Below, piece after piece: positions 1 through 43,120 of a stretch of 43,120 nucleotides of DNA. Origin of the DNA: a virus. The translations under genes were made by a program, and so were the position numbers. A model generated the notes under the pieces. That model had not been told where the DNA came from, did no database searches, and saw only the letters and a list, made by a program, of their open reading frames with translations. The stretch spans positions 1-43,120 of the IMG/VR virus record IMGVR_UViG_3300048912_000044. One strand, written 5' to 3'. Positions within the stretch are counted from its first letter, which is position 1. Each line of letters begins with the position of its first letter.

Positions 1-127
1 CGACGGGGTGACTCCCCAGGATTCATGTGTATGCGTTACCAGTCGAGGCTGCGCGGGATATGGCAGGCTGCTGCATTCGATGATTTCCGCCTTCAGTGCT
101 TCAGCGCCAAGCTTTTTGGCTTCCTCC
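1..127. repeat. Terminal overlap, copy 1 (identical to 42994-43120)
   Basis: The first 127 bases equal the last 127 bases of the window exactly. A gene reads through the join without a frame break, so the unique molecule is a 42,993-bp circle or a circularly permuted linear genome. The length 127 is a common maximum assembly word size, so the repeat is best read as an assembly overlap and not as a true terminal repeat. Confidence 0.97.
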
Positions 128-618
128 GTGTTCATGGCCTCGACACAGCCAGCGTTGTTTTCTGACTCAACCCAGTACGCGCTGATGTGATCTGCCGGCG
201 GTGGTGGAATCTCAAAGTCCTTTTGGGTCATTGGCTCGTTGCCGTACAGGACAGCCTGGAACAGCATCACCCGGTCATCCTTTTCCATCAGGTTCAGGCT
301 TTTTGCGACGGCGGTTGCAGCCATGAAGCGGCGAAAGAACTCAGGATCGAAGGTGATGATCAAATTCAGATCGTCCTTGGTGAACGACTGGAAGCTGAGC
401 GGTACTTGCGAAAGGTAGTCGACCTGGCTGCCGCAATCGCTGCCGCCCTTATCGAAACCGGTCAGACCCAGTTCGGCGCCCAGCGACGTATCCCAAAGCT
501 CTGCGGTTGTCAGCACAAGAACATCCTGGTCGGTGTCGGTTGGCGCGGGATCGCAAGTGATGCGACTCCCAACCAGTTCGTAACGCAGTGACTTTCCTTC
601 AAGAATTTCAATTTTCAC
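1..618 (-). CDS. Hypothetical early protein, N-terminal 206 codons (gene continues across circular join)
   Basis: Reading starts at a GTG (618-616), seven bases after an AGGAG site just past the DnaB stop, and stays open to base 1. Joined to 42993-42925 it gives one uninterrupted 228-residue protein ending in TAA. The product is acidic with a proline run (IPPPP) about two thirds along. Its tail is cysteine-rich: about five cysteines in the last 40 residues once the join is closed, which could bind a metal. I do not recognise a family. It lies between dnaB and a chain of small accessory genes, all leftward and tightly packed, so it probably belongs to the same early operon. The GTG start is shared with its downstream neighbour at 42911, where the same GGAGAATAACC leader precedes the GTG. 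Confidence 0.85.
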   Translation of the reverse strand, partial: MKIEILEGKSLRYELVGSRITCDPAPTDTDQDVLVLTTAELWDTSLGAELGLTGFDKGGSDCGSQVDYLSQVPLSFQSFTKDDLNLIITFDPEFFRRFMAATAVAKSLNLMEKDDRVMLFQAVLYGNEPMTQKDFEIPPPPADHISAYWVESENNAGCVEAMNTEEAKKLGAEALKAEIIECSSLPYPAQPRLVTHTHESWGVTPS

Positions 619-620
619 GG

Positions 621-2021
621 TTATTCTCCTGACTGGCGCTTGGTCCAGTCGCTGGTGGTTTGCCTTTTTGCTGGTTTTTCCTCGGTGTCGCCGTAGTACT
701 TCATTTTCGCTGGCGAGAACTTCGCGATCTCGCCGTGGAACTGGAGCTGGCAGTGCCCGGTCTTGCCGTGCCTGACCTTGGGCACGTAGATATCGGTTAT
801 GCCGTTGCGTCCTTCGTCCGTAGATTCGTCCCGGTGGGCGAATATGATTATGTCTGCATCCTGCTCAATGTCCCCACAATCGCGCAGGTCGGACATTTGA
901 GGCGTCTTGATGGCTCTGCCCTCAATGCCCCTGTTAAGTTGCGCCAGCACGATTATGGGAAGCTTCAGCTCCTTTGCCAGAGCCTTGATCCCCCTCGATA
1001 CAACTCCAAGCTCTGCGGCTCGGTTGAAAAGCTTGCTTCCTGGCTCTGGCGTGACCAGGCCGATGTAATCGATCACGATCAGCGACAGCGGTTGAACTCG
1101 GTGCTGGTATCGTGCAATGGAACAGATCCGGCTGAATGGCAAACCTGGTTTCTCGCAGAGACGGTAATCGGCATTCGCTAGAGCGCCCACGGCAGATGTC
1201 AGCTTTGGCCAGTCGTCGTCTACGGTATCGCGCGTGCAATCCAGTGTGTCCTGTAGAACCCCGCTGGTTGCCGACATTGCACGCCGGGCCAGCTCGTTGC
1301 CTTCCATTTCCAGCGAGAACACCAGAACGCCCTTCTTCTCGACCATGGCCACGTTGTCGGCAGCGTTGAGACCCAACACGGTCTTTCCTGTACCTGGGCG
1401 CCCGGCAACCACCACCATGTTCCCAGGGCGCATGCTCTTGATCAGGTCGTCAATTGGCTTGAGTCCAAACCGAACACCTTCAATCACCGCGGGCTGGTTA
1501 CGGTCCCGGGCGTGGTGGTTGTCGATCCTGTCGATAATCGGTTGCAACAGGGAGCCCATGGTTACCACGTCTGGCCTGTCATCTTCGGCGGCCAGGCTCA
1601 TCAGCAAAGATTGAGCAGCCGCAACCTGTTCAGCGATGCTGCCCGTGGTGGTGGCTATCTCGCTGATCGAGAATGCGGCCTCCTGAAGCTGGCGGGCCTT
1701 GTAGCGCTCATGGATGACCTTCGCATATCGAACACCGTTGGCTGCGCTTGGAACGTTGCGCTGGATGTCCGCTGCGTAAGCAATGGTCATGGCGCCGCTT
1801 GGCAATTCAGGTCGGTAGTCGTGCAGGGTGATGGGGTCAGGTGAACGGCCCTTGCTACGCTCTGCAAGGATCATCATGTACAGGGTTGCGTTGTCGTCAT
1901 TGCTGAAGTGGATCGGCTGAAGGAACGAACCGATCTTCTCGGCCAACTCAGGTTTCAGCATCAAGGCCCCCAGCACTCCATGCTCAGCCTCGATTGAATA
2001 CAGCGGGCGTTCATGCTCCAT
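621..2021 (-). CDS. dnaB: Replicative DNA helicase, DnaB family
   Basis: This 466-residue protein unwinds the replication fork as a hexameric, ATP-driven 5'-3' helicase. The N-terminal domain (about 1-140, beginning with the typical SIEAEHGVLGALM segment) is the primase/loader-interacting part. The RecA-like motor has Walker A GRPGTGKT at 207-214, Walker B IVIDY at 315-319, the LAQLNR segment near 359-364, and the MSDLRDCGDIEQDAD motif at 376-390, close to the DnaB signature. The length is normal for the family. The start ATG at 2021 overlaps the initiator gene's end by 11 bases and is preceded by GGAGA. The order initiator then helicase resembles lambda O-P or P22 18-12 layouts. No phage primase or polymerase is seen, so host enzymes presumably join it. 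Confidence 0.96.
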   Translation of the reverse strand: MEHERPLYSIEAEHGVLGALMLKPELAEKIGSFLQPIHFSNDDNATLYMMILAERSKGRSPDPITLHDYRPELPSGAMTIAYAADIQRNVPSAANGVRYAKVIHERYKARQLQEAAFSISEIATTTGSIAEQVAAAQSLLMSLAAEDDRPDVVTMGSLLQPIIDRIDNHHARDRNQPAVIEGVRFGLKPIDDLIKSMRPGNMVVVAGRPGTGKTVLGLNAADNVAMVEKKGVLVFSLEMEGNELARRAMSATSGVLQDTLDCTRDTVDDDWPKLTSAVGALANADYRLCEKPGLPFSRICSIARYQHRVQPLSLIVIDYIGLVTPEPGSKLFNRAAELGVVSRGIKALAKELKLPIIVLAQLNRGIEGRAIKTPQMSDLRDCGDIEQDADIIIFAHRDESTDEGRNGITDIYVPKVRHGKTGHCQLQFHGEIAKFSPAKMKYYGDTEEKPAKRQTTSDWTKRQSGE

Positions 2022-2826
2022 GGGTCTTCTCCAGAATCTTCAGAGCGTTGGTAGGGTTGACCAGGTAGTCGAACTCTGCTCGCCAGCCCCTGTCATTGCT
2101 TCCGGTGTTCCATGGGTTCTGCAATGCGTCGTTGAAGTAGGCAATCCAGAACTCGATCCCGAAGTCTCTGAACGGCCTAGCGTCATTCACGACGAGTGCG
2201 CACATGGATCTGATTTTTGCCTTCCTACGTTCTGGCATTGCGATGCACTTGGCCAGGACGTGACCACAGGTGTCGTTGTAGGCCTTTTGGATTTGCGAGT
2301 AGCTGAGCTTCGACTTCCTGATTTCGTCGTTTGGCTCGCCAGACGACAAGGGTTTTTGATTTTTATCTGTATCTGTATCTGTATCTTCTATGGTTGAAGC
2401 ATCGCGCGTGGTTGAGCGTTCGTTCAGCGTTCGTTCAACGGACGTTGTAACGTTCGTTGAATTCTCTTCTGACGCCAAAGCCTCAAGTTGTTGTTTTGCA
2501 AGGGCTCTCGCTGCTGCAGATGCCTTACCGGCTTCGCTGTTCTTTCCTGATTTCGCAGCAACCTTTTCAAGGTCTTTTTCAACTCTTGGGTGAATCCACA
2601 CCCCATCAACCTCCTTAAAGAACTCTTTCAACGTTCGCTTAACGTCCGTCCAGCGTTCGTTGCTAAGACGTGCAGAAGAGGAAAGCCGATCAACCCGCAA
2701 CGGTTTCCCAGTCTGCCAGTAGCTGAACAGCAGCAACAAATAGGCACCATGCTCTTCCGTAGTTAGGTGCGGCGTGTCTGCCAAATAATCAGCCACGTAC
2801 AGTTGCATGTACGGAAGCGCGGCCAT
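2011..2826 (-). CDS. Replication initiator-like protein, DUF1376 family
   Basis: This 271-residue protein begins with the DUF1376 signature (YMQLYVADYLADT, then TEEHGAYLLLL), seen in phage replication proteins with a winged-helix-like N-terminal domain. The middle (about 105-180) is a low-complexity linker with lysine/alanine, NERST-like and DTDTDTD stretches. A C-terminal domain follows. The start is ATG 2826, preceded by AGGAG at proper spacing; an upstream in-frame ATG at 2901 lies inside the previous gene and has no clear site. The gene lies immediately upstream of dnaB, which supports an origin-binding or helicase-loading job like lambda O. The DNA coding the linker and domain boundary carries 11-bp repeats, so the gene may contain its own origin. 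The biochemical role is inferred from family and context. Confidence 0.88.
   Translation of the reverse strand: MAALPYMQLYVADYLADTPHLTTEEHGAYLLLLFSYWQTGKPLRVDRLSSSARLSNERWTDVKRTLKEFFKEVDGVWIHPRVEKDLEKVAAKSGKNSEAGKASAAARALAKQQLEALASEENSTNVTTSVERTLNERSTTRDASTIEDTDTDTDKNQKPLSSGEPNDEIRKSKLSYSQIQKAYNDTCGHVLAKCIAMPERRKAKIRSMCALVVNDARPFRDFGIEFWIAYFNDALQNPWNTGSNDRGWRAEFDYLVNPTNALKILEKTHGA
2351..2392. other. AT-rich tract with ATCTGT hexamer repeats, candidate unwinding element
   Basis: The segment contains TTTTTGATTTTT followed by three perfect ATCTGT hexamers (2365-2382) and a partial fourth. It is clearly richer in A/T than the surrounding sequence and directly adjoins iteron cluster A. In the protein it encodes the DTDTDTD stretch. 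A duplex unwinding element next to initiator sites would look like this. The function is inferred. Confidence 0.45.
2415..2459. repeat. Iteron-like cluster A: four 11-bp repeats, candidate origin
   Basis: Copies of AGCGTTCGTTC or AACGTTCGTTG lie at 2415, 2426, 2437 (degenerate, AACGGACGTTG) and 2449, spaced 11, 11 and 12 bp, about one helical turn. Eleven is not a multiple of three, so the repeat is not a by-product of repeated codons even though it lies inside the initiator gene. An AT-rich tract adjoins it on the low-coordinate side. This matches the arrangement of initiator-binding sites inside the lambda O gene. Confidence 0.6.
2630..2662. repeat. Iteron-like cluster B: three 11-bp repeats
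   Basis: AACGTTCGCTT (2630), AACGTCCGTCC (2641) and AGCGTTCGTTG (2652) are contiguous, spaced exactly 11 bp, and share orientation and consensus with cluster A about 170 bp away. Both clusters sit within the replication initiator gene. Together they are the best candidate for initiator-binding sites of the phage origin. Confidence 0.55.
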
Positions 2827-2827
2827 G

Positions 2828-3043
2828 TCACTTATCTCCTGATTCACCAGAACCCCATTTGGAGCGCTGCTCCTTAAGGTTGTCCTTGATGTAGTTGGCA
2901 AGCCGCAAAGACTGGTCCGGGGTCAACAAAAATTGCAGTTCATCGTCCTTTTCAGGTTGAGTGATCACAAGATAACCACCCTCCGTAACCTCGACGGTGA
3001 TGCCGGCTGACCATTTATGGGTGAAGTGCTTTTTATTGGACAT
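2828..3043 (-). CDS. Small hypothetical protein (71 aa), early operon
   Basis: This 71-residue protein starts at ATG 3043 and stops at TGA one base before the initiator's ATG, so translation is likely coupled. It has a short beta-rich N-terminal half (ITVEVTEGGYLVI) and a charged helical C-terminus (RLANYIKDNLKEQRSKW). There is no signal peptide or membrane segment. I recognise no family. It sits between a regulator-proximal gene and the replication genes, so a role in early regulation or replication is possible but unproven. Confidence 0.8.
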   Translation of the reverse strand: MSNKKHFTHKWSAGITVEVTEGGYLVITQPEKDDELQFLLTPDQSLRLANYIKDNLKEQRSKWGSGESGDK

Positions 3044-3044
3044 G

Positions 3045-3275
3045 TCAGGCGACCCTCAGGTAGTCCGCAGACTTGACCTGGACCATGGGCATACCCATGA
3101 ACATGTCGCCGCCTACTTCGTTCTTCTCGATTGGATACGTCGACACGATGGACATCAGCGCCTTTATGGCACTCATCTGCGCTTCGCCCAGGTATACGGT
3201 CGGCTTGATCCTGCTGCATGGGCAGGCGATCTCATGCGCTGCAATGGCGCGGTGGATGTCTTCAATGAGCGGCAT
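3045..3275 (-). CDS. Small hypothetical protein (76 aa), downstream of the XRE regulator
   Basis: The gene starts at ATG 3275, directly after the XRE regulator stop at 3278, and ends with TGA one base before the next ATG at 3043. The product looks soluble: helix (IEDIHRAIAAHEI), a Cys-Pro-Cys, a central helix (EAQMSAIKALMSIVSTY), then a methionine-rich segment (GGDMFMGMPMV). No known domain is evident. Tight packing and good position support a real gene that is co-transcribed with the repressor and replication genes. Confidence 0.78.
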   Translation of the reverse strand: MPLIEDIHRAIAAHEIACPCSRIKPTVYLGEAQMSAIKALMSIVSTYPIEKNEVGGDMFMGMPMVQVKSADYLRVA

Positions 3276-3277
3276 GA

Positions 3278-3481
3278 TCAGTCCTCCCCTAGCGCTACAA
3301 ACTCGCTGACCTTCATGTCAAAGAAGGATGCAACCTTCCCGAGAACGAGCGTATTCATGTGAGCTTTACCATTCGCCAGGCGGCTCATGTGCGCCGGCGT
3401 TGTCTTCAGATTTTTTGCCAGCGATCGCTGAGTCATGTTCGCGTTGATCAGGGCTCGCTTGATCGATTTTGCAAGATTCAT
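3278..3481 (-). CDS. XRE-family (Cro-like) helix-turn-helix regulator
   Basis: This 67-residue protein is almost entirely one lambda-repressor-like HTH domain: helix 1 AKSIKRALINAN, then MTQRSLAKNLKTTPAHMSRL as the helix-turn-helix, then the LVLGKVASFFDMKVSEF helices. There is no C-terminal cleavage or dimerisation domain, so it resembles Cro and not CI. ATG 3481 is chosen because GGAG precedes it; the upstream ATG at 3535 lies in promoter-like sequence. It is the first gene of the leftward operon. It faces a divergent promoter, and a 19-bp dyad covers its own -10 region, so it probably represses itself and perhaps the rightward promoter. Confidence 0.9.
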   Translation of the reverse strand: MNLAKSIKRALINANMTQRSLAKNLKTTPAHMSRLANGKAHMNTLVLGKVASFFDMKVSEFVALGED

Positions 3482-3504
3482 CGTTGTGACTCCGGTTTGG
3501 TTGT

Positions 3505-3523
3505 GTTGCAAATGTAGTGCAAC
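3505..3523. promoter_or_regulatory. Candidate operator, 19-bp dyad GTTGCA-n7-TGCAAC
   Basis: GTTGCAAATGTAGTGCAAC has perfect 6-base arms. It covers the -10 hexamer of the leftward promoter, in front of the XRE gene. A second, looser TTG...CAA spacing (about 3526-3543) lies over the -35 side. Position and symmetry suit a dimeric HTH repressor; binding is inferred. Confidence 0.55.
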
Positions 3524-3539
3524 CATTGTAATCAATCAA
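3511..3539 (-). promoter_or_regulatory. Leftward early promoter (candidate)
   Basis: On the minus strand TTGATT (3539-3534) is followed after 17 bp by TACATT (3516-3511), each matching four of six sigma70 consensus bases. It would start transcription about 20-25 bases before the XRE ATG at 3481 and drive the leftward operon. Confidence 0.5.
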
Positions 3540-3551
3540 GCAATAATTTAT

Positions 3552-3580
3552 TTGACAGCGCAATATTTCGGCTCTACAGT
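3552..3580 (+). promoter_or_regulatory. Rightward promoter (candidate), TTGACA-17-TACAGT
   Basis: A perfect -35 TTGACA (3552-3557) is separated by 17 bp from TACAGT (3575-3580). The first rightward gene begins at 3626 after an AGGAG at 3612. The promoter lies back to back with the leftward promoter, forming the divergent control region of the genome. Confidence 0.7.
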
Positions 3581-3625
3581 TCGTCTCAAGCCAAGGCACG
3601 CCGCCAGGCACAGGAGATCCAAACC

Positions 3626-3943
3626 GTGAACGAGAAATCGAAACGTGAGAAGGCAGAGGAATGGCTTGATCAGAAGCTGATCCAGCTGCCGCATGTGGAA
3701 GTGGAATCGCAGGTCCGGGTGATGAACCCGCAGTGCCAGGAGATGTTCGACACAACTCTGGCCCACGCCAAAGACCCCAAGTACAACCTGATTGCCTGGA
3801 GCCTCCTGGAGCGCGCCAAGGGGATCGTAGACGCCCTGGCAATGCACGATCAGCTTGACTGGCAGACGTACCGCGCGTACCGGGCGCAGATATCGGCAGT
3901 GGGCTTGGTTGTCGCAGCAGCAGAATTGAAACCTTCCGCCTAA
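3626..3943 (+). CDS. Hypothetical protein, first gene of rightward operon
   Basis: This 105-residue protein starts at GTG 3626, nine bases after AGGAG. It is highly charged and probably helical at the N-terminus (NEKSKREKAEEWLDQKL), and has no membrane segment or cysteine motif beyond a single NPQCQEMF. I do not recognise a family. As the first product of the rightward promoter it would be made very early, a position often held by regulators or host-takeover proteins. That role is only a suggestion. Confidence 0.8.
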   Translation: MNEKSKREKAEEWLDQKLIQLPHVEVESQVRVMNPQCQEMFDTTLAHAKDPKYNLIAWSLLERAKGIVDALAMHDQLDWQTYRAYRAQISAVGLVVAAAELKPSA

Positions 3944-3971
3944 CCGGGCGAACCAACGAATGGAGAGAGTC

Positions 3972-4205
3972 ATGAGTAAAGACGATGGCGGCCCCGCCTA
4001 CCCGGCTCCCGAGGCTGCAAAAGCTCGCTTCGGAGATTCGAACCCTGATGCGTTTCTCGGCATGAGCCTGCGCGACTACTTCGCGGCCAAGGCCATGCAG
4101 GCAATGATTGCTAACAACTGGCCTATCACTGGCGAAGACGGCGCATGCGCGGCAGGCACCGCTTACCAGATGGCCGACACCATGCTGGCCGCCCGTTCCG
4201 CCTAA
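3972..4205 (+). CDS. Conserved phage hypothetical protein (GMSLRDYFAAKAMQ type)
   Basis: This 77-residue protein carries the segment AFLGMSLRDYFAAKAMQ, a recurrent feature of small phage and prophage proteins of unknown function. ATG 3972 is chosen since GGAGAG lies seven bases upstream; the ORF's earlier ATG at 3960 overlaps that site. Its N-terminus is DDGGPAYP, also typical of the family. It is probably soluble. It lies in the early accessory string with short gaps to both neighbours. Confidence 0.85.
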   Translation: MSKDDGGPAYPAPEAAKARFGDSNPDAFLGMSLRDYFAAKAMQAMIANNWPITGEDGACAAGTAYQMADTMLAARSA

Positions 4206-4226
4206 CCCCAAAAACTGGAGGTCGCC

Positions 4227-4520
4227 ATGCACGAGCAATTCGACAAGCTCATTGATGCGCTCGGAAAGGCAGGCCACCTGGCCTACCTGAAAAGGGAGCG
4301 CGCCCGAATTCAAAATGAGGCACGGCCCAAATGCGGCAACTGCCACTTTTGGATGAAGTCCCGCGAGTGTCCGGCAGAGAAAAACGTGAACGGACAGAGT
4401 CGCGGCCCATCGTGCGAAGGCATCGCTTGCCAGAAGTTTCAGCCGTGCCCGCGGATGCAGGAAACGTTCACGAAGCTCCTTTCTGACAAAGAAGCCGAAA
4501 TCAGAGCAGTCACCATTTAA
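4227..4520 (+). CDS. Cysteine-rich small protein, putative zinc-binding
   Basis: This 97-residue protein has an N-terminal helix (1-30), then CGNC (residues 36-39), a further Cys in RECPAEK, and C-x4-C and C-x4-C spacings (CEGIAC, QKFQPC) toward residue 75. This cysteine pattern suggests one or two zinc sites. ATG 4227 follows GGAGG at ideal spacing. The specific family and target are unknown. It belongs to the rightward accessory operon, which holds a second zinc-ribbon gene at 4752. Confidence 0.83.
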   Translation: MHEQFDKLIDALGKAGHLAYLKRERARIQNEARPKCGNCHFWMKSRECPAEKNVNGQSRGPSCEGIACQKFQPCPRMQETFTKLLSDKEAEIRAVTI

Positions 4521-4541
4521 CCCGCCACCCTGGAGGCGACC

Positions 4542-4679
4542 ATGAATATCATCGCAAAAGACTTCACCGGATTGATCAAAGCAATTCTTGGCCTCGGCTG
4601 CGATGACTTCGCCTCCGTGGTGTGGGTTCGTCAGCCGGTGCGCGTGAACGGTATGTGGCGCGCGAAGGTGTCGCTGTGA
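4542..4679 (+). CDS. Small hypothetical protein (45 aa)
   Basis: A short reading frame starts at ATG 4542 after GGAGG and encodes 45 residues with a hydrophobic patch (FTGLIKAILGLG) and a basic C-terminal half. Its TGA overlaps the GTG of the next micro-gene (GTGA at 4676-4679), a translation-coupling arrangement. Function unknown. The strong ribosome site and tight spacing are the main support. Confidence 0.65.
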   Translation: MNIIAKDFTGLIKAILGLGCDDFASVVWVRQPVRVNGMWRAKVSL

Positions 4680-4750
4680 AAGGCCCGACGAAGTACGACC
4701 TTATGGTCAGTCTCCTGGCCCTCGTAATCATCATGACAATGGCGGTGTGA
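4676..4750 (+). CDS. Micro-protein, single membrane segment (24 aa)
   Basis: GTG 4676 overlaps the upstream stop (GTGA). The 24-residue product has a polar start (KGPTKYD) and a continuous hydrophobic run (LMVSLLALVIIMTMAV) able to span the membrane. It ends two bases before the next ATG. The coupled position and membrane character support a real micro-gene, but it is short enough for chance. Confidence 0.45.
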   Translation: MKGPTKYDLMVSLLALVIIMTMAV

Positions 4751-4751
4751 G

Positions 4752-4928
4752 ATGAAGCCAACAAACGCTGTTTATGTGGGTGGCCCGCTGCAAGACCCGC
4801 CAGACGAACCAGTGCAAGTCGAGTGCAGCAACTGCAAATGCAAGACCGATGCAACCGTCTGGCGTGCGCGCCACGGCGATTGCCCAAAGTGCGATGCCTG
4901 GGGCACTGCCGTACCGAATGAGGATTAA
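4752..4928 (+). CDS. Small zinc-ribbon protein (58 aa)
   Basis: The product has two Cys pairs, ECSNCKCK and GDCPKCDAW, forming a CxxC-n18-CxxC zinc ribbon in the C-terminal two thirds. ATG 4752 comes one base after the previous micro-gene's TGA. Small phage zinc ribbons often bind nucleic acid or host polymerase, but no target is evident. The TAA stop is three bases before the next GTG. Confidence 0.78.
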   Translation: MKPTNAVYVGGPLQDPPDEPVQVECSNCKCKTDATVWRARHGDCPKCDAWGTAVPNED

Positions 4929-4931
4929 ACC

Positions 4932-5405
4932 GTGAGCAAATACGCTGAAGTGCTGCGCCCGTTCGTGGCGCTGATGGAAAAGGAACTGAACGCCAACTCC
5001 CACAAGGGTGACCGCGAAGGCTGGTTGAAGATGACCGAGGAACAGGCGCTGGGCGAGATTGAGTATCACGTCTCAAAACTATCCAAGGCCATGACAGACA
5101 TGAACCCGGAAGATGTACGCGAATACGCGGCTGACGTGGCTAACCTGTGCATGATGCTTCTGGACATTGGCGGTCAACTGAAAGCCGCCCAAACCCCGCC
5201 GCAACCCATCTACGACGAGGCTAAGGAGCGGCAGCTGTTTGAAGACTCAATGATCGAAGCTTCGGAAGAAGCTGGATTCGGAGAGCCTGATCTGTATCGC
5301 GACTCTGCTGGGTGCTATCGCCAGGAATACCATCAGGCGGCATGGGGCGGCTGGCTCGCCTGCGCCCAGTCCCGCGCCAAAGCTGGGGAGGTGGGTCATG
5401 AGTGA
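4932..5405 (+). CDS. ead/Ea22-like or MazG-like hypothetical protein
   Basis: This 157-residue protein starts at GTG 4932. The central helical segment (EIEYHVSKLSKAM...DVREYAADVANLCMMLLD) resembles MazG-like or phage nucleotide-hydrolase-related helices, in which the AADVAN core aligns with the metal-binding E/D pattern. The C-terminus (YHQAAWGGWLACAQSRAKAG) resembles the tail of ead/Ea22-like phage proteins. Catalytic assignment is not safe. It overlaps the next gene by eight bases. Confidence 0.8.
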   Translation: MSKYAEVLRPFVALMEKELNANSHKGDREGWLKMTEEQALGEIEYHVSKLSKAMTDMNPEDVREYAADVANLCMMLLDIGGQLKAAQTPPQPIYDEAKERQLFEDSMIEASEEAGFGEPDLYRDSAGCYRQEYHQAAWGGWLACAQSRAKAGEVGHE

Positions 5406-5907
5406 AGTGAAAGAGCATTCGGTAATTTACCTATCGCCGTCAGATGATCCTGAGCGCGAATGGTGCCAGGACGATGTTTGGGAAGAGTCGGTCCGCTACA
5501 ACCTCGGCACCGACTTCGACCGTGTAACCGCCGAGCGTGACGCACTACAGGTGCTACTGACCGCAGCGGATGAGCGGGCGGATGTGCTGAGTCCAGGTTC
5601 TGCGCTGGGTGATGTTCATCTTGAGCGTCTGCGCCAAATCGACGTAGAGAATCGATCACCGGTTGACGACGACGATTATTCGTTGGGGCAGATTGCATAC
5701 GCAGCCGCTGGTTATGCACAGGGCTCGGTACCGGCCCAGCAGGTTCAAGGTTGCCTGAGACCTTCGTACTGGCCTTGGCATCCACGCTGGTGGAAGCCTG
5801 GTTCTCCGCGCCGAATGCTGGTGAAGGCCGGCGCCCTGATCCTGGCTGAGATTGAGCGCATCGACCGCGCCGCACTCAAGCCGGCAGAGGGTGGTGGCGA
5901 TGAGTGA
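5398..5907 (+). CDS. Conserved phage hypothetical (WPW...WWKP...LVKAGALILAEIER type)
   Basis: This 169-residue protein has a C-terminal module, LGQIAYAAAGYA then YWPWHPRWWKP and RMLVKAGALILAEIERIDR, found in many phage accessory proteins of unknown function. The N-terminal half includes a helical VTAERDALQVLLTAADERA segment. ATG 5398 overlaps the upstream stop and follows GGGAGG. It is probably cytoplasmic. It belongs to the run of interchangeable ead-like genes in this operon. Confidence 0.86.
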   Translation: MSEVKEHSVIYLSPSDDPEREWCQDDVWEESVRYNLGTDFDRVTAERDALQVLLTAADERADVLSPGSALGDVHLERLRQIDVENRSPVDDDDYSLGQIAYAAAGYAQGSVPAQQVQGCLRPSYWPWHPRWWKPGSPRRMLVKAGALILAEIERIDRAALKPAEGGGDE

Positions 5908-6121
5908 GCGCGTGATTCTAGAGGCAACCACAGGGCGCTCAAGGCTGTACATAGCTGAGTGCGTTGAGCCTGGAAAGGCAACGCTCTATTGCCTGGACTG
6001 CGACTTCGATACCTTCGGTAAACAGTTTATCGAGTTGCCGAGGTTTTTCAGAACCGTGCGCGGCGCTAAGAATTCTGCCGCGCATCTGGTGGTTGAAAAG
6101 CTCAAATGGGTCGCACCATGA
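5900..6121 (+). CDS. Small hypothetical protein (73 aa)
   Basis: The start is taken as ATG 5900, overlapping the upstream TGA; the earlier in-frame ATG at 5852 lies inside the preceding gene. The product has a beta-rich N-terminal part (RVILEATTGRSRLYIAECV), two cysteines in YCLDCDF, and a helical end (SAAHLVVEKLKW). The CxxC could bind metal as a half-site. Family not recognised. Its stop overlaps a following 20-residue frame by ATGA. Confidence 0.75.
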   Translation: MSERVILEATTGRSRLYIAECVEPGKATLYCLDCDFDTFGKQFIELPRFFRTVRGAKNSAAHLVVEKLKWVAP

Positions 6122-6180
6122 AATCCCAACTCCCCGCCTACAGCTGGTGCCTGCTGGCACTGGCTCAACTGATTTGCTGA
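6118..6180 (+). CDS. Micro-protein, hydrophobic (20 aa), uncertain
   Basis: ATG 6118 overlaps the upstream stop as ATGA. The 20-residue frame is hydrophobic after a short polar start (SWCLLALAQLIC) and ends just before the ribosome site of the gene at 6189. The coupling is suggestive, but the length is too short to exclude chance. Confidence 0.35.
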   Translation: MKSQLPAYSWCLLALAQLIC

Positions 6181-6188
6181 GGTGATTT

Positions 6189-6836
6189 ATGAGTAACCGC
6201 TCAATCAAAAAGCTGTGCAAGCTGGCCGACGAGATGAATGCGCTAAGCGTTTCGGCAAAGCAAATGTCGTCTAGCGAGCAGATAGAAAGCGGCCTTTCCG
6301 ATGAAGGCGCGCGACTGTATGAGGAAATTCTCAAGGAGTGCGCCGAGCTAGCTCGGCCTGAGGCCATGACCACCAACCAAACGATTGACGGCGTGCCGCG
6401 TGAGCTGCTGGAACGAGCGATATCGGCAACGATGGTGGCTCGCGGACCTGGCTCGCCAACTGAGCGAGATCTGCGCGCCCTGCTGGATGCCAAACCCGAT
6501 GGTACCCTCACTGATGAGGGGACCATACCAGCCGCCCAGCCCCAGAGCGAGCCGGTGGCGATAGTAATAGAGCAGACGCACAACTACGGTCATTTTCTGG
6601 TTTTTGGAAGTTCCATTCCTGGTGTTCAGCAGCCAGTGCCAGTGACTGAAAGGAAAGCCCACTTGCTTGATCAATCATTGCCCACCGGAACAAAGCTCTA
6701 CGCCGAGCAGCCCGCGCCGGTAGCGGTGTTACCAGTTCGATTGACCGACGACTACGGCGAGAGCAATCAAGTCATTTATGCGGGAGGCTGGAACGCCTGC
6801 CTCGACGAGCTGAAACGCCTCAACACAAAGGAGTAA
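6189..6836 (+). CDS. ead/Ea22-like mosaic hypothetical protein
   Basis: This 215-residue protein has a helical N-terminus (about 1-55), a linker, a segment resembling a common phage module (VPRELLERAISAT...RDLRALLDA, about 70-105), a proline/glutamine-rich stretch, and a C-terminus with the TGTKLYAEQPAP and NACLDELKRLN pieces typical of modular ead-like proteins. Such proteins appear to be built from exchangeable segments. Function is unknown. The start ATG 6189 follows GAGGTG. Confidence 0.83.
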   Translation: MSNRSIKKLCKLADEMNALSVSAKQMSSSEQIESGLSDEGARLYEEILKECAELARPEAMTTNQTIDGVPRELLERAISATMVARGPGSPTERDLRALLDAKPDGTLTDEGTIPAAQPQSEPVAIVIEQTHNYGHFLVFGSSIPGVQQPVPVTERKAHLLDQSLPTGTKLYAEQPAPVAVLPVRLTDDYGESNQVIYAGGWNACLDELKRLNTKE

Positions 6837-6840
6837 CACC

Positions 6841-7020
6841 ATGGAAAACCGTGAGTTCAGAGACGACCTTAAAGAAGAGTGGATCCGGAGACTAGCTGGA
6901 AATCCGCCGGTCCAAGCAGTAACCGGGCGTGACATGATCCGACTGACTGGCCATTTCGCCGCCGGCTGCGCGGTCGTGATGGGTGTCGTAGTGCTGGCAA
7001 TTATGGTGGTGATGGGATGA
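6841..7020 (+). CDS. Small single-pass membrane protein (59 aa)
   Basis: ATG 6841 follows AAAGGAG. The N-terminal 38 residues are charged and cytoplasmic-looking; residues 39-59 are a strong membrane segment (FAAGCAVVMGVVVLAIMVVMG) ending at the C-terminus, giving a tail-anchored form. The stop overlaps the next ATG (ATGA, 7017-7020). Role unknown; it is not placed with the lysis genes. Confidence 0.78.
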   Translation: MENREFRDDLKEEWIRRLAGNPPVQAVTGRDMIRLTGHFAAGCAVVMGVVVLAIMVVMG

Positions 7021-7487
7021 GCGACTACACCGAACTGAAGCGGCTGGCCGGGTCTATCCATGGATCAGGCTCAACCATGCAGATGCTTGCGCGCTGGAGA
7101 GAGTTTGAGCATGCGTGCGAACCGAAGTTGATCCTGGCCCTGATCGCCGAGAACGAGGCATTTGAGGATGGCATGCGCTCCCTAGCGTCAACTCTTGGCA
7201 CTGGCGGGTACAACGCCGTGACCCTGAGCGCCGCGCGACTGGTCGATAAGGTGCAGTGGGGCGTCAATCACCTAGCCGACGCCTCAGGCAGGTTGGCTGA
7301 TGATCTGCGGGCCGAGCGCGACCGGCTCAAGGCCGAGAACGAGGCGCTGCGCAAGGATGCCGAACGCCTGCAGAGCGCTACAGCTTTTGTGCAGAAGCTG
7401 TGTGATGCCGCAGGAAAGCAGCCAAGTGTGGCGACAGGGTATCTACACGACATCCTGTCAGCCATGGGCAATGGAGAGCAGTCATGA
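7017..7487 (+). CDS. ead/Ea22-like coiled-coil protein
   Basis: This 156-residue protein has a helical N-terminal half and a clear coiled coil (LADDLRAERDRLKAENEALRKDAERL, about 92-120), followed by a short C-terminal segment. The coiled-coil phrase with ERDRLKAENEALRKD is typical of ead/Ea22-like phage accessory proteins. It overlaps the resolvase start by four bases. Function unknown. Confidence 0.83.
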   Translation: MSDYTELKRLAGSIHGSGSTMQMLARWREFEHACEPKLILALIAENEAFEDGMRSLASTLGTGGYNAVTLSAARLVDKVQWGVNHLADASGRLADDLRAERDRLKAENEALRKDAERLQSATAFVQKLCDAAGKQPSVATGYLHDILSAMGNGEQS

Positions 7488-7960
7488 TCTTCGGCATAGA
7501 CCCAGGCGTCACCGGCTCGATCGTAGCCCTCAACAACGACGGCACGATGCACAAGCACATTCCAATGCCTGCGCTGAAAACCGACACGGATAAGCGCAGC
7601 AGGATCGATGGCAGCCAGATCGCAGACTTTCTGCGCGAGTATCAGGGCCAGCGCAATACGGCCACGGTTGAACATGTGGGCCCAATGCCTACGGACGGCG
7701 CCACCAACGCTTTCACGTTCGGTCACGGGTGCGGGGTTATCGAGGGCGTCCTGCAGGCTCTCGAGATTCCATACACAAAGGTCCGGCCCCAGGCTTGGAA
7801 GAAAGTGTGCGGGTTGATTGGCAAGGACAAGGACGCAGCCAGGCTTGCAGCAATTGAGCTGTACCCTGAGCTGAAGGTGCTTGGCCTCAAAGGCAAGGGC
7901 CAGGCCGTGGCAGACGCAATCTTCATCGCGCGTGTCGGTCATGGATTGCAAACTAAGTGA
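7484..7960 (+). CDS. ruvC: RuvC-like Holliday junction resolvase
   Basis: This 158-residue protein has the RNase H-like fold of RuvC. FGIDPGVTGSIV puts the first catalytic Asp at residue 6; a Glu lies at 63 (ATVEHVG) and an Asp at 144 (AVADAIFIAR), the usual acidic positions for metal binding. Length is close to cellular RuvC (about 170). It would cut four-way junctions to resolve replication or recombination intermediates before packaging. It lies at the end of the early rightward genes, just ahead of the tRNA region and packaging genes. Confidence 0.93.
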   Translation: MIFGIDPGVTGSIVALNNDGTMHKHIPMPALKTDTDKRSRIDGSQIADFLREYQGQRNTATVEHVGPMPTDGATNAFTFGHGCGVIEGVLQALEIPYTKVRPQAWKKVCGLIGKDKDAARLAAIELYPELKVLGLKGKGQAVADAIFIARVGHGLQTK

Positions 7961-8022
7961 CAGGTCCGTAACATCATCCACGCAGCCAGGGTTTTCGTCA
8001 CGGTTTCCCTTCTCGGTCTGCC

Positions 8023-8038
8023 GCCCCAGTGATGGGGC
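8023..8038. other. GC-rich hairpin upstream of the tRNA genes
   Basis: GCCCCA-GTGA-TGGGGC forms a perfect 6-bp stem with a 4-base loop between the resolvase stop and the first tRNA. It is not followed by a T tract, so it is a weak terminator at best. It may be a processing or transcript-stability element. Apart from it, 7961-8046 shows nothing. Confidence 0.4.
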
Positions 8039-8046
8039 AACTATTT

Positions 8047-8121
8047 AGGCTCCAGGTGTAATGGCTGCATGCCGGCCTCCAAAGCCGTGCGGACGTGGTT
8101 CGAATCCACGGGGGTTTGCCA
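8047..8121 (+). tRNA. tRNA-Trp (CCA)
   Basis: A 75-base cloverleaf can be drawn. The acceptor arms AGGCTCC/GGGGTTT pair with three wobbles. A 3-bp D stem follows, then an anticodon stem CGGC/GCCG around loop CTCCAAA with anticodon CCA, a T stem CGTGG/CCACG around TTCGAAT, discriminator G, and an encoded CCA. Loop and discriminator match bacterial tRNA-Trp. One mismatch (C27-T43) closes the anticodon stem. A phage tRNA could supplement host supply for tryptophan-containing virion proteins. Confidence 0.8.
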
Positions 8122-8171
8122 AACAGCGCAGGCACGCCGCTAGCGAGTACAAGGTGCGTGCAACCAAATTC

Positions 8172-8245
8172 GCGGATAAGCCCAAGGTGGGCCGGCAGCC
8201 TTCCAAGCTGACCAGAGAAGGGTTCGACTCCCTCTACCCGCTCCA
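8172..8245 (+). tRNA. tRNA-Gly (TCC), with stem mismatches
   Basis: A 74-base cloverleaf: acceptor GCGGATA/TACCCGC with one A-C mismatch, D arm GCCC-AAGGT-GGGC, anticodon stem CAGC/GCTG around loop CTTCCAA giving anticodon TCC, T arm with loop TTCGACT and one mismatched stem pair, discriminator T and encoded CCA. Anticodon and discriminator suit glycine. The mismatches and short D loop leave open that the gene is decaying. Confidence 0.75.
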
Positions 8246-8401
8246 TGCTACGCCGGCAGTGAACCAGCACAACGCTGTGGATCAGAACGGAACGCACCTC
8301 CAAGTGGAAACACCTGGCGCCGGATAAAGGTAACCGGCAAGCATCAACCAACGCCAAGTGCCCGCAGATGCGGAATCATCCCATTGCAATGGAGATTGAA
8401 C

Positions 8402-8710
8402 ATGATGATCAAGCGCTGTCTGAGTTTTATCGGTTTTGCCTTGGCGACGTGCCTGGGTTCGCTTAGCTCCTACGCTTCCGAGCGTGTTGGCTTTGGCGAA
8501 AGCATCTACCGCGTAGTTGCATACGTGCAGCCGTACGGTGGCGAGCACACCAAGCATGAGCTGACACTGGCTCAGTGGCGAAGTGGTAGTGATACCGGTT
8601 CCAGTCATATCAAGTCCAACCTGATCGCTTTGAGCAACCACTTCGGCCTGATCGGCGCTGTACCGATGGCTGTACCTGATTGGCCTGCCGCCATCAACCT
8701 GAGCGCATAA
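8402..8710 (+). CDS. Small secreted (signal-peptide) protein of unknown function
   Basis: ATG 8402 follows GGAG; an in-frame ATG 18 bases upstream lacks a site. The 102-residue product starts with a Sec-type signal peptide: MIKRC basic start, FIGFALATCLGSLSS hydrophobic core, and likely cleavage after SYA. The mature part, about 75 residues, is polar with no cysteines. LATC is a poor lipobox, so soluble periplasmic export is preferred to a lipoprotein. It sits alone between the tRNA genes and a strong terminator, like an added accessory gene. Superinfection exclusion or envelope modification is possible, but nothing shows it directly. Confidence 0.8.
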   Translation: MMIKRCLSFIGFALATCLGSLSSYASERVGFGESIYRVVAYVQPYGGEHTKHELTLAQWRSGSDTGSSHIKSNLIALSNHFGLIGAVPMAVPDWPAAINLSA

Positions 8711-8731
8711 GTACTGATCGGCCTCGGCCCG

Positions 8732-8766
8732 AAAAAAGCCCCGCCCTAACCCGGTGGGGCTTTTTT
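8732..8766 (+). terminator. Rho-independent terminator after secreted-protein gene
   Basis: A-rich AAAAAAGCCCC, a loop, then GGGGCTTTTTT gives a stem of about 10 pairs including A-T closure, followed directly by a T run. It lies 22 bases after the stop at 8710. The flanking A and T runs could make it work in both directions. Confidence 0.9.
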
Positions 8767-8813
8767 ATGCCTGTGGTATTATTGAGCCTCAAAAAACCGT
8801 GAAGAGGTTCCGC

Positions 8814-8942
8814 ATGACCTTCCTGATCCAGCTCGCCATTCTCGCCGCAGTCGTCGCAGGCATCAGTTTCTTCCCGAATCCCCTGACCTTTACGGCTCTG
8901 TTTGCGTCCACATTCGCAATCGCGCAGCTTGGCCAGGGCTGA
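8814..8942 (+). CDS. Small membrane peptide (42 aa)
   Basis: ATG 8814 follows AAGAGG. The product is almost wholly hydrophobic: segment one FLIQLAILAAVVAGISFF, a short PNP turn, then segment two LTFTALFASTFAIAQL, so a two-pass hairpin is likely. It lies between two terminators, 47 bases after the first. It could be an extra holin-like or exclusion peptide, but the recognised holin is at 32441. Function unknown. Confidence 0.65.
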   Translation: MTFLIQLAILAAVVAGISFFPNPLTFTALFASTFAIAQLGQG

Positions 8943-8971
8943 CACCCCCACAATTTACGTAGGAGCGCAGC

Positions 8972-9181
8972 ATGAGCATCATCATCAACCCTGATTCCCT
9001 TGAAGCCGCAATCAAGTGCACTGGCGTTATCGCCCAGGCCATGACCGCCGCATCGGTATACCCGCAAGACGGTCCGATCTACCAGGAATACCAGAAGTGC
9101 ATCCTGACCCTTTCCAAGGTTGCCGACCGCCTTGCCCAGGACGCACTGGTACCTGAAGCCACCACTGAGCCGGAAGAATAG
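8972..9181 (+). CDS. Small hypothetical protein (69 aa)
   Basis: ATG 8972 follows AGGAGCG at good spacing. The 69-residue product is soluble and mostly helical, with two cysteines and an acidic tail (TTEPEE). No family is recognised. It precedes a terminator at 9257 and the packaging module. Confidence 0.75.
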   Translation: MSIIINPDSLEAAIKCTGVIAQAMTAASVYPQDGPIYQEYQKCILTLSKVADRLAQDALVPEATTEPEE

Positions 9182-9256
9182 CCCTACACTTGTTGTACAG
9201 ATGGCCCTTCGGTATCGTTGAACCTTCTGTCACGCTGCCAGCAGCTACAAGACACC

Positions 9257-9283
9257 AAGCCCGGCCGCAATGCCGGGCTTTTT
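9257..9283 (+). terminator. Rho-independent terminator before the packaging module
   Basis: AGCCCGGC (9258-9265) and GCCGGGCT (9272-9279) form a perfect 8-bp stem with a 6-base loop, followed by TTTTT. It lies 76 bases after the preceding stop and 40 bases before the next ATG. Confidence 0.9.
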
Positions 9284-9322
9284 GCTATCTGGCCCATGGC
9301 CACAAACAATGAGGGGATAACG

Positions 9323-9667
9323 ATGTCTGAAGAGAACGAACTGGCCGAGGGCCAACGGAGGCTATTCCAAATGAACGACAACCTTGAATTCCGCGTTTCA
9401 CAACTTGAGAGTGAACGGCTCCCCTCTCGCGTGCAGCAGGTAGAGTTCATCGCCGGTCAGCTCCAGGGTGAGATGACAGCCATCAAAGAGATCTCCCGCG
9501 GCATTGGCATCAAACTCGACAGCGGCATCCAAGAGCTGAAGTCTGAGAACATCCGCAATCAATCATTCATCAAGGGCGTGCTGTGGATTGGCGGCATCAT
9601 CAGCGGCATATTTGCCATGGGCCCGGTCATTGGTGAGATCGTCAAGAAGCTGTTAGGGCTTCAGTGA
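9323..9667 (+). CDS. Coiled-coil protein with C-terminal membrane anchor (XhlA-like)
   Basis: The start is ATG 9323 after GAGGGG; the longer frame back to 9218 runs through the terminator and is rejected. The 114-residue product has an amphipathic coiled-coil region (about 10-85, including LEFRVSQLESERL and QVEFIAGQL) and a C-terminal membrane segment (VLWIGGIISGIFAMGPVIGEIV). That layout resembles XhlA-type haemolysin/holin-associated proteins. It lies next to terminase and far from the lysis genes, so a lysis role is uncertain. Confidence 0.78.
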   Translation: MSEENELAEGQRRLFQMNDNLEFRVSQLESERLPSRVQQVEFIAGQLQGEMTAIKEISRGIGIKLDSGIQELKSENIRNQSFIKGVLWIGGIISGIFAMGPVIGEIVKKLLGLQ

Positions 9668-9683
9668 AGGGGAGTAAATAACC

Positions 9684-10130
9684 GTGGCAGGTAGACCAAC
9701 CAAATACAGAGCTGAGTACGTAGAGATCGCCAAGAACCTATGCCTGAATGGCGCAGTGGACGCAGACTTGGCTCGAGCTTTTCGCGTTTCAGTCAGCACC
9801 ATCACGACCTGGAAGCTTGAATACCCAGATTTTCTGGCCGCCATAAGGGTCGCAAAGCCCATTGCAGACTCGAACGTCGAGGATTCGCTGTACCGTAGGG
9901 CCATGGGTTACACGCGCACTGAGACGGAACTCAAGGTGGTTGGCGGTAAGCTGACCAAGGTAGAAGTTGAGCGCTATTACCCGCCGGATACGACCGCAAT
10001 GATCTTCTGGCTGAAAAACCGCAAGTCCAACAGCTGGAGCGACAAGCAGGAAGTCCAGCACACCGGCACCGTGGAACTCACAGACCGCATCATGAGAGCG
10101 CGCAAGAATGCAGCCCCAGAGCAGGATTGA
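9684..10130 (+). CDS. terS: Terminase small subunit
   Basis: This 148-residue protein starts at GTG 9684 after GGGGAG. The N-terminal region (GRPTKYRAEYVEIAKNLCLNGAVDADLARAFRVSVSTITTWK) is a helix-turn-helix for DNA recognition, followed by a YRRAMGYT segment and a C-terminal helical part, as in small terminases of this phage type. It recognises packaging-site DNA and recruits the large subunit. It lies directly upstream of terL and overlaps it by 23 bases. Confidence 0.92.
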   Translation: MAGRPTKYRAEYVEIAKNLCLNGAVDADLARAFRVSVSTITTWKLEYPDFLAAIRVAKPIADSNVEDSLYRRAMGYTRTETELKVVGGKLTKVEVERYYPPDTTAMIFWLKNRKSNSWSDKQEVQHTGTVELTDRIMRARKNAAPEQD

Positions 10131-11604
10131 CCCCGACGTTCTCCTGGCTGAGGACATGGGCCGATTCTTCTATGATCCGCTGGGCTGGGTCATGTATGCG
10201 TTTGAATGGGGTGTTGGCGAGCTGGAAGGCTTCGATGGGCCGGATGAATGGCAGCGGTTGGAGCTTGAGGCGTGGGGCCATGCAATACGCCTCAACAACT
10301 TCGACGGGATCAACCCGGTCCAGGCCTACCGATCGGCCACCAGCTCTGGCCACGGTATCGGCAAGAGCGCCTTCAGTGCATGGGTGACGCTTTACATCAT
10401 GTCCACCAGGCCGCACAGCAAGGGCGTCGTCACCTCCAACACCAGCGACCAGCTGCGCACAAAGACCTGGGGCGAACTCGGCAAGTGGAAGAAACGCTGC
10501 ATCACCGGCCACTGGTTTGAGTACAACAACGGCAAGGGCAACATGAACATGTTCCACAAGGAGCATAAAGAGACCTGGCGCGTGGATGGCCAGACCTGCC
10601 GTGAAGAGAACAGCGAGTCGTTCGCCGGCCTGCACGCTGCAACCTCGTCGCCCTGGTATCTGTTCGACGAAGCCTCGGCCGTGCCAGACAAGATATGGGA
10701 GGTGGCAGAGGGTGGCCTGACTGACGGTGAGCCCTTTTGGTTCGCGTTCGGCAACCCGACCCGGAACAGTGGTCGCTTCCACGACTGCTTCACACGCTTC
10801 GCCCACCGGTGGAACAACAAGACCGTCGACAGCCGCAAGGCCAAGATGACCAACAAGGTGCTTATTGAGCAGTGGAACAAGGACTATGGCGAAGACTCCG
10901 ACTTCTTCCGCGTCCGCGTCCGTGGCATGTTCCCGAGGGCTTCCGACTTGCAGCTGATCTCTTCTGACTGGGTGGCTGATGCCATGCGCCGTGAGCCCTA
11001 TTACGGCATGGATGACGCGCTTGTGTGCGGCATCGACATTGCACGGGGCGGCGCTGATAACAACGTGGTGCGCTTCCGTCGTGGTCTGGACGCGCGTTCA
11101 TTCCCCGTGATCAAGATCCCAGGCAGCGAGACACGAGACACCACGCTATTCATCGCCAAGGCTGTTACCGTTATCCAGGAGCTGCGTCCAGACGCCGTGT
11201 TCGTCGACTCCACCGGTGTTGGCGGTCCAATCGCGGACCAGCTGCGCCGTCTCATGCCCGGCACCACGGTGATTGACGTAGGATTTGCCAACCAGGCACC
11301 AGACCGTCACTACGCCAACATGCGCACTTATATCTGGTGGCGCCTGCGCGAGATGCTTAAGGCAGGTCTGGCCATCGAGGATGATCCAGCGCTTGAGCGC
11401 GAGCTGTGCAGCCCCGAATACGGCCACAACGCAAAGGATCAGATCATGCTGGAGAAGAAGTCCGAGCTGAAGAAGCGCCTGGGCATCTCTCCTGATGACG
11501 GTGATGCACTCGCATTGACGTGCACAATGCCGGTCATGAAGGCCAAGCACATCAAAGGCGCCAGCGCTGGAGGTCTCGTTCATGAGTACGATCCGTTTGC
11601 CTGA
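10108..11604 (+). CDS. terL: Terminase large subunit (packaging ATPase/nuclease)
   Basis: This 498-residue motor pumps DNA into the prohead and cuts it. The ATPase domain shows a Walker A-like SGHGIGKS (80-87) and Walker B YLFDEAS (184-190, with catalytic Glu after the Asp). The RNase H-like nuclease has GIDIARGG (Asp 310), VFVDSTGVGG (Asp 367) and DDGDALALT (Asp 466). Length is normal. ATG 10108 lies within the terS end. Whether it packages by headful or from cohesive ends cannot be told from motifs; the circular assembly favours permuted or circularising ends. Confidence 0.96.
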   Translation: MQPQSRIDPDVLLAEDMGRFFYDPLGWVMYAFEWGVGELEGFDGPDEWQRLELEAWGHAIRLNNFDGINPVQAYRSATSSGHGIGKSAFSAWVTLYIMSTRPHSKGVVTSNTSDQLRTKTWGELGKWKKRCITGHWFEYNNGKGNMNMFHKEHKETWRVDGQTCREENSESFAGLHAATSSPWYLFDEASAVPDKIWEVAEGGLTDGEPFWFAFGNPTRNSGRFHDCFTRFAHRWNNKTVDSRKAKMTNKVLIEQWNKDYGEDSDFFRVRVRGMFPRASDLQLISSDWVADAMRREPYYGMDDALVCGIDIARGGADNNVVRFRRGLDARSFPVIKIPGSETRDTTLFIAKAVTVIQELRPDAVFVDSTGVGGPIADQLRRLMPGTTVIDVGFANQAPDRHYANMRTYIWWRLREMLKAGLAIEDDPALERELCSPEYGHNAKDQIMLEKKSELKKRLGISPDDGDALALTCTMPVMKAKHIKGASAGGLVHEYDPFA

Positions 11605-12004
11605 GCTTGGGCCGTACCGCCGGGGCCAGCTCGCCAGCATCCCGTGCAGTGAGCCTGATCCATTCCATGACTGGGCAGCCATAACTGAGCGAGATGCCCA
11701 CGACATGCGGTCGATCTACCTGGATGGAGTGCCAGTGGCCGCCATTGGTTACATCCCGATCACCAGGCGCAAGGCTGACGCCTTCGCCGTCATCGACCGC
11801 CAGGCCTGCAAGGGTATTGGTGCAGATATCGCAAGAATCACCCACAATCAGATCAGGCAGTGGATGCAGCACACCGGCATCATCGTGGCCGACGCCTCAT
11901 GCTCTGCCCATGACCGCGCTGCGCAGGTATTCTTGCGTGCAGCCGGGTTCAGGAAGGTACGCACAACCGCCGACACGGCACACTTCACATTCATCTGGAG
12001 ATAG
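11582..12004 (+). CDS. GNAT-fold acetyltransferase-like protein
   Basis: This 140-residue protein overlaps the end of terL by 23 bases. It has the order of a small GNAT: a beta strand (VPVAAIGYIPI), a possible cofactor-loop helix (CKGIGADIARITHNQIRQWM), a strand (IIVADAS) and the typical SAHDRAAQVFLRAAGFRKV segment that ends GNAT domains. The pyrophosphate-binding Q/RxxGxG/A motif is weak (KGIGADI), so activity is uncertain. Its position between terminase and portal suggests a structural or assembly role. Similar genes occur here in BPP-1-like phages. Confidence 0.72.
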   Translation: MSTIRLPELGPYRRGQLASIPCSEPDPFHDWAAITERDAHDMRSIYLDGVPVAAIGYIPITRRKADAFAVIDRQACKGIGADIARITHNQIRQWMQHTGIIVADASCSAHDRAAQVFLRAAGFRKVRTTADTAHFTFIWR

Positions 12005-12006
12005 AC

Positions 12007-12306
12007 ATGGGCAAGAACATCCGCAAGATCATGGACCCGCTGGGCCTTCCTGACCCTCTCGACGTGTATGGCGAGAAGGCGGCGGCTGCGCAGAAGAACG
12101 CCAATGAACAGGCAGCACTGGATCGGGCAGCCATCGCCACCACGGCTACCAACACGCCAACCCTGGGTGGCGATGACGTTTCAGCTGCACGCGAGGCTGA
12201 GCGCCAACGCAAGCTGGCACTGGCTGGGCAGAATTCAACAATCCTCACTGGCGCCGGCGGTCTCGCAGGCAGCACCAGCGGCGGCAAGACCCTGCTGGGG
12301 CAATAA
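12007..12306 (+). CDS. Small virion-module hypothetical protein
   Basis: This 99-residue protein sits three bases before the portal gene. It is rich in Ala, Gly, Thr and Gln, with a short ordered start (MDPLGLPDPLDVYG), a helical AAAAQKNANEQAALDRAA, and a glycine-rich C-terminal tail (LTGAGGLAGSTSGGKTLLG). Such composition suits an extended or partly disordered protein that binds an assembly partner. The family is not named with confidence. Confidence 0.8.
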   Translation: MGKNIRKIMDPLGLPDPLDVYGEKAAAAQKNANEQAALDRAAIATTATNTPTLGGDDVSAAREAERQRKLALAGQNSTILTGAGGLAGSTSGGKTLLGQ

Positions 12307-12309
12307 CCC

Positions 12310-14007
12310 ATGGATAACGACAAGCTGCGGGACAAGCTGGAGAACAAGCGCGATCAGCTCCGAAACGAGCGGGTCAAGACTTGGGACCAGAACTGGATGG
12401 TGTTGCGCGACAACATTGATCCAGACACCGGCCGCTTCCCTGACGAAGAGGTCAACGACGGCGGCCGAAGGGATCAGCGCATCATCAACAACACGGCCAC
12501 CATCTCCGCTGGCGTCCTGGCTGCTGGCATGCAGTCAGGCATGACAAGCCCGGCTCGTCCGTGGTTTGAGCTGGCCGCCCCAGATCCGCAGCTGACTGAA
12601 TACGCCCCAGTTAAGAACTGGCTGTGGTACTGCCAGAACGCGATGCGGGAAGTGTTCATCCGGTCCAACCTCTACAACGTCCTGCCCTCGTGCTATGGGG
12701 AGCAGGGCGTTTTTGGTACCGGCGTTATAGCTGCAATCCCTGATGACAAGACCGTGGTTAGGTTCTACAACTTCACCATCGGCAGTTACTACCTGGCCAC
12801 ATCCAACCGGTCGCTGGTCGACACGCTGTATCGCGATTTCAGCATGACACCACGCCAGATGGCCCAACAGTTCGGCAGGGACAAGCTGTCAGCTACGGTC
12901 AAGAACATGTTGGACCTTAACAGCGAAGCTTGGGTTGAGGTATGCCATGCCATCGAGCCAAACAGCGATCGCGAGCCGGGGCGCATGGACAATAAGAACA
13001 TGCCCTATCGGTCCGTGTACTGGGAGAAGGGCAGCCCGCGCAACGAGATCCTGAAGGTCAGCGGGTTCAAGAAGTTCCCGATCATGGCGCCGCGGTGGAA
13101 GGTCACCGGTGAGAACGTATACGGCAAGGGTCCTGGCTCTTTCTGCATTGGTGAGGTGCTGAGCCTACAGATCATGGAACGCGACAAGCTGGAACTGCTC
13201 AAGAAGGGTGTGAAGCCCCCAATGGGTGCGCCGGCCTCGATGCGCAATGACCGCGTGTCCATTGTCCCTGGTGACGTGACGTGGGTTCCTGACTCACAAG
13301 TTGGCGCAAAGTTCGCCCCGCTCTACACCATTGACCCGAACTGGCTTGGTCAGCTGCGTGGCGAGATCCAGTCCAGCGAGCGGCGCATCAAAACGACCTT
13401 CTACGAAGACCTGTTCCTGATGATCAGCAACATGGACTCCGTGCGTACCGCGACCGAGATCGCCACGCGCAAGGAAGAGAAGATGCTGATGCTGGGCCCA
13501 GTGCTTGAGCGCCAGAACGATGAGTTGCTGGATCCGCTGATTGATATCACCTTCCAGCTGATGCTTGAGCAGTCGATGCCACGCTGGCAGGGGCTACTGC
13601 CTGGTAAGCCAGTGTTGCCGCCACCTCCGCAGGAACTCCAGGGCATGGATCTGGCTGTCGAGTACATCAGTATCCTGGCTCAGGCGCAGAAAGCATTGGG
13701 CGTCAGCTCCATTGAGCGGGCTCTGGCCTTCACTGGTAACCTGGCCCAGTCGTTCCCGCAGGCAGCCGACAAGCTGAACATCGACCAGACCATCAACGAG
13801 TACTTCAGCGCGATCGGCGTGCCGCCAACCATGCTGAATTCTGACGAGCAGGTGGCCCAGATTCGTGATCAGCGCGCTCAAGCACAGCAGCAGGCCCAGC
13901 AGCAGGCCCAAATGCAGCAGGTTGTGGAAGGCGCTAAACTGCTTTCCGAGACGGACACTGGTGGCGATAACGCCCTGACCACCCTGGCCAACCAGGTGCA
14001 GCAATGA
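12310..14007 (+). CDS. Portal protein (podovirus head-tail connector family)
   Basis: This 565-residue protein forms the dodecameric ring at one capsid vertex through which DNA passes. It matches the T7/epsilon15/BPP-1 head-tail connector family in length and in segments such as RRDQRIINNTATISAGVLAAGMQSGMTSPARPWF, shown here only in part. The C-terminus is glutamine-rich (QRAQAQQQAQQQAQ). It lies directly after a small gene that follows terL and ahead of the scaffold and capsid genes, the standard order. ATG 12310 is three bases after the previous stop. Confidence 0.94.
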   Translation: MDNDKLRDKLENKRDQLRNERVKTWDQNWMVLRDNIDPDTGRFPDEEVNDGGRRDQRIINNTATISAGVLAAGMQSGMTSPARPWFELAAPDPQLTEYAPVKNWLWYCQNAMREVFIRSNLYNVLPSCYGEQGVFGTGVIAAIPDDKTVVRFYNFTIGSYYLATSNRSLVDTLYRDFSMTPRQMAQQFGRDKLSATVKNMLDLNSEAWVEVCHAIEPNSDREPGRMDNKNMPYRSVYWEKGSPRNEILKVSGFKKFPIMAPRWKVTGENVYGKGPGSFCIGEVLSLQIMERDKLELLKKGVKPPMGAPASMRNDRVSIVPGDVTWVPDSQVGAKFAPLYTIDPNWLGQLRGEIQSSERRIKTTFYEDLFLMISNMDSVRTATEIATRKEEKMLMLGPVLERQNDELLDPLIDITFQLMLEQSMPRWQGLLPGKPVLPPPPQELQGMDLAVEYISILAQAQKALGVSSIERALAFTGNLAQSFPQAADKLNIDQTINEYFSAIGVPPTMLNSDEQVAQIRDQRAQAQQQAQQQAQMQQVVEGAKLLSETDTGGDNALTTLANQVQQ

Positions 14008-14315
14008 ATACAGAAGGCATGACGGCCAAGGAGGCCCTGGAAGCTCGCAGGTTGGCCGCAATGCGCGAACACCAACTGTCGGATGACTTTCGGGGCATAA
14101 TGGCCACAGACGGCGGCAGGCGCTTCGTATGGTTCATGTTGCAAGAGTTCGGGGCGTTCAAGGCAATGCCGATTGAAAGTCACGCACAGATGGCATACAT
14201 GGAAGGGCGCCGCAACGTGGGTCTGATGCTGATCAGCAAGATCCAAACCGATTGTCCCGAGAAGTATCAGGTGATGATCAACGAGAACACGACGAAAACC
14301 GAGAAGGGTAATTGA
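14004..14315 (+). CDS. Bbp19-like small structural-module protein
   Basis: This 103-residue protein overlaps the portal stop by four bases (ATGA). Segments such as DDFRGIMATDGGRRFVWFML and MAYMEGRRNVGLML are characteristic of the Bbp19 family found between portal and scaffold in BPP-1-like phages. It is helical and soluble. The molecular role is not established; the constant position implies assembly. The stop is two bases before the likely scaffold start. Confidence 0.85.
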   Translation: MNTEGMTAKEALEARRLAAMREHQLSDDFRGIMATDGGRRFVWFMLQEFGAFKAMPIESHAQMAYMEGRRNVGLMLISKIQTDCPEKYQVMINENTTKTEKGN

Positions 14316-14317
14316 CC

Positions 14318-15064
14318 ATGAACATGTTTATTCACAGGGCCCTTGGCCATTTTTTGTTGGCGGAAGAAGGCGGCGACAGCTTGTTGGGCGGCGGTGGTTC
14401 TGAAGCTGCACCAGCTGCTGATGCTGCGCCGGCCAATACTGACCCGCTGGCCGACATCAACTCCAGCAAGACCGTAGGCGAGCTGGAAGCCGAGCAGGCA
14501 GCCAAGGACAACGCAGAGACTCCAGAAGCCAAGCTTGCGCGGGAGACTGCCGAGGACAAGGCCAATGAAGTGCCTGAGACCTACGAGGCCTACAAGCTTC
14601 CAGAAGGCGTGCAGGTCGACGAGGCCATGCTCACTGAGTTCAACGGGCTGGCCAAGGAGCTTGGATTGACCCAGGCCCAGGCCCAAAAGCTGGTTGACCT
14701 GCAGGCCAAGACAGCTGCCGCAGGCGAGACAGGGCGCGCAGAGTTCCTTGAGCAGGCTCTGAAGGCCCAGAGCGACAAATGGGTCAACGAGATCAAGACC
14801 GACCCCGAGCTTGGCGGTGCCAAGTTCGACTCAACTGTTTCCACGGCCGTTAAGGCCATTTCCACTTTTTTCGGGGACGACTTCCGTCAACTGCTCAACG
14901 ACTCAGGCATCGGCAACAACCCAGCCCTGATTCGCGGCATGCACAAGATAGGCCTGGCCATCTCCGAAGACAAGCTGGTAATCCCAGGCTCTGATGCATC
15001 CGTAACAGAGGACAAACGTGCGGCCGACGTTATGTTTGGCGACGTGTTTACACCGAAGCAATAA
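14318..15064 (+). CDS. Capsid scaffolding protein
   Basis: This 248-residue acidic protein is rich in Ala and Glu with long predicted helices (AKELGLTQAQAQKLVDLQAK and later). Low-complexity linkers lie near residues 25-60. This is the usual makeup of scaffolds that template prohead assembly and then leave. It lies immediately before the major capsid gene. ATG 14318 is chosen, with GAAGGG upstream; a TTG two codons earlier is possible. No protease motif is seen. Confidence 0.85.
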   Translation: MNMFIHRALGHFLLAEEGGDSLLGGGGSEAAPAADAAPANTDPLADINSSKTVGELEAEQAAKDNAETPEAKLARETAEDKANEVPETYEAYKLPEGVQVDEAMLTEFNGLAKELGLTQAQAQKLVDLQAKTAAAGETGRAEFLEQALKAQSDKWVNEIKTDPELGGAKFDSTVSTAVKAISTFFGDDFRQLLNDSGIGNNPALIRGMHKIGLAISEDKLVIPGSDASVTEDKRAADVMFGDVFTPKQ

Positions 15065-15088
15065 CTCAACCACAGAGGAAGACACAAC

Positions 15089-16078
15089 ATGGCCGTACTC
15101 GCTACTACCAACCTCACGCTGGCGGATCTTGCGAAGCGCAAAGACACCGACGGCAAAATCGCCAAGATCATCGAGATCCTGGGCGCAACCAACGAAATCC
15201 TGGATGACATGCCTTGGATGGCAGCCAACGATGGCTCAGGCCACAAGACCACCATTCGTTCCGGCCTTCCAACTGGTACTTGGCGCCTGCTGAACTATGG
15301 CGTCCAACCTGAGAAGTCCACCACAGTGCAAGTTCGCGATGGCACCGGCATGCTGGAGTCGTACAGCGAAGTCGACAAGGCGCTGGTGGATATGTCCGAC
15401 GACAAGCCAGCTTTCCTGCTGTCCGAGTCCAAGGCTTTCCTGGAAGGCATGACCCAGAACATGGCCACTACCGTGATCTACGGTGATTCGTCCGTGTTCC
15501 CTGAGCGCTTCACCGGCCTGGCGCCACGTTTCAACAGCCTGAGCGCTGAGAACGCCCAGAACATCATCGACGCCGGCGGCACAGGCAGCAACAACACCTC
15601 GATCTGGCTGATCTGCTGGGACGAATCGATCATCCACGGCATCTATCCGAAGGGTACCACTGGCGGCTTGAAGCAAGAGCCAACCAAGCAGGAAACTCTG
15701 TTTGATCCAGCAGGTGGTCGATATGAAGGCTACCGCACTCACTTCCTGTGGTACTGCGGACTGACCGTACGTGACTGGCGCTACATCGTGCGTATCGCGA
15801 ACATCGATCGCACTTTGCTGACCAAGAACGCGGCCACCGGTGCCGACCTGATCGACCTGATGGTCCAGGCCATCGAATTGCTGCCGAACACCCGCATGGG
15901 TCGCGCAGTGTTCTACGTGAACCGCAACATCCGTTCGTTCCTGCGCCGCCAGATCGCAAACAAGTCAAACGTCTGGCTGAACATGGAAGAAGTTGCCGGC
16001 CGCAAGGTCATGACCTTCGACGGTATCCCGGTCAAGCGCGTAGACGCCATCCTCAACACCGAAGCGCGCGTGGTTTAA
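15089..16078 (+). CDS. Major capsid protein (E15/BPP-1 type)
   Basis: This 329-residue protein has the length and sequence character of epsilon15 gp7 and BPP-1 Bbp17 capsid proteins (HK97-like fold without a long N-terminal cleaved scaffold). It starts MAVLATTNLTLADLAKR and includes MPWMAANDGSGHKTTIRSGLPTGTWR in its first third. It follows a GAGG ribosome site and the scaffold gene. The next gene is the cement protein, completing the head block. High expression is expected, but no dedicated promoter is obvious. Confidence 0.95.
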   Translation: MAVLATTNLTLADLAKRKDTDGKIAKIIEILGATNEILDDMPWMAANDGSGHKTTIRSGLPTGTWRLLNYGVQPEKSTTVQVRDGTGMLESYSEVDKALVDMSDDKPAFLLSESKAFLEGMTQNMATTVIYGDSSVFPERFTGLAPRFNSLSAENAQNIIDAGGTGSNNTSIWLICWDESIIHGIYPKGTTGGLKQEPTKQETLFDPAGGRYEGYRTHFLWYCGLTVRDWRYIVRIANIDRTLLTKNAATGADLIDLMVQAIELLPNTRMGRAVFYVNRNIRSFLRRQIANKSNVWLNMEEVAGRKVMTFDGIPVKRVDAILNTEARVV

Positions 16079-16108
16079 TCCACGCGTCACCCATTCAGGA
16101 GATGTGAA

Positions 16109-16540
16109 ATGACTATTCTCGACAAGCAATTGCAGTACTCGGACAAGCAGACAGTCACCGCCACCGCTGTCAGCACCAACGTTGTGGACGCTGGCGCAAC
16201 CAGGAACCCGGCCATTGGTCGTGACCTGGGCGCTGGCACTCCGCTTTATCTGTTCGTCAACGTCAGTCAGACCTTCACCGCCGCCGGCGCAGCGACCCTG
16301 CAAGCGACCCTGCAAGACTCTGCAGATAACGTGACCTTCGCCGACGTGGCTAGCCTGGGCCCGTTCTCTCTGGCTCAGCTGACTGCTGGAAAAGGCTTCT
16401 GGGTTGGCTTCCCGATCCCAACGCGCCGATACACCCGGGTGAACTACACGGTCGCCACCGGCCCTATGACCGCGGGCGTCGTTTCGGCTCACATCGTTGA
16501 CGGTGCGAACTTCAACTTCAACTACCCTGACTACCTGTAA
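16109..16540 (+). CDS. Capsid cement protein, Bbp16-like
   Basis: This 143-residue, beta-rich protein starts MTILDKQLQYSDKQ. It contains the AIGRDLGAGTPLYLFVNV and DSADNVTFADVASLGPF patterns typical of the Bbp16 cement family, whose jelly-roll fold binds capsid junctions in BPP-1-like phages. It lies 30 bases after the capsid stop with AGGAG before ATG. It probably stabilises the mature head. The gene at 33545 appears to share the substance of its fold (DGQGWITIATLEASG) and may be related. Confidence 0.88.
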   Translation: MTILDKQLQYSDKQTVTATAVSTNVVDAGATRNPAIGRDLGAGTPLYLFVNVSQTFTAAGAATLQATLQDSADNVTFADVASLGPFSLAQLTAGKGFWVGFPIPTRRYTRVNYTVATGPMTAGVVSAHIVDGANFNFNYPDYL

Positions 16541-16549
16541 GGAGGCCGT

Positions 16550-17011
16550 ATGCCGCTCGTTATCGCGAAAGCATTGGGGTTCTACGGTCATCTGCGGGAA
16601 GCGGGCGAGCGGTTTGAAATCCCTGACGATGAAGAACCGGGCAATTGGATGGTTCTGGCCAATGCCGACGGCACGCCAAAGCTGACCAAGGACCAGAAGG
16701 CCGGCAAGGTTCCGGCGCCAGCGGTTGCTCCGGTTCCTGAAGTTGGCTCGGTTCCTTCCTCTGCCCCTTTCACGCCAGTGCCCGTTCAGTTCACCGTGCG
16801 CCATGTACCGGTTGGCAACTTCGAAGTGATCGATGCTGATGGCAACCGCGTTGGTGAGCTGTTCGAAGCCGTGAAGGGCAAGAATGGCGAGTCCAAGGCT
16901 AAGGCTCAGGCCGAAGCTGATCGCCTTAACCAGGATGCTGCCAAGTCCACGCTGAGCCCGCAGCAAGCCGCGCAGGTTCAAGAGCAGGACGACAACCTGC
17001 CGGACGCGTAA
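16550..17011 (+). CDS. Structural-module hypothetical protein (Pro/Ala linker)
   Basis: This 153-residue protein has a short ordered N-terminus (IAKALGFYGHLREAGERFEIPD), a proline/alanine/valine linker (about 60-85), and a domain with FEVIDADGNRVGELF followed by a helical, glutamine-rich tail. The N-terminal part resembles small phage proteins after capsid genes that carry an RFEIP motif. It is followed by a terminator. It could be a head-completion or tail-joining accessory, but the role is unproved. Confidence 0.82.
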   Translation: MPLVIAKALGFYGHLREAGERFEIPDDEEPGNWMVLANADGTPKLTKDQKAGKVPAPAVAPVPEVGSVPSSAPFTPVPVQFTVRHVPVGNFEVIDADGNRVGELFEAVKGKNGESKAKAQAEADRLNQDAAKSTLSPQQAAQVQEQDDNLPDA

Positions 17012-17031
17012 TCGCAGGAAGCGTTAATCTT

Positions 17032-17059
17032 AAGGGAGCCTTTTTGGTTCCCTTTTTTT
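17032..17059 (+). terminator. Rho-independent terminator between head and tail genes
   Basis: AAGGGAGCC (17032-17040) pairs with GGTTCCCTT (17046-17054) with one wobble, loop TTTTT, followed by a T7 run. It lies 20 bases after a stop and just ahead of the tail adaptor gene. It may be partial, to lower tail gene expression relative to capsid. Confidence 0.87.
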
Positions 17060-17075
17060 CATCTGGAGATTTGCT

Positions 17076-17717
17076 ATGACATCGCAGGTCGAGATTTACA
17101 ACATGGCCCTTGGCAACATCGGGATTTCAGAGACTGTTGCCAGCCTGGAAGAGCGCTCCAAGGCTCTGCAGGTATGCAACAGGTTTTGGGATCTGGCTCG
17201 TGATACAGCGCTGGCCCAGTTCCCTTGGCAGTTCGCAACCAAGATCGCCACGCTGGCGCTGATCGGAACACCACCACGAGGCTGGCTCTATCAGTACCAG
17301 TATCCGACTGACTGCCTGAAGGCCATGCACTTGACGCCGGCCGGGCGCATATATCGCCCGCAATCTATCCATGAGCGCCAGAACTTCAACACCGGATATG
17401 GCGATGGTGGACAGGTAATCTGGACCAATGAGCAGGATGCTGAGCTGGCTTACGTTGTGCGCATCACCGACGCCGGCAGATTCCCCCCTTTGTTTGTTGA
17501 GGCTTTGTCATGGAAGCTTGCCGAGTTGATCGCCGTGCCGATGACTGCGCAGACATCGGTTGTGCAGAACGCTATGGCAGGATACATCCAGGCCTGGCAG
17601 TTGGCTGCATCGCAGGATCTTAACGAGTCGACTGGCGATATCCTTGGCGCAAGTGTGGACTACATCACGGGACGAGAGTCTGGCGGTCCGTTCTGCACGA
17701 ATGGCTGGAGGTACTGA
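17076..17717 (+). CDS. Tail tubular protein A-like adaptor
   Basis: This 213-residue protein resembles the T7 gp11/adaptor family. It starts with MTSQVEIYNMALGNIGI and continues CNRFWDLARDTALAQFPWQFA, followed by the YQYQYPTDCLKA segment, all typical of this helical dodecameric ring protein. It binds under the portal and connects to the nozzle. CTGGAG lies before ATG 17076. The next gene begins one base after its stop. Confidence 0.92.
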   Translation: MTSQVEIYNMALGNIGISETVASLEERSKALQVCNRFWDLARDTALAQFPWQFATKIATLALIGTPPRGWLYQYQYPTDCLKAMHLTPAGRIYRPQSIHERQNFNTGYGDGGQVIWTNEQDAELAYVVRITDAGRFPPLFVEALSWKLAELIAVPMTAQTSVVQNAMAGYIQAWQLAASQDLNESTGDILGASVDYITGRESGGPFCTNGWRY

Positions 17718-17718
17718 A

Positions 17719-20094
17719 ATGGGCATCTCTGTCATTCAGCCAAGTTTTGGCGGCGGGGAGATCTCTCCAGCCCTTGGCGCACGGGTAGATTTGCAGCGTT
17801 ACCAGATAAGCCTGAAGACCTGCAAGAACTTCACGGTCATGTCACAGGGAGGCGTCCGCAATCGCCCTGGAACTCGCTACGTCGACCAGACTGTAAACAA
17901 TGAGCAGGTCAGGCTGATCCGCTTCAAGTTCAGCATCAGCGATGCCTGTGTATTGGTGTTCAGCAATCTCAAGATGCGAGTCGTGCGCAACGGTGTGTAC
18001 GTTGTGAACAGCGCCGGCCCAAATATCGGCCAACCTTTCGAACTGGTCACACCATATACGTTGGCCGACTTGGCCCAGCTGAACTTCACCCAGTCAGCTG
18101 ACGTGATGACATTCGTACACACGCTATACCGTCCGCGTGAGCTTAAGCGTTTTGCCAATGACAACTGGACTTTGACTGAGGCTACTTATCTGCCATCTAT
18201 TGCAGCGCCCGCTTCGGCAACTGCTACACCTGCCGGCGGCACTGGAAATACTCAGGTCTGGCGGTACCAAGTGACGGCCGTATATGACGATGCAAACACT
18301 TTAGAGGAATCGCTTCCTGTCACGTCAAACGCCATAACTGTGTTCGCCAGCGTCCTGCAAGCCACTGTGACTTGGCCAACAGTTTCCGGTGCAACTTATT
18401 ACAACATCTACAAGGATAACTCTGGTGCTGGCGTATACGGCTTCACAGGTCGATCAACTACCGCGACCTTCACCGATGTGAACATCACGCCGACAAAGAC
18501 TGATACGCCTCCATCTGGCCTTGATCCGTTTGTGGGGGCTGGCAACTATCCGGGCGCCGTTGGCTACTACCAACAGCGAAAGGTATACGGCGGCACTCTC
18601 AACAGGCCACAGACCAGCTACTTCAGTCGAACCGGTGTTTTTAACAACTTCGGTTACGCCACGCCGAGCAAGGATGATGACGCGATCACCTGGACAATGG
18701 CCAGCACCGAGGTGAACAGGATTCTGAACTACCTACCCTTGCGCCAGCTTTTGACGCTGACATCAGGCGCTGAATGGATCATCGCAGGGGCAACGTCGGG
18801 ATTTACCGGCAAGACTATCAATGGCAATCCACAGAGCTATAACGGCTCAGGCTTTGTTCCGCCGCTTGTACTGAACGACACCGCTCTGTATCTGCAGGGC
18901 CGTGGCCAGGCCGTTTCATCCCTGAACTACTCGCTTGAGGCTGATGGGCTTGCGAGTGACGATCTGACAATCTGGAGCGCACACCTTTTCCGTGACTATC
19001 CAGTGATCGAATGGACCTACCAAAAGCTTCCTGATTCGATTGTGTGGGCTGTTCGCGGCGACGGCGCCCTACTGGGCCTTACCTACATGAAGAAGCAGGA
19101 CGTTGTGGCCTGGCACCAACACGAGACTGACGGCTTCGTCGAGTCAATAACCTGCATCCCCGAGGGCTCTGACGACATCGTTTACATGGTGGTGCGCCGC
19201 ATCATCCAGGGCGTTACACGGCGCTACATTGAGCGAATGCAGTCTCGCCAGATACCGCTGATTCGCGGCACTCAGGAGCGTGATGTGGCCCAGTCGTATT
19301 TCGTGGATTGCGGGCTTAGCTACCAGGGGTGGAACCAGGGGACTACGACCTACACCCTGTCTGGTGGCGTGACATGGGAATATCCGGAACCGATGAACGT
19401 AACCAGTTCATCCGGCTCAGGTTTCAGCGCGGCAGACGTTGGCCGGCAAATCCACATGAGAGATCCGCAGACGCAAAATATTCTCAGGCTTGACGTGACC
19501 TCCTACGTTTCGCCAGGCGTGGTGTCCGTGGTGCCTGCAAGCGTAGTGCCTGTGGGTCTACGTAATGTCCCCGTCGTGAACTGGGCGCTGGCTCTGAAGA
19601 CCTTTGGCGGCCTTTCCCATATCGAGGGGAAAGGTGTGGCTATCCTGGCGGATGGGAATGTTGTCAGCCAAAACGGACCTGATTCGACGCCAATAAACCT
19701 GGTGGTATCAGGGGGTGCCGTAACCCTTCCAGACCACGCTGCGGTGGCCCACATAGGACTGCCTTACGTCAGTGACATTGAAACCCTGCGCATCAACATC
19801 CAAGGCCAGGAGACATTGAACGACAAGCACAAAACAGTATCGTCGGTAACTGTGGTGGTGGATGAGTCGCGCGGGATATTCGCGTCTGCCGGCGAAGGCA
19901 AAACTTTCTACGAGCTGAAGCAGCGCGAGTTCGAAAACTATAACGATCCTACAGAGCTTCTTTCTGGCGCCGGGCGGATTAACATTCCGAACGATTGGGA
20001 TGGCCAGGGACAGGTTTTCATCAGGCAGTTAGACCCACTACCTATCACGGTTCTCGCTATCATTCCTGAACTGACATTGGCGGGGAGAAAGTGA
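17719..20094 (+). CDS. Tail nozzle protein (tail tubular B-like)
   Basis: This 791-residue, beta-rich protein starts MGISVIQPSFGGGEISPALGARVDL, a phrase typical of the nozzle proteins of epsilon15-type podoviruses (only part quoted here in context). ATG 17719 is chosen: the longer frame to 17560 overlaps the adaptor entirely in another frame. Near residues 170-260 an inserted fibronectin-like domain can be seen (WRYQVTAVYDDAN...NIYKDNSG...ATFTDVN). It would form the tube end of the short tail. Its stop overlaps the next ATG. Confidence 0.9.
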   Translation: MGISVIQPSFGGGEISPALGARVDLQRYQISLKTCKNFTVMSQGGVRNRPGTRYVDQTVNNEQVRLIRFKFSISDACVLVFSNLKMRVVRNGVYVVNSAGPNIGQPFELVTPYTLADLAQLNFTQSADVMTFVHTLYRPRELKRFANDNWTLTEATYLPSIAAPASATATPAGGTGNTQVWRYQVTAVYDDANTLEESLPVTSNAITVFASVLQATVTWPTVSGATYYNIYKDNSGAGVYGFTGRSTTATFTDVNITPTKTDTPPSGLDPFVGAGNYPGAVGYYQQRKVYGGTLNRPQTSYFSRTGVFNNFGYATPSKDDDAITWTMASTEVNRILNYLPLRQLLTLTSGAEWIIAGATSGFTGKTINGNPQSYNGSGFVPPLVLNDTALYLQGRGQAVSSLNYSLEADGLASDDLTIWSAHLFRDYPVIEWTYQKLPDSIVWAVRGDGALLGLTYMKKQDVVAWHQHETDGFVESITCIPEGSDDIVYMVVRRIIQGVTRRYIERMQSRQIPLIRGTQERDVAQSYFVDCGLSYQGWNQGTTTYTLSGGVTWEYPEPMNVTSSSGSGFSAADVGRQIHMRDPQTQNILRLDVTSYVSPGVVSVVPASVVPVGLRNVPVVNWALALKTFGGLSHIEGKGVAILADGNVVSQNGPDSTPINLVVSGGAVTLPDHAAVAHIGLPYVSDIETLRINIQGQETLNDKHKTVSSVTVVVDESRGIFASAGEGKTFYELKQREFENYNDPTELLSGAGRINIPNDWDGQGQVFIRQLDPLPITVLAIIPELTLAGRK

Positions 20095-20564
20095 TGAAGC
20101 AGAAAGCGCAGGTGTTACCAGTAAGTATCGACGAGGCCGCAGAGATTGCGGCCATCGTGCGTCAGGCTGATCTTGAAGAGATCACAGAAGCGCTTGGCAT
20201 CGAGATGGAGCATGGCCTGCGCCTTTGCTTCGGCGGCAGCTGCAAGGCCAGCAAGATCGTTGTCGGCGGAAAGGTTGTTGCGGTGTTCGGCGACAGTGTT
20301 CATGACGTGCAGCAGTCCATCGGCGTGCCTTGGCTGATCAGCACGATCCACGTGGACAGGCGCGCCAAGCCGTTCCTGCGAGTATGCCGTGAAGAGGTGC
20401 TTGAGATGCTGACCAGGCATGACACTCTGATCAACTACGTCGACGCCCGCAACACTCAGGCCATTCGCTGGCTGAAATGGCTGGGGTTCAAGTTCGGCGA
20501 GGCTGTGCCATACGGCCCCAAAGGCCTACCATTCTTTCAATTCCAACTTAAACGAGAGGTGTAA
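20094..20564 (+). CDS. GNAT-fold internal virion protein (T7 gp13-like, DUF2833 type)
   Basis: This 156-residue protein has a GNAT-like ending: WLISTIHVD strand, KPFLRVCREEVLEMLTRH helix, then INYVDARNTQAIRWLKWLGFKF. In T7-like phages this family occurs among internal core genes and is needed for virion assembly or ejection. ATG 20094 overlaps the nozzle stop (TGATG) with GGGGAG six bases upstream; GTG 20091 is the alternative. The classic acetyl-CoA loop is not clear, so catalysis is doubtful. Confidence 0.82.
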   Translation: MKQKAQVLPVSIDEAAEIAAIVRQADLEEITEALGIEMEHGLRLCFGGSCKASKIVVGGKVVAVFGDSVHDVQQSIGVPWLISTIHVDRRAKPFLRVCREEVLEMLTRHDTLINYVDARNTQAIRWLKWLGFKFGEAVPYGPKGLPFFQFQLKREV

Positions 20565-20566
20565 CC

Positions 20567-21121
20567 ATGTGCTGGATGGCATTGATTCCGGTAGCGCTGG
20601 CAGTGGTCGGCGGTATTTCACAAGGTAATGCGCAGGACGCCCAGGCTCAAAGCCAGGCGAGAACCATGCGTACAAACGCGATGTACGCCAACAACGCAGC
20701 GGACGATGCTTTATCGCGGGGCCGGTATGACGCCGACCTTCAGCGCCTGCGCACTGGTCAGATGATTGGTACCCAGCGTACCGCCATGGCTGCCAACGGT
20801 GGCCTGGTAGACGAGGGCACCAACTCTGTTCTGCAACAGGATACGGCCCAGCTCGGCGAACTTGACGCGCTCACGATCCAGAACAACGCCGCACGCGAGG
20901 CATACGGCCTTAAAGTCCAGGCCATGCAAGGGTTCAGGAATGCCACAGATACTGTGCTGGCCGGACAGAATGCAAAGCAGAACAGTCTTTTGGGTGGCGT
21001 TGTTAAGGGCGCCGGCTCGTTCTTCGGTGGCGGCGGCGCATCCATGTTCGGAGGTGGCGGCGGCGCCAGTTCAGGATTCGGCGCATCGTCCGGCAGCTTC
21101 TTGACCAGCGCGTACGCATAA
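20567..21121 (+). CDS. Internal virion protein B-like (T7 gp14-like)
   Basis: This 184-residue protein begins MCWMALIPVALAVVGG, a hydrophobic start typical of gp14-like ejected proteins. A long Ala/Gln-rich helix follows (AQDAQAQSQARTMRTNAMYANNA, in part), then a glycine-rich C-terminus (FFGGGGASMFGGGGG). These proteins leave the capsid early in infection and help form the channel across the envelope. Its place before the transglycosylase and the giant protein completes a three-gene ejection set. Confidence 0.85.
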   Translation: MCWMALIPVALAVVGGISQGNAQDAQAQSQARTMRTNAMYANNAADDALSRGRYDADLQRLRTGQMIGTQRTAMAANGGLVDEGTNSVLQQDTAQLGELDALTIQNNAAREAYGLKVQAMQGFRNATDTVLAGQNAKQNSLLGGVVKGAGSFFGGGGASMFGGGGGASSGFGASSGSFLTSAYA

Positions 21122-21131
21122 GGAGAGACCA

Positions 21132-23273
21132 ATGGCTATCACCGTACCAACACAAGAACTTCCTGGGGTTGCGAACCGGGCTCTGCCGGCCCCTCAGGTT
21201 CAATCTGTCGGCCCTGACATGTCCGGCTACCAACTCCAGCAGACTGTTGTTGGGGTTGGTGCGGACCTGGCCCAGCGCGAGATGCAACGAGCCGACAACG
21301 CCGCTCTGATGGATGCTGAGGCCAAGCTTTCGCAGAACCGACTTGATCTGATGTTCAACCAGAACGGGGGGGCATACACGCGCCAGGGTAAGGATGCACT
21401 GGACATCACCAATCAGACTCTGCCGCAGTTCGACAAGCAGGCGGAACAGATCGGGATGGGGCTGACCAACGCCCGGCAGAAAGAGCAGTTTCAGCGGATT
21501 GTCCAGAACCAGCGCCTGGGCCTGAGCGGTGAACTGAACCGCTACGAACACACCCAGCGCAACGCGTTTTACGACCAAGCAGACCAGGCCAATATCGCCA
21601 CGTCGCTGGATGGTGCCGTCAAGTACGCCAACGATCCTGAGCAGGTGGCCTTCTACCGGAGCAAGGGTGCGTATGTGCTTGGCGAGATGGGCATGCGTAA
21701 AGGCATGGCGCCAGAGGCCATCCTGGAGCAGCAGCGCCAGTTCGACAGCCAGGTAGCGAGCAGCGTGATTCAGCGTCTTGTCACCTCCGATCCGCTGCAG
21801 GCCCAGCAGTACTACGCCCAGTCCGCCGCAACGATGACAGCGGCTGACCAGATAAAGGCGCAAAAGCTGCTTGGAACCTCTGTACGGCAGCAGATGGCAA
21901 CCAAGATGGCGGCCGACATTTGGGACAAGGGAGAAGTTGGCCACGCCGCGCTGCCGGCGCTGATCATGCAGGCTGAGAGCGCAGGCAACCAGAACGCCGT
22001 GTCTCCCAAGGGCGCCCTGGGCGTGATGCAGCTCATGCCGGAGACTGCCGAGGAAGTGTCCCGAGAGCTTGGAATTCCGTACAGCAAGGAGCGCCTGGCC
22101 ACTGATCCGAACTACAACGCCGCGCTGGGCACTGCATACATCAACAAGATGCTTGGGCATTTCGATGGCAACCAAACCCTGGCAGTGGCCGCCTACAACG
22201 CCGGCCCTGGCATGGTTGAGGATTGGATAAACGGAACCAACAAGACCGGTAAGAACCCGTCCAAGGTTCAGTTGCCAGACCCGCGCCAGGGAGGCACCGC
22301 AGCGCAGGATTTCATCCAGAAAATTCCATTCCAGGAGACGCGCAACTACACGGCCAACATCATGTCGCAGGCAGCGCCAACCGTTCCGGCCTCGCAGAAG
22401 TACGCGGACGGACTTCAGCAGGCCAACACGATCCAAGATCCGCAGCTGAAGAAGTTCGTCATGGACAACCTGGATGATCGCAAAAAGGCCTATGAGGCTC
22501 AGACGAACGCGCTGTACGACCAGGCCAGCAAGTACGTGCTTGATGGCGGCTTCTCGACAATCCCGGCTCAGCTGATCAACAACTTGCCCGGTGATGAGCT
22601 GGTAAAGCTCCAGCGCATGGATGACTACCGCCGCAAGGGTACGGAGCCAACTACCGATTACAGCAAGCTGCAGGAGTTCTTGCAGATGCCACCAGACCGC
22701 CTGGCATCCATGGGCCTTGAGAAGGACATCCGCCCCTATCTGAGCAATTCCGACTTCAACACCGTGCGGGGCGCTTGGCAGAAAGCTCAGAACGGTGACG
22801 GCACGGCGCAGCAGGTAGCCGCTGGGAAAGAGAAAGTGGTGAACACGGCAATGGCCATGGCCGGAATCATCACCGGCGACAACGCAAAGGCCAAGGCCCC
22901 TGGCAACTTGGAAAAGCAGCAGCAGTTCCGCAGCGCGCTGCAAGAGCGTCAGGACTCATTCCGGGTCAAGTTCGACCGCGAGCCAAACATTCAGGAGACA
23001 GAAGACCTGGCCAACCAGTTGCTGCTGAAGGTCAAGTTAACCGGTGGCGGCATGCTGTTTGGCGATAAGGAGCAGGCGCTGTGGGAGACCAAGCCAGAAG
23101 ACTTGGCTGATACCTACCTGAACAAAGGCACGTTGAAGATAGACAAGATCCCGCCGAGTGATAGGCGCGAGATAATCAACGCATTGCGTGCAAGCGGGCA
23201 GCAGGCCAGCGAAGCGAATATCATCGCTGCATACGTCAACCGAATCTCTGGCCTTGGGGTGAAAATCAAATAA
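21132..23273 (+). CDS. Internal virion lytic transglycosylase
   Basis: This 713-residue protein contains an SLT/goose-lysozyme-like domain at about 270-375: ALIMQAESAGNQ with catalytic Glu at 282, SPKGALGVMQLMPETA (292-307), and AYNAGPG (354-360). Helical regions flank it. It cuts glycan strands locally so that DNA can cross the cell wall, and is carried in the head and ejected. The start follows AGGAGAG. It abuts the giant gene (stop and start overlap at 23273). Confidence 0.94.
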   Translation: MAITVPTQELPGVANRALPAPQVQSVGPDMSGYQLQQTVVGVGADLAQREMQRADNAALMDAEAKLSQNRLDLMFNQNGGAYTRQGKDALDITNQTLPQFDKQAEQIGMGLTNARQKEQFQRIVQNQRLGLSGELNRYEHTQRNAFYDQADQANIATSLDGAVKYANDPEQVAFYRSKGAYVLGEMGMRKGMAPEAILEQQRQFDSQVASSVIQRLVTSDPLQAQQYYAQSAATMTAADQIKAQKLLGTSVRQQMATKMAADIWDKGEVGHAALPALIMQAESAGNQNAVSPKGALGVMQLMPETAEEVSRELGIPYSKERLATDPNYNAALGTAYINKMLGHFDGNQTLAVAAYNAGPGMVEDWINGTNKTGKNPSKVQLPDPRQGGTAAQDFIQKIPFQETRNYTANIMSQAAPTVPASQKYADGLQQANTIQDPQLKKFVMDNLDDRKKAYEAQTNALYDQASKYVLDGGFSTIPAQLINNLPGDELVKLQRMDDYRRKGTEPTTDYSKLQEFLQMPPDRLASMGLEKDIRPYLSNSDFNTVRGAWQKAQNGDGTAQQVAAGKEKVVNTAMAMAGIITGDNAKAKAPGNLEKQQQFRSALQERQDSFRVKFDREPNIQETEDLANQLLLKVKLTGGGMLFGDKEQALWETKPEDLADTYLNKGTLKIDKIPPSDRREIINALRASGQQASEANIIAAYVNRISGLGVKIK

Positions 23274-26200
23274 TGGCAACCGTACCGACTACCGGCCTGC
23301 TTCCTGAGCAAGGCGAAGACATCATCCCCAGCCAGCCTTCGATGCTGGCTGATGCCATTCAGCAAACCAAGGACCGCCAGCGCAACGACTTCATGTCAAC
23401 CCTTGAGGTGGTCGGCGAGGTGAACCCTGATGAGTTCGCCAAGGCCACGGCCGTTTCGAAGTACTCAGGCATCCCGGCTGAAGTGCTTCACCGCCAACAG
23501 GATCAGATGGAAAAACTGCTCAAGAACAACCGTTACGCGGCGGTTTTTGACAGCTACCCGAAGACGGCGGCCGCGCTCTCTAACGGTCAGACCGCTGCGC
23601 TGGCCCAGGATGACATCGACAACCTGACGCGCATCGAGTACGCGAAGCAGATCACCAAGTTCGAAAACCAGTCACCTGGCGAGCAGTTGTTCGGCGCCGT
23701 TGAGCAGGCAGTCACCCAGGGCAAGCAGGCGGCTGGCATCGGATACGCGGATAGACTTGAGCGTCTACGTCGGTCCTTCGACTCGATCGATCAGGAAATT
23801 ACCCGTGCGGCGCTGGTTGGCGAGAACCCATATCCCAACGGTGACAACCCCACCGGCTTCGGCTTCGACTACATGCAGCAGACGCCGGAAGGCCGGGTGG
23901 AGATGCGCAACCGGCTGCTGGGTCGCCAGGCAGAGACCATCAGCGATGTGGTTGCAAAGCAGGCTGACCTGGACAAGATGCCAGTCGAGCCCGGAGCTCT
24001 GCGTTATCAGGAGCTTGGCGGCGATGCGTCGGCAATGGCCCAGGCCATAGCAGAGAACCCAGGGTATGCGGCGCGAGCTGCCGCTGGGTCTGCCGTTGGA
24101 TCTGCTGAGATGCTGGTAGCTGGCGCGCTTGGCGGGCCTCTGGCTGCTGGCGTCGTGGAGTTCGGCACCGAAGGCAACGCCAAGCTTCTGGATATCCTGC
24201 GCGAAGCCAAGATCGATCTGACCAACCCCAAGGCCGTACTGACCGCGCTGCAAGATGATGCGCTGATGGACGATGCCCGTGTAAGGGCTGCACGTAAGGC
24301 CGCTGGCACTACGGCGGTGGATGTTCTTGGCATGGGTCTCGCCGGAAAGCTTTTGGTGCCCAAGGCAATTGGCGGGAAGGCGCTCACCGCTACTCAGCGA
24401 GAAGCCACCAACCTTGCAGTCCAGTTTCCCGTTCAGGGCGTTATCGGTGGCGCATCCGAGGCCGCTGGCCAGTACGCAGCCGATCAGAAGATCAGTGGCG
24501 GCGATGTGCTCATGGAAGCCGTGGCTGGTGCCGGCATGTCTTCGGTTGAGGTCGCGACATTCGGTGGGGGCCGAATCATCGACACGATCAAGGACGGCCT
24601 GGCCCAGTCACGGCAAGCCCGCCAGGGGAAGGCAACGCTTGACGAGATGGTCGCAGCTTCGCTGGATAGCAAGCTGCGCTCTCGAGATGCCGAGGCATTC
24701 AACGGAGTGGCCACGGAGCAGCTTAAGGATTCCCCGCTGGAGATGATCAGCATCCCGGCAGAGGCCCTGGCCAAGTTGAATCAGGACGGTGCGCCGCCAG
24801 TTCTGGATGCATTGCTGGAACGAATCCCTGGCCTGTCCGAGCAGTTTGCCGAAGCCACGGCTAGCGGCGGCTCCGTGAGCATGAAGACGGCCGATTACCT
24901 GACGGCCTTCGCTGAACACCACGCGGCGCTGGCCAACTCGATCAGAACCCAGGCCGAAGGAATGAGCATTGAGGAAACTGCTCAATGGCAGGCAGCCCAG
25001 GAAGAGCAGATCAACGAGCTAGCCAAGACCTTGGATCGAGCGCCAGACGCCCGTGACGACGCTTTCATCGGCATGATGGGCGAGCTTCAGCAGGCTGGAT
25101 ACCGTCGTGCTGACGCCGAGCAATATGCCGCTCTGCACCTGTCCGCCATGTCCACTCTTGCTGACCGTACCGGGAAGCCACTTCAGGAGCTGCTGGCGCG
25201 CTTTCCTCTCGATGTACGCAACAAGGCCCCTGATGCAATACAGCGCGTCCCTGTCGACGATATGCGGATTGCTATAGGTCGTCTGCGTACCAGTGACATC
25301 CCGCAATCAAGAGATCTGTTCGGCAAGTCTCTGGTCGAATACTTGCGTGATGCCGGCGGTTTGAACGATGCCGGCGGCGAACTTGCTGCCCTGGATGTGA
25401 ACGTCGGCAAGGTTGGTCGTAATCGTCTGGTCAAGGCTGATGGCGGCCTGAGCCTGGATGACGCGGCGATGCGTGCGTGGGAAAACGGTTACTTCCCCGG
25501 CGTGGCCCGTGAAGACGTTGGCCCGCAACTTATCGTCGACGCCGTGCAGCGCGACATGAATGATCAACCAACCTTCAGCAGCGAGCAGGAGAACGCCACG
25601 CTTCGTGACCAAGCCACCAACCTTCAGCAGCTTCAGGACTACCTTGACCAGCTTGGCGTTAACCTTAACGAGCTGAGTGATGATCAGGTGCTTGCCATAT
25701 TGCGAGATCCTGAGTCAATTCAGGGAGTTCAGCTTGACCAGACCGGCGCTCCGCGTGAACCGCGCGGTTACATCACGTTCAACGACGGCAAGCCCGGAGA
25801 GCAGCGCAAGTTCCAGATCACTGTGACCGCGCGCCGTGACCTTTCTACGCTACTCCATGAGTTCGGGCACTTTTACCTTGAGGTGGTGACCGACTTGGCC
25901 GCCGATGCAGATGCGCCATTGCAGATGCAGCAGGACGTTGCGGCGATTCGGGAATGGACCGGGGCCAAGCCAGAAGGTCCGTTTGAGGTTGAGCAGCACG
26001 AACAGTTCGCCCGGGGCTTTGAGGCGTATTTGGCAGATGGCAAGGCGCCAAACCCAGAGCTTCAAGGCGCGTTCGCCCGGTTCAAGCGATGGATCATCGC
26101 CATCTACAAAGACCTGACACGCCTGAACGTACAGCTTTCCGATGAGATACGTGGCGTGATGGATCGAATCGTTGCAACTGATGACCAGATCCGCGCAGCC

Positions 26201-29200
26201 CAGGACGTGACCCAGGCCATGCCCATGTTCGAAAGCGCGGCCAAGGCTGGCATGACGGAAACCGAGTTCGCAGCCTACCGCGACCAGGTTGACCTGGCCC
26301 ACGCCGAAGCCGCGACCACGGTTGAGCAGCAAGTGATCCGCGAAGAAGAGCAGCGCCGCAGCAAGTGGTGGGGCGAAGAGTCTGCGCGCATTGCCGCCGA
26401 AGTCTCAGAAGAGCTGGATACGCTGCCGGAGTACCAGGCTATCCGCGCATTGCGCAAAGGGATCATGCCAGACGGCACCCAGCAGAACATCAAGCTGCAG
26501 GGGTCCGAGATCAAGGATCTGTACGGTACCGCCGTATTGCGCAAGCTGGCGTTCATGCATGGCAAAGACGGTATCCCGATGGACATCTCCGCTCAGATCC
26601 TGGGCTTCAAATCCGGCGACGAGATGATCAAGGCCATCCTTGGTGCACCTCCGCGCGGCGAAGCCATCCTTGCAGAGACCCAGGCCCGCATGATGGAGCG
26701 CCACGGCGCGCGCGCTGATGGCGCCTCGACTGAGAAAGCCATGGCCGCTGTGCACAACGAGAAGCGCGGCGCAGTTCTGCTCAAGGAGCTGAATGCACTG
26801 GGCAAGCAGGGTAACCGCAAGAACATCACTAGCCAGCAAGTCCTTAAGGCCGCCGCAGAACGCATCATGCAGAACCGAAAGGTGCGCGACATCCAGCCTT
26901 TCGAGTATCAGCGCGCAGAAGGCAAGGCTGGACGCCGGGCTTTCGAAGCGGCCGCCAAGGGTGACTTGGCCGCGGCCTATGAGGCAAAGCAGCAACAGTT
27001 GCTGAACTATCACCTGTGGCGTGAGGCCAAGAAGGCCCGCGACGAAATCGACTCGATCGTAAATCGCATGGCTGACTTCAACAAGTCGACGCGCCGGGAG
27101 AAGCTGGGCAAGGCCGGGCACTCCTACCTGGATCAGATCGATGCGGTCATGGAGCAGTACGAGTTCCGCAATGTCAGCCTGCGCGATCTGGATAAGCGCG
27201 TATCGTTTGCTCAGTGGTACGCCGACCAGCTGGCGCAGGGCAATGAGCCGGATGTTCCTGAGTTCATCCTGAACACCTCGCAGAAGGTCAACTACAAGGA
27301 TCTGTCTCTGGCCCAGTTATCCGAGTTGAATGACTTCGTACAGAACGTGAATCACCTGGCCGGCCTGAAGAATAAGCTACTGGCAAACAAACGCCTGAAG
27401 GACTTCGCTGAGGCCAAGGATCTGCTGGTGAAGGCGGCTTATGCAAACCTGGGCAAGCGCAAGGCGCCACCAATCGATAAAGGCACGCTGACAGCACTGG
27501 AACGCATGGGCGACTGGGCCAGCAGCATGTCTGCAGCGCTACTCAAAATGGAACAAATCGTTGAGTGGCTGGACGATGGCGACATTGAGGGGCCATGGCA
27601 CACCACTTTCTGGCAACCGTTTGTGGAGGCCCAGGCAGCCAAGGATGATCTGAACCGAGAGTTCACCACGCAGCTGATGGCCAACGTCGACAAGTACATC
27701 GATGCGCGCGGCCAGCGGGCAATGCGCGAGCAGATCAATATCCCGGAGATCGGCCAGTCTCTGACCCGCAACGCAATTATCAGCGCCGCCCTGAACACCG
27801 GTAACGCCGGAAACCGGGAGAAGCTGCTGAAGGGTTACGGCTGGGACGAAAACCAGCTGGGCGCGATCCTGCGCAACATGAACAAGGATGATTGGGAGTT
27901 CGCGCAGAGCCAGTGGGATCTGGTTGAGCGCCTTTGGCCGCAAATCGAGCAACTGGAGAAAGACCTGCACGGCGTTGCGCCAGACAAGATCGTCGCGACC
28001 CCTGTCAGCACTCAATATGGGGAGTACAGCGGCGGCTACTGGCCTCTGGTGTACGACACAAGCTCACCTGAATACGCCCAGGTTGCCAACAACCTTACCG
28101 ACAACACCGGCCTGTTTGAGCAGGGATATGCCAAGGCCACCACGCCCAAGGGACACACCAAGGCACGGGTTGATTCCTTCGCGGCGCCGATCATGTTGGA
28201 CACCAGTATTGTGGCCAGCCACTTGGGCCAGGTCATCCACGACTTGACGCACCGTAAGGCGATCATCGACGCGGCCAAGATCATCAGCAACAAGGAGGTC
28301 AAGCAGGCGCTGAACGAGACGCTGGGCGTTAACATTGCCAACCAGTTCAACCCATGGCTACAGGGTGTTGCCAATGACATGGTGATGGACAGCCGGAAAG
28401 GTATCGATGCTTGGACCAACCTATCCAGCACTTTGCGCGCCAACCTTTCCGTGGGCTGGATGGGCTTCAGCGCCACCACTGGCATTCAGCAGATTCTTGG
28501 CTTCTCGCAAAGCTGGGAGCATCTTGCTCAGCTCGGAGCCCGCAAGTATCTGCCGCAGGGCATGCTGGAGTTTGTACGCCAGCCATTCAAAACCATCGCT
28601 TTCGTGAAGTCACTGTCTGGGGAGATGCGTAACCGTGACGCCAACCTGGACAACAATATGCGCGAGGTTCTGAAGCGCGTGAGCGGTCGTACCGGTCCGA
28701 AGGCCGTAATTCAACGTCTGGCTTTTAAGCACATCAGCATCATCCAGTCGATGGTTGATTATCCTACATGGCTTGCCGCGTATCACAAGGGAATGGCCGA
28801 CGGCGAAACGTTGGATACCTCGGTGGCAATGGGAGACCGCGCCGTGCGCTTATCTCAGATGTCTGGCGGCCCGAAAGACCTTGCAGCCGTGCAGCGCAAG
28901 GATGGACTTATGAAGGCTCTCACAATCGTCTACAGCTACTTCAACCTGCTCTATAACCGCCAGGCCGATCTGGTACATAGCATGAAGACAGCCCAAGGCG
29001 TGAAGGACTATCTGAGCGCATTTGAAAGGACCATTTTCCTGATCGCAATGCCGGCTGTTCTTGCACCTTTGATGACCGGTCAAGGCCCAAAGGATGACGA
29101 TTCATATGCCAAGTGGGCGGCGCTGAAGGTGGCAACCTATCCTTTGATGGCAGTTCCGTTGCTTCGTGATGTGGCGAGCAGCCTGGAAAGCGGGTGGGCC

Positions 29201-29461
29201 TATTCAGGAGCAACCCCTATCGGCGATGTATTTAAATCGGCAACGCGCTTGGCTGCGGCTATAGGTCAGGATGATGTAGATGCTGAGAAAATAACGATGT
29301 CCACAATGGATGTGGTCGGCATGGGGTTTGGCCTGCCTACCGCCCAGCCTAAGCGGACAATCAAGTACCTATTCAGCGTTGAGCGTGGTGAGCGTCAAGA
29401 CGACAATATGTTGGAATTCATCCGAGGCCTGATGTTTGGGCCGCCAAAAGAACCCAAGTAG
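23273..29461 (+). CDS. Giant ejection/internal core protein with zinc-protease-like motif (2062 aa)
   Basis: At 2062 residues this is the largest product, in the position of T7 gp16. It is mostly helical. A hydrophobic Gly/Ala-rich stretch lies near 265-297 (GSAVGSAEMLVAGALGGPLAAG), which could insert in a membrane. Residues 862-866 are HEFGH within LSTLLHEFGHFYLEV, the metallopeptidase HExxH pattern found in polyvalent injected proteins; a third ligand is not certain. Further on are coiled-coil regions and a C-terminal part with hydrophobic segments (about 1900-1960). It is likely ejected with DNA and may cut or modify a host protein on entry. The protease function is inferred from the motif. 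Confidence 0.9.
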   Translation: MATVPTTGLLPEQGEDIIPSQPSMLADAIQQTKDRQRNDFMSTLEVVGEVNPDEFAKATAVSKYSGIPAEVLHRQQDQMEKLLKNNRYAAVFDSYPKTAAALSNGQTAALAQDDIDNLTRIEYAKQITKFENQSPGEQLFGAVEQAVTQGKQAAGIGYADRLERLRRSFDSIDQEITRAALVGENPYPNGDNPTGFGFDYMQQTPEGRVEMRNRLLGRQAETISDVVAKQADLDKMPVEPGALRYQELGGDASAMAQAIAENPGYAARAAAGSAVGSAEMLVAGALGGPLAAGVVEFGTEGNAKLLDILREAKIDLTNPKAVLTALQDDALMDDARVRAARKAAGTTAVDVLGMGLAGKLLVPKAIGGKALTATQREATNLAVQFPVQGVIGGASEAAGQYAADQKISGGDVLMEAVAGAGMSSVEVATFGGGRIIDTIKDGLAQSRQARQGKATLDEMVAASLDSKLRSRDAEAFNGVATEQLKDSPLEMISIPAEALAKLNQDGAPPVLDALLERIPGLSEQFAEATASGGSVSMKTADYLTAFAEHHAALANSIRTQAEGMSIEETAQWQAAQEEQINELAKTLDRAPDARDDAFIGMMGELQQAGYRRADAEQYAALHLSAMSTLADRTGKPLQELLARFPLDVRNKAPDAIQRVPVDDMRIAIGRLRTSDIPQSRDLFGKSLVEYLRDAGGLNDAGGELAALDVNVGKVGRNRLVKADGGLSLDDAAMRAWENGYFPGVAREDVGPQLIVDAVQRDMNDQPTFSSEQENATLRDQATNLQQLQDYLDQLGVNLNELSDDQVLAILRDPESIQGVQLDQTGAPREPRGYITFNDGKPGEQRKFQITVTARRDLSTLLHEFGHFYLEVVTDLAADADAPLQMQQDVAAIREWTGAKPEGPFEVEQHEQFARGFEAYLADGKAPNPELQGAFARFKRWIIAIYKDLTRLNVQLSDEIRGVMDRIVATDDQIRAAQDVTQAMPMFESAAKAGMTETEFAAYRDQVDLAHAEAATTVEQQVIREEEQRRSKWWGEESARIAAEVSEELDTLPEYQAIRALRKGIMPDGTQQNIKLQGSEIKDLYGTAVLRKLAFMHGKDGIPMDISAQILGFKSGDEMIKAILGAPPRGEAILAETQARMMERHGARADGASTEKAMAAVHNEKRGAVLLKELNALGKQGNRKNITSQQVLKAAAERIMQNRKVRDIQPFEYQRAEGKAGRRAFEAAAKGDLAAAYEAKQQQLLNYHLWREAKKARDEIDSIVNRMADFNKSTRREKLGKAGHSYLDQIDAVMEQYEFRNVSLRDLDKRVSFAQWYADQLAQGNEPDVPEFILNTSQKVNYKDLSLAQLSELNDFVQNVNHLAGLKNKLLANKRLKDFAEAKDLLVKAAYANLGKRKAPPIDKGTLTALERMGDWASSMSAALLKMEQIVEWLDDGDIEGPWHTTFWQPFVEAQAAKDDLNREFTTQLMANVDKYIDARGQRAMREQINIPEIGQSLTRNAIISAALNTGNAGNREKLLKGYGWDENQLGAILRNMNKDDWEFAQSQWDLVERLWPQIEQLEKDLHGVAPDKIVATPVSTQYGEYSGGYWPLVYDTSSPEYAQVANNLTDNTGLFEQGYAKATTPKGHTKARVDSFAAPIMLDTSIVASHLGQVIHDLTHRKAIIDAAKIISNKEVKQALNETLGVNIANQFNPWLQGVANDMVMDSRKGIDAWTNLSSTLRANLSVGWMGFSATTGIQQILGFSQSWEHLAQLGARKYLPQGMLEFVRQPFKTIAFVKSLSGEMRNRDANLDNNMREVLKRVSGRTGPKAVIQRLAFKHISIIQSMVDYPTWLAAYHKGMADGETLDTSVAMGDRAVRLSQMSGGPKDLAAVQRKDGLMKALTIVYSYFNLLYNRQADLVHSMKTAQGVKDYLSAFERTIFLIAMPAVLAPLMTGQGPKDDDSYAKWAALKVATYPLMAVPLLRDVASSLESGWAYSGATPIGDVFKSATRLAAAIGQDDVDAEKITMSTMDVVGMGFGLPTAQPKRTIKYLFSVERGERQDDNMLEFIRGLMFGPPKEPK

Positions 29462-29472
29462 GAGCAATACGC

Positions 29473-32376
29473 ATGACCGTAACCACAACTCTCGATCGTC
29501 AGTATTTCGATGGCGATGGCTCTAACAAAAATTTCCCGTTCAATTTCAGGTTCTTTGATAACTCAAATATTTTTGTTTACCTGATTGGCAGCGATGGAAG
29601 CATAGTCGGCCAGACTTTAAATGTTGACTACACGTTATCAGGGGCTATGGCGCCCGGTGGAGGACAAGTAATTTTTTCAGTATCTCCGCCTGCCGGTGTT
29701 AAGAACGTCTTGGTCAGTCGTATTCTTCCTCTCGTGCAGCCGACATCAATCAGAAACCAGGGTGCATTTTTCCCAGCAATTCATGAAGATGCCTTTGATA
29801 GGATCGTCATGCTGATTCAGCAGGTTTCTGGAGTTGCTAATAATTCACTACAGCTTTCTCCTGGCGGGGCTACATGGGACGCCAAAGGAAGCAGGATCAT
29901 CAATGTTGGAGACCCTTTACTTCCTCAAGATGCCGCAACTCGAAAATGGGCAACTGATTATGTGGCCTCAATTCTGTCGACCGGGCAGGGGCCCATCAAT
30001 AACTCTGTTAACGTAATTCATGTGACGCCTGGGAATATTTTTACTACCGTTTCGGCAAAGCTGCTCGAAACCGTGAGTCTGTCTGACTACGCAACGCTCC
30101 GCGCAGCCTTGGCTTCCGGCGCGATGGTTCATGTGCCAGCGACCGTTACTGACGTGTCACTTTCTTCGGCGGATTCTCCATACGTATTGCCGTTCCTCAA
30201 TCGGGTGAGCGTTGAAGGGCCGCTGAATATCAATCTTGGCGCCAGCGTTCATGCCACTGCCGCTGGTCCTATTTGTCGTGTTGGGGTTAGAAATTCCCTG
30301 ATCAAGTTGCTTGGCCCTACCCCTCTGGAAACAACGGCCTCGTCTGTTGCGTCAATCACTGGCGTTGCCGGCGACTGGACTATCACATACAACGTGGCAA
30401 GCACTTCGGGTGCGGTGGTTGGTGACTACGCCAAGCTATTCGATGTTGGGCCACTCCCAATCCTGAACGGTGATAATGCGGCGAGCTACATCCTGCGCAG
30501 CTACCCACTTAAGGGAGAGCTGTACACGCCCCTGTTGCAAAGTGTTGGAAGCTTGACCTATGCAGGCGGCGGCGGCAGCGTAGCCTTCAGTGCTGTCAGT
30601 GGTTCACTTTCGGACTATATGCACAGTGGCGACCTAATCACGGACAAAGGTCAGACTCGGGTTCTGAACGTTATCGGCGGTACCAGCGCTTCCATCGTTG
30701 GCGCATGGACTAATGGCGGCAACTCCGGATCTCGATCGTTCTACATCACTCGCCCGAACGCCGGCACGATTGGCACCGCGGGCGCTCCAAATGCAACTGT
30801 CACTGGCGTTGGTACCGCATTCACTACCGAGGCAAACCCAGGCGACGTGCTTCTCGCTGATGGTGTGATGACAAAGATATTGACCGTGGTTAGCGGCACC
30901 TCTTTGACCTTGGCTGCACCAGTGACACTTGCCGCTGGCACCTCTTACAGCATCCTGCAGTCGGCCGCCTGCCTGCATGAAGGCGTGCATGAGATTACCG
31001 CCGTAGGCGCTGGTACCATCGCCGTGCGAAACCGCAGCACCGTAAAACCTCCTATCAATGGCGTGTCGGTTGATGAATTCAGAATCATCAAAACTGTGCT
31101 GAAGCAGAATGGCACCGCTGTTGGCGACGACGGGTTTGTTTTCGATCAGAACGGATCTCTACGCGAGGTCAACAATTTGGTTGTTGTAGGGCCTGGATCC
31201 GGAACGGGGATCGGATTTCTGCTTCAGGATCGGATTCCTAGCGAGACGTCCAGCGGAGGAACATCGTTTGGAGATGTTACTCAGAACGGCTTGCGCGGCA
31301 CGGTTCTGTTTGGCCAAAACGTCGGGGCAACCCGGTTTCTTCGCGCGGCGATGATCGGTCATGGCTGCCTTTTGAACGCACGGAAATTCGCATCTACCAA
31401 TAACCTTGAAAACAGTGTTTGGGTTCTTGAAGGCGGTATCGCGAATCTTCGCCGAGCCCAAATCACAGGCGGTAGTGGCATAGCCTTGTTGGTAAATGCC
31501 GGTGGCACGGCTGTGGTCACGGAGATTCGTTTGGCTGGTTCCGGTAACGACGGACTGCGCACCGATACAGGGTCTGTAGTTTATGGTGAGGCGCCGATGG
31601 CAGTTGCCTGCGGCGGCATGAACTACCGCATTCTGGATAGCGGCAAGGTGCACCTGACCGATTCAGTAAGCCTTCTTTCTTCCTTGTCTGGTGTCTATTC
31701 TGATGGTGGCGGCGCTCGTATTGACCGAATGGCTATTGGCGCAAACGTGAGAGCAGGTATAGAAATTGGCGACCAGGGATTGATCCATGCAGATGGATGC
31801 TGGGTTTCAGGTACCTCTGCTGGTTTCGGACTGACCATAGGCAGCGGCAGCAAGTTCATGGCGTCCGGCACCGCAATCAATAACAACGCCAGTGGTGATG
31901 TGAACGTTCCAGCTACCTCGGTTGAATCATCAATCACGCTGAGAAATTGCTATTACCCAGCCGGGTTTACTGGTGTTCAAAGACTTAATAGCCCGAATGG
32001 TAACGGCTCTGCCTTGTATGACGGTGCGGGCGTTGATATCGGATCTTCGACTCCATCTGTAGGAGGTTCTGGTGGCCCTGGTACTGGAACCGGTACTTCG
32101 TCGGCAGTCTCCCTTAATTGGACCCGTGACAAAAATAGGTATGCATTCAATGCAAGCGTTACCGTTAACACGGTAGGTGATTGGTCTGGTTATTTGACGC
32201 TGAGCCTTCCATTTACCGCGGCAGTTAACTGCTCAGTTGGAGGCAACAATCAGACTACTGGAGCCGGGTTGACCGGTTATGCGACAGGAACGCAGTTGCG
32301 TATTTATTCTAACACCGGCACGTTCCCCGCCGCCGCAGGTAACACTTTGCTGATCAGCGGTGTAATCCTTACATAA
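29473..32376 (+). CDS. Tail spike / tail fibre (receptor-binding)
   Basis: This 967-residue protein has the podovirus fibre N-terminal domain: TLDRQYFDGDGSNKNFPF, VDYTLSG, and FPAIHEDAFDRIVMLIQQ, which attaches to the tail. A joining region (GATWDAKGSRIINVGDP, DAATRKWATDYV) follows, then a long repeat-rich beta region consistent with a parallel beta-helix. The C-terminus is Gly/Ser/Thr-rich with a compact beta end domain. It recognises a surface polysaccharide and may degrade it; active residues are not evident. Local base composition is more A/T-rich at the 5' end (29500-29900) than in the preceding genes, suggesting exchange. Confidence 0.92.
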   Translation: MTVTTTLDRQYFDGDGSNKNFPFNFRFFDNSNIFVYLIGSDGSIVGQTLNVDYTLSGAMAPGGGQVIFSVSPPAGVKNVLVSRILPLVQPTSIRNQGAFFPAIHEDAFDRIVMLIQQVSGVANNSLQLSPGGATWDAKGSRIINVGDPLLPQDAATRKWATDYVASILSTGQGPINNSVNVIHVTPGNIFTTVSAKLLETVSLSDYATLRAALASGAMVHVPATVTDVSLSSADSPYVLPFLNRVSVEGPLNINLGASVHATAAGPICRVGVRNSLIKLLGPTPLETTASSVASITGVAGDWTITYNVASTSGAVVGDYAKLFDVGPLPILNGDNAASYILRSYPLKGELYTPLLQSVGSLTYAGGGGSVAFSAVSGSLSDYMHSGDLITDKGQTRVLNVIGGTSASIVGAWTNGGNSGSRSFYITRPNAGTIGTAGAPNATVTGVGTAFTTEANPGDVLLADGVMTKILTVVSGTSLTLAAPVTLAAGTSYSILQSAACLHEGVHEITAVGAGTIAVRNRSTVKPPINGVSVDEFRIIKTVLKQNGTAVGDDGFVFDQNGSLREVNNLVVVGPGSGTGIGFLLQDRIPSETSSGGTSFGDVTQNGLRGTVLFGQNVGATRFLRAAMIGHGCLLNARKFASTNNLENSVWVLEGGIANLRRAQITGGSGIALLVNAGGTAVVTEIRLAGSGNDGLRTDTGSVVYGEAPMAVACGGMNYRILDSGKVHLTDSVSLLSSLSGVYSDGGGARIDRMAIGANVRAGIEIGDQGLIHADGCWVSGTSAGFGLTIGSGSKFMASGTAINNNASGDVNVPATSVESSITLRNCYYPAGFTGVQRLNSPNGNGSALYDGAGVDIGSSTPSVGGSGGPGTGTGTSSAVSLNWTRDKNRYAFNASVTVNTVGDWSGYLTLSLPFTAAVNCSVGGNNQTTGAGLTGYATGTQLRIYSNTGTFPAAAGNTLLISGVILT

Positions 32377-32385
32377 CCTCATGCA

Positions 32386-32426
32386 GGGCCAGCATCTTCG
32401 GTTATTTCAAAGATGCTGGCCTTCTT
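32386..32426 (+). terminator. Terminator-like hairpin after the spike gene
   Basis: GGCCAGCATCTT (32387-32398) and AAGATGCTGGCC (32410-32421) form a perfect 12-bp stem with an 11-base loop. It is followed by TTCTT, a weak T tract, 10 bases after the spike stop. It probably terminates partly, or protects the 3' end of the late transcript before the lysis genes. Confidence 0.75.
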
Positions 32427-32440
32427 ACCGGGAGAAATAT

Positions 32441-32656
32441 ATGAAACCTATCCCCCAATGGCGCCGCTGGTGGCGCAGATACAGCACATGGCTGGCTCTT
32501 GCTCTTCCTGCGATGACGGTTCTCCGCGATGCCCTTCCAAGTCTTCAGGAGCTGATCCCTCTGGGTCAGTACAAGTGGATTGTTGGGGTGCTCGGTTTCG
32601 TGATCGTCATCGCCACCAACATCCACCAAAACTCTGTGTCTGGGAGAAAGCCATGA
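32441..32656 (+). CDS. Holin
   Basis: This 71-residue protein starts at ATG 32441 after GGGAG. It has a basic, Trp-rich N-terminus (PIPQWRRWWRRYSTW), a first hydrophobic segment (LALALPAMTVLRDAL) and a second clear membrane segment (WIVGVLGFVIVIATNI), with a short polar end. This matches small two-helix phage holins and it directly precedes and overlaps the endolysin. It would form membrane lesions at lysis time. Confidence 0.87.
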   Translation: MKPIPQWRRWWRRYSTWLALALPAMTVLRDALPSLQELIPLGQYKWIVGVLGFVIVIATNIHQNSVSGRKP

Positions 32657-33132
32657 ATTTTGACCAGGCTTTCGAAAAGTTGATTGGGCATGAGGGAGGC
32701 TACTCAAACCATCCTGATGACCCTGGCGGTGAAACCATGTTCGGGGTCACTGCACGGGTTGCGCGGGCCAATGGATACTCCGGCGCCATGCGAGACCTAC
32801 CCCTGGCGGTGGCCAAGTCGATCTATCGAGCTTCGTACTGGGATACCGTACGTGCCGATGAGCTTCCTGATGTTGTGCGCTTCGATGTGTTTGACGCCTC
32901 GGTTAACTCGGGTCCAGGCCAAGCCATCAGGTTTCTGCAGCGCGCCACTGGCTCAACTGATGACGGTCGGCTGGGCCCACTGACAATGCGTGCCATCAAG
33001 GCCATGGATCCTCAACTGCTGGATAAGCGCTTGAACGGATACCGCCTACGCTTCATGAGTGAGTTGAAAACCTGGCCCTCCTTCGGGCGCGGCTGGGCCT
33101 CACGTATTGCCACCAACCTGATCGAGGATTGA
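32653..33132 (+). CDS. Endolysin, GH108 muramidase with peptidoglycan-binding domain
   Basis: This 159-residue enzyme starts at ATG 32653, overlapping the holin stop. The GH108 signature is present at the N-terminus: FEKLIGHEGGYSNHPDDPGG with catalytic Glu 14, then TMFGVT. The C-terminal half (RFLQRATG...DGRLGPLTMRAIKAMDPQ) is a PG-binding-3 type domain. It cuts the glycan backbone of the wall. There is no signal peptide, so export depends on the holin. Confidence 0.96.
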   Translation: MNFDQAFEKLIGHEGGYSNHPDDPGGETMFGVTARVARANGYSGAMRDLPLAVAKSIYRASYWDTVRADELPDVVRFDVFDASVNSGPGQAIRFLQRATGSTDDGRLGPLTMRAIKAMDPQLLDKRLNGYRLRFMSELKTWPSFGRGWASRIATNLIED

Positions 33133-33135
33133 GCC

Positions 33136-33390
33136 ATGAGTTTAGGCGCCATAATTGCCCTGGTGATCGCCGCTGTTGCTGCCCTGTTGGGTGGTATCGC
33201 TGGCAACAAGATGGGCAAGTCAACCGGTCGCAAGGAAGGTGCCGAGCAAGCCAACCAGGAGCAGCAAATAACCCAGGCCCAGGCGACGGTAAAAGCCGTC
33301 CAGGAGCGATCCGATGTTGACCAGAAAGTTGCTGCTACTCCCCGCGCTGATATTGATCGCGAGCTGTCGGAGTTCTCCCGTCCCGATTGA
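33136..33390 (+). CDS. Rz: i-spanin (Rz-like)
   Basis: This 84-residue protein has an N-terminal inner-membrane anchor (GAIIALVIAAVAALLGGIAG, residues 4-23) and a periplasmic helical, Gln/Ala-rich region with coiled-coil character (GAEQANQEQQITQAQATV). It follows the endolysin by three bases, and a lipoprotein gene overlaps its end in another frame, the classic Rz/Rz1 layout. It joins the o-spanin to fuse the two membranes in the final lysis step. It is shorter than lambda Rz. Confidence 0.88.
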   Translation: MSLGAIIALVIAAVAALLGGIAGNKMGKSTGRKEGAEQANQEQQITQAQATVKAVQERSDVDQKVAATPRADIDRELSEFSRPD

Positions 33391-33517
33391 TACGGGCTGT
33401 GCTTGGGTGAAGCCGATCTACACGAACAAGGCCGATCGCGATGCGATGGCTGACGGACTCGCGGTGCAGCTTGCCGCGCACAACCGGCTCTACAAGAGCC
33501 ACTGCCCGGCCAAATAG
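33314..33517 (+). CDS. Rz1: o-spanin (Rz1-like lipoprotein)
   Basis: This 67-residue frame overlaps the i-spanin gene by 77 bases in a different frame. It starts MLTRKLLLLPALILIASC, a lipoprotein signal with lipobox IASC and lipidated Cys 18, leaving a short mature part with some prolines and two further cysteines. It sits in the outer membrane and pairs with Rz. A terminator overlaps its stop. Confidence 0.9.
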   Translation: MLTRKLLLLPALILIASCRSSPVPIDTGCAWVKPIYTNKADRDAMADGLAVQLAAHNRLYKSHCPAK

Positions 33518-33529
33518 ACCGGGTTTTTT
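33505..33529 (+). terminator. Rho-independent terminator after spanin genes
   Basis: CCCGG (33505-33509) and CCGGG (33519-33523) form a 5-bp stem, extendable by a G-T pair, with a 9-base loop and then T6. It overlaps the o-spanin stop codon. The stem is short, so efficiency may be moderate. Confidence 0.72.
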
Positions 33530-33544
33530 ATCAAGGAGATTCAC

Positions 33545-33835
33545 ATGCCGCAGTTCTTCAGCTCTGCAACCCCAACCACATCTTTCATTCTGAACATGAA
33601 CGGCGCGAGTAAGCCGTCTTTTCAGCTCTCTGTGCAAGGCCCTGCGGCGGTCTCCGCGGAAGCGATCATTGAAGGGGGTCATGACGGCCAAGGGTGGATC
33701 ACCATCGCCACGCTGGAGGCCAGCGGAACGGCCTACGCAACTGATGGCGGGCCACTCGAAACCAACTGGCCTCTGATGCGCGCCCGTCTTACCGCGGTAT
33801 CAGGCGGAACAGCCACACTTCACTTTGCGCTCTGA
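33545..33835 (+). CDS. Small beta-rich hypothetical protein, possible virion decoration
   Basis: This 96-residue protein starts at ATG 33545 after AAGGAGATT. It is beta-rich and built of SFILNMNG, FQLSVQGPAAVSAEAIIEGGHDGQGWITIATLEASG and LMRARLTAVSGGTATLHFAL strands (given in parts), much like a small jelly-roll. It resembles in pattern the cement protein at 16109 (noise/statistics style DSADNVTFADVASL). It follows the lysis genes together with two other surface-like genes, so a tail or capsid surface role is possible. Confidence 0.78.
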   Translation: MPQFFSSATPTTSFILNMNGASKPSFQLSVQGPAAVSAEAIIEGGHDGQGWITIATLEASGTAYATDGGPLETNWPLMRARLTAVSGGTATLHFAL

Positions 33836-33845
33836 GGACTGAGCC

Positions 33846-34247
33846 ATGAAAAGACATGATGAAGGGATTTTGCAGAATGGCTTTGTTGATCCAACGGACG
33901 TGCAGGCGATGGTCGATGACGCTATGGATTCTGCAATGGCTCAGATGGTGTTGAACCAGTCTGTGAACGAGGGCCAAACCATCACGCTACCGGCAACCAA
34001 TCAGAGCATCACGCTCAATCTGCTGACTGGTGGGGCGTCGCTTAACCAGGTCAACGTGATTCTTCCCGGGAACGCTGACGGGGTTGTGGGTCAGCGGGTA
34101 TTCGTGAACAGCGATGGTCAGGTGGCACAGGTTTCATTCAGCGCGGGAAGCAACCAAGTCAACAACGCCGACGTGATGTTCTCGCCCGGCGACAACTACG
34201 TCTACTACCGCAATCAGCCCACAATTTGGTCGAGGGTTACATCGTGA
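33846..34247 (+). CDS. Hypothetical protein, possible virion surface/adhesin-associated
   Basis: This 133-residue protein has a helical, acidic N-terminus (DPTDVQAMVDDAMDSAMAQMVL) and a beta-rich rest with Asn-rich strands (GQTITLPATNQSITLNLLTGGASL, in part). Its C-terminus (FSPGDNYVYYRN) resembles the closing strands of fibre-associated domains. Its TGA overlaps the GTG of the next gene. The family is not recognised; proximity to a fibre-like gene suggests a shared complex. Confidence 0.78.
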   Translation: MKRHDEGILQNGFVDPTDVQAMVDDAMDSAMAQMVLNQSVNEGQTITLPATNQSITLNLLTGGASLNQVNVILPGNADGVVGQRVFVNSDGQVAQVSFSAGSNQVNNADVMFSPGDNYVYYRNQPTIWSRVTS

Positions 34248-35227
34248 AGCGCTTATTCGCATTACTCATTCTTTTGCCTTCCCTGGCATTTGGCGGACCA
34301 AATGACATTGTCGCGACTCAGCGCAATGCAACAGACACTGGCCTTGCTCCCGCGCGCCTTGTTACCGCACCAGCCGGCGGCGCCAATGCCGTCATGGGTT
34401 ACAACGGATCCACCAACCTTCCGGTGCATTGGCTGGTCGGTGGCGGTCTTGGCATCTCATCTGGCTCACTTGTGGCATTGCCGCAGGCTTGGGCGTCGAT
34501 CACCGGCAAGCCGACCTTTTCCACGGTCGCTACGACTGGTGCTTATGCTGACCTGACTGGTCAGCCTGCTCTGTTCAACGGCGCCTATGGATCTCTGACG
34601 GGTATTCCTTCGACGTTCGCTCCCGCGTCTCACACGCAAGCCTGGAGCACCATCACGGCCACGCCAACGACTCTCGGCGGATATGGGGTTACTGATGGCG
34701 TCACAACGTCTACGCTGGCCTCATACGCGACCACGGCATCTGTCACTGCGGGGCTGGCCACGAAGTTCAACACTCCGGCTGGAACCGCGGCGCAATACGT
34801 CAGGGGTGATGGTGCGCTGGCAACACTGCCGACGGTCCAAGCGATCAGCATTAACGATTCCCCTGGTCGCGCGCTGGTGACTACTACCACCGCTACGGGA
34901 TTCCAGGTTAGCGCGACCCGGGTGTCAAAGGTCTGCTACGAGGGGTCGTTCTCAACCACGTCCACAATCGGCGGCCCATCATCCGCCAGCGTGTTCTTGG
35001 AGACGGCTGATACGAATAGCACCACGGCTGGAGACTGGACGATCAAAGCCCAGCAGACCTATACCAACACGATCACGCTGGCGGTAGTTTTGAACCAGGT
35101 GCAGGGCAACAACTGGGCTCTATGCCGGTACATCCCGGCCGGCAAGTACGTCCGCATCCGTTCTGGATCTATCACTGGTACCGCGTCGGCAACCATCAAC
35201 ACGACGCAGCAAGAGACGTTGCTGTAG
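34244..35227 (+). CDS. Fibre-like repeat protein with N-terminal signal peptide
   Basis: GTG 34244 overlaps the upstream TGA. The 327-residue product begins VKRLFALLILLPSLAFG, a good Sec signal peptide with cleavage before GPND. It continues with fibre repeats: WASITGKPTF, YADLTGQPALF, YGSLTGIPSTF, WSTITATPTTLGGYG. A coil-like stretch (TLASYATTASVTAGLATKF) follows, then YVRGDGALATLP and a C-terminal beta domain with two cysteines (residues near 225 and 290). The repeats are those of tail fibres, but fibres are assembled in the cytoplasm and do not normally carry export signals. It may be an exported adhesin or exclusion factor, or the hydrophobic start may be a tail-anchoring segment. Confidence 0.85.
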   Translation: MKRLFALLILLPSLAFGGPNDIVATQRNATDTGLAPARLVTAPAGGANAVMGYNGSTNLPVHWLVGGGLGISSGSLVALPQAWASITGKPTFSTVATTGAYADLTGQPALFNGAYGSLTGIPSTFAPASHTQAWSTITATPTTLGGYGVTDGVTTSTLASYATTASVTAGLATKFNTPAGTAAQYVRGDGALATLPTVQAISINDSPGRALVTTTTATGFQVSATRVSKVCYEGSFSTTSTIGGPSSASVFLETADTNSTTAGDWTIKAQQTYTNTITLAVVLNQVQGNNWALCRYIPAGKYVRIRSGSITGTASATINTTQQETLL

Positions 35228-35234
35228 AAACAGG

Positions 35235-35257
35235 AAGGGCGCCATTGCGGCGCCCTT
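35235..35257. terminator. Bidirectional terminator where the two operons meet
   Basis: AAGGGCGCC (35235-35243) and GGCGCCCTT (35249-35257) form a perfect 9-bp stem around ATTGC. On the plus strand it is followed by CTTC, on the minus strand by CCTG, so T tracts are weak. It fills the only gap between the convergent stops at 35227 (plus) and 35260 (minus), so it probably ends both transcripts. Confidence 0.78.
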
Positions 35258-35259
35258 CT

Positions 35260-35763
35260 TCATTCTGGCTTGTCGATGTCGTTGCCTGGGTCTGGCTCGT
35301 CAAGGTCTTCCATATGCGCATCCAGCTCTTCGCCAAATACACGCTCTTGATCTGATGCGCCCCAGCGTTTTACGAACGCGTTTATATCTCCTGACTCATC
35401 CCGCAACCGCAAGTACCAGCCTGCATATTGCTTGCTAACCAGCGCTTCGCTTTCCGCTTTGCGTGTGCGCTCGTTCAGGTCGGCAACGAAGTGCTGGCAG
35501 CGACTCACTTCCTGCAAGACGGACCGGTCAATTGTCGCTGCGGCATCGACCAGGGCTTGTCCTGGCGACGGATCTTTTCCGTCCAGCACGCTCGTCAGCC
35601 AGGCGCACAGGCCGATCACCAGCGCCTCTGTGGCTTCGTCGTGCGCGCCGGCCTTGTCCAGCACACCAGACAGCTCACCAATCGCCTGCACGGCCACCAT
35701 GGCCACGGTCTGCACGGGGTTATCTTCCATGGATCGCGCCAGTTCTTTCTCGTCGATTCTCAT
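35260..35763 (-). CDS. Hypothetical protein, last gene of leftward operon
   Basis: This 167-residue acidic helical protein starts at ATG 35763, overlapping the upstream stop by ATGA; the longer frame to 35883 is nested in the preceding gene. It contains VAMVAVQAIGELSGVLDKAGAHDEATEALVIGL (in parts a helical bundle), a DGKDPSPGQALVDAAATID segment, and an Asp/Glu/Pro-rich C-terminal tail. No family is recognised. It ends on the operon terminator. Confidence 0.83.
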   Translation of the reverse strand: MRIDEKELARSMEDNPVQTVAMVAVQAIGELSGVLDKAGAHDEATEALVIGLCAWLTSVLDGKDPSPGQALVDAAATIDRSVLQEVSRCQHFVADLNERTRKAESEALVSKQYAGWYLRLRDESGDINAFVKRWGASDQERVFGEELDAHMEDLDEPDPGNDIDKPE

Positions 35764-36032
35764 TGTGTGGCTACCTTCTCGTTGTAGGTTTTGCGCATGG
35801 CTTCGTAGTTGTTCCAGGTCCAGTGTGGGAGTGCCGCGCAGCTGAATGACTGCAGGCCGATGTCCAAGTGTGGCGGAGCCCAAGTAACAACCAGCGTCAC
35901 GCCGAACTGCTTGTTCTTCAGAACCTTACGCCGGCCACCGGTCGATGCACTATCAGCCACGGCCACGGCTTCAAACTCCAGCTTCTCTGGCATCTCAGGT
36001 TTATTTTCCATCGGTCTTTTTTCCATAGTCAC
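35760..36032 (-). CDS. Hypothetical protein (up to 90 aa)
   Basis: The frame has a charged N-terminus (KPEMPEKLEFEAVAVADS) and a C-terminal part rich in aromatic residues (VTWAPPHLDIG, LPHWTWNNYEAMRK). The start is uncertain: GTG 36032 has an AGG nine bases upstream, while ATG 36026 and ATG 36011 are alternatives; all overlap the preceding 46-residue gene. Its stop overlaps the next start (ATGA). Function unknown. Confidence 0.75.
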   Translation of the reverse strand: MTMEKRPMENKPEMPEKLEFEAVAVADSASTGGRRKVLKNKQFGVTLVVTWAPPHLDIGLQSFSCAALPHWTWNNYEAMRKTYNEKVATQ

Positions 36033-36141
36033 GGTGCAGAACCTGCACGAATTCGTAGCCGTGGTTCATTTCGACCACGCACCATACGCCGGATGTCAGC
36101 CGGTCCATCAGTTGGTTGAACGAGTAGCGTCGGGTTCTCAT
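36001..36141 (-). CDS. Small hypothetical protein (46 aa)
   Basis: ATG 36141 overlaps the stop of the DUF1364-like gene by ATGA, and the frame runs 46 residues to TAA at 36001. The product is basic at the N-terminus (RTRRYSFNQLMDRL), then has a short beta-like part (VWCVVEMNHGYEFVQVLH) and a Lys-rich end. It overlaps the next gene by up to 32 bases. The coupling and ordinary amino-acid makeup support a real gene. Confidence 0.6.
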   Translation of the reverse strand: MRTRRYSFNQLMDRLTSGVWCVVEMNHGYEFVQVLHRDYGKKTDGK

Positions 36142-36437
36142 GGCTTCAATACCCCTTCACTGATCAGTGTATCGATTGTGCGGAATACGCCCTCGGCGTG
36201 GTAGAGGCGCAGCTCGTCGCGTGTCAGTCCGGCCTTGGTGCGCCCATCAATTTGATCGTGGCAATACAGGCAGGCCCAGGCACCTTGCAGATTCTTGGGC
36301 TTGATCCCAACGCCGCATGTTCCTGCCAATCGATAGTGGGCAAGAACGGTGGTTTCTGTGTCGTTCGGGCAGCCGTCGAGCCTGACCTGGCAATCCCGGC
36401 CGCGCGCCGCTTTGGTGAACTTGTCTTGCTTACTCAC
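36138..36437 (-). CDS. DUF1364 family nuclease-like protein (HNH-type zinc site)
   Basis: This 99-residue protein matches the DUF1364 phage family: FTKAARGRDCQVRLDGC, TTVLAHYRLAG, GAWACLYCHDQIDGRTK. Cys residues at about 16, 23, 55 and 58 with nearby His residues form a zinc-bound HNH-like core related to the Ref/DUF968-type recombination nucleases. It lies in the recombination block after NinB and probably works on recombination DNA. Activity is inferred. Starts and stops couple to both neighbours by ATGA overlaps. Confidence 0.86.
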   Translation of the reverse strand: MSKQDKFTKAARGRDCQVRLDGCPNDTETTVLAHYRLAGTCGVGIKPKNLQGAWACLYCHDQIDGRTKAGLTRDELRLYHAEGVFRTIDTLISEGVLKP

Positions 36438-36622
36438 TGCTCAACCCTCCGCACAATCTCAATGATCTCCAGAACGCCCTTCTTGTAGCCTTCTGGCTTA
36501 TCGACCAGGCCACCCTTCAGCAGTTGGATCAGGCCCTCCTTCCCAATGACCGCATCACGCGCCCGGTCGTTGCACATATCGCAGGCCCAGCGCCGGCCTT
36601 GGAGTTCTTCGATACGACTCAT
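36434..36622 (-). CDS. Small hypothetical protein with CDMC motif (62 aa)
   Basis: This 62-residue protein has CDMC at residues 14-17 and is otherwise helical (IGKEGLIQLLKGGLV, KGVLEIIEIVRRV). A single CxxC could join a partner to bind zinc. It is coupled to both neighbours by four-base overlaps. No family is recognised. Confidence 0.75.
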   Translation of the reverse strand: MSRIEELQGRRWACDMCNDRARDAVIGKEGLIQLLKGGLVDKPEGYKKGVLEIIEIVRRVEQ

Positions 36623-36777
36623 CGAACAACCTCCACGGTTTTAGAATTGAACTGGCCCGGCATCCAAAGTCGTTTGGGGGTTCCCTTGTGCCATTCGCAA
36701 TATGAGCCGAAGTTGCTGGTGGACTTTGTTACGTGGTGCCAGCGGCCGGTGTTGTCTTGGATTCGGTGCGTGGTCAT
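36619..36777 (-). CDS. Small basic hypothetical protein (52 aa)
   Basis: ATG 36777 overlaps the upstream DUF2591 gene stop (ATGA); the longer frame to 36996 lies inside that gene and is rejected. The product is rich in His, Trp and basic residues (GRWHHVTKSTSNFGSYCEWHKGTPKRLWMPG in parts) and could bind nucleic acid. It ends overlapping the next ATG. Function unknown. Confidence 0.72.
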   Translation of the reverse strand: MTTHRIQDNTGRWHHVTKSTSNFGSYCEWHKGTPKRLWMPGQFNSKTVEVVR

Positions 36778-37127
36778 GGCATCAGTTCCTTTGGCACGTT
36801 CACGGTGTCGCCAAGGACCGAGGCAACGATGGCTCGACAGGCAGAAATCAGCGGGGTGTCGCCCTTGTAGCCCATGGGGTGACTCCACTCGGTGGCTGCA
36901 TTCCATGGGCCATTCTGGTTTTCCAGTGGCGCGCCGATGTCGAGCTTGTACTTCTCGATAAGCGGACCACCATCGCTCCAGTCGGTTGACGGGCAATAGC
37001 AGCGAAGCCAGTCATGCGCCCAGGCTTCCCGGCTATCAGGGTCATGCCAGCGCACCGCATACCCAACAGCCCAATCCAGCGCCGCGTCCGACAGGTCCTG
37101 CGTCTTCAATTCTACGAATTCGCTCAT
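36774..37127 (-). CDS. DUF2591 family phage protein
   Basis: This 117-residue protein shows the DUF2591 pattern: VELKTQDLSDAALDWAVGYA, then YCPSTDWSDGGPLIEKY, then GDTPLISACRAIVASVLGDTVNVP. The family is common in phage early regions and its function is unknown. ATG 37127 is chosen since GGAGG precedes it; it overlaps the preceding micro-gene stop. Confidence 0.9.
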   Translation of the reverse strand: MSEFVELKTQDLSDAALDWAVGYAVRWHDPDSREAWAHDWLRCYCPSTDWSDGGPLIEKYKLDIGAPLENQNGPWNAATEWSHPMGYKGDTPLISACRAIVASVLGDTVNVPKELMP

Positions 37128-37198
37128 AGCTTCCTCCAAGCTTCACGCTGTGCTTTGTTCCAGCCGGCGTAATCACTCCAATCAATCACGGTTTCCAT
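37124..37198 (-). CDS. Micro-protein (24 aa), Trp-rich
   Basis: ATG 37198 follows GGAGAGAG at good spacing. The 24-residue frame (start METVIDWSDYAGWNK) ends with TGA overlapping the next start by ATGA. Three tryptophans in 24 residues and a strong ribosome site argue for a true small gene. It fills the 96-base gap between NinB and the DUF2591 gene. Confidence 0.6.
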   Translation of the reverse strand: METVIDWSDYAGWNKAQREAWRKL

Positions 37199-37223
37199 AT
37201 CTCTCTCCAGTTGCTTTGGTTGG

Positions 37224-37640
37224 TTAATCGTATCGGCCGTTCCAGTGATCGGTCTGTGACCACTTCACATCATGCTCAGCTCCGAACGCCTGGACCCATT
37301 CGATAAGCTCGGCGCACTTCTTCATGCTCAGCTTGCTTGTGGGCTCGTACAGCACGTCAATTCCTTTGCCGTCGATAGCCGGGATCATCTGGATACTAGC
37401 GCCTCGCTCACGAAGCCATGCGGCGGTACAAAGCCGCTTCCAGACAGTCACATCCCACTTCATGCCGGCGTGTTCGACCTGAGTCGCGATGTCATTCAGG
37501 CAGGCGTGCAGCTTTTTGTTCTGCTCAACACTGCGATCCTGGCCGTTGATAGATACCTTGCTCGGTTTCTCAATGTTCATGCCGGCGATGTATCCCATCA
37601 GACGGGTACGATCAGCTTCTGTTGCGAGGCGAAAGTCCAT
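37224..37640 (-). CDS. ninB: NinB recombination protein
   Basis: This 138-residue protein begins MDFRLATEADRTRLMGYI and contains RSVEQNKKLHACLNDIA, KWDVTVWKRLC and TAAWLRE, all typical of NinB, the lambda Orf-like recombination mediator that helps load annealing or strand-exchange proteins on single-stranded DNA. ATG 37640 is two bases after the exonuclease stop. It belongs with the exonuclease and Erf just upstream. Confidence 0.92.
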   Translation of the reverse strand: MDFRLATEADRTRLMGYIAGMNIEKPSKVSINGQDRSVEQNKKLHACLNDIATQVEHAGMKWDVTVWKRLCTAAWLRERGASIQMIPAIDGKGIDVLYEPTSKLSMKKCAELIEWVQAFGAEHDVKWSQTDHWNGRYD

Positions 37641-37642
37641 GA

Positions 37643-38266
37643 TCAGCTCGTCAGATCGATGATTTGTTGGGTGCGCTCTTCCATGATTTCGTAGAAGCGC
37701 GAGACTTTGGTTTGCAGCGTGGCGATCATGGATTCGTCGCGGTAGGTCCGCTTGTGGAAAAGCGGCATGCCTGGGTAGAACGAGGCGAAGTCCAGGTGAT
37801 CGCGCTCGCTTAACCAGATACCAACCTGGCACTGCACCATGTGTTCAGCAGGGATTACGCCGCCCAGGATCACTTCGACCTGCAGCTTTGGCAGCTTGGT
37901 CTTGATCTCGACCAGGCCGTCGTCGCCTACAAGGCCGTCCGGGCTGTACCCGCAACCGTGGTTGAGGATGATCCCGCAGTCCACGATATCGATGCCCAGG
38001 CGCTCGCTGACGAATTTGCGCGCAACCGGCTCAAGCTCATGACCGCGCTCTGTGTGACGGTTACCTTCGAACTTGTCAGCAGCCTCACCAGTGAATCGTT
38101 CGCCAATCAGCTGGTTCATCAGCGTGAATGCGCCAGCCCCGAGCCCGGATTTATGTTTGCCGTCCACGAGCAGGCAGCTCATCACAGAGGCAGTGAGAAT
38201 CCCTGCGCGCGCCGCGAACCATTCATCAGTGCCCTGCTCGCAGTTCAGGTAGATAGGGCCGCTCAT
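37643..38266 (-). CDS. YqaJ-type phage recombination exonuclease
   Basis: This 207-residue enzyme is related to lambda exonuclease. It has the early QGTDEWFAARAGILTAS segment, ERGHELEP (Glu 79) and the PD-(D/E)xK core: GYSPDGLVG (Asp 110), then LVEIKTK (Glu 120, Lys 122). It chews 5' ends to give single strands for the Erf annealing protein. It lies between them and overlaps a small gene by four bases. Confidence 0.95.
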   Translation of the reverse strand: MSGPIYLNCEQGTDEWFAARAGILTASVMSCLLVDGKHKSGLGAGAFTLMNQLIGERFTGEAADKFEGNRHTERGHELEPVARKFVSERLGIDIVDCGIILNHGCGYSPDGLVGDDGLVEIKTKLPKLQVEVILGGVIPAEHMVQCQVGIWLSERDHLDFASFYPGMPLFHKRTYRDESMIATLQTKVSRFYEIMEERTQQIIDLTS

Positions 38267-38607
38267 TCGTAGTCACCTCGGGCCTTTGCGATCAAGTGGT
38301 CATACGCTTCAGATCGTTCTTTCAAAAGAGGCACCGCATCTGCAAGACCACGGAATATATCGGCTGCATCAACAAGAGCGAGAAGCAGCTGTGGCGACAT
38401 TGAGATCAGCCTTGCATTTGCCTTCTGAACTCCAAAGCCAAGCTCTACATACTCGCCATCAACAGCGGTAACGCCAACGGAGCAGTCGCAGATATTCCAG
38501 CCATCATTGCTATCGGCCTGTGTGCCGTCACCGCTATCAGAGCCTAAAGCAGAGAAAACGCCGGTGGAATTTATGACCGCCCATGGTCCTGGGGTATGTC
38601 CGCTCAT
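38263..38607 (-). CDS. Conserved phage hypothetical protein (HTPGPW type)
   Basis: This 114-residue protein starts MSGHTPGPWAVI and has a KANARLISMSPQLLLALVDAAD segment; both are widespread in small phage and prophage proteins of unknown role. It lies between erf and the exonuclease, with four-base overlaps on both sides, so it could be a cofactor of recombination. Confidence 0.88.
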   Translation of the reverse strand: MSGHTPGPWAVINSTGVFSALGSDSGDGTQADSNDGWNICDCSVGVTAVDGEYVELGFGVQKANARLISMSPQLLLALVDAADIFRGLADAVPLLKERSEAYDHLIAKARGDYE

Positions 38608-39377
38608 GCATCACCTTCCTGCGCCTGGGCGTTCTTCTGTGCCGACGTGGTCAGCTGGTTTAGTACGGTGTCGAAGGCGCTGCGCGGGATGGCTGCAATG
38701 TCCGGGTAGAGTTTCCTGAATGCGCCGCGTGCCTTCTCACTGCACTTTGGAATCAGTACCTCCAGTTGCTTGATCTGCAAGTCGGTGATGGACGGTTCAT
38801 CGACCGGCTGATTGTTGCCGTCATTGTCTTCGTTGGTCAGGACCACGTTGAAGATGTTCATGGTGAGATAGCGACGGGCATAGCTGTTGGTCGAGCCGTG
38901 GGCGTGCACACCTGTCTTGTTCACCTTGCCTGCAATGCCCGCGGCGTCCAGCGGAAGGTCCATGTGGTAGCGCTTGGTATGGCCTTGCTCATGCATCACA
39001 TCGCATACAACACGCAGATGGCCTGCAAGCGGAGAGTCCTCGGTACCGAACGACAGAGAAAAACCCTCGTCGGTGTATTCCGGGCTGATCTTTTTGTCGA
39101 TGTCTTCCAGCTTGGCATAGCCGCTGTTGGTCTGGCTGTTGAAGCTTGAGCGGTACACCGGCCCAATACGGCGCTGGGCACGGACCATTGCGGCGTTGAA
39201 TGCTGCCGATGCACTGCGGTCAACAAAGCGCTCATGCATCTGCATCAAGCGCTCCATCTTGTCCACGTCGACGGCTGGGTCTGCTGCCGCTCGCTGGATC
39301 ATCTGGATCATCATTGATGATTCGCTGACCTGGATCGGCATGTTTTCTGGGGTTTGGATCAGTTCGCTATTACTCAC
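38604..39377 (-). CDS. erf: Erf-family single-strand annealing protein
   Basis: This 257-residue protein belongs to the Erf recombinase family (P22 Erf). Core motifs are VDRSASAAFNAAMVRAQ, SGYAKLEDIDKKI, EGFSLSF and STNSYARRYLTMNIF (161-176). The last part is a separate acidic and helical domain. It anneals complementary single strands, letting the genome recombine and circularise. It forms a cassette with the exonuclease and NinB. Confidence 0.94.
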   Translation of the reverse strand: MSNSELIQTPENMPIQVSESSMMIQMIQRAAADPAVDVDKMERLMQMHERFVDRSASAAFNAAMVRAQRRIGPVYRSSFNSQTNSGYAKLEDIDKKISPEYTDEGFSLSFGTEDSPLAGHLRVVCDVMHEQGHTKRYHMDLPLDAAGIAGKVNKTGVHAHGSTNSYARRYLTMNIFNVVLTNEDNDGNNQPVDEPSITDLQIKQLEVLIPKCSEKARGAFRKLYPDIAAIPRSAFDTVLNQLTTSAQKNAQAQEGDA

Positions 39378-39381
39378 GGTT

Positions 39382-39825
39382 TTATTCCTTGATCAGTTTG
39401 GCAATGATGGCTTCGCCGACTTGACGCTCAACCATTTCACGCAGCTCTTCGCTGTTGTAGTTGGCGATGATCGACCTTAAACGGTGTTCGATCATTGGCT
39501 TGTTCTCATCCAGCAGAGACTGCAGGTGTTCGAAGCCTTTGCTTGCAGCGCGGTCCCAGGCCGAAGGCGGCGAGAAAACGGTATGGGATGACAGGCCTTC
39601 AATAACTTTGATCGTGTTGGCTTTCAGGACTTCAACCAACTTCCCATCGAAGTGCTGGTCAACCAGTTCGCCGACGAGGTCGTAAGCAGAGTTGCTGATA
39701 ATCCGCTCAAAGTTTTTGCTTGAAGAATTTGCGCATGCCGCACGGAATTCTTGAGCGGCGATGTTCTTCATCTCATCTTCGCTGAGATAGTCGGATACGT
39801 TGAAGGTCACGGTTTCAGTAGTCAT
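39382..39825 (-). CDS. Hypothetical protein next to erf (147 aa)
   Basis: This 147-residue protein is helical and mostly charged: DYLSEDEMKNIAAQEFRAAC, a central IISNSAYDLVGELVDQHFDG, and a C-terminal HRLRSIIANYNSEELREMVERQVG (in parts). No known motif is found. It starts 14 bases after the Arc-like regulator's stop and ends four bases before erf, so it likely works in recombination or its control. AAGG lies before the ATG. Confidence 0.8.
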   Translation of the reverse strand: MTTETVTFNVSDYLSEDEMKNIAAQEFRAACANSSSKNFERIISNSAYDLVGELVDQHFDGKLVEVLKANTIKVIEGLSSHTVFSPPSAWDRAASKGFEHLQSLLDENKPMIEHRLRSIIANYNSEELREMVERQVGEAIIAKLIKE

Positions 39826-39839
39826 GGGTATTTCCTTGG

Positions 39840-40037
39840 TCAGAGTTTGAATTCAACAACGTCCAGCAGGCGGTCGATGCGTGCGCCGCGCGCCAGCTTC
39901 TCGTCGATGGCCTGGAGGATGAAGGCGTTCATGGAGATGTGCTGTTCCTTGGATGCCTTCTCTACCTCGGCGCGCGGCTGATCATCGTCAAAGCGGACGA
40001 CAAACTTGGGTGCAATGCGGGAGTCTACGTGTGCCAT
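39840..40037 (-). CDS. Arc-like ribbon-helix-helix regulator
   Basis: This 65-residue protein fits the Arc/Mnt fold: a strand (PKFVVRF), helix A (RAEVEKASKEQH), a turn (ISM), helix B (NAFILQAIDEKLARG), then a short tail. ATG 40037 is used, with TAGGAACC upstream; the longer frame to 40103 covers the promoter. It has its own promoter and follows a terminator, so it can be made apart from the upstream genes. It may repress the recombination operon it heads. Confidence 0.86.
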   Translation of the reverse strand: MAHVDSRIAPKFVVRFDDDQPRAEVEKASKEQHISMNAFILQAIDEKLARGARIDRLLDVVEFKL

Positions 40038-40068
40038 TTTATGGTTCCTATTTGGTTTGTGTTTGATG

Positions 40069-40097
40069 ATCATATAGCCACCAACAACCCAGCGCAA
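40069..40097 (-). promoter_or_regulatory. Candidate promoter for the Arc-like regulator and recombination genes
   Basis: On the minus strand TTGCGC (40097-40092) and TATGAT (40074-40069) are spaced 17 bp. The -10 overlaps an ATGATCAT palindrome suited to a ribbon-helix-helix dimer. It lies between the terminator and the ATG at 40037. Confidence 0.55.
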
Positions 40098-40117
40098 GTA
40101 CAATTCGCCATCAAATA

Positions 40118-40147
40118 AAAAGCCCCAGCGTTTCGGCCGGGGCTTTT
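40118..40147 (-). terminator. Rho-independent terminator after the winged-helix gene
   Basis: AAAAGCCCC and GGGGCTTTT form a 9-bp stem around a 12-base loop, with T tracts on either strand, 16 bases past the stop at 40164. It separates the winged-helix gene from the recombination operon. Confidence 0.88.
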
Positions 40148-40163
40148 GTGTTTCTATGCTGGA

Positions 40164-41150
40164 TCAGATGGTCAGGTCTTCCAGCTTGGCGATGACTTCG
40201 TACTGCGGTTCTGCGTCAAGGTCAGTGGATGCCAAGGCTTCAATCACGCCGTCATCCAGCAGTTGCAGGCACAGATGACTGGCGCGCTCTTCGTCGATCT
40301 TGAAACGCGACACCAACCAGGCCAGTTCGAAGTTCGTGGCATGCAGCACCACGGTCTGCTGAACTTCGCTGTAGGTCAGTTCGCCGTACAGTTGAGAATT
40401 GACCAGTGCATCTGGAGCATCAGTGAGTGGCTTTCCGGCGCGCACGATCTCGTACTGGCCGTTCTGATCAGTGCCCACGAACTTGACCAGACCTTCGCCC
40501 TCGTACAGCTTCAGCAGCGCTTCGGCCTTGTCATAGCCAATGTGCAAAATATTCTGAAGGCCTTTGATGCTAGCGTTCTGTTGGATGGTAACGAAGTCTC
40601 GGCCGTCGGCGATAAGCTTCGGAGTCAGCTCAATCTTCTTTTCTGTGCCGGCCTTGGCCTTGGGCGCCGACTTCTTGCCGGCCGGCTTACCGTCGCCTTC
40701 AAGATCGAGTGGCTTCTGGTCCTTTTCGCCGACGTGGGCACTCATGCCCTCGTTGTAGTTGTTGGAGTAGAGGACGATCAGGATGTCCGACTTATCGTGA
40801 GTCTTGTCTGTCAGGACGTGGCGGTTTGGCTCGTCGCCTTCGATCACCATGGTGGCGGTGAGCTTGCCGTCGATCTTCAGGGACTTCATCTTGGCCTGGA
40901 CGCACTCCACACCCTGGCTGTTGATGACGCGGGCAGCGGTGGCGGTGATCTTCTTCAGTTCGGCGCCGATCTCAGCGATCACCGCGTCCTGCTCCTTCTC
41001 GCCCAGCTTGTTGAATGCCACCTCACGCTTGCGCATCAGGCCCAGGACCACTTCGGTGATATCGTGGTTCATCAGTTCGGCGGCCACTTCCATCGGGGAA
41101 AGCCCGTCTTTCTTGGCTGCTGCAACTACTGCTCGTTGTGCGCTGTTCAT
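40164..41150 (-). CDS. DNA-binding protein with tandem FtsK-gamma-like winged helices
   Basis: This 328-residue protein has an N-terminal phage domain (about 20-150: EKEQDAVIAEIGAELKKIT, IDGKLTATMVIEG, SDILIVLYS), seen in phage proteins near recombination genes, then a Lys/Ala linker (150-172). Two FtsK-gamma-like winged helices follow: 178-224 (DFVTIQQNASIKGLQNILHI, YDKAEALLKLYEGEGLV) and 260-305 (FELAWLVSRFKIDEERASHL, LQLLDDGVIE). There is no motor domain, so it is a DNA binder, not a translocase. ATG 41150 follows GAAGGAAG. It lies right after the structured RNA element, and expression may depend on read-through there. Confidence 0.85.
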   Translation of the reverse strand: MNSAQRAVVAAAKKDGLSPMEVAAELMNHDITEVVLGLMRKREVAFNKLGEKEQDAVIAEIGAELKKITATAARVINSQGVECVQAKMKSLKIDGKLTATMVIEGDEPNRHVLTDKTHDKSDILIVLYSNNYNEGMSAHVGEKDQKPLDLEGDGKPAGKKSAPKAKAGTEKKIELTPKLIADGRDFVTIQQNASIKGLQNILHIGYDKAEALLKLYEGEGLVKFVGTDQNGQYEIVRAGKPLTDAPDALVNSQLYGELTYSEVQQTVVLHATNFELAWLVSRFKIDEERASHLCLQLLDDGVIEALASTDLDAEPQYEVIAKLEDLTI

Positions 41151-41180
41151 GGTTCTTCCTTCTCGGTTGGTTTAATTCAA

Positions 41181-41307
41181 TGCAAAAAAAAGCCCGTTCT
41201 AGTCAATGCCTTGGTCAGACTCCCATCTGTGGTCGACCAGTGCCGGGGAGGCTTGATCACAGATGGAAACAAGGCATTGCTACAACGGGCTTGTCCCCGG
41301 CACATGG
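41181..41307 (-). ncRNA. Structured RNA element: three stacked helices, crossing helix and U8 tract
   Basis: This noncoding stretch on the minus strand can form helix P1 (AAGCCCGTT 41292-41284 with AACGGGCTT 41198-41190, 9 bp) and helix P2 (41279-41270 with 41213-41204, 10 bp, extended by three pairs around a bulge). Helix P3 pairs 41266-41253 with 41236-41223 (nine perfect pairs, then more with wobbles). The P3 loop holds TCCCCGGCAC (41249-41240), complementary over 10 bases to GTGCCGGGGA (41303-41294) just 5' of P1, and over 13 with one bulge. That helix crosses P1-P3, so it is a pseudoknot or an alternative fold. P1 is followed by T8 (41190-41183), as in a terminator. It could be a regulated terminator (5' leader) or a stand-alone RNA. 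Confidence 0.72.
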
Positions 41308-41346
41308 TCTTCTTGCTTCGACTGTCTGACGGTCTTGGCGGGAGTG

Positions 41347-41375
41347 ATAATGCTACGACTCTGCCGCACTTGCAA
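41347..41375 (-). promoter_or_regulatory. Candidate promoter for the structured RNA
   Basis: On the minus strand TTGCAA (41375-41370) and CATTAT (41352-41347) are 17 bp apart, each matching four of six consensus bases. Start would be near 41340, giving an RNA of about 155 bases to the T8 tract. It lies in the end of the preceding gene. Confidence 0.4.
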
Positions 41376-41550
41376 TAGCTTCTCGGATACGGAATTTACG
41401 CAGACGGTTGCGCCCGTTTGTTCGTGCGCAGCATTTGCAGAACCTGTTCCCTCTGGAATCTACCCCAGTATTTTCAGGCGTGTACTCATGGCCCGCGTAG
41501 CAATGCGACTTGATGAATCGCCTGGTCTTGATGCAGTAGTAATCACTCAT
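41353..41550 (-). CDS. Small zinc-finger protein, HNH-like (65 aa)
   Basis: ATG 41550 follows GGGAG. The 65-residue product has SHCYAGHEYTPENT and then RFCKCCARTNGRNR: a Cys-x3-His then Cys-x2-Cys type zinc site in the pattern of phage HNH-like proteins (C..GH..T..N, C..C). The typical catalytic helix is missing or short, so nuclease activity is doubtful. It ends directly before the structured RNA region, and overlaps the upstream gene by eight bases. Confidence 0.8.
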   Translation of the reverse strand: MSDYYCIKTRRFIKSHCYAGHEYTPENTGVDSRGNRFCKCCARTNGRNRLRKFRIREAIASAAES

Positions 41551-41887
41551 CACCAACTCCCTTCGGCGGCAAGTCCGTGTAGCTGGCCAGGGTGCAGGCA
41601 TACTTCGACTGGATGGCGAAAACCTCGATCTTGTCGACCTTGCGGCTCAGCAGATCGCGCATGGCCTGAGGGTTGGCGTAGCCAAGGCGCTTGCCCGAGA
41701 ACTCGACCCGCTCCCGGTAAGATACGGCCTCTATGTACGACAGCAGCTCCTTCATGTCTCGGACCTTGATCGAGACTTCATCGAAGCCCCGACCCTCTGC
41801 CCGCTGAACTTCCGGGAGAAGCCAGCGCGCGGTTTCCTCGGCAGAGGCCTTGCGGGTTTCGAAGTGTTTTGCGTGGTTGGCGCTCAT
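41543..41887 (-). CDS. Hypothetical protein (114 aa)
   Basis: This 114-residue protein is soluble and mixed alpha/beta: KASAEETARWLLPEVQ, a VRDMKELLSYIEAVSYRERVEF centre, and an end with KVDKIEVFAIQSKYACTLASYTDL (in parts). No family is recognised. ATG 41887 overlaps the upstream stop by ATGA and GTGAGG lies before it. It belongs to the accessory string past the circular join. Confidence 0.8.
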   Translation of the reverse strand: MSANHAKHFETRKASAEETARWLLPEVQRAEGRGFDEVSIKVRDMKELLSYIEAVSYRERVEFSGKRLGYANPQAMRDLLSRKVDKIEVFAIQSKYACTLASYTDLPPKGVGDE

Positions 41888-42021
41888 GGAAAAACCTCAC
41901 AATTTGGCCAGATGCCCCGCGCTTCCCGCAGAGCCCCGGCGTGGTCGAGTGCGCCGTCGAGCAGCACCATTTGAAAAGGTCGGTATCCGTCGACGCGGAT
42001 TGTCCAGGTGCGCTTGGTCAT
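41884..42021 (-). CDS. Small conserved phage protein (45 aa)
   Basis: ATG 42021 overlaps the preceding stop (ATGA); the longer frame to 42114 lies within that gene. The product starts MTKRTWTIRVDGYRPFQM and ends ALREARGIWPNCEV, a short pattern seen in many phage proteins of unknown role (strand, strand, helix). Its own stop overlaps the next ATG. Confidence 0.78.
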   Translation of the reverse strand: MTKRTWTIRVDGYRPFQMVLLDGALDHAGALREARGIWPNCEVFP

Positions 42022-42299
42022 GGCTTCACCTTCAGTCCGAGTGACTCGATGCGCTTTTTGCACCATCCGATTGCTTCGCGCATTGCCGAGCGCTCGGCAT
42101 GCGTGTTTTCCCATTCCTTATCGACAATCTTAGGCAACTCCACCTCAATGGCTGCGCGGGAGGCTTGCCAGGCTTCCAGAGCCAGCAACGTTCGTGGGCA
42201 TTCGTAGAATTGTCCGACGCCAGGAATGTTTCGATACTCAAGGTCCATGGACATTTTCCGCGCCCACGCTTCGAACTGAATGTCCATTGGCTTATTCAT
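42018..42299 (-). CDS. Accessory hypothetical protein, paralogue of the next upstream gene
   Basis: This 93-residue protein contains FEAWARKMSMDLEY, ALEAWQASRAAIEVELP and a helical C-terminus. The FEAW and WQASR-x2-I-x-(V/I)-x-LP phrases also occur in the gene at 42292-42555, so the pair look like a tandem duplication of an ead-like module. ATG 42299 follows GGGAG. Function unknown. Confidence 0.82.
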   Translation of the reverse strand: MNKPMDIQFEAWARKMSMDLEYRNIPGVGQFYECPRTLLALEAWQASRAAIEVELPKIVDKEWENTHAERSAMREAIGWCKKRIESLGLKVKP

Positions 42300-42555
42300 T
42301 AGAGACTCCCAAGCCTTTTTCCTTTACAGCTTCGATTGCCATATCTCGGATTTCATACGAGGTGGTCCCTCCACAGCAGTCGTACTCGGTAGGAAGGTCA
42401 ATAACTATTGATTTCCTTGAGGCCTGCCATGCAAGCCAGCAGAAATTCAGCGTATGCCCGCAGTAATCCCCATTCGTGAACCTAGACAGGCTTTCTTCCG
42501 CCCACCCTTCTAGAGCCCACGCCTCAAATTCTTCTCGCATTTTCTCAGTGCTCAT
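42292..42555 (-). CDS. Accessory hypothetical protein, tandem paralogue
   Basis: This 87-residue protein has REEFEAWALEGWAEESL, then FCWLAWQASRKSIVIDLP, then YDCCGGTTSYEIRDMAIEAV. It shares its framework with the 42018 gene. It has a vicinal Cys pair and two more cysteines (GDYCGH, LNFCW), so metal or redox chemistry is possible. GGGAG precedes ATG 42555. It overlaps neighbours by four and eight bases. Confidence 0.82.
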   Translation of the reverse strand: MSTEKMREEFEAWALEGWAEESLSRFTNGDYCGHTLNFCWLAWQASRKSIVIDLPTEYDCCGGTTSYEIRDMAIEAVKEKGLGVSNE

Positions 42556-42911
42556 GTTCGTACTCCCAATCCCTCAACGTGGACCTTGCCGATGTATTCG
42601 CGCTGGCGTTGGATAAGCGCCTGGGCCTCACGCAGCTGATCGCCGGCCTCAAGGTTGGCCTGGCCATTCACATGCGCGGCGTGTTCCAGGGCGTGGATGC
42701 GCAGCTGCAGGTCAGTGTTGGCCTGGCGGCAGTTCATAAGTTGCGCTTTCATGAATGCCAGGTCTTGCCTCAGCGACTCAAGATGTTCCTTAAGCGCCGA
42801 CTCAAAGTCGGACATCTTCGCCCGGGGGCTGAAGCCCTTCTTGATCGTCTTCTTCACACCCTCCAGGTGCTGGTACATCGCGTGTCTGGTTTCTTCGGTT
42901 TTTGTGTTCAC
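42552..42911 (-). CDS. Coiled-coil hypothetical protein (119 aa)
   Basis: GTG 42911 is preceded by GGAGAATAACC, so the start is set here and not at the ATG 43019, which lies in the upstream gene. The 119-residue product is mainly coiled coil: MSDFESALKEHLESLRQDLAFMKAQ then CRQANTDLQLRIHALEHAAH and LREAQALIQRQREYIGKVHVEG (in parts). Such proteins are common among ead-like accessory genes. The stop overlaps the next start by ATGA. Confidence 0.82.
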   Translation of the reverse strand: MNTKTEETRHAMYQHLEGVKKTIKKGFSPRAKMSDFESALKEHLESLRQDLAFMKAQLMNCRQANTDLQLRIHALEHAAHVNGQANLEAGDQLREAQALIQRQREYIGKVHVEGLGVRT

Positions 42912-42924
42912 GGTTATTCTCCAT

Positions 42925-43120
42925 TTATTCGGTGCAGGAATAGTTCTGAGGGCAGGAACTGCGGCCCTTGCATTGGTTCGGCCTGTAGCAAAACGACGGG
43001 GTGACTCCCCAGGATTCATGTGTATGCGTTACCAGTCGAGGCTGCGCGGGATATGGCAGGCTGCTGCATTCGATGATTTCCGCCTTCAGTGCTTCAGCGC
43101 CAAGCTTTTTGGCTTCCTCC
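42925..43120 (-). CDS. Hypothetical early protein, C-terminal part (5' end lies at 618 after circularisation)
   Basis: This is the 3' part of the 228-residue gene that starts at 618. Bases 42994-43120 duplicate 127-1; the unique part is 42993-42925, coding 22 residues and a TAA stop. This tail has four cysteines spaced over about 17 residues, a possible metal-binding or disulphide patch. The stop lies 13 bases before the GTG of the next gene, so the two are probably co-transcribed. No function can be assigned. An annotation treating the contig as linear would split or miss this gene. Confidence 0.85.
   Translation of the reverse strand, partial: EEAKKLGAEALKAEIIECSSLPYPAQPRLVTHTHESWGVTPSFCYRPNQCKGRSSCPQNYSCTE
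42994..43120. repeat. Terminal overlap, copy 2 (identical to 1-127)
   Basis: This is the second copy of the 127-base end overlap. It lies inside the coding region of the gene that begins at 618 on the minus strand and ends at 42925, so it carries no separate gene. It should be counted once in any genome length or gene tally. Confidence 0.97.

Follow-up and report, generated by a model that had tools for sequence, protein, structure and literature searches.

Genomic context and architecture of the RNA element

The stretch of DNA analysed here (hereafter the window) comprises all 43,120 nucleotides of the IMG/VR virus record IMGVR_UViG_3300048912_000044 and carries, on its minus strand, a noncoding RNA element of approximately 157 nt (about 41340 to 41184) with its 3' end at a U8 tract. 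Upstream of the element lie the gene for a 114-residue protein without a Pfam or PHROG match (41543-41887, minus strand) and a small gene with a partial match to HNH-endonuclease families (41353-41532, minus strand), the stop codon of which adjoins a -10-like hexamer. Downstream, the ATG of a gene for a 328-residue protein with an FtsK-gamma-like domain (phrog_6576; 40164-41150, minus strand) is found 33 nt past the U8 tract. Genes related to the latter occur elsewhere in other phages, where the RNA element is not directly upstream. The window also contains a tRNA-Trp gene with the anticodon CCA (8047-8121, plus strand).

The original prediction described four long helices at 41181-41307, three of them nested and one crossing the others. 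All four are present at that place, with the coordinates of P1, P2, P3 and the crossing helix PK confirmed, but a second crossing helix, P4, had been overlooked; the location was thus correct while the extent was not, as the P4 5' arm and a promoter-like site lie further upstream and enlarge the element to about 41375-41184 on the minus strand. The five helices, namely the nested P1, P2 and P3 and the crossing PK and P4, are assembled from arms that follow one another 5' to 3' on the minus strand as the P4 5' arm, an A-rich linker, the PK 5' arm, the P1 5' arm, P1b and the P2 and P3 5' arms, and then, beyond the loop AAGCC, the PK 3' arm, the P3 3' arm, the P4 3' arm, the P2 3' arm, P1b, the P1 3' arm and U8.

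P1, the terminator stem, pairs 41284-41292 with 41190-41198 and runs, as had been claimed, directly into T8 (41191-41184, minus strand), the last two bases of the stem overlapping the tract. Following a G-G mismatch, P1b joins UAG (41280-41282) to CUA (41200-41202) and leads into P2 (41270-41279 with 41204-41213) and P3 (41255-41266 with 41223-41234), the latter with 11 of its 12 pairs formed in the window. Of the two crossing helices, P4 pairs GUCAGAC (41324-41330) with GUCUGAC (41214-41220), whereas PK joins GACCA-u-GUGCCGGGGA (41294-41309) to UCCCCGGCACUGGUC, inside the P3 loop (41235-41249), over 15 bp (10+5) with one bulged U; all of these arms are on the minus strand. The spacers between P2, P3, PK and P4 measure only 0-5 nt in the window, and no nucleotide is common to the crossing and the nested helices, every base being used once. 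With the crossing helices left out of the fold, the minus strand still reaches -60.6 kcal/mol (z = -5.7; equalled in 0 of 200 shuffles). A kink-turn at an internal loop of P3 was ruled out, P3 being continuous in the window and the loop absent.

Relatives of the element in other phages

Among phage records, BLAST matched 41 nt of Pseudomonas phage AH02, and this match is part of a complete homologue whose P1, P2 and P3 are different. Ten more relatives were obtained from relatives of the downstream gene and from a motif scan of viral contigs, and a covariance model (R1), trained on ten other phage sequences with the window and the relative L023 left out, matched both of these out of sample (E = 6e-23 and 5e-36, respectively, such model E-values being rough). 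Further members (L254, L281, L248 and L277) were added through relatives of the downstream recombination genes; L277 led to phages HU1 and Orimi01, and L349 and L354 came from further motif scans, while a looser motif, GACCANNTGCCGGGGA, was dropped as too unspecific in viral contigs. The family now comprises at least 20 phage sequences, including the Pseudomonas phages AH02, HU1 (from P. lactis) and Orimi01 (from P. syringae), and falls into two types, a main one and a second one (L277, L349, HU1 and Orimi01), with one confident copy per record under models R1 and R2. Pseudomonas is also the probable host of the phage in the window. A blind search for the architecture (a P1 beside a T-run, with an adjacent crossing 9-mer) across 338 sequences (2.49 Mb) recovered family members and two chance matches.

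Elsewhere, an exact-motif scan of GTDB representative genomes gave 81 matches, in each of which the covariance model saw only the short motif, and which are therefore attributed to chance. A model search of 392 genomes from the order of Microbulbifer, run with strict filters and without a positive control, gave none. The window element matches no Rfam 15 family at the gathering threshold, and at relaxed thresholds none of the elements of the window, HU1 and L248 came close to a gathering score; a literature search found no paper describing the element.

In the neighbourhoods examined, the element is situated between accessory genes and recombination genes, on a constant strand relative to the operon. 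The next gene belongs to one of several unrelated families (ERF, YqaJ-like, RecT-like, FtsK-gamma-like as in the window, or HNH), and between distant pairs the flanks are at background identity where the element is, in some, about 90% identical. The only recurring neighbour found is the approximately 110-residue family of the 114-residue protein, which an iterative search places upstream in about 12 of the 20 loci; between HU1 and the window this upstream protein is 94% identical while the element types differ. Noncoding RNA genes are rarely annotated in phage genomes, and the present element keeps its covarying helices, its promoter-like site and its place ahead of recombination genes although the genes on either side are exchanged, a persistence that suggests strong selection. 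With at least three cultured Pseudomonas phages as carriers (AH02, HU1 and Orimi01), it is open to experiment now.

Covariation of nested and crossing helices

Homologues whose pairs do not covary had been named in the original prediction as one of the observations that would speak against it. In an alignment of 16 sequences and 51 pairs, standard pairs occupy 97.3% of the pair cells and 32 of the 51 have changed on both sides, a number reached by 0 of 500 shuffles, so that the element came through this comparison. Shuffle tests are inflated by kinship among the sequences, and safer evidence is provided by a control in which the partner columns were slid, where pairing falls to 30-46% and at most 11 pairs retain changes on both sides, together with matched changes in the crossing helices.

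These matched changes are found in both crossing helices. The P4 5' arm occurs as GUGGAAC, GUCAGAC, GUGAGAC and UUGAGAC, each with a matching 3' arm. PK is nearly invariant within the main type, and elsewhere its arms change in step: GGGGA/UCCCC becomes GGGA/UCCC in L281, with one base lost from each arm, and GCCGGGAA/UUCCCGGC in L248, together with GACCAAU/AUUGGUC, while within the second type GGGG/CCCC in L277 corresponds to GGGA/UCCC in Orimi01. The window belongs to the family by the same measure, its P4 (GUCAGAC/GUCUGAC) and PK (10+5 bp) being paired although the sequence differs. Among the nested helices, no two of 11 representatives have the same P2 arms, yet pairing is complete except for a single mismatch in L018; P1b covaries as AAG/CUU, UAG/CUA, UGA/UCA and UGC/GCA; and between P1 and P2 the same small elements (a mismatch, three pairs and a bulge) recur. 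With P1 and P3 likewise supported by pairing and covariation, the changes extend to all five helices, which strongly supports the earlier view of a structured, pseudoknotted RNA that exceeds an ordinary terminator. All helices are kept and none competes with another for pairing partners, which is most simply read as one compact fold; this would probably be sterically possible, although it requires the P3 arm to fold back along P1/P2. The loop sequence CCUCCCC was also considered as an anti-Shine-Dalgarno element and was ruled out, as it is not retained in HU1 or L248.

Promoter-like site and predicted terminator

Upstream of P4, 20 of 20 members contain a sigma70-like site, consisting of TTGxxx at a fixed place, a 16-18-nt spacer and an xAxxxT hexamer that ends 15-18 nt 5' of P4 (the -10/P4 anchor distance having been chosen after inspection of the data). 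In the window, these are the -35-like TTGCAA (41370-41375, minus strand) and, across a 17-nt spacer and at the conserved position, the -10-like CATTAT (41347-41352, minus strand), an arrangement that, judged by its sequence, would place a transcription start near 41340. A strict promoter rule is passed by 14 of 15 representatives, compared with a shuffled mean of 0.14. The -10 hexamers match the consensus at only 3-5 of 6 positions and the window hexamers at 4 of 6 each, which is why a generic promoter scanner with stricter hexamer rules does not list the site in the window.

At the other end of the element, a U-tract directly follows P1 in all members and makes this stem a predicted intrinsic terminator. 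The promoter-like site and the U-tract, both common to all members, would thus delimit a predicted unit of promoter, RNA and terminator. Among members, the next start codon follows within a few tens of bases or less, a gap too short for another promoter.

A proposed autonomous small RNA or a possible leader of the recombination operon

The explanation favoured here, with moderate confidence, is that the locus is an autonomous small-RNA gene of the phage whose product would act through its shape, most likely in trans. From the sigma70-like site where the upstream gene ends, transcription would begin near 41340, the RNA would fold into a compact double pseudoknot of five helices, and the closing stem P1 would double as an intrinsic terminator, with release at U8 after about 157 nt. 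The same terminator would restrict transcription into the following recombination genes, which would then depend on read-through. Action by shape is suggested by the way in which almost every helix has changed its sequence without loss of the common shape, and by the lack of a conserved seed among the exposed single-stranded parts; the RNA would then most likely be a scaffold or a decoy, with a protein of the host or of the phage as its partner. The out-of-sample match of the window, the covariation, the matched indel and compensatory changes in PK, the promoter-like site, the U-tract, the single copy per record, the separate bases of the crossing and nested helices and the conservation of the element amid flanks at background identity all count in favour of such a gene; against it, the -10 hexamers fall short of the consensus and were located with an anchor distance set after inspection, a promoter and a terminator would equally fit a leader RNA, and the same-direction place just before the recombination block would be unneeded for an RNA acting purely in trans.

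The strongest alternative, which is possible though rather unlikely, is a role in cis as attenuator or leader for the recombination operon, in which PK/P4 or a bound factor would set the balance between termination at P1 and read-through. The position of the element ahead of recombination genes in the neighbourhoods examined agrees with such a role, as does the lack of space for another promoter between the terminator and the next start codon, and prefix folding predicts that PK, and then P4, form before P1/P2 in three of the four sequences examined. The original prediction had put forward a two-state leader of this kind beside a separate small RNA ending at U8. Of the two, the separate RNA has gained, given the promoter-like site in 20 of 20 members (which a leader would have too), and the two-state leader has become weaker: the terminator and the putative antiterminator helices share no strand and are therefore not base-pairing alternatives, and the two helix sets differ in energy by anything from -20.7 to +6.9 kcal/mol, so that a tuned thermodynamic switch is not conserved and was rejected as unsupported. 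The downstream genes come from unrelated families, and the covariation of every helix suggests coexistence of the helices rather than exchange between them. In the folding model, early formation of PK/P4 is compatible with a kinetic effect. Riboswitch and attenuator leaders resemble the element in their order of promoter, structured RNA, terminator and gene and in having pseudoknotted cores, and differ in that the element has no antiterminator sharing the terminator strand, precedes unrelated genes and has no Rfam match. A small RNA and attenuation may both hold, as polymerase has to read through to arrive at the recombination genes; nevertheless, a small RNA recognised by its shape appears the more probable account.

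An extension of the small-RNA explanation is advanced only tentatively, namely that the element represents a new class of phage small RNA, in which the pseudoknotted shape would divert a host protein early in infection and the terminator would be part of the knot. RNA polymerase, a nuclease or a defence protein would be speculative candidates for the diverted target.

Comparison with known RNAs and remaining explanations

Structured RNAs are also found in the early operons of other phages, such as the put antiterminator RNAs of phage HK022, which are paired simple stem-loops that promote read-through, whereas the element described here has its own predicted terminator and two crossing helices. 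The packaging RNA of phage phi29 is likewise small and structured, has loop pairing and is transcribed from a promoter of its own, and differs in architecture and phage type, the present element again having no Rfam match. Some GOLLD-like ornate RNAs are phage-borne. The large ornate RNAs of the GOLLD type are noncoding and highly structured (cf. PMC12286853), and are much larger than the present element, which has no Rfam match.

The closest parallel in layout is RCd22, the RNA of a phage-encoded AbiF system of Clostridioides difficile, in which a promoter, a structured RNA of similar size (132 nt) and an intrinsic terminator precede a gene that lies 168 nt away from the start site and is reached by read-through (PMC12373285). 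This parallel speaks for the improbable explanation that the element is an RNA antitoxin, or another protein-neutralising RNA, encoded ahead of the gene for its partner on the pattern of type III toxin-antitoxin or AbiF systems. No matching Rfam or sequence relationship to RCd22 was found, the gene that follows the present element is something other than AbiF and varies between members, and the element has neither the RNA repeat array nor the constant toxin gene of type III systems; the only recurring neighbour, the approximately 110-residue protein family, lies upstream and in only about 12 of 20 loci.

A similarly low probability is assigned to a strong terminator with merely incidental helices, or to a DNA-level boundary site for module exchange. 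The element does lie at a module boundary, and AH02 (L002:3925-4660) has a complete element and, beyond an HNH homing endonuclease gene, the 3' half of another that is of the second type, an arrangement that may be a sign of insertion or recombination inside such elements. The compensatory changes in P4 and PK would be needless for a terminator, however, and the promoter-like site at the 5' end and the constant strand relative to the operon also argue against this explanation. A short peptide gene is barely credible: a 42-codon frame is open in AH02 and in the window, but no frame is shared, the longest being at most 26 codons in L017, L016 and L013 and at most 28 in L281, and L254 and L281 have indels that put the frame out of register. 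The annotated hypothetical protein AH02_28 (QZA71312.1, L002:3928-4056) lies wholly within the RNA element of AH02 and is probably not a gene.
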